A stretch of 43,394 nucleotides of DNA from Beijerinckiaceae bacterium (GTDB lineage Bacteria; Pseudomonadota; Alphaproteobacteria; Rhizobiales; Beijerinckiaceae): assembly GCA_022702015.1 (NCBI GenBank), contig JAKONI010000220.1, positions 1 through 43,394 on the forward strand, in the 5' to 3' direction. The notes beneath the pieces are model-generated. The model was not told the DNA's origin. It saw only the letters and a list, made by a program, of their open reading frames with translations, and made no database searches. Below are positions 1-43,394 of the stretch, piece by piece; the stretch's first letter is position 1, and each line of letters starts with the position of its first letter. The position numbers and the translations under genes are program-made.

Positions 1-1306
1 TGGCGCCGACCGCCGAATTGCCGACGTCGGTGTGCACGGCGTAGGCGAAGTCGATGGGGGTGGCGCCCCGCGGCAGGGCGATGAGGCGCCCCTTGGGGGT
101 GAAGCAGAACACCTGGTCCTGGAACAGCTCGAGCTTCGTGTGCTCCAGAAATTCCTCCGGGCTGTCGCCCTCGGCCAGGAGCTCGATGGTGCGGCGCAGC
201 CACTGATAGGCGCCGCTCTCGGTGGCGAGGTGCGGCGGAACGCCGGTCTCGTCCCGCCCGCTGGCCTCCCGGCCGCTCATGTCCTTGTAGAGGGCGTGGG
301 CCGCGATGCCGTACTCGGCGATCTCGTCCATGGCGGCGGTGCGGATCTGGAGTTCGACGCGCTGGCTTTTCGGGCCGATCACCGTGGTGTGGATCGAGCG
401 GTAATCGTTCTGCTTCGGGGTCGAGATGTAGTCCTTGTAGCGCCCCGGCACCATCGGCCAGCTGGTATGGACGACGCCCAAGGCCGCGTAGCAATCGTCC
501 AGGGCGTTCACGATCACCCGGAAGCCGAAGATGTCCGACAGTTGCTCGAAGGCGAGCGACTTGCGCTCCATCTTCGCCCAGATCGAATAGGGCCGCTTCT
601 GCCGGCCCGTGACCTCGGCCTCGATGCCCCGCGCCGAAAGTTTATCGGAGAGCACCTTCTCGATGTCCTCCACCATCCGGCCGGACTTGGCCGTGAGCCG
701 CAGCAGCCGCTCGGTGATGGTGGCGTAGATCTCGGGTTCGAGGAAGCGGAAGCCGAGGTCTTCCAGCTCCTCGCGCAACTCCTGCATGCCCATGCGGGCG
801 GCGAGCGGCGCGTAGATGTCGAGCGTTTCCTGGGCGATGCGGCGACGCTTGTCGTCGCGCATGTGCTCCAGGGTGCGCATGTTGTGCAGGCGGTCGGCGA
901 GCTTCACGAGGAGCACGCGCACATCCGCCGCGACGGCGAGCAGCAGCTTGCGGAAGTTCTCGCCCTGGGCGGCCTGCTTCGAGACGAGGTCGAGCCGCTT
1001 GAGCTTAGTCAGCCCATCGACCAGGGCGCCGATCTCGTCGCCGAACAGGCGGCGGATCTCATCGAGGGTGGCCGCCGTGTCCTCGACGGTGTCGTGCAGG
1101 ACGGCGGCGATGATCGTCGCGTCGTCGAGGTGAAGGTCGGTGAGGATCGCCGCCACCTCAAGGGGGTGGGCGAAGAAGGGGTCGCCGGAGGCCCGCTTCT
1201 GTGTTCCGTGGGCCTGCATCGCGTAGACGTAGGCGCGGTTGAGCAAATCCTCGTTGGCCGCGGGGTTGTAGCGCTTCACCCGCTCGACAAGTTCGTATTG
1301 GCGCAT
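1..1306 (-). CDS. rel: Bifunctional (p)ppGpp synthetase/hydrolase (Rel/SpoT), C-terminus cut off by window
   Basis: Makes and degrades the alarmone (p)ppGpp in the stringent response. The 435 visible residues hold an HD hydrolase domain with the expected metal ligands (H47, H71-D72, D138). The synthetase domain follows, with D258, E318 and the loop motif R289-Y-K-D292. The RxKD form is the one found in bifunctional enzymes, as opposed to ExDD in synthetase-only RelA. A TGS domain begins near residue 397 and runs off the left edge; the ACT region is outside the window. Start is ATG at 1306. The best Shine-Dalgarno (AGGAGG, 1327-1332) lies 20 nt upstream of it and only 5 nt from an in-frame ATT, so the true start could be that ATT or translation could be weak. 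rpoZ lies just upstream on the same strand, the usual alphaproteobacterial arrangement. Product certain; exact start less so. Confidence 0.95.
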   Translation of the reverse strand, partial: MRQYELVERVKRYNPAANEDLLNRAYVYAMQAHGTQKRASGDPFFAHPLEVAAILTDLHLDDATIIAAVLHDTVEDTAATLDEIRRLFGDEIGALVDGLTKLKRLDLVSKQAAQGENFRKLLLAVAADVRVLLVKLADRLHNMRTLEHMRDDKRRRIAQETLDIYAPLAARMGMQELREELEDLGFRFLEPEIYATITERLLRLTAKSGRMVEDIEKVLSDKLSARGIEAEVTGRQKRPYSIWAKMERKSLAFEQLSDIFGFRVIVNALDDCYAALGVVHTSWPMVPGRYKDYISTPKQNDYRSIHTTVIGPKSQRVELQIRTAAMDEIAEYGIAAHALYKDMSGREASGRDETGVPPHLATESGAYQWLRRTIELLAEGDSPEEFLEHTKLELFQDQVFCFTPKGRLIALPRGATPIDFAYAVHTDVGNSAVGA

Positions 1307-1610
1307 GATCCGCCGGGAAATCGTAGCCTCCTGAACGCCGCACGCGCCGCCGACCGTCCGGGAGTATTCCCGCAATGCGGCGCACAAGGCCAGAGGCAAG
1401 GCGACGCAATCGGCGCCCACCCGGCGTTTTTCCCGTCGCGCCCTTCGTGGGTTCGTGCTGCCCCGCACGCAAAACGACCCAGGGCGGCGCCGCGTACAAT
1501 GCGGGCTGCCCTGGGTTGCGGTGTGTCGGTCACGGTAGAGAAAGGGCGCCCTCCGGCCGTGCGGGACGCCGTCGCGCCCCCGGCCGGTTTCACCCTCGGG
1601 GAGGGGAGGC
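1307..1610. other. rpoZ–rel intergenic region
   Basis: About 304 bases between two minus-strand genes. It carries the AGGAGG at 1327-1332 that probably serves rel translation. I see no strong terminator with a T-run and no clear -35/-10 pair, so I cannot say whether rel has its own promoter or is read from rpoZ. Open frames crossing it on both strands have no recognisable protein content and look like GC-driven shadows. Confidence 0.5.
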
Positions 1611-2021
1611 TTACTCGCCCTCTTCGTCGGTCTCGACCGGCGGGGCGAGGTTCTCGAGGCCGCGCAGCAGATCCTCCTCGCTCATGCGATCGAACTGCAC
1701 GCCGGCGTCGTCGCTGGAGGATTGCGGAGCCACGGCGGCGGCGGCGGGCGAGCTCGACAGCAGCGGCACGGCCTCCGCCTCCGGCTCGTCCACCTCGACG
1801 TACTTCTGCAGCGAGTGGATCAGCTGCTCCTTGAGGTCCTCGGCGGTGATGGTGCCGTCGCCGATCTCGCGCAGCGACACGACGGGGTTCTTGTCGCGGT
1901 CGCGGTCCACGGTCAGCGGCGCGCCGGCCGCCAGGAGGCGGGCCCGGTGGCTCGCCAGGAGCACCAGCTCGAAGCGGTTCTCGACCTTTTCGATGCAATC
2001 TTCGACGGTGACGCGCGCCAT
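1611..2021 (-). CDS. rpoZ: DNA-directed RNA polymerase omega subunit
   Basis: Small RNA polymerase subunit that wraps the C-terminal end of beta-prime and, in Proteobacteria, helps form a ppGpp binding site. The 136-residue product starts with the classic omega sequence ([20 protein letters not shown]) and has the R-A-R-L-L region near residue 27. The last ~60 residues are a low-complexity Ser/Ala/Glu tail, longer than E. coli omega (91 aa) but usual in alphaproteobacteria. A good GGAG Shine-Dalgarno sits about 9 nt before the ATG. It lies immediately upstream of rel on the same strand, pairing a ppGpp target with the ppGpp enzyme. Confidence 0.96.
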
Positions 2022-2338
2022 GCCTGACGGCTCCTTCGCGGAACGAAATCTCTCGGGATAGGGCGCGTCTTACACCCGATGCGGTTCCGCAACAAGCTGA
2101 GAGGCTTGCCCCCGCCTCGGGACGTCCCACGGCGACCGCCTTCGCGGCGCAAACCTTCGTTAAGGCCCGCCGCCGACACTCCCCCGCAGCCCCGATGGCG
2201 CTGCCCACAGGTTGCGCGACGCCGCGCCTTTGACGCGGTGCGCCGATCAGGCTACAGACTGAATAAAGTGTTTAAGCAAGAACCGTGCCGGTCCCTGGGC
2301 CGCGCGGCCAACGCAATGTGTGGGAATCGGGGCGTGGT
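2022..2338. other. Divergent rpoZ / rpoN intergenic region
   Basis: Control region of about 317 bases between minus-strand rpoZ and plus-strand rpoN. The only element I can support is a sigma-70-like promoter facing rpoN at 2230-2258, listed separately. I could not find an equally good promoter for rpoZ. No hairpin with a T-run is visible. Confidence 0.5.
2230..2258 (+). promoter_or_regulatory. Candidate sigma-70 promoter of rpoN
   Basis: TTGACG at 2230-2235, a 17-nt spacer, then TACAGA at 2253-2258. The -35 is near consensus and the -10 is moderate. Transcription would start near 2265, leaving a leader of about 75 nt before the rpoN ATG. Predicted by eye only. Confidence 0.4.
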
Positions 2339-3913
2339 ATGAGTCTGCTGCAAAGGCTGGAGGTGCGGCAGGGCCAAGCCCTGGTCATGACGCCTCAGCT
2401 CCTGCAAGCGATCAAGCTTCTCCAGTTATCGCATCTCGATCTCGCGGCCTATGTCGAGGCCGAGTTGGAGCGCAACCCGCTCCTGGAGCGCGCCGAGGCG
2501 GAAGGGCCGGCGCCGCAGGACGCCTCGGAAGCCTCCCCGGGGGGCGAGGACGGCCCGCCGGCCGAGGGTTTCGACGGAACCGATTCGGACTCGTGGTCGG
2601 CCAAGGAGCTGGATCCCGGCCGGGGGGAGATCGAGACGGACGGCGACGCCCGCCTGGACAACGTCTTCCCCGACGAGACGCCGACCCGCCTCCACGAGGG
2701 GGAGGGCGGCGACATGCTGAGCCTGACCCCGGCGCCCTACGGGAATACCGGCGGCAGCTTCGACACGGAGGCCCCGGACTTCGAGGCGACGCTCACCTCC
2801 GAGATCACCCTGCGCGAGCATCTGGCCTCGCAGCTCGACCTCGCCACCCGCGATCCCATGGAGCGGCTGATCGGCGGCTTCCTCATCGATGCGGTGGACG
2901 AGGCGGGCTACCTGCGGGAGACGGTGGAGGACGTGGCCAGCCGGCTCGGGGCGGACCCGGCGGTGGTGGAGCGGATGCTCGCCCTCGTCCAGACCTTCGA
3001 CCCGCCGGGGGTGGCCGCCCGCGACCTCGCCGAATGCCTCGCCATCCAATTGCGCGAGCAGGACCGGTTCGACCCGGCGATGGAGGCTTTGGTCTCCCGC
3101 CTCGACCTCGTGGCCAAGCGCGACTTCACGGCCCTGCGCCGCCTGTGCGGCGTGAACGACGAGGACCTCGTCGATATGCTGGCCGAGATCCGCCGCCTCG
3201 ATCCCAAGCCCGGCCGGGCCTTCGGATCGAGCGCCGTGGAGGTACTGGTGCCGGACGTGTTCGTCCGCGCGGCGCCGGACGGCTCCTGGCTGGTGGAACT
3301 GAACGGCGAGGCCCTGCCCAGGGTGCTGGTCAACCAGAGCTACTATGCCCGGGTCTCGCGCAACGCCAAGGCCGACGGCGACAAGGCGTTCCTCTCCGAG
3401 GCGCTGCAGAACGCCAACTGGCTCACCCGCAGCCTTGAGCAGCGGGCCCGCACTATCCTGAAGGTCGCCACCGAGATCGTCCGCCAGCAGGACGGCTTCT
3501 TCGTCCACGGGGTCGCCCACCTGCGCCCCCTGAACCTGAAGACGGTGGCCGAGGCGATCGGGATGCACGAATCGACCGTCTCCCGCGTCACCTCGAACAA
3601 GGCCATCGGCACCAGCCGGGGCACGCTGGAGATGAAGTACTTCTTCACGGCCGCGATCCCCGGCGCGGCGGGGGGGGCGGCCCATTCCTCGGAGGCCGTC
3701 CGCCACCGGATCAAGCAACTGGTCGACGGCGAGACGGGGGAGACCGTCCTCTCCGACGACGCCCTGGTGCAGAGGCTGCGCGACGAGGGCATCGACATCG
3801 CCCGCCGGACGGTGGCCAAGTACCGCGAATCGCTGCGCATCCCCAGCTCCATCGAGCGGCGGCGGGAATGGTCGGCCCAGGCGGGCCAGCACGCCGCCCT
3901 GGCGATGCGCTGA
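2339..3913 (+). CDS. rpoN: RNA polymerase sigma-54 factor
   Basis: Sigma-54 directs RNA polymerase to -24/-12 promoters and needs AAA+ enhancer-binding activators; it typically controls nitrogen and carbon functions. The 524-residue product has the Gln/Leu-rich region I (residues ~1-50, with M-T-P-Q-L-L-Q-A-I-K-L-L), an acidic region II (~50-150), the core-binding domain, a helix-turn-helix at about 400-421 and the diagnostic RpoN box ARRTVAKYRE at 488-497. I chose the ATG at 2339 because region I starts there; an in-frame GTG at 2285 would add 18 residues with no family similarity. The usual neighbours lptB upstream and hpf/ptsN downstream are missing; rpoZ and glmU flank it instead. This may be one of several rpoN copies in the genome. 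Confidence 0.96.
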   Translation: MSLLQRLEVRQGQALVMTPQLLQAIKLLQLSHLDLAAYVEAELERNPLLERAEAEGPAPQDASEASPGGEDGPPAEGFDGTDSDSWSAKELDPGRGEIETDGDARLDNVFPDETPTRLHEGEGGDMLSLTPAPYGNTGGSFDTEAPDFEATLTSEITLREHLASQLDLATRDPMERLIGGFLIDAVDEAGYLRETVEDVASRLGADPAVVERMLALVQTFDPPGVAARDLAECLAIQLREQDRFDPAMEALVSRLDLVAKRDFTALRRLCGVNDEDLVDMLAEIRRLDPKPGRAFGSSAVEVLVPDVFVRAAPDGSWLVELNGEALPRVLVNQSYYARVSRNAKADGDKAFLSEALQNANWLTRSLEQRARTILKVATEIVRQQDGFFVHGVAHLRPLNLKTVAEAIGMHESTVSRVTSNKAIGTSRGTLEMKYFFTAAIPGAAGGAAHSSEAVRHRIKQLVDGETGETVLSDDALVQRLRDEGIDIARRTVAKYRESLRIPSSIERRREWSAQAGQHAALAMR

Positions 3914-4008
3914 CGGCCGGGCGCCATCGCGGACGATCGGACGGCTTCGCGCTTGCCTGACGGATGCGTTCGGCCCATGCGTCCCCGCGACCTCGAACGG
4001 ACCCCCCG

Positions 4009-5382
4009 ATGACCGCTTCCCCCCCGTCCCGCAGCCTCACCGCGATCGTCCTCGCCGCCGGCAAGGGCACGCGGATGCGCTCCGACCTGCCGAAGGTGCT
4101 CCACAAGGTCGCCGGGCGGACGATGCTCGGCCACGTGCTCGCGGCGGTCCGCAGCGCGGGGGCGACGCGGATCGGCGTCGTGGCCGAGCCCGGCCGGGCG
4201 GACGTGGCCGCCGAGATCGAGCGGCAGGCCCCCGGGGCCGGGGTCTTTCCGCAGGTGGAGCGCCTGGGCACCGCCCATGCCGTGCTCGCCGCCCGCCCGC
4301 TGCTCGCCGGGACCGGCGACGATGTGATCGTCGCCTTCGGGGACACGCCCCTGGTGACGCCGGAGACCTTCGCCCGGCTGCGCGCCCCGCTCTCCGAAGG
4401 GGCGGCGGTGGCCGTGCTCGCCTTCACCACCGACACGCCCACCGGCTACGGCCGGGTGCTCACCGTTGGGGAGCGTGTCCTGGCGATCCGCGAGGAGAAG
4501 GATGCGAGCGAGGCCGAGCGGCGGGTTTGCCTGTGCAACGCCGGCCTCATGGCCCTGTCGGGCGACCACGCGCTGGCCCTGCTGGAGCGCATCGGCAACG
4601 CCAATGCGGCGGGCGAGTACTACCTGCCCGACGCGGTGGCGCTGGCCGTGGCGGACGGCCTGTCCGTCGCGGTGGTCCCGGTGGAGGAGGCCGAGGCGCA
4701 GGGGGTCAACGACCGGGTGCAACTCGCCGCCGCCGAGGCCGTGGTGCAGGGCCGCCTGCGCCGGGCCGCGCTCCTCGGGGGGGCGACCCTGGTCGCCCCT
4801 GAGACGGTGTTCCTGAGCCACGATACGGTGCTCGGCCGCGACGTGACGGTGGAGCCGCACGTGGTGTTCGGCCCCGGCGTCGTCGTGGCCGACGGCTGCA
4901 CGGTGCGGGCCTATGCCCACCTCACCGAGGTCCGCCTGGAGGCGGGGGTGAAGATCGGCCCCTTCGTGCGGATGCGCGGCGGGGCGGTGCTGGAGACCGG
5001 GGCCGAGATCGGCAACTTCGTGGAACTGAAGAACGCCCGGATGGGGCCCGGCGCCAAGGCCGCCCACCTCACCTATCTCGGGGATGCCGAGATCGGCGCC
5101 AAGGCCAATGTCGGCGCGGGCACCATCACCTGCAATTACGACGGCGTGTTCAAGCACCGCACCACGATCGGTGCGGGGGCCTTCATCGGCTCGAACTCGG
5201 CCCTCGTCGCCCCGGTGAGCATCGGCGCGGGGGCGACGGTCGGGGCGGGCTCGGTCATCACCAAGGACGTGCCGGAGGGCGCGCTGGCGGTGGCCCGGGG
5301 CCATCAGTTGACGAAGCCCGGCCAGGCGGCGGCGATGCGGGCGCGGCTCCAGGCTCTCAAGGAACGCCGGAAGGGCGGCTGA
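4009..5382 (+). CDS. glmU: Bifunctional UDP-GlcNAc pyrophosphorylase / GlcN-1-P acetyltransferase
   Basis: Catalyses the last two steps to UDP-N-acetylglucosamine: acetylation of glucosamine-1-phosphate, then uridylylation. The 457-residue product has the N-terminal nucleotidyltransferase signature LAAGKGTRM (15-23) with Lys29 downstream, and a C-terminal left-handed beta-helix of hexapeptide repeats. The acetyltransferase signature is visible in A-H-L-T-Y-L-G-D and T-C-N-Y-D-G. Length matches the family (~456). ATG 4009 places the signature at its usual distance; an in-frame ATG at 3964 adds 15 residues that do not look like GlmU. glmS, for the first step of the same pathway, lies 1.1 kb downstream past an aldolase gene; glmM is not in the window. 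Confidence 0.96.
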   Translation: MTASPPSRSLTAIVLAAGKGTRMRSDLPKVLHKVAGRTMLGHVLAAVRSAGATRIGVVAEPGRADVAAEIERQAPGAGVFPQVERLGTAHAVLAARPLLAGTGDDVIVAFGDTPLVTPETFARLRAPLSEGAAVAVLAFTTDTPTGYGRVLTVGERVLAIREEKDASEAERRVCLCNAGLMALSGDHALALLERIGNANAAGEYYLPDAVALAVADGLSVAVVPVEEAEAQGVNDRVQLAAAEAVVQGRLRRAALLGGATLVAPETVFLSHDTVLGRDVTVEPHVVFGPGVVVADGCTVRAYAHLTEVRLEAGVKIGPFVRMRGGAVLETGAEIGNFVELKNARMGPGAKAAHLTYLGDAEIGAKANVGAGTITCNYDGVFKHRTTIGAGAFIGSNSALVAPVSIGAGATVGAGSVITKDVPEGALAVARGHQLTKPGQAAAMRARLQALKERRKGG

Positions 5383-5427
5383 CCCGGCCGCGACGGCGGA
5401 TGACGACACGCGAGGGGGAACATCGAC

Positions 5428-6213
5428 ATGGCCCATGAATTTCGGGTGGTCGAGGGGGGCAAGGGCTCCCTCGGCGACATCGACCGCGAGGCCCTGCGCG
5501 GGGCGCGCATCGACCTCGCCGCCTGCTTCCGCATGGCCGCGCGCTACGGCCTGGAGGAGGGGATCTGCAACCACTTCTCGGCGATGGTGCCGGGGCGGGA
5601 CGACCTGTTCCTCGTGAACCCCTATGGTCTCGCCTTCTGCGAGGTCACGGCGTCGAGCCTCCTCGTCTGCGACTTCCACGGCCGCGTGGTCGAGGGCGAG
5701 GGCCAGCCGGAGGCCACCGCCTTCTTCATCCATGCCCGCCTGCACAAGACCCTGCCCCGGGCCCGGGCGGCGTTCCACACGCACATGCCCTATGCCACGG
5801 CGCTCAGCATGACCGAGGGCGAGCCCCTGGCCTATGCCGGCCAGACGGCGCTCAAGTTCCATGGCCGCACGGCGGTGGACGACGCCTATAACGGCCTCGC
5901 CCTCGACGACGCCGAGGGGGACCGGATCGCCGCGACCCTCGGGGATGCGGACATCGTGTTCCTGCGCAACCACGGTGTGATGGTCACGGGCCCGACCATC
6001 GCCGAAGCCTGGGACGACCTCTATTATCTGGAGCGTGCCGCCGAGGCGCAGGTGAAGGCCCTCTCCACCGGCCGCCGCCTCCTGCCGGTGGATCCCTCCA
6101 TCGCCAAGGCCGCCGCCGCGCAGATGCGCGAGGGCGATCCCGAGAGCGCCCGGCTGCATCTGGCGAGCATCAAGCGGGTGCTCACCCGGGACGGGGAGAA
6201 TTTCGCGGAGTAG
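5428..6213 (+). CDS. Class II aldolase/adducin family protein
   Basis: Member of the zinc-dependent class II aldolase/adducin fold (fuculose-phosphate aldolase / ribulose-5-phosphate epimerase group). The 261 residues include the metal-binding H117-T-H119 and H182 in R-N-H-G, a likely catalytic Glu at 95 and a phosphate/substrate loop around N48-H-F-S. The substrate cannot be told from sequence; many relatives of this length are annotated only as 'class II aldolase/adducin'. A clear Shine-Dalgarno (GAGGGGGA) precedes the ATG. It starts 45 nt after glmU, so it is probably co-transcribed with it, but a role in amino-sugar metabolism is only a guess from position. Confidence 0.88.
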   Translation: MAHEFRVVEGGKGSLGDIDREALRGARIDLAACFRMAARYGLEEGICNHFSAMVPGRDDLFLVNPYGLAFCEVTASSLLVCDFHGRVVEGEGQPEATAFFIHARLHKTLPRARAAFHTHMPYATALSMTEGEPLAYAGQTALKFHGRTAVDDAYNGLALDDAEGDRIAATLGDADIVFLRNHGVMVTGPTIAEAWDDLYYLERAAEAQVKALSTGRRLLPVDPSIAKAAAAQMREGDPESARLHLASIKRVLTRDGENFAE

Positions 6214-6244
6214 CGGCCACCCTTCGGCACGATCCCCCCCCCTC

Positions 6245-6357
6245 GGCCTCAATCCTGAGGTGCCTGGCGCGCCGGGCCCCGAGGGAGGGTTCCCGGTCCC
6301 TCCGCGGTCCCTGGGGGCCGCCTTCGAGGCGGCCCTCGCCGCACCTCAGGATGAGGG
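6245..6357. repeat. Inverted pair of dispersed palindromic (REP-like) elements
   Basis: The segment opens with CCTCAATCCTGAGGTGC (about 6247-6263) and closes with its near-perfect inverse GCACCTCAGGATGAGG (6341-6356). GC-rich hairpin-forming DNA lies between, including GGCCGCC-TTCGA-GGCGGCC at about 6316-6334. A third copy in plus orientation is at the right edge of the window (43343-43394), sharing even the preceding CCCTCGGCCTCA. Two head-to-head REP units resemble the BIME layout. It sits between the aldolase and glmS and may act as terminator or transcript-end stabiliser. Confidence 0.7.
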
Positions 6358-6434
6358 GACAGGGGATGGAGGGACTTTTCGGTCAGGCTCTCGGGATGAG
6401 GACGGGTTCGGGACAGGCCCCGTGATCCGGGCCG

Positions 6435-6464
6435 TGCGATGCGGTAACATCGATCGCATATAAC
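6435..6464 (+). promoter_or_regulatory. Palindrome abutting a -10-like box upstream of glmS
   Basis: TGCGAT (6435-6440) and ATCGCA (6453-6458) form perfect 6-bp inverted arms around 12 nt, with a nested CGATG/CATCG. TATAAC follows directly (6459-6464). This lies about 40 nt before the glmS ATG, so it could be the glmS promoter with an overlapping operator. No convincing -35 is seen and the cognate regulator is unknown. Confidence 0.35.
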
Positions 6465-6503
6465 AGCCCGGCCCCGGTCGGGCGGACGAATGGAAGTCGG
6501 ATC

Positions 6504-8330
6504 ATGTGCGGCATCGTCGGCATCGTCGGGAGTGACGTGGTAGCGGGACAGGTGGTCGAAGCGCTCCGGCGCCTCGAATACCGGGGCTACGATTCCGCCG
6601 GCATCGCCACCCTGGAGCGGGGCCAGCTTCAGCGCCGCCGCGCCTCGGGCAAGCTCGCCAACCTGGAAGCGAAGCTCATCGAGCAGCCGCTCACCGGCAC
6701 GATCGGCATCGGCCATACCCGCTGGGCGACGCACGGACGGCCGACCGAGGCCAACGCCCACCCGCACGCCACCGCCCGGCTGGCCGTCGTCCATAACGGC
6801 ATTATCGAGAACTTCCGCGAGTTGAAGGCCGAACTGGAGGCCGAGGGCGTCCGCTTCGAGAGCGAGACGGACACCGAGGTCGTCGTCCAGCTCGTCAGCC
6901 GCCTGATGGACGGGGGGAAGGGGCCGGTGGAGGCGGTGGCCACCGCCCTGCCGCGCCTGCGTGGGGCCTTCGCGCTGGGCTTCATCTTCGCGGGCGAGGA
7001 AAATCTCCTGATCGGCGCCCGGCACGGGGCACCGCTGGCCGTCGGCTACGGCCACGGGGCGACCTATCTCGGCTCGGATGCCCTGGCGCTCGCGCCCTTC
7101 ACCGACGCCATCGCCTACCTCGACGAGGGCGACTGGGCGATCCTGACCCGGGAAGGCGCGGAGTTCCGCGACGCCTCCGGGGCCCGGGTGGAGCGGCCGC
7201 GCCAGATCATCGCCACCCAGGCGTTCCGGGTGGACAAGGGCGAGTACCGCCACTTCATGGCCAAGGAGATCCATGAGCAGCCGGAGGTCGTGGGCCGGAC
7301 CCTGGCCCACTACGTCGACCTCGCGGAGGGCCGGGTGGTGCTGCCGGAGGCGCTGCCCTTCGACTTCGCCAAGCTCAGCCGGGTGTACATCACCGCCTGC
7401 GGCACCGCCTTCTATGCCGGCCTCGTCGCCCGCTACTGGTTCGAGCAGATCGCCCGGCTGCCGGTGGAGATCGACGTGGCCTCCGAGGCCCGCTACCGCG
7501 AGGCGCCGCTGGAGCGCGACGGGCTGACCCTCGTCATCTCGCAATCCGGCGAGACCGCCGACACCCTGGCCTCCCTGCGCTATGCGAAGTCTCAGGGGCA
7601 GCACACCCTCAGCGTCGTCAACGTGCCGACCTCGACCATCGCCCGGGAATCCTCGGTGGTGATGCCGACGCTGGCCGGACCCGAGATCGGCGTGGCCTCG
7701 ACCAAGGCGTTCTCCTGCCAGCTCACCGTGCTCCTGTGCCTCGCCATCGCCGCCGGCCGTGCGCGGGGGACCCTCGACGCCGGCGGCGAGCGCCGGCTGA
7801 TCGACGGGCTCATCAAGGCGCCGGGCCTGATGGCCGAGGCCCTGGCCCAGGAGCCGGCCATCGAGGGGCTGTCGCGGGAGGTCGCCAAGGCCCGGGACGT
7901 CCTCTACCTCGGCCGGGGCACGAGCTACCCGATGGCGCTGGAAGGTGCCCTGAAGCTCAAGGAAATCAGCTACATCCACGCCGAGGGCTACGCGGCGGGG
8001 GAGCTGAAGCACGGCCCGATCGCGCTCATCGACGAGAGCGTCCCGGTGATCGTCATCGCCCCGCACGACGCGGTGTTCGAGAAGACGGTCTCCAACATGC
8101 AGGAGGTCGCCGCACGCGGCGGGCGGATCGTCCTCATCGGCGACGCCAAGGGGGCGGCCGAGCACGGGCTCGATACCATGGCGACCTTCACCATGCCGGC
8201 CCTCGATCCGCTGGTGGCCCCCATCGTCTACGCGGTGCCGATCCAGCTCCTCGCCTACCATGTGGCCGTCTTCATGGGGAAGGACGTGGACCAGCCCCGG
8301 AACCTCGCCAAATCCGTCACGGTGGAGTGA
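6504..8330 (+). CDS. glmS: Glutamine–fructose-6-phosphate aminotransferase (isomerizing)
   Basis: Makes glucosamine-6-phosphate from fructose-6-phosphate and glutamine, the entry step to cell-wall and lipid A amino sugars. The 608 residues (E. coli 609) start MCGIVGIVG; Cys2 becomes the N-terminal nucleophile of the glutaminase domain after Met removal. Two SIS domains follow, with S-Q-S-G-E-T-A-D-T and the E-G-A-L-K-L-K-E-I stretch. The end P-R-N-L-A-K-S-V-T-V-E is the family's canonical C-terminus. A GGAAG Shine-Dalgarno precedes the ATG. It lies in the same orientation as glmU but is separated from the aldolase by 290 nt of repeat DNA, so it probably has its own promoter. Confidence 0.97.
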   Translation: MCGIVGIVGSDVVAGQVVEALRRLEYRGYDSAGIATLERGQLQRRRASGKLANLEAKLIEQPLTGTIGIGHTRWATHGRPTEANAHPHATARLAVVHNGIIENFRELKAELEAEGVRFESETDTEVVVQLVSRLMDGGKGPVEAVATALPRLRGAFALGFIFAGEENLLIGARHGAPLAVGYGHGATYLGSDALALAPFTDAIAYLDEGDWAILTREGAEFRDASGARVERPRQIIATQAFRVDKGEYRHFMAKEIHEQPEVVGRTLAHYVDLAEGRVVLPEALPFDFAKLSRVYITACGTAFYAGLVARYWFEQIARLPVEIDVASEARYREAPLERDGLTLVISQSGETADTLASLRYAKSQGQHTLSVVNVPTSTIARESSVVMPTLAGPEIGVASTKAFSCQLTVLLCLAIAAGRARGTLDAGGERRLIDGLIKAPGLMAEALAQEPAIEGLSREVAKARDVLYLGRGTSYPMALEGALKLKEISYIHAEGYAAGELKHGPIALIDESVPVIVIAPHDAVFEKTVSNMQEVAARGGRIVLIGDAKGAAEHGLDTMATFTMPALDPLVAPIVYAVPIQLLAYHVAVFMGKDVDQPRNLAKSVTVE

Positions 8331-8354
8331 GCGGGGGCCGTGTCCGGGCGCACT

Positions 8355-8392
8355 TTTGCAATCTGAACCTGTTTTCGATCAGCGTTTGCAAT
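8355..8392. promoter_or_regulatory. Direct repeat TTTGCAAT x2 upstream of the collagen-like gene
   Basis: TTTGCAAT occurs at 8355-8362 and again at 8385-8392, 30 bp apart (about three helical turns), in a locally AT-richer patch between glmS and the collagen-like gene. Such phasing suits a regulator binding one DNA face, but I recognise no known site. Confidence 0.3.
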
Positions 8393-8461
8393 TGACCGTT
8401 CGGGGAGGCCAGCGCCAAGGTTCGCCGCCGCGCGATCGGCGCGGGTCAACACGGGTCGATC

Positions 8462-9310
8462 ATGCGCCCTGTCCCCCTCCTGTCCGTTCTCATCATGGCC
8501 CTGGCGGCGACGGCGGCCGACGCCCAGCCGGCCCAGCCCGATCCCGGGCGGCCGGCGCCGCGCCGTCCGGTCCATCGGGCCCAAAGTCCCGCCCAGCCCA
8601 TCACCGTCTACGATGCCCGGATCGAGGCGGGCGACCTTCGCCTGTCGGGGTCGATCCGTAAGCCCGGCGCCATCGTGGAGATGGATGGCGACGTCTCGAT
8701 CCAGGCGGACAGCCGTGGCCGCTTCCTGTTCAAGCTGCCCTATCGGTCGTCCACCTGCGTCGTGACCCTCAAGAGCGGCGAGGACGAGCGCGAGGCGACC
8801 ATCGCCAACTGCGCGCCGGAGGGCCCCCCCGGCCCGCCCGGTCCGCAGGGAGCCCCCGGTCCGGCGGGCGAGAGGGGACCTGCGGGCGAGGCCGGTCTCA
8901 AGGGCGAGGCGGGGCCCAAGGGCGAGGCTGGGCCCAAGGGCGAGGCCGGTCTCAAGGGCGATACGGGTCCCAAGGGCGAGCAGGGCCAGCCCGGTGCGAA
9001 GGGCGAGGCAGGATTGCCGGGTCCCCGGGGCGAGCAGGGCGCGAAGGGCGACGCGGGGGCTCCCGGTCCCAGGGGCGAGCCCGGTCAAAGGGGTGAGCCG
9101 GGTCCCGCCGGCCAGCCCGGCGCGGCGACGGTGGCTCTCAGGCGCCTGCGCAAGACCGATTGCGCGGGGGCCTGCGCCGTGACCTGCGAGGGCGAGGAGG
9201 CGATGGTGGCCGCCCGCTGCCTCGGCGCCGGCACCCCGGCCTACGAGGGCGAGGGCGCTTCCTGTCCCTCCGAGGCCACGGGGATCGTGGGCTTCTGCGC
9301 CAAGCCGTAA
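8462..9310 (+). CDS. Exported collagen-like protein
   Basis: A 282-residue exported protein. Residues 1-21 form a signal peptide (hydrophobic [10 protein letters not shown] core, likely cleavage after A-D-A). A Pro-rich linker leads to a small beta-rich domain (about 48-117) with Cys99 and Cys117, reminiscent of carboxypeptidase-regulatory-like folds. Residues 121-222 are 34 uninterrupted Gly-X-Y triplets, Pro-rich at both ends with repeated G-P-K-G-E-A in the middle, where the DNA shows ~18-bp tandem units. Lys-Gly-Glu/Asp motifs of this kind stabilise bacterial triple helices that lack hydroxyproline. The C-terminal domain has six cysteines (234, 238, 242, 253, 268, 279) and could act as a trimerisation head. 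Function is unknown; surface filament or adhesin is inference. The next gene is convergent. Confidence 0.85.
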
Positions 9311-9320
9311 ATCCGGGTTT

Positions 9321-9414
9321 CCAAAGGGCCGGGCCCTTTGGCGGGTGCAGGGCGGCGCCCTGCGCCTGTCGGGGTCTTACCCCGACACCCCATCGAAGGG
9401 CGTGACGCCCTTCG
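9321..9414. repeat. Four-hairpin dispersed element, copy A
   Basis: Four perfect hairpins stand in a row: 9321-9341 (10-bp stem, 1-nt centre), 9347-9363 (7-bp stem, loop GGC), 9367-9387 (9-bp stem, loop CTT) and 9394-9414 (9-bp stem, loop TGA). A second copy with the same order and spacing but partly different stem bases is at 13511-13603. It lies between convergent genes and can serve as a two-way terminator. Hairpins 3 and 4 reach into the coding end of the flavoprotein gene. Confidence 0.8.
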
Positions 9415-10630
9415 AGATCCCCCGGCTTTCCAGCCACGCGAGCATCCCCCCGGCGGCGGCCCGGCCGCCGGCGATGGCCCCCTGAAGCAGGTAGCCCCCC
9501 GTGGGCGCCTCCCAATCCAGCATCTCGCCCGCCACGAACAGGCCGGGCCGGTCCCGCAGCATGGCCTGCCCATCGAGGGAGGACAGGGTGACGCCGCCCG
9601 CCGTGGAGATCGCCCGGTCGAGCCCCATCGTGCCCGTGAGGGTGAGGGGCGTCGCCTTGATGAGGCCGGCCAGGATGGCGGGCTCCGTCGGCAGGGCCGT
9701 GCCCGCCGCCTCGCGCAGCAGCCCGACCGCCACCGGGGCGAGGCCCGCCGCCTTGCGCAGGCGCGCGGAGAGGGAATCCCCCGGCCGGCTCCGGCCGAGG
9801 CGTGCCGCCAGGGAGGAGGCGTCGAGGTCCGGGCGCAAGTCGAGGATCAGCCGGGCGGAGCCTTCGCGGGCGACGGCCTCCCGCAACAGCCGTGACAGGG
9901 CGTAGACGGCGCCGCCCTCAAGGCCCTGCCGCGTCACCACCGCCTCGCCGCGCACCGTCCGGCCGGCGAAGGTCAGCGCCACCCGCTTGAGCGGGGTGCC
10001 GGCATGGCGCTCGCGGAACGTCTCCGACCAATCGAGGGCGAATCCCGCATTGGCGGGGCGCAGGGGCGTCACCCCGACGCCGAGCCCTTCGAGCAGCGGA
10101 ACCCAGGCCCCATCGGAGCCGAGGCGCGGCCAGCTCGCCCCGCCGAGCGCCAGCAGCGTCGCGCCCGCCCGGACGGTGCGCGTCCCCTCGGGCGCCTCGA
10201 AGGTGAGGGTCCCGTCCCCGAGCGCGATGAGGCGGTGGCGCGGGCGGATCGCGACGCCGCGCTCCGTGAGGCGGGCGAGCCACGCGCGCAACAGGGGGGA
10301 CGCCTTGAAGCTCTCCGGGAAGACCCGGCCGCTCGATCCCACGAAGGTCGGCTCGCCGAGCCCCTCGCACCACGCGCGCAGGGCCTCCGGCGGAAAGGCC
10401 CCCACGGCGGCGTCGAGGCTGCCGGCGGGGTGATAGCGGGCGAGGAAGTCCGGGAGGGCCTCGCTATGCGTGAGGTTCAGGCCGCCGCGCCCGGCCATGA
10501 GCAGCTTGCGCCCGAGCGAGGGCATCCGGTCGTAGACCGTCACGGCCCGGCCGGCATCGGCCAGCACCTCGGCCGCCGCGAGCCCGGCCGGCCCGCCCCC
10601 CACCACCGCGATCTCGTGTCCCTCAGCCAT
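9377..10630 (-). CDS. BaiN/HI0933-type NAD(P)/FAD-dependent oxidoreductase
   Basis: Flavoprotein of the COG2081 (YhiN/BaiN) group, closest in feel to the TIGR03862 subfamily; the reaction is not established. The 417 residues begin with a Rossmann FAD motif (G11-G-G-P-A-G16) and the family signature G-R-K-L-L-M-A-G-R-G-G-L-N-L-T (40-54). The C-terminal third has T-A-G-G-V and the FAD-binding G-L-F-V-A-G-E-M-L-D-W-E, then P-T-G-G-Y-L-L-Q-G-A. I use the ATG at 10630, which starts right before the FAD motif; an earlier in-frame start at 10804 adds 58 residues with no similarity. The last ~12 residues (K-G-V-T-P-F-D-G-V-S-G) are encoded inside the four-hairpin repeat, and the stop codon falls at the hairpin 3 loop. 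Confidence 0.88.
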   Translation of the reverse strand: MAEGHEIAVVGGGPAGLAAAEVLADAGRAVTVYDRMPSLGRKLLMAGRGGLNLTHSEALPDFLARYHPAGSLDAAVGAFPPEALRAWCEGLGEPTFVGSSGRVFPESFKASPLLRAWLARLTERGVAIRPRHRLIALGDGTLTFEAPEGTRTVRAGATLLALGGASWPRLGSDGAWVPLLEGLGVGVTPLRPANAGFALDWSETFRERHAGTPLKRVALTFAGRTVRGEAVVTRQGLEGGAVYALSRLLREAVAREGSARLILDLRPDLDASSLAARLGRSRPGDSLSARLRKAAGLAPVAVGLLREAAGTALPTEPAILAGLIKATPLTLTGTMGLDRAISTAGGVTLSSLDGQAMLRDRPGLFVAGEMLDWEAPTGGYLLQGAIAGGRAAAGGMLAWLESRGISKGVTPFDGVSG

Positions 10631-10816
10631 GCCACCGAAGGGCGTGCCGGGCTGGCCTGTGTCAAGCGGGGGTATCGGCCGCCCGCCCTTGATTCGCCGC
10701 CTTCCGCCGCTTACGTCGCGCCTATCGACTGCGGGCCCCTCTGGCGTGCGCTCCTTGAAGCGCGCGTGATGTCGGAGTCGATGCTTTCCTTCCGGAAGGA
10801 TCAACAGGTCCCGCTC

Positions 10817-11848
10817 ATGGTCGATTTTCTATTCGTCGAATGGCTCGGCAAGCCCGTCTGGATGTGGCTGGGCTTCCACGTGCTCATCGCCGCCCTTCTG
10901 GCCTTCGATCTCGGACTGTTGCACCGGGACAAGGAGCATGAGATCGGCGTGCGGGAGAGCCTCCTGCTCACGGCCTTCTACTTCACCCTCGGCATCGCCT
11001 TCGGGGGGTTCATCTGGTGGGAGTTCGGCTGGAACGCCGGGGAGGAGTACGTCACCGGGCTCGTGGTCGAGAAGTCGCTGTCGATGGACAACGTCTTCGT
11101 CATCGCGATGATCCTGACGGGGCTCGGCATCCCCCGCGCCGCGCAGCACCGGGTGCTCCTGTGGGGTATTCTGGCGGCGGTGGTTCTGCGGGGCCTGATG
11201 ATCGGCCTCGGGGCCGCGCTGGTGCATCAGGTCCACTGGATCCTGTCGCTGTTCGCCGCCTTCCTCATCTATGCCGGCCTGAAGATCCTGTTCTCGGGCG
11301 AGGAGCAGCCGGGGAATTTCGGCGAGAGCCGGATAGTCCGCTGGTTCAAGCGCCGCTTCCGGGTGACGCCGGAACTGCACGGGCAGCGCTTCGCCGTGCG
11401 CAAGGCCGATCCCCGCACCGGCCGGAAGGCCCTGTGGTTCACGCCGCTGGCCCTGGCCCTGGTGCTGGTGAACGGCGCCGACGTGATCTTCGCCGTCGAC
11501 AGCGTGCCGGCGATCTTCGCCATCACCACCGACACCTTCATCGTCTACACCTCGAACATCTTCGCGATCCTCGGGCTGCGCGCGCTCTACTTCGCCCTCG
11601 CGGCAATGGTCGATCGCTTCGCCTACCTGAAGACGGCGCTGGCCTTCATCCTGATCTTCATCGGCGCGAAGATCGTGGTGGCGGACACGCTGGGATGGAT
11701 CGACGTGCCGGCCTGGGTGTCCCTGGTGGTCACGCTGGTGCTGCTCGGCGGCGGCGTCGCCTACAGCCTGTGGCGCACCCGGGGCGCGGCCGCGGCGGAG
11801 CCGGACCACGCCCGCGCCGAGCATGAAGCCCGGATCCACCGGGCCTGA
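10817..11848 (+). CDS. TerC family integral membrane protein
   Basis: Predicted multi-pass inner-membrane protein of the TerC/Alx family, whose members are linked to tellurite resistance and to manganese or other metal export during secretion. The 343 residues contain several hydrophobic helices with the hallmark acidic segments E-K-S-L-S-M-D91-N-V-F near 85-94 and A-D-V-I-F-A-V-D-S-V-P-A in the second half. A charged cytoplasmic loop lies between them. The C-terminus ends in a Glu/His/Arg-rich tail. I take the ATG at 10817; in-frame ATGs about 40-50 nt upstream are possible. I looked for a yybP-ykoY manganese riboswitch upstream and did not see one. TerB-domain proteins are encoded 0.8 kb and 8 kb further on. 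Confidence 0.9.
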   Translation: MVDFLFVEWLGKPVWMWLGFHVLIAALLAFDLGLLHRDKEHEIGVRESLLLTAFYFTLGIAFGGFIWWEFGWNAGEEYVTGLVVEKSLSMDNVFVIAMILTGLGIPRAAQHRVLLWGILAAVVLRGLMIGLGAALVHQVHWILSLFAAFLIYAGLKILFSGEEQPGNFGESRIVRWFKRRFRVTPELHGQRFAVRKADPRTGRKALWFTPLALALVLVNGADVIFAVDSVPAIFAITTDTFIVYTSNIFAILGLRALYFALAAMVDRFAYLKTALAFILIFIGAKIVVADTLGWIDVPAWVSLVVTLVLLGGGVAYSLWRTRGAAAAEPDHARAEHEARIHRA

Positions 11849-11852
11849 GGGC

Positions 11853-12611
11853 TCACGCGGCCGGGGGCAGGGCGGCCAGGAGGTCGCGCAGGGTGGTGAT
11901 CGTCGAACTGTCGGCGACGCCATCCACCCGCGCCTGCCGGAAATGGCGCTGGAAGGCGGTGACAACCGCCCCGGTGCGGGTGTCGAAGGTCCCCGTCACC
12001 GGCACGTCGTAGCCGTAGAGGGCGAACATCGCCTGCAACGCCTCCACCGGCTGGCCTGAATCCCCCCTTGCGAAGAAGCGCCCATCGCGCAGGGGGGCAG
12101 CCGGGACGCAATGCCCGAGGCCCGCCTCCGCGAGGCGCAGCCACGGGAAGGTCTCGCCGGGGTCCTCCTTGCGCTCCGGGGCGATGTCGGAATGAGCGAG
12201 GACCCGCTCCGGGGGAATGCCCCACCGCTCCGCGATGTCGCGGCCAAGGGCGATCACCGCCGCGATCTGCGCCTCGGGGTAGGGGGGTAGGCCGCCGGCG
12301 TGGCCGGGATGGACGATCTCGATGCCGATCGATCGCGAGTTGACGTCGGTCACGCCCTTCCACGCCCCGGCCCCCGCATGCCATGCCCGCGCCGCCTCCG
12401 GGACGAGCTGGACGATGCCCCCATCCTCGAAGACGAGGTAATGGGCCGAGACCTCGCCGAGGGGATCGCGCAGCCGTGCCAGGGCCGCCACGCCGCTCTC
12501 CATGCCGGTGTAGTGCAGGATCAGCATGTCCGGCCGGGTCCCCTGCCGGGGGCCATGGTTCGGCGAGGGCGCCACCCGGCGGGCGAGGGGCGTATCGGGG
12601 GTGAGGGTCAT
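11853..12611 (-). CDS. N-acetylmuramoyl-L-alanine amidase (AmpD/AmiD type) with peptidoglycan-binding domain
   Basis: Zinc amidase that cuts the bond between N-acetylmuramic acid and the peptide stem, probably for wall recycling or remodelling. The 252-residue product has an Amidase_2 domain (about 25-165) with zinc ligands H33 (L-H-Y-T-G), H140 (A-H-S-D) and D150, and E98 in I-G-I-E-I. A C-terminal peptidoglycan-binding type 1 domain covers about 183-248. No signal peptide is evident, so it may be cytoplasmic like AmpD, although the extra wall-binding domain is typical of AmiD-like enzymes. It is convergent with terC, only 4 nt apart, and shares its strand with the J-domain gene upstream (46 nt). 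Confidence 0.92.
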   Translation of the reverse strand: MTLTPDTPLARRVAPSPNHGPRQGTRPDMLILHYTGMESGVAALARLRDPLGEVSAHYLVFEDGGIVQLVPEAARAWHAGAGAWKGVTDVNSRSIGIEIVHPGHAGGLPPYPEAQIAAVIALGRDIAERWGIPPERVLAHSDIAPERKEDPGETFPWLRLAEAGLGHCVPAAPLRDGRFFARGDSGQPVEALQAMFALYGYDVPVTGTFDTRTGAVVTAFQRHFRQARVDGVADSSTITTLRDLLAALPPAA

Positions 12612-12657
12612 CGCGAGGGTCCTGCCGTCCGGGTCGGACGTCCAATGAACGGCGTCT

Positions 12658-13413
12658 TCACCGCAGGCCGCGCTCGGCCACGATCAGGTCGTGGGCCGCG
12701 TTGATCGCCGCGAGGCGCTGGCTGGCGATGGCGACCGCCTCGGCGGGGAGGCCCCGGGCCAGCGCCCGGTCGGGGTGGTGCTCGGACACGAGGGCGCGGT
12801 GGCGGGCCTTCACGGCCGCGTCGTCCGCCCCACGGTCGAGGCCGAGGACCTCGTAGGGATCGTTCGGGAGGCGGACGTGCCGGGCGGCGATGGCGCGGAA
12901 CGCCGCCTCGTCGAAGCCGAAGATCCCGGCGACGGATCGCAGGTAGCGCTCCTCCGCCTCATGGATCGCCCCGTCCGCCCCGGCGATCTGGAACAGCCCG
13001 TCGAGGGCGTCCTCCAGCAGGGCGGGTTCGTCCCCGAAGGTCGTGGCGAGCTGGTGGGCGTAGGCCTCGTAGCCGTCGGTGGTGCGCTTGGCGAGGTCGA
13101 ACAGGCGCGTCACGCCGGCCCGCGCGGCGGGCTCCACATGCACCACGCGGCCGAAGGCCTCCACCTCGGAGGGGAGCACCACGCCGTCCGACTTGGCCAT
13201 CTTGGCCGCCAGCGCCACGAGGCCGGTGGTGAAGATCACGTCCCGGGGAGTCGGGCCGAAGGGGGCGCCGACCCGATCGACGAGGAAATGACCCGCGACG
13301 CCGCCGATCAGCCCGCCGAGGGGCCCGCCCACGGCGAGCCCGAGGCCGGCGCCGCCGAGCTTCCCCCAGATCCCGGACCCGCGAGGCGTGGGCGTCCGGC
13401 TGTCCTGATTCAT
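12658..13413 (-). CDS. TerB / J-domain (DjlA-like) protein
   Basis: A 251-residue co-chaperone-like protein. Residues 16-48 form a glycine-zipper hydrophobic segment, probably a membrane anchor. A TerB-like helical domain follows (about 60-175) with two acidic metal-site-like loops, K-S-D-G-V-V-L-P-S-E (74-83) and G-A-D-G-A-I-H-E-A-E (145-154). A C-terminal J domain (about 186-249) carries the essential H213-P-D215 that stimulates DnaK ATPase. This order matches DjlA. I chose the ATG at 13413; the 57-codon extension to 13584 is low-complexity and overlaps a repeat. It lies upstream of the amidase on the same strand, so the two may be co-transcribed. The DnaK link is family knowledge, not shown here. 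Confidence 0.88.
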   Translation of the reverse strand: MNQDSRTPTPRGSGIWGKLGGAGLGLAVGGPLGGLIGGVAGHFLVDRVGAPFGPTPRDVIFTTGLVALAAKMAKSDGVVLPSEVEAFGRVVHVEPAARAGVTRLFDLAKRTTDGYEAYAHQLATTFGDEPALLEDALDGLFQIAGADGAIHEAEERYLRSVAGIFGFDEAAFRAIAARHVRLPNDPYEVLGLDRGADDAAVKARHRALVSEHHPDRALARGLPAEAVAIASQRLAAINAAHDLIVAERGLR

Positions 13414-13510
13414 CGGCGGGCTTTGGCGATCGTCCACCGGGATGCCCCGGCCGCCACCGGATAAACCGGCGGAGCCCGGGGCGGAAGGCCCGCGACGCCC
13501 GTCATAGGTG

Positions 13511-13603
13511 TCCAGTGGGCAAGCCCTCCGGCGGGTGCGGGGCGGGGCCCCGCGAATTCCGGGGGCATCGCCCCTCGATCCCACCGGAGGGCTCGCCCTT
13601 CGG
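13511..13603. repeat. Four-hairpin dispersed element, copy B
   Basis: Same layout as the element at 9321-9414: a weak GGGC-AA-GCCC (13517-13526), a 7-bp hairpin at 13537-13553 (GCGGGGC/GCCCCGC), a 5-bp hairpin at 13562-13574 and a 9-bp stem with one G·T pair at 13584-13603. The sequence GGCGGGTGC joins hairpins 1 and 2 in both copies. Stem 2 differs from copy A by paired (compensatory) changes. It lies between two minus-strand genes. Confidence 0.7.
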
Positions 13604-13614
13604 CATCCTAAGTC

Positions 13615-13884
13615 TTACCGGCAGTACACGTTGCCGTAGGGGTCGCGGTACGTGCCGTAGGGGCAGCGCGGGGCGGTGGAGGCGCCGACGATGGCGCCGC
13701 CGGCGCCGCCGATGGCCGCACCCGCCAGGGCGCCGCCGGCCCGGCCCGTGGCCGCGCCGCCGATGGCCGCGCCCGCCAGCGCGCCGAGGCCAGCGCCGCC
13801 GAGCGCCCGGTCCTCGGGGGTGTTGCAGGCGCCGAGCGAGAGGGCGGCGAGGCCGGCGAGCGCGGCCGCGAGGGTCTTCTTCAT
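13615..13884 (-). CDS. Glycine-zipper lipoprotein
   Basis: An 89-residue envelope protein. A Lys-Lys start, hydrophobic core and lipobox L-S-L-G-A-C (Cys20) mark a lipoprotein signal. Residues ~28-67 are a glycine zipper of repeated G-A-A-I-G-G-A, as in small outer-membrane lipoproteins and the YMGG/OmpA-like glycine-zipper families. The C-terminus (C-P-Y-G-T-Y-R-D-P-Y-G-N-V-Y-C) has two cysteines that could pair. Function unknown; related small lipoproteins are often envelope-stress responsive. It is divergent from ureE. Confidence 0.8.
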   Translation of the reverse strand: MKKTLAAALAGLAALSLGACNTPEDRALGGAGLGALAGAAIGGAATGRAGGALAGAAIGGAGGAIVGASTAPRCPYGTYRDPYGNVYCR

Positions 13885-14080
13885 GTCTCTACAACTCCCT
13901 TGTGCATCCGGGGCGGCTTTTGCCGTTTTGGTGGCGAATCGAGCTTAGCAGCAACCCAACGCGATCCCTACGGCCAAGGTTCCGTGGGGCGAGACAGACC
14001 ATTGCGCCCGCTTCCCCTCCGGCCCTATGCCACGGGCGCGAACGGCAAAGCCCCTTGCCCGCGACAGCTTCGAGGCGACC

Positions 14081-14692
14081 ATGCTGAAAGCCACCACGAT
14101 CGTCCGCCGACCGGCGGTGCGCGCCGACCGCGTCGCCGACACGATCGAACTCGACCATGCCGGACGGACGGCCCCGGCCGCCTCCCTCACCACCTCCGGT
14201 GGTTTGAGCGTCGAGGTCGCCCTGCCCAAGGCCGGGGCGCTCGAGGACGGCGACGCCCTCCGCCTGGAGGATGGCCGGCTCGTCGTCATCCGCGCCGGTG
14301 CGGAGGACCTGTTGGAGGTGCGCGCCGAGAACCCCGCCCGCCTGATGCGCCTCGCGTGGCAACTCGGCGGCAACCACGTTCCCGCCGAGATCGGCGGCGA
14401 CGGGCTGCATGTCCCCGCCTCGCCGGCCACCGCCGAACTGATCCGCGGACAGGGCTGCACCGCCACCCCGGTCCGCCGCGCCTTCCGCCCGGAAAAGATG
14501 GCGCACGACCACAGCAATTGCGGCCATGACCATGGCCACGATCACCACGATCACGGCCATTCGCACGATCATGGTCACGCCCACGACCATGGTCACGCGC
14601 ACGATCATGGCCATTCCCAGGGGCACGACCACGATCGCCACGGCCATTCGCACGATCACGATCACGATCACGGCCACGGGCATGGGCACTGA
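14081..14692 (+). CDS. ureE: Urease accessory protein UreE with long His-rich tail
   Basis: Nickel metallochaperone for urease maturation. The 203 residues have the UreE N-terminal beta-domain (about 1-75) and the C-terminal ferredoxin-like domain with the conserved metal-site His (H99 in L-G-G-N-H-V-P) and the usual end A-F-R-P-E (135-139). Residues 141-203 are a tail of about 29 histidines in 64 positions, in His-Asp-His-Gly units, for nickel storage or delivery. I chose the ATG at 14081; an upstream in-frame ATG at 14027 adds 18 residues unlike UreE. No urease structural gene (ureABC) or ureDFG is in the window, so this ureE stands alone. Its stop overlaps the next gene's start by 11 nt, suggesting translational coupling. 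Confidence 0.9.
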
Positions 14693-15470
14693 GGCGGGGC
14701 GGGGGCGCCGGACCGGGATCGCGGCGGCTTTCGCCGGCCTTCTGCTCGCCCCGTCCGCCGAGGCGGCCCCGGACCCGACCCGCGACGTCCTCTGGATGGC
14801 GCTGAAGACCTGCGTCCTGGCCAAGCGGATCGCCAACCGGACCTTCCCGTGCCTGTCGGTCGATCTCGGCGAGGGGGAGAGGCCCGGCACGGCGGTGCTG
14901 CGGGCGCCGGGGGAGTCGACCCATCTCGTCGTCATGCCCACCGACACGGTGAAGGGGCTTGAAGCCTCGTCCCTGCGGGGGCCAAACGGCGCGGCCTATT
15001 GGCGGGCCGCCCTCGCCGCCCGCCACTTCGTGTCCGACGAGCTGAAGGACCGGGTGCCGGAGGGGGAGGTCGCGCTGGCGGTCAACTCCGCCCGGGGGCG
15101 CAGCCAGGACCAACTCCACATCCATCTCGATTGCCTGCGTCCGAAGGTATTGGACGCCCTCGACACCCATGGCCGCGCGGTCGGGGCGGCCTGGAAGCCC
15201 TTCCCGGTGCCCCTGGCGGGGGACCGGTTCCAGGCGATGAGGGTGCGGGCCGCCGAGGCGGAGGCGTTCAACCCCTTCGCGGCGCTGACGCGCCTGCCCG
15301 GCCGCCGGGACCTCACCCGCACGAGCTTCGCCGCCGTCGCGACCCGTCCCGGCGATCCCGAGCCCGGCTACCTCCTGCTGGCCTACCGCGCGCCCATCGC
15401 CAGCGCGGAGGACATCATGGACCACACCTGCGCCCTCGCCACGGCCCGCCGCACCCGTCCGACCGGGTAA
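14682..15470 (+). CDS. cdh: CDP-diacylglycerol pyrophosphatase
   Basis: Hydrolyses CDP-diacylglycerol to CMP and phosphatidate in phospholipid metabolism (EC 3.6.1.26). The 262 residues start with a signal peptide or N-terminal anchor (R-R-T-G then a hydrophobic run, likely cleavage near A-E-A28). The family core is clear: [11 protein letters not shown] (135-145), then the HIT-like catalytic H146-I-H148-L-D-C151. Length is close to E. coli Cdh (251). The start chosen is the ATG at 14682, inside the end of ureE (ATGGGCACTGA). Longer in-frame upstream reading is only the frame-shifted His tail of ureE. The catalytic side should face the periplasm. Confidence 0.88.
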
Positions 15471-15575
15471 CGGAACCCCGGGTCACGGGCCGTCGTGTCG
15501 CCCAGAGGGTCAGCACAGCCGAAGTCTCCGCGCCGCTCAAGCGGAACCATTAGCTTGACGGCACGTTCTGCCGCC

Positions 15576-16064
15576 ATGGAACACTACAAGTCCACCCTCG
15601 CCACGGCAGCGATTGCAGCTTTCGGCCTTCTGGCCGCCGCTCACGTCCTGCATCCGGGCAACTACGAGCGCACGACATACCCGTCGCGGCCCGTCGCGGC
15701 GGTGGCCCTGCAGGACTCGGCCTGGGTGAACCCCCCCTCGGCCCTGCCGGTCGCCGAGGGCACGTCGGCCACGGCGGATCGGATCGCCGCCGCGAAGGCG
15801 GAGCCGGTGCCGGTCGCCTGGACCTCGGCCACGGCGCCCTTGCGGACCGCCGAGGCGAGCCCGGCCCCGGAGCCCCGTCGGAAGGTGGCCCATGCCCGCC
15901 GGCACAAGGTGGCGCCGCGTCAGGCCCGCCTCGCCCAGGCGGATCTCGCCCGCCCGGCATCGCCCCCCGTCGAGGCCGCCCCGGTCGCCCGGAAGGCGCA
16001 GCCGAACCGGATCGACCCGATCGGCGACCTCATCCGCGGCCTGGGCCTCGGCAGCGACAGCTGA
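15576..16064 (+). CDS. Hypothetical Ala/Pro-rich exported or membrane-anchored protein
   Basis: A 162-residue protein I do not recognise. It starts with a short charged stretch and one hydrophobic segment (about 8-25), which may be a signal anchor. The rest is Ala/Pro/Arg-rich and probably disordered, with a basic patch (K-V-A-H-A-R-R-H-K-V around 104-114) and a short hydrophobic end (I-G-D-L-I-R-G-L-G-L). I use the ATG at 15576, directly before the hydrophobic segment. It begins 105 nt after cdh. Codon usage looks like its neighbours, so it is probably a real gene. Confidence 0.6.
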   Translation: MEHYKSTLATAAIAAFGLLAAAHVLHPGNYERTTYPSRPVAAVALQDSAWVNPPSALPVAEGTSATADRIAAAKAEPVPVAWTSATAPLRTAEASPAPEPRRKVAHARRHKVAPRQARLAQADLARPASPPVEAAPVARKAQPNRIDPIGDLIRGLGLGSDS

Positions 16065-16086
16065 CCGAAGCCCGGCCCGTCCGGGA

Positions 16087-16953
16087 TCAGCGCTCCAGCC
16101 GGGCGACGAGGCTCGACGTGTCCCAGCGGTTGCCGCCCATCGCCTGCACCTCGGCGTAGAACTGGTCCACCAGGGCCGAGACCGGCAGCTTCGCCCCGTT
16201 GCGACGGGCCTCGTCGAGGAGGATGCCCAGGTCCTTGCGCATCCAATCGACGGCGAAGCCGAAATCGAACTTGCCGGCGTTCATGGTCTTGCCGCGGTTC
16301 TCCATCTGCCAGGAGCCGGCCGCGCCCTTGGCGATCACGTCGAGCACCGCCTCCACATCGAGGCCCGCCCGCTTAGCGAAGTGGACGCCCTCCGAGAGAC
16401 CCTGCACCAATCCGGCGATGCAGATCTGGTTGACCATCTTGGTGAGCTGGCCGGACCCAACCGGCCCCATCAGGCGGCAGGCGCGGGCGTAGGACCCGAT
16501 GGCCTCCTCGACCGTCGCGTAGGTCCCGGCCTCGCCCCCGCACATCACCGTCAGCACGCCGTTCTCGGCGCCCGCCTGACCGCCCGAGACCGGGGCGTCG
16601 ATGAAACCGAATCCCTTCTCCTGCGCGGCGGCGGCGAGTTCCCGGGCCACCTCCGCCGAGGCGGTGGTGTGATCGACGAAGATCGCCCCCGGCGCCATGC
16701 CGGCCAGCGCCCCGTCCTCGCCCAGCACGACACTGCGCAGGTCGTCGTCGTTGCCGACGCAGGCGAAGACGATCTCCGCGCCCCGGACCGCCTCGCGCGG
16801 CGTGGCGGCGTGGGCGCCGCCATGGGTCTTCACCCATGCCTCGGCCTTCGCGCCGGTGCGGTTGTAGACCGTGACGTCGTGCCCCTTCTTGGCGAGGTGG
16901 CCCGCCATCGGGCCGCCCATGACGCCGAGACCCAGAAAAGCGACCTTGGCCAT
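16087..16953 (-). CDS. NAD(P)-dependent beta-hydroxyacid dehydrogenase
   Basis: Member of the 3-hydroxyisobutyrate / tartronate-semialdehyde reductase family, which oxidises short beta-hydroxyacids or reduces the semialdehydes. The 288 residues show the N-terminal cofactor motif G8-L-G-V-M-G-G-P-M-A, the substrate loop D119-A-P-V-S-G-G (119-125) and the catalytic lysine K172 in G-Q-L-T-K-M-V-N-Q. Length fits the family (~290). Arg31 after the second beta-strand (Y-N-R-T) would favour NADP(H), as in glyoxylate/succinic semialdehyde reductases. The exact substrate is open. I start at the ATG at 16953; an earlier in-frame start adds 50 unrelated residues. The gene is divergent from cstA. Confidence 0.88.
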   Translation of the reverse strand: MAKVAFLGLGVMGGPMAGHLAKKGHDVTVYNRTGAKAEAWVKTHGGAHAATPREAVRGAEIVFACVGNDDDLRSVVLGEDGALAGMAPGAIFVDHTTASAEVARELAAAAQEKGFGFIDAPVSGGQAGAENGVLTVMCGGEAGTYATVEEAIGSYARACRLMGPVGSGQLTKMVNQICIAGLVQGLSEGVHFAKRAGLDVEAVLDVIAKGAAGSWQMENRGKTMNAGKFDFGFAVDWMRKDLGILLDEARRNGAKLPVSALVDQFYAEVQAMGGNRWDTSSLVARLER

Positions 16954-17253
16954 TGTCCCGTCTCCACCCGAACGCCGCCGGTTCCGCCCGCGCGGCCCGC
17001 GATCCCTCCCGCGTCCGGTCCCGGGACCGGCGGGGCGCGACTGACCTATAGCGCAAGGCGCGGGCGACGATACCGCTCCGGGGCCGCCGTATGCAAAATT
17101 CACCGGGGCGGCCGGCGGGCCTACAGCCGCCGCCCGATTGTCCGCGCCCGGTCGCCCGAAGACCTTTGCAGGGCGTGAAATTTCCGGCAGAACGCGGCCA
17201 GATCACAAGGCTCCGTGAGGGCCGTCACCGCCGTGGGCCGGGGAGGCCACGCC
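16954..17253. other. Divergent region between dehydrogenase and cstA
   Basis: Exactly 300 bases. A short AT-richer patch is at about 17165-17180. I find no clear -35/-10 pair for either gene and no strong palindrome. A Shine-Dalgarno (GGGGAGG, about 17240-17246) precedes the cstA ATG. Confidence 0.4.
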
Positions 17254-19311
17254 ATGACCGCTGTGCAGAAGCATGGGCCCTGGGCCCTCGTGGGGGCGCT
17301 CGGCGCCGCCGCCCTCGCCATCGTCGCGACCGAGCGCGGCGAGGCCGTGAACGCCCTCTGGATCGTGGTCGCGGCGGTCTGCGTCTACCTCATCGCGTAT
17401 CGATATTACTCGAAGTTCATCGCCGAGAAGGTGATGAAGCTCGACGGCAACCGCGCCACCCCGGCCCTGCGCCACAACGACGGCCTGGACTACGTTCCCA
17501 CCAACAAGAGCGTGCTGTTCGGCCACCACTTCGCGGCCATCGCGGGCGCCGGCCCGCTGGTCGGCCCGGTGCTGGCGGCGCAGATGGGCTACCTGCCCGG
17601 CATGCTCTGGATCCTGGCGGGCGTGGTGCTCGCTGGCGCGGTGCAAGACTTCGTGGTCCTGTTCGTCTCCATGCGCCGGGACGGGCGCTCGCTGGGCGAA
17701 CTGATCCGCGCCGAACTCGGGGCGGTGCCGGGCGTCATCGCGCTGGTGGGCACCTTCCTCATCATGATCATCCTGCTGGCGGTGCTGGCGCTGATCGTGG
17801 TCAAGGCGCTGGCCGAGAGCCCGTGGGGCACCTTCACGGTGATGTCGACGATCCCGATCGCCATCCTGATGGGCCTCTACACCCGCTACGTCCGCCCCGG
17901 TAAGATCGGCGAGGTGTCGATCCTCGGCTTCGTCCTGCTGATGGCGGCGATCTTCGGGGGCGGCCAGGTGGCCGCGAGCCCGGTCTGGGGCCCGGCCTTC
18001 ACCTTCACCGGCACGCAGCTGTGCTGGATGCTGATCGGCTACGGCTTCGTCGCCTCGGTGCTGCCGGTGTGGCTGCTGCTGGCCCCGCGCGACTACCTCT
18101 CGACCTTCCTCAAGATCGGCACCATCGTCGGGCTGGCGCTTGGCATCGCCGTCGTGGCGCCGCACCTTCAGATGCCGGCCATGACCAAGTTCGTGGACGG
18201 CACCGGCCCGGTCTGGGCGGGCAGCCTGTTCCCGTTCCTGTTCATCACCATCGCCTGCGGCTCGGTCTCGGGCTTCCACGCCCTGATCTCGTCGGGCACC
18301 ACGCCGAAGCTCATCGCCAACGAGCGCGATGCCCGCTTCGTCGGCTACGGCGCGATGCTGATGGAATCCTTCGTGGCGATCATGGCGCTGGTCTCGGCCT
18401 GCGTGATCGATCCCGGCGTGTACTTCACCATGAACTCCCCGGCCGCCCTCGTGGGCACGACGCCGGAGACCGCCGCCGCCGCCGTGACGAAGCTCGGCTT
18501 CTCCACGACCCCGGAGGTCATCACCCAGACCGCCGCCGACGTCGGCGAGCACACCATCATCTCCCGCGCCGGCGGCGCCCCGACGCTCGCCGTCGGCATG
18601 GCGCACATCATCTCCTCCGCCATCGGCGGCAAGGGGATGATGGCCTTCTGGTACCACTTCGCCATCCTGTTCGAGGCGCTGTTCATCCTCACGGCGGTGG
18701 ATGCGGGGACGCGGGCCTGCCGCTTCATGGTGCAGGACCTCGTGGGGCTCGTGGCCCCAAGCTTCAAGAAGACCGATGCCTGGGGCCCGAGCATCGTCGC
18801 CACGGCGATCTCGGTGGGGGCCTGGGGCTACTTCCTCTACCAGGGCGTGACCGACCCGCTGGGCGGCATCAACACCCTGTGGCCGCTCTTCGGCATCTCG
18901 AACCAGATGCTGGCGGCGGTGGCGCTGACCCTCTGCACCGTGGTGATCTTCAAGATGAAGCGCGAGAAATACGCCTTCGTCACCATCATCCCGACGGTGT
19001 GGCTATGCATCTGCACCCTCACGGCGGGCTACCAGAAGATCTTCTCGGCCGACCCGAAGATCGGCTTCCTGGCGCATGCCGACCGGTACGCGACCGCCGC
19101 CGCCGAGGGCAAGCTCCTCGCGCCGGCCAAGAACGCCGGGCAGATGAGCCAGATCATCCTCAACGACCGGATCGACGCGGTGCTGGCCAGCCTGTTCATC
19201 GCCCTCGTCGTGGCGATCGCGGTCTTCGGCGTCATGGCCTGCGCGAAGGCGCTGCGGGCCGACCGCTGGACGGCGCTGGAGACCGACCCGAAGATCGTCC
19301 CCGCGGAGTGA
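17254..19311 (+). CDS. cstA: Carbon starvation protein CstA family transporter
   Basis: Large inner-membrane transporter. In E. coli CstA takes up peptides and, like its paralogue BtsT, pyruvate. The 685 residues (E. coli CstA 701) hold many hydrophobic helices and the family's N-terminal block with F-G-H-H-F-A-A-I-A-G-A-G-P-L-V-G-P. Further typical stretches are S-G-F-H-A-L-I-S-S-G-T-T-P-K and the late A-V-D-A-G-T-R-A. GGGGAGG lies 7 nt before the ATG at 17254; an in-frame upstream start adds 13 residues without homology. The next gene, a ybdD/yjiX homologue, follows after 4 nt, as in cstA and btsT operons. No btsSR-type regulator is adjacent. Confidence 0.95.
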   Translation: MTAVQKHGPWALVGALGAAALAIVATERGEAVNALWIVVAAVCVYLIAYRYYSKFIAEKVMKLDGNRATPALRHNDGLDYVPTNKSVLFGHHFAAIAGAGPLVGPVLAAQMGYLPGMLWILAGVVLAGAVQDFVVLFVSMRRDGRSLGELIRAELGAVPGVIALVGTFLIMIILLAVLALIVVKALAESPWGTFTVMSTIPIAILMGLYTRYVRPGKIGEVSILGFVLLMAAIFGGGQVAASPVWGPAFTFTGTQLCWMLIGYGFVASVLPVWLLLAPRDYLSTFLKIGTIVGLALGIAVVAPHLQMPAMTKFVDGTGPVWAGSLFPFLFITIACGSVSGFHALISSGTTPKLIANERDARFVGYGAMLMESFVAIMALVSACVIDPGVYFTMNSPAALVGTTPETAAAAVTKLGFSTTPEVITQTAADVGEHTIISRAGGAPTLAVGMAHIISSAIGGKGMMAFWYHFAILFEALFILTAVDAGTRACRFMVQDLVGLVAPSFKKTDAWGPSIVATAISVGAWGYFLYQGVTDPLGGINTLWPLFGISNQMLAAVALTLCTVVIFKMKREKYAFVTIIPTVWLCICTLTAGYQKIFSADPKIGFLAHADRYATAAAEGKLLAPAKNAGQMSQIILNDRIDAVLASLFIALVVAIAVFGVMACAKALRADRWTALETDPKIVPAE

Positions 19312-19315
19312 GCCG

Positions 19316-19537
19316 ATGGCCGCGACACAAGGGTTCCGGAGCCAGTTGCGGACGCTGACCAAATGCGTCTGCGACGGCGCCCGGCTGATGGTGGGGCAGG
19401 GGGATTACGGCGTCTATGCCGAGCATATCCGCCGCACCCACCCCGACCGGGAGCCGATGACCGAGACGGAGTTCTTCCGCAACCGGGAGAACGCCCGGTT
19501 CGGCGTGGGCAACACCTCGGGTTTCCGTTGCTGCTGA
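19316..19537 (+). CDS. YbdD/YjiX family small protein, CstA partner
   Basis: A 73-residue cytoplasmic protein of the YbdD/YjiX (DUF466) family, nearly always encoded right behind CstA-type transporters; such small partners have been reported to matter for pyruvate uptake. Family features are Y-G-V-Y-A-E-H-I-R-R-T-H-P (30-42), M-T-E-T-E-F-F-R-N-R (47-56) and a Cys-rich end (F-R-C-C). It starts 4 nt after the cstA stop, so it is surely co-translated. Confidence 0.9.
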   Translation: MAATQGFRSQLRTLTKCVCDGARLMVGQGDYGVYAEHIRRTHPDREPMTETEFFRNRENARFGVGNTSGFRCC

Positions 19538-19595
19538 GGGCAAGCTTGACACTCAGGCCCCTCGCCACACCATCTGTGGTCCACGGGAGACCTGT

Positions 19596-20030
19596 ATGAG
19601 CATTTTCCAGGACGCCATCCTCCGCTTCGGCCGGACGATCATGTCCTATGCCGGTGACGCGCTGTTCCTGCAAGCGGCGGTCTCGGCGGCGGCCAACGTC
19701 ATCGTCGCGGACGGGGACGTGGCGGAGGAGGAGATCGAGGCGGCGATCCTCGGCATCCGCTCCAACCCGATCCTCGAGAAATCCTACGACACGCTGCGCG
19801 TCGAGCAGGAGTTGTACGAGGCCATCGCCCGCGCCAAGACCCGGGCGGGGCGGATCGAGAATCTCCGCGCCGCCTCGGCTATCGCCGACCGGCCCATCGA
19901 GCAGCGCCAGGACGTCTTCCTGATCGCCGCCGACGTGGCCGACCTCGGGGGTATCAGCGATGTGGAGCACACGGCGCTGGACGAGATCGCCAACGCGCTG
20001 GACGTGGTGAAGTCGGCCCTGCTGCGGTGA
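19596..20030 (+). CDS. Stand-alone TerB family protein
   Basis: A 144-residue all-helical protein of the tellurite-resistance TerB type. It has two acidic metal-site-like loops, A-D-G-D-V-A-E-E-E (38-46) and A-D-V-A-D-L-G-G-I-S-D-V-E (112-124), spaced as in TerB and DjlA domains. There is no signal peptide or membrane segment. The precise role is unknown; TerB proteins bind metal and form membrane-associated stress complexes with TerC. It lies 58 nt after ybdD in the same direction; co-transcription with cstA is possible. Confidence 0.8.
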   Translation: MSIFQDAILRFGRTIMSYAGDALFLQAAVSAAANVIVADGDVAEEEIEAAILGIRSNPILEKSYDTLRVEQELYEAIARAKTRAGRIENLRAASAIADRPIEQRQDVFLIAADVADLGGISDVEHTALDEIANALDVVKSALLR

Positions 20031-20044
20031 GGCCGGCGATGTAG

Positions 20045-20062
20045 TGTTTCCTGGCGGAAACA
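20045..20062. terminator. Hairpin after the TerB gene
   Basis: TGTTTCC-TGGC-GGAAACA forms a perfect 7-bp stem with a 4-nt loop, 15 nt after the stop codon. No real T-run follows (CTTGGTCC), so it is a weak terminator candidate and could instead be an operator for the RND gene downstream. Confidence 0.35.
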
Positions 20063-20163
20063 ACTTGGTCCCCCCTGCGGCGTCGCGCGGATGTACCTGG
20101 AGGGCCGGGGCGCCCTAGATCGAATCCGCCACCCGGTTCCACCCCGGTGGGCCGGGAGATCGC

Positions 20164-23100
20164 ATGGGCCTCGTCCTCTACGCCCTCAAGTTCCGCATCA
20201 CGACCTACGTGCTCGCGGTGCTGATGATGCTCGGCGGCATCGGCGCCATCGTCGTCACGCCGAAGGATGTGCTGCCCGTCGTCGACATCCCCGTCGTCGT
20301 GGTGGTCTGGACCTATACCGGCCTGTCCACCCCGGAGATGGAACAGCGCATCACCACCTATGCCGAGTACGGCATTTCCAACAACGTCAACAATATCCGC
20401 CGCATGGAGTCGACCACGCTCCAGGGCACTGCGGTGCAGCGGATCTACTTCGATTCGAGCGTGAGCATCGATCTGGCCATCGCCCAGGTCGTCTCGTCCA
20501 CGAACTCCATCCGCGCGGTGATGCCCACCGGCACCCAGCCGCCGGTGATCGTGCGCTACTCGGCCTCCTCGGTGCCGGTGATCCAGCTCGCCCTGTCCTC
20601 GGCGCGGCAGAGCCTCAACGAGATCTACGATTACGCCCAGTACCGCATCCGCCAGACGCTGGCGCAGGTGCCGGGCTCGACGCTGCCCGCGCCGTTCGGT
20701 GGGGCGCCCCGGCAGATCATGGTCGACCTCGACCTCAACGCCCTCCAGGCGCTGGGCCTGACGCCGCTGGACGTCACCAACGCCATGACGGCGCAGAACC
20801 TCACCGTCCCCTCGGGCCTCTCGAAGATCGGCGAACTGCAATACCCGATCCAGCTCAACGCGACGCCGCCGTCCATCGAGACGCTCAACACCGCCCCGAT
20901 CCGGGTGGTGGCCGGGCAGCCGGTGCTGGTGCGCGACGTGGCCTATGTCCGCGACGGCGGCCCGCCGCAGATCAACGTCGTCCGCTCGGACGGCAGCCAG
21001 GCCGTGCTGATGCAGGTCATCAAGAACGGCAACGCCTCGACGCTGAGCGTGGTCAACAACGTCAAGGCGGCGATGCCGACGATCCACGCCGCCGCCCCCG
21101 AGGGCATGAACATCAAGCTGCTGTTCGACCAATCGGTGTTCGTGTCGAACGCCATCGAGGGCGTGCTGCACGAGGCGGCCATCGCCGCCGCCCTCACCGG
21201 GCTGGCGATCCTGCTGTTCCTCGGCTCGTGGCGCTCCACGGTGGTCGTGCTGATCTCGATCCCCCTCTGCGTGATGACCTCCCTGGCCGTGCTGGCCGCG
21301 CTCGGCGAGACCATCAACGTCATGACCCTGGGCGGGCTGGCGCTGGCGGTGGGCATCCTCGTGGACGACGCCACGGTGGCGATCGAGAACACCTACCGCC
21401 TGTTCGAGGAGGGGGAGGAGTTCCGGGAGAGCGTGGTCCACGGCGCCGCCGGGATCGCCAAGCCGGCCCTGATCTCGACGCTCTCGATCTGCGCCGCGTT
21501 CACCGCCGTCTTCGCCCTCACGGACACGCCGAAATACCTGTTCACCCCGCAGGCGCTCGCGGTCGTCTTCGCGATGCTGACCTCCTACCTCCTGTCACGG
21601 ACCCTGGTGCCCCTGCTGATCGACGTGATCGTCGCGCCGGAATACGCGGCCAAGCATGCCAAGGACCGGAAGGACCGGGATCAGGAGGCCCCCCGCCGGA
21701 CCCGCCTCGGCCGGGCCTTCGGGACGGTCTCGAAGCCGTTCCTGCGCTTCGCCGGATCCTTCCAACGGGGCTTCGAGGACCGGTTCACCCGCTTCCACCG
21801 GGGCTATGTCGGCCTGCTGCACGCCGCCCTGCGCCGCCGGCTCATCACGGCGGCGGTCACGGCCGCCGTCCTGGCGCTCGGGGGCACGCTGTTCCTGTTC
21901 ACCGGCCAGGACTACTTCCCGGACATCGAATCGAGCCAGCTGACGATGCATCTCCGGGCCCGCGCCGGCCTGCGCATCGAGACGACGCAGCAGGTCTTTG
22001 CGGACGTGGAGGACGTGGTGCGGGAGGTGATCCCCGAGGGCGAGATCGAGCAGATCCTCGACAACATCGGCCTGCCCTCGATCAACTACAACTTCGCCTT
22101 CTCGGACGGCTCCTTCGTCTCCTACAACGACGGGCAGATGCTCATCAGCCTGAAGGAGGGTCACGGCTCGGTCGCGGGCTACAAGAAGCGCCTGCGGGCC
22201 GAACTGATGCGGCGCTTCCCCGACCTCACGGTCTATTTCCAGCCGGCGGACATCATCACCCAGATCTTGAACTTCGGCGTCATCACGCCGATCGACGTGC
22301 AGGTCTCCGGGCGCAACAAGGAGAAGAACCTGGAGGTCGCCCAGACCATCGTCCGCCGCCTGCGCGAGACGAAGGGCCTCGTGGACGTACACCTGCAGCA
22401 GATCGTCAACGTTCCGCAATTCTATGTGGACGTCGATCGGCGCCTCGCCTCGGAGCTAGGGCTCACCGAGCAGTCGGTGGCGCAGAACATGAACATCTCC
22501 CTGTCGGGCAGCTATCAGGTCACGCCGAACTTCTGGCCGGACCCCAAGACGGGCATCCCCTACCAGCTCTGGGTGCAGACGCCGGAATACCGCAACAGCT
22601 CCCTCACCGACCTGCGCAACACGCCGCTCTTCGTGCGCGCCGCCGCCACCTCGGGGGCGGGGCCGGGGGTGCTCACCCTCCTGTCGAGCGTGGCGGACCT
22701 CCGGCGGGTGCCGACGCAGACGGTGATCAACCACGTCAACATCCAGCCGACCTACGACATCTTCGCCTCGGTGCAGGACCGCGACCTCGGCTCCGTCGCC
22801 CGGGAGATCGACAAGGTGGTGCAGGAGGAACAGAAGAACCTGAAGGCCCCGGACAAGATCACCGTGCGCGGGCAGATCGAGAGCATGCGCTCGGCCTTCC
22901 TGCGCCTCGGCATCGGGCTCGGCATCGCGCTGATCGCCGTCTACCTGCTGATGGCGGTGAACTACCAGAGTTGGGGCGACCCCTTCGTGGTCATCGCCGC
23001 CCTGCCCATCGCCTTCTGCGGCATCACCACCGGGCTGTTCATCACCGGCACCACATTCTCGATCCCCTCGATCTTCGGGGCGATCATGTCGGTCGGCATC

Positions 23101-23451
23101 GCCTCGGCGAACTCGATCCTGCTCGTCACCTTTGCCAAGGAGCACCGGGAGGCCACCGGGTGCAGCGCCGCGGAAGCCGCCATCGCGGCCGGCGAGACCC
23201 GGCTGCGACCGGTGCTGATGACCGCCTCGGCCATGTTCCTCGGCCTCATCCCCATGGCGCTCGGCACGGGGGAGGGCGGGGAGCAGAACGCGGCGCTGGC
23301 GCGGGCGGTGATGGGCGGCATCGCCTTCGCGACGCCGGCCACGCTGCTGCTGGTGCCCTTCCTCTACACGCTCCTGCGCGGCGGCCCGGCGCAGCCGGTG
23401 GAGGATTACCTGCCGCCGGAGGAGGCGAAGGCGCCTCAGGCGGCGGCCTGA
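20164..23451 (+). CDS. RND family efflux permease (HAE-type)
   Basis: Inner-membrane proton-driven pump of the AcrB superfamily, 1095 residues. It has TM1 at about 12-32, a large periplasmic porter domain, a central TM bundle, a second periplasmic domain and the final TM bundle. The proton-relay pair is present as D401-D402 in G-I-L-V-D-D-A (AcrB D407-D408). At the AcrB Lys940 position the sequence reads A980-S-A982-N983, so that lysine is absent, as in some RND subfamilies. The stretch [17 protein letters not shown] otherwise follows the family. No membrane-fusion adaptor or outer-membrane channel gene is adjacent, so partners must be encoded elsewhere. Its 3' end overlaps the convergent chemoreceptor gene by 16 nt. 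Confidence 0.92.
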
Positions 23452-24647
23452 GCCTCGGCGATCGCCGCCTCGAAGGCCTGGAAGGCGGCGGTTGCCTCGT
23501 CCCAGCGGCTGGCGGGAATATGGGTCAGCATCGCCTTGCACTGGGTGCGGGCCTGGGAGAGGGCGGCCTCCACGGCGGCGGGGAAGGCGGGGTGGGACGC
23601 GATCACGCCCTGGTCGGCCGCCACCGGCCGGGCGCCGATCAGCACCGACGCGAGGCGGCGGCGCCAGACCGCGCAATCGGCGGGCAGGCGGGCCAGCAGG
23701 AGGTCCTTCTCCTCGCCTTGCTGACGGCTGAGGAGGGTCTGGCTCAGATCCTCGATCCGGTCGATCCGGGCGATGGCGTCGCCGATCTCCTGCCCGGCCT
23801 TGCCAGCCCCGGCGGCGACCCGGCCGACGCTGTCGGCGATCTCGCTGGTGGCCTGGATCTGCTGATCGAGGAGGCCGGAGGTCGCGCGCATCTCGGCGGC
23901 GACGGAGGCGACCTTGCCGCTCTCGGTGGCGACGCGGCTGCTCGCCTGGGACATGGCGCTGGAGCCGGCCTTCACGGCCTCCCGGCTCTGGCTCACGGCC
24001 TCCCGCATCGCCGACATCTCGTCCCGTAGGTGCTTGATGCGCTGGTGAATCTCGTCCGTCGCCCGGGCGGTCTGGGCGGAGAGGGCCTTCACCTCGGCGG
24101 CCACCACGGCGAAGCCCCGCCCGGCCGCGCCGGCGCGGGCGGCCTCGATGGTCGCGTTGAGGGCGAGCAGGTTGGTCTGGCCCGAGATGGCCGCGATGGC
24201 CCCGGCCATCTCCTCGATCCGCGCGGCCGCCTGGGAGAACCCGTCCAGCCGGCGGCCGATCTCGTCGGTGCCACCCTCGATCCGGCGCATCCCGTCGGAG
24301 GCCCGGTGAAGGTCCTCGGCGCAGGCGCCGATGCCGCTGCTCGCCGCCTCGGCGCTGTCGGCCACCTCGCCGGACCGGCTCGCGATCTCGCGGGTGGTGG
24401 CGGCCAACTCCTCGGTGGCCGCCGCCATCAGGCGCGCCTGCTCGGCCATGCCCGTGGCATCGTGGGCCATCCAGCCCAGCGAAGTGCCGGCCTCGGAAGC
24501 CGCCGCCGAGAGGCGTCCGGGCAGGGCGATCGCCTCGCGGTCCACGGGCGCGGCAGGCGCCGGAACCACCGGGATTAGCTCCTCGACCGCGGGCGCCGAC
24601 GCGGCGACCTGGACGGGGGGGAACCTTTTCCGGGTGAGCGTGAACAT
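23436..24647 (-). CDS. Soluble methyl-accepting chemotaxis protein
   Basis: Chemoreceptor signalling protein of 403 residues. There is no membrane segment, so it is cytoplasmic. Residues 1-45 are a Pro/Ala-rich leader. The long coiled-coil signalling domain spans about 50-310, with the highly conserved hairpin tip near 153-190 ([20 protein letters not shown]) that docks CheA and CheW. The C-terminal part (about 321-385) looks like a worn CZB zinc-binding domain: D324-C-A-V-W-R-R-R-L sits where CZB domains carry D-H-x-x-W. The histidine is replaced by cysteine and no C-x-x-G-x-W follows. No other che gene is nearby. Confidence 0.88.
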
Positions 24648-24735
24648 AGGGTATCCGGCAGTAGGAAAATTTCGCCGGATACTATTGCAGATTGAATATG
24701 AAGGAGGCGTTCACGCTCGCTCGACGGGAGTGACC

Positions 24736-24761
24736 CCCCGCTCTCCTCGCGGAGAGCGGGG
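24736..24761 (-). terminator. Strong hairpin after rne
   Basis: CCCCGCTCTCC-TCGC-GGAGAGCGGGG forms a perfect 11-bp stem with a 4-nt loop, 10 nt past the rne stop. It lacks a T-run on the minus strand, so it may protect the 3' end or terminate in another way; it also lies upstream of the chemoreceptor gene. Confidence 0.5.
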
Positions 24762-24770
24762 AAGGGGCGA

Positions 24771-27764
24771 TCACTCGCCGGTCAGCGCCGCCTTGGTGCG
24801 CGACCACCAGCCCGCCCGCTTCGGACGATCGGGATCGCTCGGCTCGGTCAGGACGACGGCGACCGGCTCGGCCGGGGGCTCGGCCGCCACCGGGGCCACG
24901 GCGGCGGGGGCCTGAGCCGGTGCCGTTTCCTCGGACGGGGATGCCTCCTGGGCCGGCGCGGCGGCCTCGGCGACCTCCGTCGCGGAGACCGGGGTCTCGC
25001 CGACGGGCTCGGCGGCGGGAACGGTCGGGGCGGCCTCGATGGCCTCAAGGGTCTCGGCGCTCACAGGCTCCTCGGAGGAGGGGCTGACCTCGCCCTCCGT
25101 CTCGCCCGCCTGACCCTCGTCGTCGCGGCCACCGGTCCGCTCCGTCCGGCCACGGCCACCCCGGCGCCCGCGCCGACGGCGACGGCCCTTCTCGCCATCA
25201 CCGGCATTGCCCTCGTCGTTGTCGGCCGCGGCGGAGGCGTCGCCGCCCTCGCCGCCCTCGGCGGCGGGGGCCTCGGCGGACTCGTCCTCGCCCTCGTCCT
25301 CACCTTCGTCGGTATCCTGCTCGGAACCGGACTCCCGGGCCTCCTGACCCTCGGAACGCCCGCCCCGGCGGCGACGGCGACGGCGCCGACGACGGCCTTC
25401 GCCATCCTCGCGGGATTCCTCGCGCTCCTCGCCGGAGGTCTCGGCCGCCTCGACCTCCACCTCGGCGACGGCCTCCGTCTCCTCGGTGTCGTCCTCGGCC
25501 TCATCCTCGAACTCCATCGACGGCGAGATCGCCGTGGCGCGCACGCCCGTGACGGGGCCCTCGGCCCGCTGCGCCGGGTCGCCCCGCTCCAGGGCGAAGG
25601 CCGAGGTCGGCGGGAGGCGCTCGTCGGCGACGATGATCACCGTCACGCCGAAGCGCATCTCGATCTCGTGCAGGTGCGCCCGCTTCTGGTTGAGGATGTA
25701 GAGAGCCACCTCCGTCCGCGTGCGCAGCACGAGGTTGTGGCTCGCCGACTTCAGCAGGGTCTCCTCGATGGAGCGCAGGATGTGCAGGGCCACCGAGGCG
25801 GTCGCCCGCACGAAGCCCGAGCCGCCGCAATGCGGGCAGGGCACCGAGGAGGATTCGAGCAGCCCGGTGCGGATGCGCTGGCGGCTCATCTCCATGAGGC
25901 CGAAGGGCGAGATCCGCCCGACCTGGATGCGCGCCCGGTCGTTCTTCAGGCAGTCGTTCAGCTTCTTCTCGACGGCGCGGTTGTTGCGCTTCTCCTCCAT
26001 GTCGATGAAGTCGATGACGATCAGCCCGGCGAGGTCGCGCAGGCGCAGCTGGCGGGCCACCTCCTCGGCGGCCTCCAGGTTCGTCTTGAGGGCGGTGTCC
26101 TCGATGTCGTGCTCCCGGGTGGAGCGGCCCGAGTTCACGTCGATCGAGACCAGGGCCTCGGTCGGGTTGATGACGAGGTAGCCCCCCGACTTCAGGGAGA
26201 TGTGCGTCGAGAACATCGCATCGAGCTGCTGCTCCACCCCGTAGCGGGCGAAGACCGGCGTCGTGTCGCGGTACGGCTTCACGACCTTGGTCTGGTCGGG
26301 CATCAGCATCCGCATGAAGTCCTTGGCCTCGCGGTAGGCGTCCTCGCCCGCCACGAGCACTTCATCGAGATCCTTGTTGTACAGGTCGCGAATCGCCCGC
26401 TTGATGAGCGAGCCCTCTTCGTAGACGAGGCTCGGGGCGATCGAGGACAGGGTCAGCGCCCGCACCGATTCCCACAGGCGCATCAGGTACTCGAAGTCGC
26501 GGGCGATCTCGGGCTTGGAGCGCGAGGCGCCGGCGGTGCGCAGGATGACGCCCATCCCCTCCGGCACGTCCAGATCGGCCACGACCTCCTTCAGGCGCTT
26601 GCGGTCCGCCGCCGAGGTGATCTTGCGGGAGATGCCGCCGCCACGCCCGGTATTGGGCATCAGCACGGAGTAGCGCCCGGCCAGCGACAGGTAGGTGGTG
26701 AGCGCCGCGCCCTTGGTGCCGCGCTCCTCCTTCACCACCTGCACCAGAATGATCTGGCGGCGCTTGATGACATCCTGGATCTTGTAATGACGGCGCGGGG
26801 CGCGGGGGCGCTCCGGGATTTCGCCCAGGGCATCGCCGCCGACCTGGGCGATCTTCGGCTCGGCGTCGGGGTCGTCGGACTCCTCCTCGTCGCCCTCTTC
26901 CTCGTCGCCCTCTTCCTCGTCGTCCTCGTCCTCGTCGTCCTCTTCGTCGCCCTCATCCTCGTCCGACTCGTCGGCGTCGGTCTCGAGGATCTCGACCGAG
27001 GCCTCGACGGGGGTGGCCTCCGCGAAGGGGGCATCCGTCGCGTCGGCGACGTTCGTCAGCTCCTCGGTGACGGCGATTACCGCCTCGGGGGGAACCTCGG
27101 AATCGAGTTCGGTGGAGGCGGCGACGGGCTCGCCGGGGGCGGGCTCGTCCGAGGCCACGGCGCCTTCGCCGGCCTGGGCTTCGCCCCCGGCGTGCCCCTC
27201 GGCCACGTGACCCTCGGACCCGTAGCCCTCTGAGGCTTGGCCCCCTGAGGCTTGGCCCTCGGTGGCGAGTTCCTCGCGCACCGCCTCGGCGTTGTCCGAC
27301 AGGGCGTCGGGCAGCCCGCCGGCCAGGATCTCCTCGCCCTCGACCGCCTGCACGCCCTCGGCGCCGTCCTCGGCGCTCACGGTCTCGTCGCGGCGCGAGC
27401 GGGCCTCCGCCCGGCGACCGCGGGAGCGGCGGGGCGAGCGGCGGCGGCGCTCCTCGCGCTCGCGGTACTCGTCGGCCTCCCGCGCCTCCTCCTCCAGCAG
27501 CGCCTGCCGGTCGGCGAGGGGGATCTGGTAGTAGTCGGGGTGGATCTCGTTGAAGGCCAGGAAGCCGTGGCGGTTGCCGCCGTACTCCACGAAGGCGGCC
27601 TGGAGCGAGGGCTCCACCCGCGTGACCTTGGCGAGGTAGATGTTGCCGCGAAGCTGGCGGCGGCTGGCGGATTCGAAGTCGAACTCCTCGACCTTAGAAC
27701 CTTGGACCGTGACGACCCGGGTCTCCTCCGGGTGCATCGCGTCGATGAGCATCTTGTTGGCCAT
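24771..27764 (-). CDS. rne: Ribonuclease E (Rne/Rng family)
   Basis: Essential endoribonuclease and scaffold of the RNA degradosome. The 997-residue product has an S1 RNA-binding domain starting near 37. It is split by an insertion of about 240 residues (~83-326) that is Arg-rich, then very acidic (runs of D/E around 264-300); insertions here are typical of alphaproteobacterial RNase E. Catalytic residues D542 (S-I-D-V-N-S-G) and D585 (V-I-D-F-I-D) keep the 43-residue spacing of E. coli D303/D346. The zinc link C643-P-H-C646 is present. Residues ~735-997 are a disordered tail alternating acidic and Arg-rich blocks, probably binding RNA and partner proteins. ATG at 27764; the upstream leader holds several hairpins. 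Confidence 0.96.
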   Translation of the reverse strand: MANKMLIDAMHPEETRVVTVQGSKVEEFDFESASRRQLRGNIYLAKVTRVEPSLQAAFVEYGGNRHGFLAFNEIHPDYYQIPLADRQALLEEEAREADEYREREERRRRSPRRSRGRRAEARSRRDETVSAEDGAEGVQAVEGEEILAGGLPDALSDNAEAVREELATEGQASGGQASEGYGSEGHVAEGHAGGEAQAGEGAVASDEPAPGEPVAASTELDSEVPPEAVIAVTEELTNVADATDAPFAEATPVEASVEILETDADESDEDEGDEEDDEDEDDEEEGDEEEGDEEESDDPDAEPKIAQVGGDALGEIPERPRAPRRHYKIQDVIKRRQIILVQVVKEERGTKGAALTTYLSLAGRYSVLMPNTGRGGGISRKITSAADRKRLKEVVADLDVPEGMGVILRTAGASRSKPEIARDFEYLMRLWESVRALTLSSIAPSLVYEEGSLIKRAIRDLYNKDLDEVLVAGEDAYREAKDFMRMLMPDQTKVVKPYRDTTPVFARYGVEQQLDAMFSTHISLKSGGYLVINPTEALVSIDVNSGRSTREHDIEDTALKTNLEAAEEVARQLRLRDLAGLIVIDFIDMEEKRNNRAVEKKLNDCLKNDRARIQVGRISPFGLMEMSRQRIRTGLLESSSVPCPHCGGSGFVRATASVALHILRSIEETLLKSASHNLVLRTRTEVALYILNQKRAHLHEIEMRFGVTVIIVADERLPPTSAFALERGDPAQRAEGPVTGVRATAISPSMEFEDEAEDDTEETEAVAEVEVEAAETSGEEREESREDGEGRRRRRRRRRRGGRSEGQEARESGSEQDTDEGEDEGEDESAEAPAAEGGEGGDASAAADNDEGNAGDGEKGRRRRRGRRGGRGRTERTGGRDDEGQAGETEGEVSPSSEEPVSAETLEAIEAAPTVPAAEPVGETPVSATEVAEAAAPAQEASPSEETAPAQAPAAVAPVAAEPPAEPVAVVLTEPSDPDRPKRAGWWSRTKAALTGE

Positions 27765-28319
27765 GACGAACTCTCGGCATGGCGGCCGACGTCTCGCTCC
27801 GTGCCCGGAGCCCCGGCGGCGCCTCGCCCGACTGCGAAACCGTCGGGCGCGGGGCCGGCCTCGTCACCGAGGCCGCGGGGAAGGGGGATGGGATTGTGCC
27901 GTCAACCGCCGTCTGGCGCCCTGGGCGCCGGGGGTTGAAAATGGCCGGCGGGATGAAGGAAACGGCGCGGCGCGTCGTGCGTGCGCGCGGGGCACGAGCA
28001 GCGGCAAGCGGTGCTGTGCGTCCCTCCATCGTGTGCCGACCTCTCGAAAGCATCTCGACCGGTCAGAAAAGGCCGGCCGTGAAATCCTGGTGCGGCGAAG
28101 ATCGCCGCGTCGTCCGACACCTGTCCGGTCGATCAAGTGGTCCGCCGTCGCCCGGGCGGGTGAAAGCCCCGCTGCGACGCCGCGTCCGCTTTCTCAGTAG
28201 AATTCGGCCGCGTCCACGAGCCGCGGATGCGGCCGGCGGGACCGGAAAGGGGTCGGTATCATTACAAACCGTGGCAGCGGTTTGGCAAGGGCCGCCTGCG
28301 TGATCGAGTCACGCAAACG
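27765..28319. other. Long rne upstream region with hairpin-rich leader
   Basis: About 555 bases between rne and the end of glcF, both on the minus strand. Three perfect hairpins stand within 165 nt of the rne ATG: 27826-27848 (7-bp stem, 9-nt loop), 27857-27874 (7-bp stem, TCAC loop) and 27915-27929 (6-bp stem, CTG loop). In E. coli the rne leader mediates autoregulation; a similar role here is inference. TTGACG on the minus strand (about 27900-27905) could be a -35, but the -10 is poor. The remaining ~380 bases show no gene I can support. Confidence 0.5.
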
Positions 28320-29651
28320 TCACTCCGCCGCCACAAGTTGCGGGACAAGACCATCGAGGGCCGCCGGTTTCGGACCGCCGGTCGCCCAATCCAGCAACTC
28401 GACCGTGTGGACGATGGGGATGGCGGTGCCCTTCCCGATCTGCGTCGCGCAGCCGATGTTGCCGGTGGCGATCACGTCCGGCCGGATCCGCTCGATGTTC
28501 GCGACCTTGCGGGCCCGCAGCTTCCCGGCGATCTCCGGCTGGAGGATGTTGTAGGTCCCCGCCGAGCCGCAGCAGATATGCCCCTCGGGCACGTCCTTCA
28601 CGGTGAAGCCCGCCTTCTTCAGGAGGGCCTTCGGCTCGGTGCGGATGCCCTGGCCGTGCTGCATCGAGCAGGCGGAGTGGTAGGCGACCACGAGGTCGCT
28701 CTCCACCACCGGAGGGATCAGCCCGAGGGTCGCGACGAACTCGGTCACGTCCTTGGCCAGGGCCGAGACCCGGGCCGCCTTCTCCGCGTAGGCGGGGTCG
28801 TCCCGGAACATGAAGCCGTAATCCTTGATCGTCGTGCCGCAGCCGGAGGCGGTGACGAGGATCGCGTCGAGCCCCTTGGCGATCTCGGCGTCCCAGGCAT
28901 CGATCGCCTGCTTGGCGTGGGCGTGGGCGGAATGCTCCTTACCCATGTGGTGGGTGAGCGCCCCGCAGCATCCTTCCTGCGCCTGCACCACCTCGACCCC
29001 GTGGCGGTTGAGGAGGCGGATCGCTGCCTCGTTGAAGTCCGGGCGCAGGACGCTCTGGGCGCAGCCGCGCAGCAGGGCGACGCGCTTCTCCGGGCGCCCC
29101 TGCCGGGGCGGGAAGGTGCCCGGTCGGTTGGTGGGGTTGCGGGCGGGCATGGTGGCGGGGGCGAGGTCCAGCATCGCCGCGAGACGGTTGCCGACCTGAG
29201 GCAGGCGGGCGACGAGGCCCCGGAGCGGCTGACCGAGCTTGGCCGCCCTGAGCGCGAGGCGGAACCGGGCGGGGTAGGGGAGGACGAAGGCGAGGACCGC
29301 CCGCAGCAGCCTGTCGCCCGCCGGCCGTTCGTAGGTCTCCTCGATATGCGCCCGCGCATGATCGACGAGGTGCATGTAGTGCACCCCGGACGGGCAGGTG
29401 GTCATGCAGGACAGGCAGGTGAGGCAGCGGTCGACGTGGCGCACCACCTCGGCGCTCGCCGCCTTGCCCCCCTCCAGCATGTCCTTGATCAGGTAGATCC
29501 GCCCCCTGGGAGAATCGAGCTCGTCGCCGAGCAGCAGGTAGGTCGGGCAGGTCGCGGTGCAGAAGCCGCAATGCACGCAGGTCCGCAGGATCTTCTCCGA
29601 GGCCGCCAGGGCGGGGTCGGCGAGCTGGGCGAGGGTGAAGTTGGTCTGCAC
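28320..29651 (-). CDS. glcF: Glycolate oxidase iron–sulfur subunit
   Basis: Iron–sulfur subunit of the membrane-associated glycolate dehydrogenase that oxidises glycolate to glyoxylate. The 443 residues carry two 4Fe-4S motifs, C25-x-x-C28-x-x-C31-x-x-x-C35 and C76-x-x-C79-x-x-C82-x-x-x-C86. Two CCG domains follow (G-C-C-G-A-L-T-H-H and later C-C-G-S-A-G-T-Y-N). The start is a GTG at 29651, preceded by AGG; no ATG lies near the conserved Q-T-N-F-T-L beginning. It follows glcE after 53 nt on the same strand. Confidence 0.94.
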   Translation of the reverse strand: MQTNFTLAQLADPALAASEKILRTCVHCGFCTATCPTYLLLGDELDSPRGRIYLIKDMLEGGKAASAEVVRHVDRCLTCLSCMTTCPSGVHYMHLVDHARAHIEETYERPAGDRLLRAVLAFVLPYPARFRLALRAAKLGQPLRGLVARLPQVGNRLAAMLDLAPATMPARNPTNRPGTFPPRQGRPEKRVALLRGCAQSVLRPDFNEAAIRLLNRHGVEVVQAQEGCCGALTHHMGKEHSAHAHAKQAIDAWDAEIAKGLDAILVTASGCGTTIKDYGFMFRDDPAYAEKAARVSALAKDVTEFVATLGLIPPVVESDLVVAYHSACSMQHGQGIRTEPKALLKKAGFTVKDVPEGHICCGSAGTYNILQPEIAGKLRARKVANIERIRPDVIATGNIGCATQIGKGTAIPIVHTVELLDWATGGPKPAALDGLVPQLVAAE

Positions 29652-29678
29652 GGTTCGATCCTGCCTCAAGGCTCTCCG

Positions 29679-29697
29679 CCCCCTCGCGGGGAGGGGG
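29679..29697. repeat. Short palindrome between glcE and glcF
   Basis: CCCCCTC-GCGGG-GAGGGGG is a perfect 7-bp stem with a 5-nt loop in the 53-nt glcE–glcF gap. It may tune glcF expression relative to glcE or be a small mobile palindrome; similar short GC hairpins occur after rne. Confidence 0.4.
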
Positions 29698-29704
29698 AAG
29701 ACGG

Positions 29705-30892
29705 TCAAATCCCCGCGTACATCCGGCCGGGGTTGAAGATCGCCGCCGGGTCGTGGGCGGCCTTTATGCCGGCGGTGATCCGCATCAGCGCCTCGGGTTG
29801 CGGCGCGAAGACCGGCACGGCGGCGCGCACCGCGTCGGGGGCCCGCACCAAAGTCGCGTGGCCCCCCTGCGCCCGGACGGCGGCGCGCACCGCCTCCGCT
29901 CCAGCATCGCCCCCGGCGGGCGTCGCCAGCCAGACGAGGCCGCCGGCCCAATCGTAGAACCACCGGGCCGAGGTCTTCGCCGCCACGGCGGCCGTGACCG
30001 CCGGCCCCCGGGACGGAGCCGTCGAGATCCGCCACAGGGCCTCGCCCTGCGGTTCCGCCAGGGGGCCGGCGTCGCGCACGGTCCGCCACAGGGCGGCCCC
30101 GGCCTCGCCCTCCAGGATCTCGGGGGTGCCGTAGCGTTTCAGCAGGCGGCGCAGCTCGCCGAGCCGGTAGGTGATGGAGTCCGAGAAGCCTTCGAGGCGC
30201 ATCAGCGTCCGGGCCTCCGGGGTGCCGAGCCCGGCGGGCAGGTGGGCCGCGCCGGTCAGCTCGAAGGGCGAGCCGAGGGCCGCCGCCAGGGCCTCCACCG
30301 CGCGGGCGTCGTCGAGGCCGGCGAAGACCAGGGTCGCCACCCGCTCGTTGACCGGCAGCACCTTGAAGATCACCTCGGTGAGCAGTCCCAGCGTGCCGTG
30401 GGCGCCGGCCATGAGTTTCACGAGGTCGAGGCCGGTGACGTTCTTCATCACCCGCCCCCCCGACTTGATCGCCTCGCCCCGTCCGTTGACGAAGCGCACG
30501 CCGATGAGGCTGTCGCGGGCGGCGCCGGCATTGATGCGCCGGGGGCCGGAATTGTTGATCGCCGCCACGGCGCCGATGGTGGGCTCGCCGGTGGTGCCGT
30601 AGATCGCGCGGTAATCCACCGGCTCGAAGGTCAGCATCTGGCTGCGGGAGGCCAGCAGCGCCTCCACCTCGGCCAGCGGCGTGCCGGCGCGGGCGCCGAT
30701 CACCATCTCGGCGGGCTCGTAGAGGGTGACGCCGGTGAGGCCCCGCGCGGAGAGGGTCGCCTCGTCCTGCGGCGGGCGGCCGAGCCCCGCCTTCGTGTCG
30801 CCGCCGACGATCCGCAGCCGCTCCGCCCGGCCCGCCGCCGCGCGCACGCGCTCACAGGCCTCCGCCTCCGTCCCGGGCTCGCTGCCGCCCAT
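29705..30892 (-). CDS. glcE: Glycolate oxidase FAD-binding subunit
   Basis: FAD-binding accessory subunit of glycolate dehydrogenase. The 395 residues have an N-terminal PCMH-type FAD domain (about 1-180) with the typical P-T-I-G-A-V-A-A-I-N-N-S-G-P (104-117), R-D-S-L-I-G-V and K-N-V-T-G-L-D-L. The C-terminal end G-I-K-A-A-H-D-P-A-A-I-F-N-P-G-R-M is the flavin-oxidase signature. Some relatives are shorter (~350). glcF follows directly, but the catalytic glcD expected upstream is absent; a small hypothetical gene and tetR lie there. glcD must be elsewhere, or a different dehydrogenase partners GlcE/GlcF. Confidence 0.93.
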   Translation of the reverse strand: MGGSEPGTEAEACERVRAAAGRAERLRIVGGDTKAGLGRPPQDEATLSARGLTGVTLYEPAEMVIGARAGTPLAEVEALLASRSQMLTFEPVDYRAIYGTTGEPTIGAVAAINNSGPRRINAGAARDSLIGVRFVNGRGEAIKSGGRVMKNVTGLDLVKLMAGAHGTLGLLTEVIFKVLPVNERVATLVFAGLDDARAVEALAAALGSPFELTGAAHLPAGLGTPEARTLMRLEGFSDSITYRLGELRRLLKRYGTPEILEGEAGAALWRTVRDAGPLAEPQGEALWRISTAPSRGPAVTAAVAAKTSARWFYDWAGGLVWLATPAGGDAGAEAVRAAVRAQGGHATLVRAPDAVRAAVPVFAPQPEALMRITAGIKAAHDPAAIFNPGRMYAGI

Positions 30893-31139
30893 CGTTCCCC
30901 GCCCCGCGCTCTTTCATTGGTCCAGATCCAGGAAGGGTGTCGCCGGAACCGCCGGAGGTTGCAAGCCGGGCATCCGGCCGCGCCTTTCACCGGGCGGGGT
31001 TTCTCGCATCAAGGTTTGTCCCGCATCCCCAGACATGCTGTCGCGCACGGGAGCGGCGGTGCGCGATGGACGGAAGCGGCCCTCCCATCGCATAAGGGGG
31101 GGCCTTCACACCGTCGGACAGGTCTACCGGGTCGGACTC

Positions 31140-31370
31140 ATGGAGAGAATCGCGGCAAGCATCGCCCAGGTCGCGGCGGAGGCCCTGCTGAGGGCCGGGA
31201 CGGGGCCGAACGGTCAGGTCGTCGACCTCCCCCCGGCGGTGCTGGACGGCCTCAACGCCTGGATCGCCAGCCGGGCCGATCCGAAGCCCACCATCCCGGA
31301 GGCGATCCGCACCGGCATATCCGAGTGGCTCTCGGCCCAGGGCTACCTGCCGGGCGGGGAGGGGGCGTAG
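31140..31370 (+). CDS. Small hypothetical protein
   Basis: A 76-residue protein of unknown function. The N-terminal half is helical (R-I-A-A-S-I-A-Q-V-A-A-E-A-L-L); the second half contains K-P-T-I-P-E-A-I-R-T-G-I-S-E-W-L, which resembles the helices of ribbon-helix-helix proteins. A DNA-binding or antitoxin-like role is only a guess. I use the ATG at 31140; upstream in-frame starts exist. Its 3' end overlaps the convergent tetR gene by 28 nt. Confidence 0.55.
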   Translation: MERIAASIAQVAAEALLRAGTGPNGQVVDLPPAVLDGLNAWIASRADPKPTIPEAIRTGISEWLSAQGYLPGGEGA

Positions 31371-32005
31371 CGGGACAGGAAGAGGGCCACCGCCTCCTCC
31401 ACCCGGGCCGCGATCCGCTCCGCTGTCATCGGCCGCTCCGGCGGGCGCAGGAGGTTGACGACGGTCTCGTTGCCCATCACCGCGCCGATGAACAGGGAGG
31501 CCGCGAGCGCCGGGTCCCCGCCGGTGAAGGCGCCGTCGCGTTCGGCCGCCTTCAGGTAATCCGTCAACCGCCGGCTCGTGCGCTCGGGCCCCGCCGTGAA
31601 CAGGGCCATGCCGAGGGCGGGGTTGCTCACCGTCTCCGTCACCACGATCCGCAGGAGAGCGATCACCTCCGGCCCGCTCATCGCCCGCAGCAGGTTGAGG
31701 CCGAGGTCGCGCAGCACGTCGGGCAGGCCCGCCCCGCTGTCGAAATTCGCGTCGAGGGTGGCGCGCAACTCCTCCGTCCGCGCCAGGACGATCTCGATCA
31801 CGAGGTTGTCCTTGCTGAGGAAATGCCGGTAGAGGGTCTCCTTCGAAGCCCCGGCCTGCTCGGCCACCCGCTGCATCGTCGTCTCGGCGAATCCCTGGCG
31901 CAGCAGGATCCGCTCGGCCACCGCGAGGATTTCCCGCCGACGGCGTTGCCCCCGCGGCACAGGGCGGGTTTGACGCCCGTGGGTGGTATCGTCTCCCGTT
32001 GACAT
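31343..32005 (-). CDS. TetR family transcriptional regulator of the adjacent efflux operon
   Basis: One-component repressor, 220 residues. The N-terminal helix-turn-helix is clear (E-I-L-A-V-A-E-R-I-L-L, then T-T-M-Q-R-V-A-E-Q-A-G-A-S-K-E-T-L-Y-R-H-F, about 42-67). The C-terminal part is a TetR_C-type ligand domain, residues ~80-215, whose ligand is probably an exported compound. I use the ATG at 32005; a longer frame to 32131 would run through the operator. It is divergent from emrA–emrB–nodT. The palindrome 32025-32050 between them is its likely operator. The -35 of the operon promoter overlaps its start codon. Confidence 0.92.
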   Translation of the reverse strand: MSTGDDTTHGRQTRPVPRGQRRRREILAVAERILLRQGFAETTMQRVAEQAGASKETLYRHFLSKDNLVIEIVLARTEELRATLDANFDSGAGLPDVLRDLGLNLLRAMSGPEVIALLRIVVTETVSNPALGMALFTAGPERTSRRLTDYLKAAERDGAFTGGDPALAASLFIGAVMGNETVVNLLRPPERPMTAERIAARVEEAVALFLSRYAPSPPGR

Positions 32006-32028
32006 CTTCGACGTTGCCCCTCTTATAA
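31999..32028 (+). promoter_or_regulatory. Candidate promoter of the efflux operon
   Basis: TTGACA (31999-32004, full consensus), an 18-nt spacer, then TTATAA (32023-32028); CTTATA gives a 17-nt spacer. Transcription would start near 32035. The -10 overlaps the left arm of the 32025-32050 palindrome, so bound repressor would block polymerase. Confidence 0.6.
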
Positions 32029-32050
32029 GCGTACCTAACGGTTCGCTTAT
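32025..32050. promoter_or_regulatory. Operator-like palindrome for TetR
   Basis: ATAAGCG (32025-32031) and CGCTTAT (32044-32050) are perfect inverted arms. Inner ACC/GGT pairs extend the dyad to 26 bp with one mismatch on each side. Its position between divergent tetR and the efflux operon, on top of the -10, is what a TetR autorepressor site looks like. Confidence 0.65.
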
Positions 32051-32129
32051 GTCGGTGCAACGGCACCCGGGATGCTGGCCGTTCAGTCCTGCCGCCCTCC
32101 GGCGCAGGGTCAGGATCGAGCAGCCAAGC

Positions 32130-33488
32130 ATGCGTGAGGACGACGAGGCGTTCGGGCAGCGGTCGGGCCGTGGGCGGCCCGCATCCCGGCGCCGGGACTA
32201 CCTCGATCTCGGGGGCGACCGGGACCGCGACGCCCCCGAGGGCGAAGGTCAACCGGAATCCGGGCGGCAGGGCGGAAACGCCCCGAGCCGGGCCTCGGAC
32301 GAGGACCAGGATCACGGCAAGGACCGGGATCGGGGCAAGAGCCAGGGCAAGGCCCAGGATGAGGGCAAGGGCCAGGACCAGAGCCAGGATCAGGGCAAGG
32401 ATCAGGGCGGGGACGACAAGCAGGGCCAGGACGACAGCATGCGGCGGCGCAAGAAGCGCCGGCCCCTCGTCATCGGCATCGCCGCCCTGGTGATCGTCGC
32501 GCTGATCGGCGGCGGGATCTACTATTGGCTCACGACCCGGGGCAAAGCCTCGACGGACGACGCCTACACCGACGGCAACATCGTCAACATCGCGCCGCAG
32601 GTGGCGGGTCAGGTCGTCACCCTCGACGTGACCGACAACCAGTTCGTCCACAAGGGCGACCCGCTGTTCCACATCGACGCCCGGCAATACGTGTTCAGCC
32701 AGGAGCAGGCGCAGGGCCAACTCGACACCACCAAGGCGCAGGCGGCGAGCCAGAAGCTCGGCGTCGAGATCGCCCGGAAGAACTTCCCCGCCGCCTTCGA
32801 ACTGGCCAAGGCCAACCTCGATTCGGCCAAGGCCAACCTGCAACTCCAGCAGTCGAACTACGATCGGCAGAAGAGCCTGCCGAAGCTCGCCACCACCCAG
32901 CAGGAGGTGGACACCACGGCGGCGAACCGGGAGCAGGCCAAGGCCCAGGTGGAGCAGGCCGAGGCGAGGAAGATCCAGGCCGAGCCGGTGAAGCAGAACA
33001 TCGCCCAGTCCGAGGAGCAGGTCAGCCAGACGCAGGGGCAGCTTGAGCAGGCGCAGGGGCGCCTCGACCGGGCGAAGCTCGATGTCGAGTGGGCGGTGGT
33101 GCGCGCGCCGCAGGACGGCTGGGTGACCCGGCGCAACGTCAACGCGGGGGACTACGTCTCCTCGGGCCAGCGGGTGATGTCGCTGGTCACCACCGATGTC
33201 TGGGTGACGGCGAACTTCAAGGAGACGCAGCTCGACGGGATGCGCCCCGGCCAGAAGGTGACGATCGCCATCGACGCCTATCCCGACCTCGACCTGCAAG
33301 GTCACATCGACTCGATCCAGCGTGGCTCCGGCTCGAAGTTTTCCGCCTTCCCGGCGGAGAACGCCACGGGCAACTTCATCAAGATCGTGCAGCGGGTGCC
33401 GGTGAAGATCGTGATCGATTCCGGCCTGAAGAAGGACGAGCCCCTTCCGCTCGGCATCAGCGTCGAGCCCACGGTGATGCTCAAGTGA
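32130..33488 (+). CDS. emrA: EmrA/HlyD-type membrane-fusion protein of MFS efflux system
   Basis: Periplasmic adaptor joining the MFS pump to the outer-membrane channel. The 452 residues start with a cytoplasmic extension of about 104 residues, very rich in Asp, Gln, Gly and Lys (imperfect Q-D-Q-G-K-type repeats, 58-103). One transmembrane helix (about 112-133) follows, then a biotinyl-lipoyl-like domain (S-T-D-D-A-Y-T-D-G-N-I-V), a long coiled-coil hairpin (~185-310) and the beta-barrel end. EmrA homologues usually have only a short N-terminal tail, so the extension is unusual. I use the ATG at 32130; in-frame 32049 lies within the operator palindrome. Its stop overlaps the emrB GTG. Confidence 0.9.
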   Translation: MREDDEAFGQRSGRGRPASRRRDYLDLGGDRDRDAPEGEGQPESGRQGGNAPSRASDEDQDHGKDRDRGKSQGKAQDEGKGQDQSQDQGKDQGGDDKQGQDDSMRRRKKRRPLVIGIAALVIVALIGGGIYYWLTTRGKASTDDAYTDGNIVNIAPQVAGQVVTLDVTDNQFVHKGDPLFHIDARQYVFSQEQAQGQLDTTKAQAASQKLGVEIARKNFPAAFELAKANLDSAKANLQLQQSNYDRQKSLPKLATTQQEVDTTAANREQAKAQVEQAEARKIQAEPVKQNIAQSEEQVSQTQGQLEQAQGRLDRAKLDVEWAVVRAPQDGWVTRRNVNAGDYVSSGQRVMSLVTTDVWVTANFKETQLDGMRPGQKVTIAIDAYPDLDLQGHIDSIQRGSGSKFSAFPAENATGNFIKIVQRVPVKIVIDSGLKKDEPLPLGISVEPTVMLK

Positions 33489-35059
33489 GCGCCGGGGCGG
33501 AACAGACCTGGACGCCGCGCCACAATCCGTGGCTGATCGCGGTCGTCGTGACGATCGCCGCGTTCATGGAGATCCTCGACACCACCATCGTCAACGTGGC
33601 GTTGCCCTACATCGCCGGGTCGCTCGCCGCCTCCAGCGACGAGGCGACCTACACGCTCACCGCCTACCTCGTCGCCAACGGCATCGTGCTCACCATCGCC
33701 GGCTGGCTTTCCGACACGATCGGGCGGAAGCGCTACTTCATCATCTGCATCGGCATGTTCACCGTGTCGTCCCTGCTCTGCGGCTTGTCCCAGAGCCTCG
33801 GGCAGATCATCTTCTTCCGGCTGATGCAGGGCTTCTTCGGCGGCGGCCTCCAGCCGAGCCAGCAGGCGATCATCCTCGACACCTTCCCCCCGGCCAAGCG
33901 CGGGGCCGCCTTCGGCGTCACGGCGGTGGCGACCATCGTCGCCCCGGTGCTGGGGCCGACGCTCGGCGGCTACCTCGTGGAGCACCTCGACTGGCGCTGG
34001 ATCTTCTTCGTCAACGTCCCCGTGGGCATCGTGGCGGTGATCCTCAACGCCATCCTCGTGGAGGACCCGCCGCACGAGCAGGCCAAGAAGAACCGCAAGC
34101 GCGGGATCGACTATATCGGCCTCTCGCTCATCGTCATCGGCATCGGCTGCCTCCAGATCGTGTTCGACCGGGGGGAGGACGACGGCTGGTTCGGCTCGCC
34201 CTTCATCGTCACCATGACCGTCATCGGCGGCCTCGGCGTGTTCTTCGCCATCTGCTGGCTGCTGACGGCGTCGAAGCCGATCATCGATCTCGACGTGTTC
34301 CGCGACAAGAACTTCGCCATCGGCTGCATCCTCATCGGCGCCATGGGCTTCACGCTCTACGCCAGCGCCGTGATCATCCCGCAATTCGCGCAGAACGTGC
34401 TCGGTTATCCGGCCCTGCAATCGGGGTTGATCCTGTCGCCGGGGGGCATGGTGGTGATCGTCCTCATCCCCATCGTCGGGCAGCTGATGAAGGTGGTGCA
34501 GACCCGCTACCTCGTGATGTTCGGCTTCTCGCTGATGGGCGTGGCGCTGATGTATTCGAGCAAGCTCGCCCCCGACATCGACTTCGGCACCCTGGTCTTC
34601 ATGCGCTCCATGCAGACGGCCGCCCTCGGCTTCCTGTTCGTGCCGATCTCCACCATCGCCTACCTGACCCTGCCGCAGAAATACCGCAGCGACGGGGCGG
34701 CCATGTTCTCGATGTTCCGCAACGTGTTCGGCTCGCTCGGCATCTCGCTCTCGACAGCCGCCGTCACCGAGCGGCGGCAGGCGGATCAGGCGCACCTTTC
34801 GAGTTTCATGACGCCGCTCCGGCAGGGCTACAACACCTTCGTCCAGGAGAGCGAGCACACGCTGCGCGCCCTGGGCCGGGCGGCGGGCTCGGTCCATCAG
34901 GAGGCGGTCTCGCACACCTATCAGACGTACATGAAGCAAGCCTCGATCCTCGCCTACGGCAACGTCTTCCAATACACGGCGATCGTCGCCTTCCTCGTGG
35001 TGCCGTTCTGCTTCCTCATCTCGGCCAAGACCGCCAAGGGCGGCGGCGGAGGGCACTGA
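33485..35059 (+). CDS. emrB: EmrB/DHA2 family MFS drug efflux permease
   Basis: Proton-coupled exporter with 14 predicted helices (DHA2 family), 524 residues. Motif D1-like L-D-T-T-I-V-N-V-A-L-P lies in TM1 and the loop motif G-R-K-R-Y-F between TM2 and TM3. Motif C-like V-L-G-P-T-L-G-G-Y is in TM5. The start is inferred as the GTG at 33485, which overlaps the emrA stop (GTGA); no ATG lies close enough. A Gly-rich/His end leads straight into the outer-membrane channel gene, 1 nt downstream. Substrates probably include hydrophobic toxic compounds. Confidence 0.92.
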   Translation: MSAGAEQTWTPRHNPWLIAVVVTIAAFMEILDTTIVNVALPYIAGSLAASSDEATYTLTAYLVANGIVLTIAGWLSDTIGRKRYFIICIGMFTVSSLLCGLSQSLGQIIFFRLMQGFFGGGLQPSQQAIILDTFPPAKRGAAFGVTAVATIVAPVLGPTLGGYLVEHLDWRWIFFVNVPVGIVAVILNAILVEDPPHEQAKKNRKRGIDYIGLSLIVIGIGCLQIVFDRGEDDGWFGSPFIVTMTVIGGLGVFFAICWLLTASKPIIDLDVFRDKNFAIGCILIGAMGFTLYASAVIIPQFAQNVLGYPALQSGLILSPGGMVVIVLIPIVGQLMKVVQTRYLVMFGFSLMGVALMYSSKLAPDIDFGTLVFMRSMQTAALGFLFVPISTIAYLTLPQKYRSDGAAMFSMFRNVFGSLGISLSTAAVTERRQADQAHLSSFMTPLRQGYNTFVQESEHTLRALGRAAGSVHQEAVSHTYQTYMKQASILAYGNVFQYTAIVAFLVVPFCFLISAKTAKGGGGGH

Positions 35060-35060
35060 C

Positions 35061-36659
35061 ATGGCGATCCGCACCCTCGACCTCATCCTGCCCGGCGCCG
35101 CCCTGCTCGGCCTCTCCGACCTCCTCGGCGGCTGCATCGTCGGGCCGGATTTCGTCCGCCCGGTCCCCGCCGTCACGGCCTCCGCGAGCTATGTGGAGCC
35201 GGCCCCGGGGCGGCCCGTCCGCGCCTCCCTGCCGCTGCTGCACCGCACCACCGAGGCCCCGCCGGACGTGGAATGGTGGCGCGCCTTCCGAGATCCCATC
35301 CTCGACGGGCTGGAGGGCCGGATCGCCGCCCAGAACCTCGACGTGCAGACGGCCGGCGCCCGGTTGCTCCAGAGCCGAGCGCAACTCGGCACCAGTGCCG
35401 CCGCCGCGTTGCCGACCCTCTCGGGCCAAGGTTCGGCCTACCGTCAGCAATTCAGCAAGAACGGCACGATCGGCCTGCTGTCCAACTCCCTCGGCGGCAC
35501 GACCGGGGGCACCGATCCCACGGCGCCCCTCACCAACGGGTTCGAGAGCTACACCCTCGGCTTCGACGCCTCGTGGGAACTCGACCTGTGGGGGCGGGTC
35601 CGCCGCTCGGTGGAATCCGCCCAGGCCCAGGCCGAGGCGGCGGCCGAGCAGCGCCGGGCCGCCCTGGTCTCGGCCCAGGCGGAACTTGCCCGCGATTACG
35701 TCCAGCTGCGCGGCACGCAGGACATGATCCGCATCTACCAGACCTACGTGCGGGTGAATCAGCAGATCCTCGACGTGGTCCGCGTCCGCCAGCAGAAGGG
35801 CCTCGTCACCGGGCTCGACGTGGCGAGCGCCGCCTCGCAGGTGGAGGCGATCCAGGCGCAGATCCCGCAGTTGCAGCAACAGGAGATCCAGCAGGTCAAC
35901 GCGATCTCGCTGCTGCTCGGCGAGCCGCCCCTGGCGCTGGCCCAGGACCTCACCGGGGGCCGGGGTATCCCGCCGGTGCCGCCGAAGGTGCCGGTGGGCA
36001 TTCCCTCCGAGCTGATCCGCCGCCGGCCCGACATCCGCCAGGCCGAGGCGAGCCTCCATGCGGCGGTGGCCGACATCGGCGAGGCCGAGGCCGAGTTCTT
36101 CCCGCGTGTGACCCTCACCGCCAGCCCGACGGTGAACGCGGTCGATCCGCTCAAGGTCTTCCGGGGCTCGTCGCTGCAATACATGAACATCGGCCCCTCC
36201 TTCTCGATCCCGCTGTTCGAGGGGGGGCGGCTGCGGTCGAACCTCGTGTTGCAGCAGGCCCGCCAGCAGGAGGCGGCCATCGCCTACCAGAAGGCCGTGC
36301 TCCAGGGCTGGCACGAGGTCGTCAACGCGCTGGCCTCCCTCCAGGGGGATGCCGGGCGCCGGGCGCGCCTCGCCCGGCAGGTGGGCGACGCCCGCCGGGG
36401 CCTCGACCTCGCCCGCGCCCGCTACACGCAGGGCGTCGAGATCTTCACGACGGTGCTCCAGAACGCGCAGGTGGTGCTCCAGGCCGAGACCAACCTGTCC
36501 CAGGCCACCGCCGGCATGTCCACGGACTTCGTGGCCCTGTCGAAGGCGCTCGGCGGCGGCTGGGAGGGCACCTTCCCGCCCCAGCCCACGCCCCCCGGCC
36601 CGCCGGAGACGGCGCAGGTGCCGGTGGCCGAGATCATCCCCCGGCCGGTGGTGCCGTAG
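35061..36659 (+). CDS. NodT family outer-membrane efflux lipoprotein (TolC-like)
   Basis: Outer-membrane channel of the same tripartite pump, 532 residues. A signal sequence ends in the lipobox L-L-G-G-C (Cys25), so it should be lipid-anchored. Two OEP (TolC-fold) repeats follow (about 70-260 and 300-500), with S-W-E-L-D-L-W-G-R-V-R-R and R-R-R-P-D-I-R-Q-A-E, both typical of the NodT group. The C-terminus is Pro-rich and slightly longer than average. It starts 1 nt after emrB and completes an adaptor–pump–channel operon. Confidence 0.93.
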   Translation: MAIRTLDLILPGAALLGLSDLLGGCIVGPDFVRPVPAVTASASYVEPAPGRPVRASLPLLHRTTEAPPDVEWWRAFRDPILDGLEGRIAAQNLDVQTAGARLLQSRAQLGTSAAAALPTLSGQGSAYRQQFSKNGTIGLLSNSLGGTTGGTDPTAPLTNGFESYTLGFDASWELDLWGRVRRSVESAQAQAEAAAEQRRAALVSAQAELARDYVQLRGTQDMIRIYQTYVRVNQQILDVVRVRQQKGLVTGLDVASAASQVEAIQAQIPQLQQQEIQQVNAISLLLGEPPLALAQDLTGGRGIPPVPPKVPVGIPSELIRRRPDIRQAEASLHAAVADIGEAEAEFFPRVTLTASPTVNAVDPLKVFRGSSLQYMNIGPSFSIPLFEGGRLRSNLVLQQARQQEAAIAYQKAVLQGWHEVVNALASLQGDAGRRARLARQVGDARRGLDLARARYTQGVEIFTTVLQNAQVVLQAETNLSQATAGMSTDFVALSKALGGGWEGTFPPQPTPPGPPETAQVPVAEIIPRPVVP

Positions 36660-36800
36660 GGCGTACCCGCTCCGCCGCCCCGGCTCGCCGCGCCCGATGA
36701 CAGGGGTACGGCCGGGGCGAGGGCGCGGGATGTCCACACCCCGCCCTTGAGCCGCCGCACCGGAACGTCCTAAGAACACCGGCCGCCGCCCGGGACCCGG

Positions 36801-38039
36801 ATGCCGAGTTTCCAGTTCGTCCACGCCGCCGACCTTCACCTCGGAAGCCCGCTCACCGGGCTGGCCGGGCGGGATGCCGACCTCGCCCGGCGGCTGGCCG
36901 CGGCGGGGCGTACCGCGTTCGAGGACCTCGTGTCCTTCGCCATCGCGCGGAAGGTCGCCTTCGTCGTGGTGGCGGGGGATATCTACGACGGCGACTGGGC
37001 GGACGCCTCCATCGGGCTGTTCTTCGCCCGGCAGGTCGGGCGCCTCGACCGGGCGGAGATCCCGGTGGTGATGGTGCGCGGCAACCACGACGCCGAGAGC
37101 GTCATCACCAAGTCGATCACCCTGCCGGAGCGCGTCCACCTCTTCCCCGCCAACCGGGCGACGACCCACCGGATCGAGGCGCTGCGCGTGGCGATCCACG
37201 GGCGCAGCTTCCCGAACCGGGCGGTGGAGGAGAACCTCTCGCTCTCCTACCCGGCCGCCGTGCCGGGCTGGTTCAACATCGGGGTGCTGCACACCTCCTG
37301 CACCGGCCACGCCGCGCACGCGACCTACGCCCCGTGCTCGATCCCCGACCTCGCCCGGCGGGGCTACGAGTACTGGGCGCTGGGCCACATCCACGAATAC
37401 CAGGAACTCTCCCGCGACCCGTGGATCGTCTTCCCCGGCAACCTTCAGGGGCGCAGCGTCCGCGAATGCGGCCCCCGGGGCGCCGTGCTGGTCACGGTGG
37501 AGGACGGGCACGTCGCCGGCGTCGAGCGCCACGTCTTCGACCGGGCCCGGTTCGAGCGCCTGTCCGTCGACCTGTCGGAGATCGCCGAGGTGGCCGCCGC
37601 CCATGGGCGGATCGAGGCGGCGCTCCGGCCGCTCGGGGAGGTCGCCGCCTCCCGCCTCGTGCTGGTGCGGGTCCACCTCACGGGGGAGAGCGCCGCCCAC
37701 GACCGGCTCTGCGCCGACCGGGACGACCTCGCCGCCGAGGTCCAGGCCGCCGCCCACCGGGTCCACGAGGAGATCTGGCTGGAGCGGCTGAAGGTCGAGA
37801 CCCGCCGGCCCCGGACGGCCGCGCCCGCCGCCACGGCGACGATCGACCCCACCGCCCTCATGGCCGACCTCGACCGCGACCCGGAGTTCCGCGCCCGCGC
37901 CGAGGCGGCCCTGGCCGAGATCGTCCGGCGGATGCCCTCGGGGGTGGCGGAAGAGGCCGGGATCGAGGGGGAGTTCGAGGCCCTGTGCGCCGAGGCGCAG
38001 GCCCTCGTCCTGGGGCGGCTCTCCGGCCGGACCTGCTGA
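36801..38039 (+). CDS. SbcD/YhaO-like metallophosphoesterase (DNA repair exonuclease)
   Basis: Mre11/SbcD-like nuclease, 412 residues. The calcineurin-type metal sites are all visible: D11-L-H13-L-G-S, A-G-D-I-Y-D-G, the catalytic G-N-H-D, then V-L-H-T-S and G-H-I-H. The C-terminal ~150 residues form a capping or partner-binding region. The length and the next gene (a YhaN-like ATPase, 4 nt downstream) match the YhaO/YhaN pair of Gram-positive bacteria more than classical SbcCD. Likely acts on DNA ends or hairpins; the exact substrate is not shown. Confidence 0.88.
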   Translation: MPSFQFVHAADLHLGSPLTGLAGRDADLARRLAAAGRTAFEDLVSFAIARKVAFVVVAGDIYDGDWADASIGLFFARQVGRLDRAEIPVVMVRGNHDAESVITKSITLPERVHLFPANRATTHRIEALRVAIHGRSFPNRAVEENLSLSYPAAVPGWFNIGVLHTSCTGHAAHATYAPCSIPDLARRGYEYWALGHIHEYQELSRDPWIVFPGNLQGRSVRECGPRGAVLVTVEDGHVAGVERHVFDRARFERLSVDLSEIAEVAAAHGRIEAALRPLGEVAASRLVLVRVHLTGESAAHDRLCADRDDLAAEVQAAAHRVHEEIWLERLKVETRRPRTAAPAATATIDPTALMADLDRDPEFRARAEAALAEIVRRMPSGVAEEAGIEGEFEALCAEAQALVLGRLSGRTC

Positions 38040-38043
38040 GCCG

Positions 38044-41000
38044 ATGCGCCTCCTGACCCTGAACCTCGAACGCTACGGCGCCTTCACCGACCGGGTGCTG
38101 ACCTTCCGGCCGGAGGCGCGGCTGCACGTCGTGCTCGGGCTCAACGAGGCGGGCAAGAGCACCGCGCTCTCCGCCGTGACGGATCTGCTGTTCGGGTTCG
38201 GCAAGACCACCGATTACGCCTTCCTGCACGAGATGCCCGCCTTGCGCGTCGGCGCCGAGATCGTCGGGGCGGACGGGCGGCGCCTCGCCTTCCGCCGCCG
38301 CAAGGGCAATGCCCGCACGCTGATCGACGCCGCCGACGCGCCCCTGCCCGACGACGCCCTCGCCCCCTTCGTCGGGGGCCTGACCCGTCCCGTCTTCTGC
38401 CGCGCCTTCGGCCTCGACGCCGAGGCCCTGCGACGGGGCGGCAAGGAGATGGTCGCCGTGGAGGGGGAGGTCGGCGCCAGCCTGTTCGCGGCGGGCTCGG
38501 GTCTGCGCGGGCTCACCGAGTTGCAGGCGCAGCTCGATGGCGAGGCCGAGGCGATCTTCACCCCGCGCAAGGCCGGGCACCGGAGCTTCTATCAGGCCCT
38601 CGACCGCTGGCAGGACGCCCGCAAGACCGAGCGGGACCTCGGCGTCTCCACCGGCGCGTGGCAGGCCCTCAACGAGGCGATCGCCGCCGCGACCGCCGAC
38701 CTCGACGCCCTGCGGGCCGAGCGCGGCCGCCTCGCCGCCGACCGGGCGCGGCTCGAACGGCTGAAGCGCGTCGGGCCGGTGCTGGCCGAAATCGACGCCC
38801 TGGAGGCGCGATGCGCGGAGGATCCCCTCGCCCGCGAGGCGGAGGCCGCCTGGGTCGCCCGCTTCGGCGAGGCATTGGGGGAGTGCCGGGCCGCGCAGGC
38901 CGAGGCCGTCCGGGCCGGGTCGGCCCTGGCGCGGGCGCGGGCGGAGGTGGAGGCCCTGCCGGTGATGCCGCCCCTGGCGGACCGCGCGGAGGAGATCCTT
39001 GAATCCTTCCGGGGGATCGACCGGTTCGAGAAGGACGGCACCGATCTGACCCGCCTCTTCGGCGAGGCCGAGCGGGCGCAGCAGGCGGTCGACCGGCTCT
39101 GCGCCCGCCTCGGACTGCGCGACCGGGATGCCCTCGGCGAGGCCCTGCCCACCGATGCCGCCCGGGCGCGGATCGAGCGGCTCCTGCGCGAGGGCCGTGC
39201 CCTCGACGCGGCCGAGGCGCAGGCCGTGCGGGAATCCGAACGGGCCCGTGCCGAGCACGAGCGGCTGGTGCGCGAGGCCGAGGCGGCGGGGGCGATCCTC
39301 GATCCGGCCCCCTTGCGCGAGATGCTGCGCCCCTTCGCCCGCCTGCGCGACACGGTGGCCCGCTACCGGGAATACGAGGACGGCATCCGCCGGGCGGGGG
39401 ACCTCCTGCGCGACCGGGCCTCCCGCCTCTCCCCCGCCGTGGGCGATCCGGTCTCCCTGGCGCGGGTTCCGCTGCCGTCGGTGGAGGCCGTCGGCCGGTT
39501 CCAGGGGCTCCTCGACGAGGCGACGCGGGAGCGGGCGCGGGTCGCCGACCGCCTCGCCGCCGCCCGGCGCCGGGTCGCGGAGATCCGCGGGCGGCTCGCC
39601 GAGCGCGAGGCCCAGGGGCCGGTGGCGACGCAGGAGCGCCTGGATGCCGCCCGCGTGGCGCGGGCCGGAGCCTTCGATTCCCTGCGCGCCGCCCTCCTCG
39701 CCGGGGTGGCGGCGGCGCCCGAGGCCGTCGCCGCCTACGAACGGGCCGTGGAGGCCGCCGACCGCCTCGCCGACGCCCGGGCCACCGATGCCACCCGGGT
39801 CGCCGCCCATGCCGCCGACCAGCACCGCCTCGCCGCCGCCCAGGCGGAGGCCGGGGACGAGGAGCAGGCCCTGGCCGCGAGCGAGGCGGACATCGCCGAG
39901 GGACAGGCCGCCTGGGAGGAGGCGTGGCGCGGGGCCGGGATCCGGCCGGCGCCCCCCGTCGAGATGGCCCGCTGGCTCGCGGAGGCGCAGGCGGTGATCG
40001 CCGCCGAGCAGGATCTGGCCGACGAGCGCATCAGCCGGGACAAGCTCGCCGCGCAGATCGCGGAGGCCACCGGGCCCCTGTCCGCCCTCTGCGCCCGGGC
40101 GGGGCTGGAGACGCTGCCGGGGCTCGACCCCATCGCCCGGCTCGACGGGCTGGAGCGCCACCTCGCCGCGCTCGGCACGCGCTGGGAGGCCGCCCGGGAG
40201 GCCACCGGCCGCCTGGGGGCGGCCCGGCAGGCGGCCGAGCGGCAGGAGGCGGCCCTGGCCGAGACCGCCGCCCGGCGCGACGCCTGGCGGCGGGAGTGGC
40301 ACGAGGCGGTGGCCGCCCTCGCCCTGCCCGCCTCCTCCGGGATGGAGGAGGCCGAGAGCGCCCTGGCGGCCTGGCGTGAGGTGCCCCCGGCGCTGGCGCA
40401 GCAGGGCGACCTCGCCCGCCGGGTGAAGGGCCTGCTCCGGGACCGCGACCTGTTCCAGTCCGCCGCCGCCGCCCTGGTCGGCGACCTCGCCCCCGACCTC
40501 GCCGGCATGTCCCCCGGCGCCGGCATCCGCACCCTGCACAACCGCCTGGAGGCGGCGCAGGCGCAGGCCGTCCGGCGGACGGAGCTGACCCGCCTGCGGG
40601 AGGAGGCGGCGCACGCGGCCAAGGAAGCCGCCGAACAGGAAGAGGCCGCGTGGGGGCGCCTCGCGGCACTCGCGGCGGAGCATGGCGCGGAAGCCGACGC
40701 CGCCTCGCTCGACGACCTCGCCACCCTCCATGCCCGCCTCGACCTCCGCGCCGCATTGCGGGCCGACCTCGCCCGGCTGCGGGCGCGGGACCTCGCCACG
40801 GCCGGGGATGGCCTGCCCGAGGCCGAACTGCGCGCCGGCCTCGCCGAGACGCCCCCCGAGGCCATCGAGGCCGGGCTCGCGGCGCTGGCCGCCGAGGCGG
40901 AGGAGATCGAGGACCGCAGCCGGGTCGTCTATTCCGACCGGGAGCAGACCCTGGCCAAGCGGGCGGAGCTCGAAGGGGGGACCGGCGCCGAACTCGCCGT

Positions 41001-41535
41001 GGCGGAACGCAAGGGTGCCGAGGCGCAGATGCAGGACTCCGCTCGCTCCTGGGCGGTGCTGCGCCTGGCCGGGATGATGCTGGGGGCGGGGGTCTCCCGG
41101 CACCGGGCGGGGCAGCAGGACCCCCTCATCACCCGCGCCGGCGCCCTGTTCGGTCGCCTGACCGGCGGCGCCTTCGACGGCCTCGCCCAGAGCTACGACG
41201 AGGCCGACACGCCCCGTCTCGTCGGCCGGCGGGCCTCAGGCGGCCCCGGCGGGGGGCTCGTGGGGATCGAGGCGATGAGCGAGGGCACCCGCGACCAGCT
41301 CTACCTTGCCCTGCGGCTCGCCCACCTGGAGGATTACGCCGGCCGCGCCGAGCCCGCCCCCTTCGTCGGCGACGACCTGTTCCTCACCTTCGACGACGCC
41401 CGCACCGCCCATGGGCTCGAGGCCCTGGCGGAGATCGGCGGCACCGTGCAGCCAATCCTCTTCACCCACCACCGCCACGTCGCCGAGATCGCGCGGGCGC
41501 GGCTCGGTGCGGCGGTGGATGTGCTGACCCTGTAG
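38044..41535 (+). CDS. YhaN-like AAA/SMC-type ATPase, Rad50/SbcC analogue
   Basis: A 1163-residue ATPase that presumably drives the upstream nuclease. Walker A is at 32-40 (G-L-N-E-A-G-K-S-T). Long Ala/Glu/Arg-rich coiled coils fill about 180-1000. The C-terminal lobe has an ABC-signature-like M-S-E-G-T-R-D-Q (1078-1085), the Walker B/D-loop stretch D-D-L-F-L-T-F-D-D-A-R-T (about 1110-1121) and the H-loop F-T-H-H. No C-x-x-C zinc hook is seen in the coiled coil, which separates it from Rad50/SbcC. It starts 4 nt after the nuclease gene, so the two form an operon. Mode of action is inferred from the family. Confidence 0.87.
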   Translation: MRLLTLNLERYGAFTDRVLTFRPEARLHVVLGLNEAGKSTALSAVTDLLFGFGKTTDYAFLHEMPALRVGAEIVGADGRRLAFRRRKGNARTLIDAADAPLPDDALAPFVGGLTRPVFCRAFGLDAEALRRGGKEMVAVEGEVGASLFAAGSGLRGLTELQAQLDGEAEAIFTPRKAGHRSFYQALDRWQDARKTERDLGVSTGAWQALNEAIAAATADLDALRAERGRLAADRARLERLKRVGPVLAEIDALEARCAEDPLAREAEAAWVARFGEALGECRAAQAEAVRAGSALARARAEVEALPVMPPLADRAEEILESFRGIDRFEKDGTDLTRLFGEAERAQQAVDRLCARLGLRDRDALGEALPTDAARARIERLLREGRALDAAEAQAVRESERARAEHERLVREAEAAGAILDPAPLREMLRPFARLRDTVARYREYEDGIRRAGDLLRDRASRLSPAVGDPVSLARVPLPSVEAVGRFQGLLDEATRERARVADRLAAARRRVAEIRGRLAEREAQGPVATQERLDAARVARAGAFDSLRAALLAGVAAAPEAVAAYERAVEAADRLADARATDATRVAAHAADQHRLAAAQAEAGDEEQALAASEADIAEGQAAWEEAWRGAGIRPAPPVEMARWLAEAQAVIAAEQDLADERISRDKLAAQIAEATGPLSALCARAGLETLPGLDPIARLDGLERHLAALGTRWEAAREATGRLGAARQAAERQEAALAETAARRDAWRREWHEAVAALALPASSGMEEAESALAAWREVPPALAQQGDLARRVKGLLRDRDLFQSAAAALVGDLAPDLAGMSPGAGIRTLHNRLEAAQAQAVRRTELTRLREEAAHAAKEAAEQEEAAWGRLAALAAEHGAEADAASLDDLATLHARLDLRAALRADLARLRARDLATAGDGLPEAELRAGLAETPPEAIEAGLAALAAEAEEIEDRSRVVYSDREQTLAKRAELEGGTGAELAVAERKGAEAQMQDSARSWAVLRLAGMMLGAGVSRHRAGQQDPLITRAGALFGRLTGGAFDGLAQSYDEADTPRLVGRRASGGPGGGLVGIEAMSEGTRDQLYLALRLAHLEDYAGRAEPAPFVGDDLFLTFDDARTAHGLEALAEIGGTVQPILFTHHRHVAEIARARLGAAVDVLTL

Positions 41536-41875
41536 GGGAAACTCACGGCCGGACGCTCGTGCCCGGCGTGCGCTCGCCCCACGGATCGCGATTTTTCCGC
41601 AGATGATTTGCCGTATAATTTCTAGTTTTTAGATGTATTGACTCGGAAGCCGGCTCATCAAAACGGGCAACTCGCGATCCAATAGTGCGAGATGCCTTGC
41701 ACGGCGTCACAGAACCTTCAAAAATCAACCCTACATCTGCGGGCGGCTTCAGAGACCGAAGGACGGGTCGCGGCGGTGCGGGGGCACGGCTCCCCACCGT
41801 CGCCGCGCGGGGCCGGCATCCGGGAGGCGAGGGGGGCGAGCCCCGGCGCCACCGCCTGAGGGAAGGTTTCGACAC
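41536..41875. other. Intergenic region with an AT-rich island upstream of pmtA
   Basis: About 340 bases. Positions 41591-41640 are only about 30% G+C by count (15 of 50) in an otherwise very GC-rich window. They include a perfect TATAAT (41614-41619), preceded by a T-rich but poor -35. A TTGACT is at 41638-41643 without a good -10. Short plus-strand reading frames here overlap pmtA and look like shadows. It could be an upstream regulatory region or a small RNA gene. Confidence 0.5.
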
Positions 41876-42562
41876 TTGGCACTCGGATTGGACAGCCGGG
41901 ATACCTCCCGGAAGGGGGCGCTCGGCGCGGCCCTCGATCGCGACGGGGTGGCGCGGGCCTATGGCCGCTGGGCGCCGGTCTACGACCTCGTCTTCGGCCC
42001 GGTCTTCGCGCGGGGCCGCAGCCTCGCGGCCGCGGCGGCGGTGAAGGTCGGGGGGCGGGTGCTCGAGGTGGGCGTCGGCACCGGCCTGTCGCTCCCAGCC
42101 TATGCCAAGGCGCGCAGCGTCTTCGGGATCGATATCGCCGCGCCGATGCTGGAGAAGGCCCGGGACCGGGTGGATCGCCTCGGCCTGCGCAACGTCGAGC
42201 GGCTCGCGGTGATGGATGCCGAGCGCCTCGACCTGCCGAACGCCTCCTTCGACGTGGTGGTGGCGCAGTACGTCGTCACCGCCGTGCCGAACCCGGAGGC
42301 GGCGCTCGACGAGTTCGCCCGCGTCCTGCGCCCCGGTGGCGAGATCATCATCACCAGCCGGATCGGCGCCGAGCGCGGCCTGCGCCGGGCCATCGAGCGG
42401 ACCTTGATGCCCCTCACCAGCCGTCTCGGCTGGCGGACGGAGTTCTCCTACGCCCGCTACGCCGACTGGGCGGCCGCCACCCCCGGCATCGTCATCGTGG
42501 AGCGGCGCGCACTGCCCCCCCTCGGGCACTTCTCCCTGATCCGCATGCGCAAGACGGGCTGA
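41876..42562 (+). CDS. pmtA: Phosphatidylethanolamine N-methyltransferase (PmtA type)
   Basis: Methylates phosphatidylethanolamine stepwise with S-adenosylmethionine toward phosphatidylcholine. The 228 residues show the PmtA-type N-terminus A-Y-G-R-W-A-P-V-Y-D-L-V-F-G-P-V-F and the SAM motif L-E-V-G-V-G-T-G (63-70). D86 of G-I-D-I is the acidic ribose contact, and V-L-R-P-G-G-E follows. The only start in frame before the conserved part is a TTG at 41876, with GGAAGG about 10 nt before it; a GTG at 41947 is the alternative and would cut conserved residues. Assigned by family resemblance; a related small-molecule methyltransferase cannot be ruled out. Confidence 0.85.
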   Translation: MALGLDSRDTSRKGALGAALDRDGVARAYGRWAPVYDLVFGPVFARGRSLAAAAAVKVGGRVLEVGVGTGLSLPAYAKARSVFGIDIAAPMLEKARDRVDRLGLRNVERLAVMDAERLDLPNASFDVVVAQYVVTAVPNPEAALDEFARVLRPGGEIIITSRIGAERGLRRAIERTLMPLTSRLGWRTEFSYARYADWAAATPGIVIVERRALPPLGHFSLIRMRKTG

Positions 42563-42645
42563 CCCGCCCGTCCCCCCGCATCCGGCCGGCGGCCTCCGGG
42601 GGCCGGCGACATCATCGCAGCGACGAGAGAACGGAGTTTCGATCC

Positions 42646-43257
42646 ATGGCCAGCTTCCGGGAGACGCTGCGCATCCAGCGCTGGGACGACCATCGCTACT
42701 ACCACCACAACCTGATCAACCAGAGCCTGCATATGGTCAGCGCCATCTGCTTCCTCGTGGCCTATGTGCTGGCGTTCAAGGACCCGGCCAAGGCGGCCCT
42801 GGTGGGCTGGCTCCTGGCGATGACCAGCCGGCAGGCCGGGCACCTGTTCTTCGAGCCCAAGGGCTACGATCACGTCAACCACGCGACCCACGAGCACAAG
42901 GAGGAGATCAAGGTCGGCTACAACCTGCGGCGCAAGATCGTGCTGCTGGCGATCTGGGTGCTCTCCCCCGCCCCGCTGTACTTCGACCCGACCTTCTTCG
43001 GCCTGCTGAACCCGGCCCAGGACGTCTCCGGCCTCGCGCACAACGTCGGCTGGATCTGGCTGTGGCTGGCCATCGGCGGCCTGCTGTTCCGGGTCGGCCA
43101 GCTCTGCCTCCAGCAGAGCGTGCGGACCGGCGTAGTCTGGGCGGCCAAGATCCTCACCGACCCCTTCCACGACATCAAGCTCTATCACCGGGCGCCGATG
43201 AAGCTCCTCCAGGGTGAGATGATCGACGAGGACGAGCAGGCCGAGCACCACGCCTGA
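42646..43257 (+). CDS. His-rich multi-pass membrane protein of unknown function
   Basis: A 203-residue protein I cannot name firmly. It has about four hydrophobic segments (near 30-44, 47-60, 98-112, 134-153). Histidines cluster at the membrane edges: H16, H20-H21, H29, H66, H76, H79, H82, H84, H132, H175, H181. The run D75-H-V-N-H-A-T-H-E-H84 could hold a di-iron or other metal centre, as in membrane fatty-acid hydroxylases or the Mpo1/DUF962 dioxygenases; this is a guess. It follows pmtA by 83 nt in the same direction, so a lipid-linked role is plausible. Shine-Dalgarno GAACGGAG precedes the ATG. Confidence 0.6.
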   Translation: MASFRETLRIQRWDDHRYYHHNLINQSLHMVSAICFLVAYVLAFKDPAKAALVGWLLAMTSRQAGHLFFEPKGYDHVNHATHEHKEEIKVGYNLRRKIVLLAIWVLSPAPLYFDPTFFGLLNPAQDVSGLAHNVGWIWLWLAIGGLLFRVGQLCLQQSVRTGVVWAAKILTDPFHDIKLYHRAPMKLLQGEMIDEDEQAEHHA

Positions 43258-43342
43258 CGCTTCGCCCCGGCGGAACCGGACGCCCCTTCCCCCGCTCCCC
43301 CTCATCCAGGGAGACTGGCCGGAACAGTCCCATTTCCCCCCG

Positions 43343-43394
43343 CCCTCGGCCTCATCCTGAGGTGCCGCCGCGAAGCGGTGGCCTCGAAGGAGAC
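43343..43394. repeat. REP-like palindromic element at the window edge
   Basis: CCCTCGGCCTCATCCTGAGGTGC, then GCCGC-GAA-GCGGTGG and CCTCGAAGGAG. This is a third copy of the element flanking 6245-6357, in plus orientation, cut by the window end. The centre forms an imperfect hairpin (GAGG..CCGC / GCGG..CCTC). It follows the last gene, as a transcript-end repeat would. Confidence 0.65.

Follow-up and report, generated by a model that had tools for sequence, protein, structure and literature searches.

A multi-copy hairpin repeat, probably inserted between convergent genes, encodes the C-terminus of a Methylobacterium-type flavoprotein

Repeat-encoded C-termini and repeat-supplied stop codons are already known in other bacteria, and the flavoprotein case reported here is a well-documented addition to them. 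In enterobacteria, RU-1/ERIC fusions have been described at gene 3' ends, for example in the ECA3499 amidase (Delihas 2007, PMC2759123). The GTAG- and CGTC-tagged REPs are mostly intergenic and are found past the 3' ends of genes, also where two genes converge; some of them supply the stop of a flanking ORF (GTAG REPs give TAG stops), and among intragenic REP copies slightly more than 10% are at ORF ends (PMC3733652). Rickettsia palindromic elements (RPEs), which are palindromic repeats of ~105–146 bp, are read in frame in conserved alphaproteobacterial proteins (PMC2229807).

The locus compared with these systems lies in a window of 43,394 nucleotides (the whole stretch of DNA analysed, G000:C227) from a Methylobacterium-type draft genome of 422 contigs and 85% completeness; the best named relative is Methylobacterium sp. 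J-067. Here a four-hairpin repeat sits between a convergent collagen-like gene and a flavoprotein gene of the TIGR03862/HI0933 family (Table 1). In translation the flavoprotein ORF ends ...GMLAWL-ESR-GISKGVTPFDGVSG-TAA: its frame enters the element from the hairpin 4 side, gives G-I-S-K-G-V-T-P-F-D-G-V-S-G and then meets a TAA that occupies three positions of the 5-nt hairpin 3 loop. An earlier sequence-only reading of this DNA had placed the stop at that loop, and both the placement and its coordinates were borne out; its estimate of ~12 repeat codons was too low, because the element's terminal box GATCCCC (from position 9416) is also translated, as G-I, which brings the repeat's share to 14.

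Table 1 Coordinates of the flavoprotein gene, the repeat element and the convergent gene in the window.
Feature	Positions	Strand	Description and basis
Flavoprotein gene	9377..10630	-	417 codons, ATG at 10630; TIGR03862 / HI0933-like (aminoacetone-oxidase-type FAD enzyme)
Flavoprotein stop codon TAA	9377..9379	-	In 5-nt loop of hairpin 3; read from sequence
Element-encoded C-terminal tail GISKGVTPFDGVSG, 14 codons	9380..9421	-	Translation; missing in genus orthologues; low pLDDT
Four-hairpin repeat element, ~110 bp	9314..9423	.	Own-genome copies, 28-copy alignment, fold; ends +/- a few bases
Hairpin 1, CCAAAGGGCCGGGCCCTTTGG	9321..9341	.	Fold on both strands
Hairpin 2, GCAGGGCGGCGCCCTGC	9347..9363	.	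Fold on both strands, covariation
Hairpin 3, GTCGGGG-TCTTA-CCCCGAC	9368..9386	.	Arms 9368-9374 and 9380-9386; loop contains flavoprotein stop; fold, covariation
Hairpin 4, TCGAAGGGCG-TGA-CGCCCTTCGA	9393..9415	.	All within flavoprotein coding sequence; fold on both strands
Convergent collagen-like gene	8462..9310	+	PF01391; stop TAA 9308-9310, a few bases short of element
Probable displaced old flavoprotein 3' end	9241..9310	-	Antisense to collagen-like gene; cut off by element; homologous to orthologue ends in L132, L133

RU-1/ERIC fusions resemble this arrangement: there too the usual stop is lost to a small hairpin repeat at the gene's 3' end, which encodes a C-terminal extension past the conserved domain and supplies the new stop. 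The marks of Delihas-type fusions are found at the flavoprotein locus: a multi-copy repeat that occurs independently of the gene, a reading frame and stop codon within the repeat, and repeat-less orthologues that lack the tail. The repeat sequence and the host are unrelated in the two cases, and the Methylobacterium case differs further in presenting an empty site and a probable displaced old end, with a tail that replaces a longer, overlapping one. Unlike the GTAG and CGTC REPs, the Methylobacterium consensus does not start with either tag, its unit of ~110 bp comprises four hairpins, and the Y1/RAYT transposase (PF01797) typical of GTAG REPs was found in none of five genomes (controls gave hits in 5 of 14, and the source genome is only 85% complete). 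A RAYT transposase as the mover of the element was rejected on this result. Compared by description, RPEs are reported as in-frame insertions within numerous protein genes, whereas the Methylobacterium copies lie at or after stops and affect only C-termini.

Set beside other TIGR03862/HI0933-like flavoproteins (solved homologues 2i0z and 3v76), the protein differs only in its last 16 residues. It matches TIGR03862 with an E value of 8.4e-146 (485.6 bits vs a curated cut-off of 242.65) over model positions 2–376 of 376, so that the model is exhausted at residue 401 of 417; PF03486 and PF22780 also match. The predicted structure (mean pLDDT 91) has its last helix at residues 378–402, while residues 410–417 fall below a pLDDT of 50. 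Because the family model ends at 401 and the last helix at 402, the repeat-encoded tail is an appendage after the fold, and its end is predicted to be disordered and to lie beyond the conserved fold. The tailed flavoprotein is presumably made and working, and the tail is most likely selectively neutral.

The element belongs to an abundant family. A 121-bp stretch matched its own genome 45 times, counting the query locus and some matches that overlap. The lower bound on copy number there is 43 distinct copies, spread over 39 loci, and the element is present in 79 of 111 genus genomes. The hairpin motifs occur once in the window vs 0–0.03 expected, and the element is far beyond chance. The same four hairpins fold from both strands (z = -5.3), and among 28 aligned copies both sides of the stem have changed in 9 of the 27 consensus pairs. 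The 28-copy consensus starts with GGGGTTCC and finishes with GGGATCCCC; its ends are inverted versions of GGGGATYCCNAAGG..., so that terminal inverted repeats of MITE type are present, and the consensus fold even pairs the arms of hairpin 1 with those of hairpin 4. The motif (G)ATCC flanks the element on both sides and is found at the empty site, yet GATCC also occurs within the element's own ends; with a terminal box (GGGATCC) so similar to the target (GATCC), neither the exact ends nor a target-site duplication can be assigned at single-base resolution. The element matches no Rfam family at gathering score, a 'distant' mode search of a plasmid collection gave no match, and a promoter and terminator scan around the element found nothing. 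The open literature, as searched, gave no description of this Methylobacterium repeat, and the family is probably undescribed.

Two observations concern individual copies. In six of them (L002, L162, L168, L169, L171 and L177) TCATGG stands directly at the element start, at the hairpin 1 end; read leftwards, this may be an ATG start that abuts the element, or it may be part of a longer element end. A 5-kb contig of the source genome (L172, contig C268) carries at least two element copies, one of which holds an inserted GC-rich hairpin followed by TTT, resembling an intrinsic terminator.

Flavoprotein C-termini could be read in 108 other genus genomes (109 were fetched, one of them cut by a contig end), and none of these 108 has the element at this place or the tail. 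In 106 of the 108 the protein ends 26–35 residues past the motif TGGYLL, usually with ...WLRETGG or similar; the corresponding count is 41 in the window and 48–49 in two sister genomes. One genus locus (L041) has one long element match, which lies more than 1 kb beyond the flavoprotein end. Another orthologue (L155, genome G007, C2:961912-963084) has an internal TGA or frame disruption and may be a pseudogene or contain a sequencing error. A convergent gene for a collagen-like or secreted protein with a similar 3' end adjoins the flavoprotein gene in many Methylobacterium genomes.

The two sisters, G116 (80% DNA identity) and G079, which is the J-067 sequence (79%), are the nearest relatives of the window and form one clade with it (support 100/99). 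In both, the flavoprotein runs past its usual end, to ...WLGSDQGFVQNPTMPVASGGQDAPSAS and ...WLADQGLAQKPTRPVASAGQDAPSPS respectively before the stop, and this extension is the antisense of the collagen-like gene, giving a tail-to-tail overlap of 70 bp. The alignment of the window with the sisters' DNA (MAFFT) has a single clean gap at the element between conserved flanks, where small junction indels remain possible given that these relatives are only ~80% identical. Removing 106 bp from the window in silico restores the sisters' ending in frame; since the frame is restored only by removals whose length is 1 modulo 3, this is supporting and not decisive, and the case rests mainly on the homology of the flanking DNA. 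The C-terminus of the collagen-like protein is unchanged (GIVGFCAKP), and the same kind of C-terminus is found in G116 and J-067. This protein, as read in the window, is secreted, with Gly-X-Y repeats and a cysteine-containing C-terminal part. The repeat-less orthologues thus lack the tail, as the sequence-only reading implied they should, and two sister genomes preserve the empty site.

Taken together, flank homology, the clean gap and the conserved end of the collagen-like gene make insertion the most likely history, in which the older flavoprotein end was cut off without being deleted. Our data suggest, with a probability of roughly 0.9, that a MITE/REP-like element inserted at the convergent junction on this lineage and swapped the flavoprotein's tail for a repeat-encoded one. 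In an ancestor shared with the two closest relatives, the flavoprotein would first have lost its usual stop and extended over ~70 bp antisense to the collagen-like gene. Later, on the window's own lineage, a non-autonomous, MITE/REP-like four-hairpin repeat would have inserted between the two convergent genes, landing a few bases past the collagen-like stop, so that the collagen-like protein was spared and the flavoprotein frame was cut. Translation would then have passed through hairpin 4 and one arm of hairpin 3 before ending in the hairpin 3 loop, exchanging a dispensable tail (~20 residues past the usual end) for one of 14 residues. The insertion was presumably tolerated because the flavoprotein end is dispensable and the tail follows the last helix. 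The sequence-only reading, that the element had inserted into or replaced the original 3' end, is supported as regards insertion; replacement seems not to hold, since the old end is still present beyond the element. The locus offers an unusually complete record of a mobile hairpin repeat altering a protein end, comprising a filled site, two empty sister sites and a readable old end, together with the same tail on an unrelated protein of another species.

We surveyed the ends of genes facing element copies with a simple codon model trained on the source genome, taking the strongest matches and not a random sample. Among the 114 gene ends that face a copy, stops inside the element number 11 and most others fall just before it, which provides a frequency estimate for repeat-made protein ends in a similarity-selected sample. 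For the own-genome copies there were 42 facing genes, with 36 stops between 15 nt before and 8 nt into the element, two further upstream and four inside; for 60 copies in other genomes the same interval held 43 of 72 stops, and seven were inside. Three candidates for stops inside the element (L018, L167 and L171) proved to be artefacts caused by truncated copies and were left out. Repeats do shape protein ends, as had been proposed from the flavoprotein, but this is a minority outcome (4 of 42 facing genes in the own genome stop deeper inside).

Conserved families that stop inside the element include the flavoprotein, CitG, SURF1, an AraC-type regulator (L278) and an acyltransferase (L194). 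Element tails are shorter in CitG (L019, ...PDPGFPKG), SURF1 (L162, ...RGRGSPRD) and also the AraC-type protein. Since about 71–74% of the frames through the 28 copies have no stop at all, a gene that enters the element usually gains a tail. The flavoprotein has its closest parallel in G070, where a threonine-aldolase-type lyase of family PF01212 (L280 / L311) has the end ...EGTSPFGGVSGRSP... in the element frame used by the flavoprotein tail (EGTSPFGGVSG in the lyase vs KGVTPFDGVSG in the window). It translates nearly the whole element, to ...ADAFARTRDSEGTSPFGGVSGRSPDGHFQGSALDPRKG and stop, and so bears out the expectation that the same tail might be found on unrelated proteins, here in another species. 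Its orthologue in G011 (L269 / L312) has the element at the same site and stops in the first hairpin loop (...ARNPGSRRD), with an element-derived tail of ~5 residues vs ~30 in G070. The 28 other lyase orthologues inspected have no element and no such tail; they end at various nearby points, mostly within a few residues.

The clustering of stops between 15 nt ahead of the element and 8 nt inside it (36/42 in the own genome, 43/72 in others), the stable structure on both strands and its covariation would all suit a role for hairpins lying within ~15 nt of stop codons on either side, for which the element is kept at gene ends and of which the flavoprotein tail is a by-product. Such hairpins might delay ribosomes at termination, keep convergent transcripts apart or shield the ends of mRNAs, and work cited in PMC12306157 reports ribosome stalling at E. 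coli REPs that lie within less than 16 nt of a stop. We regard this as possible, if on the unlikely side: no T-run terminator is present, and the stem covariation may reflect requirements of mobility and not a role in RNA. In many repeat-less orthologues the spacer between the two convergent stops measures just a few bases or a few tens of them, and such naturally short spacers mean that the element's closeness to stops needs no selection. The family nevertheless offers a system for studying the behaviour of ribosomes and transcripts at structured stop codons.

It is doubtful, and less probable again, that the Methylobacterium element acts as a ready-made gene-end module, its insertion repeatedly resolving tail-to-tail overlaps. 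If so, a nearly stop-free element would settle at convergent stops and separate overlapping or stop-less genes, and unrelated proteins would receive the same kind of short tail, GIxKGxxPFxGVSG.

For the flavoprotein locus itself, the element might have been present before the three genomes diverged and been lost precisely from G116 and J-067, so that the tail would be old. Branching inside the trio is not firm, since support for G116 and J-067 as a sister pair is only 91/52, which leaves some room for such a history. It is nonetheless very improbable: the outgroups all lack the element here, loss would need to leave behind a clean junction and recover a 70-bp overlap that is homologous in both genomes, and insertion takes one event where loss takes at least two. 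Insertion rather than loss appears to explain the pattern.

A function for the new tail in the flavoprotein (stability, localisation or a degradation tag) is a little less probable still. The open frame and the survival of the tail are consistent with it, but tails vary freely among orthologues, this one is predicted to be disordered and to follow the conserved fold, and the lyase orthologues of G070 and G011, with the element at a single shared site, have element-derived tails that are very unlike each other.

An assembly artefact at the repeat, conceivable in a draft of 422 contigs, is hardly credible here, as the same convergent neighbours are found in the sister genomes and in other Methylobacterium, a synteny across the repeat which indicates that the contig was not misjoined through it. 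Elsewhere in the window, positions 10723–10784 on the plus strand match the Rfam terC RNA (RF03067, 55.8 bits), upstream of a gene for a TerC-looking membrane protein that starts near 10818.
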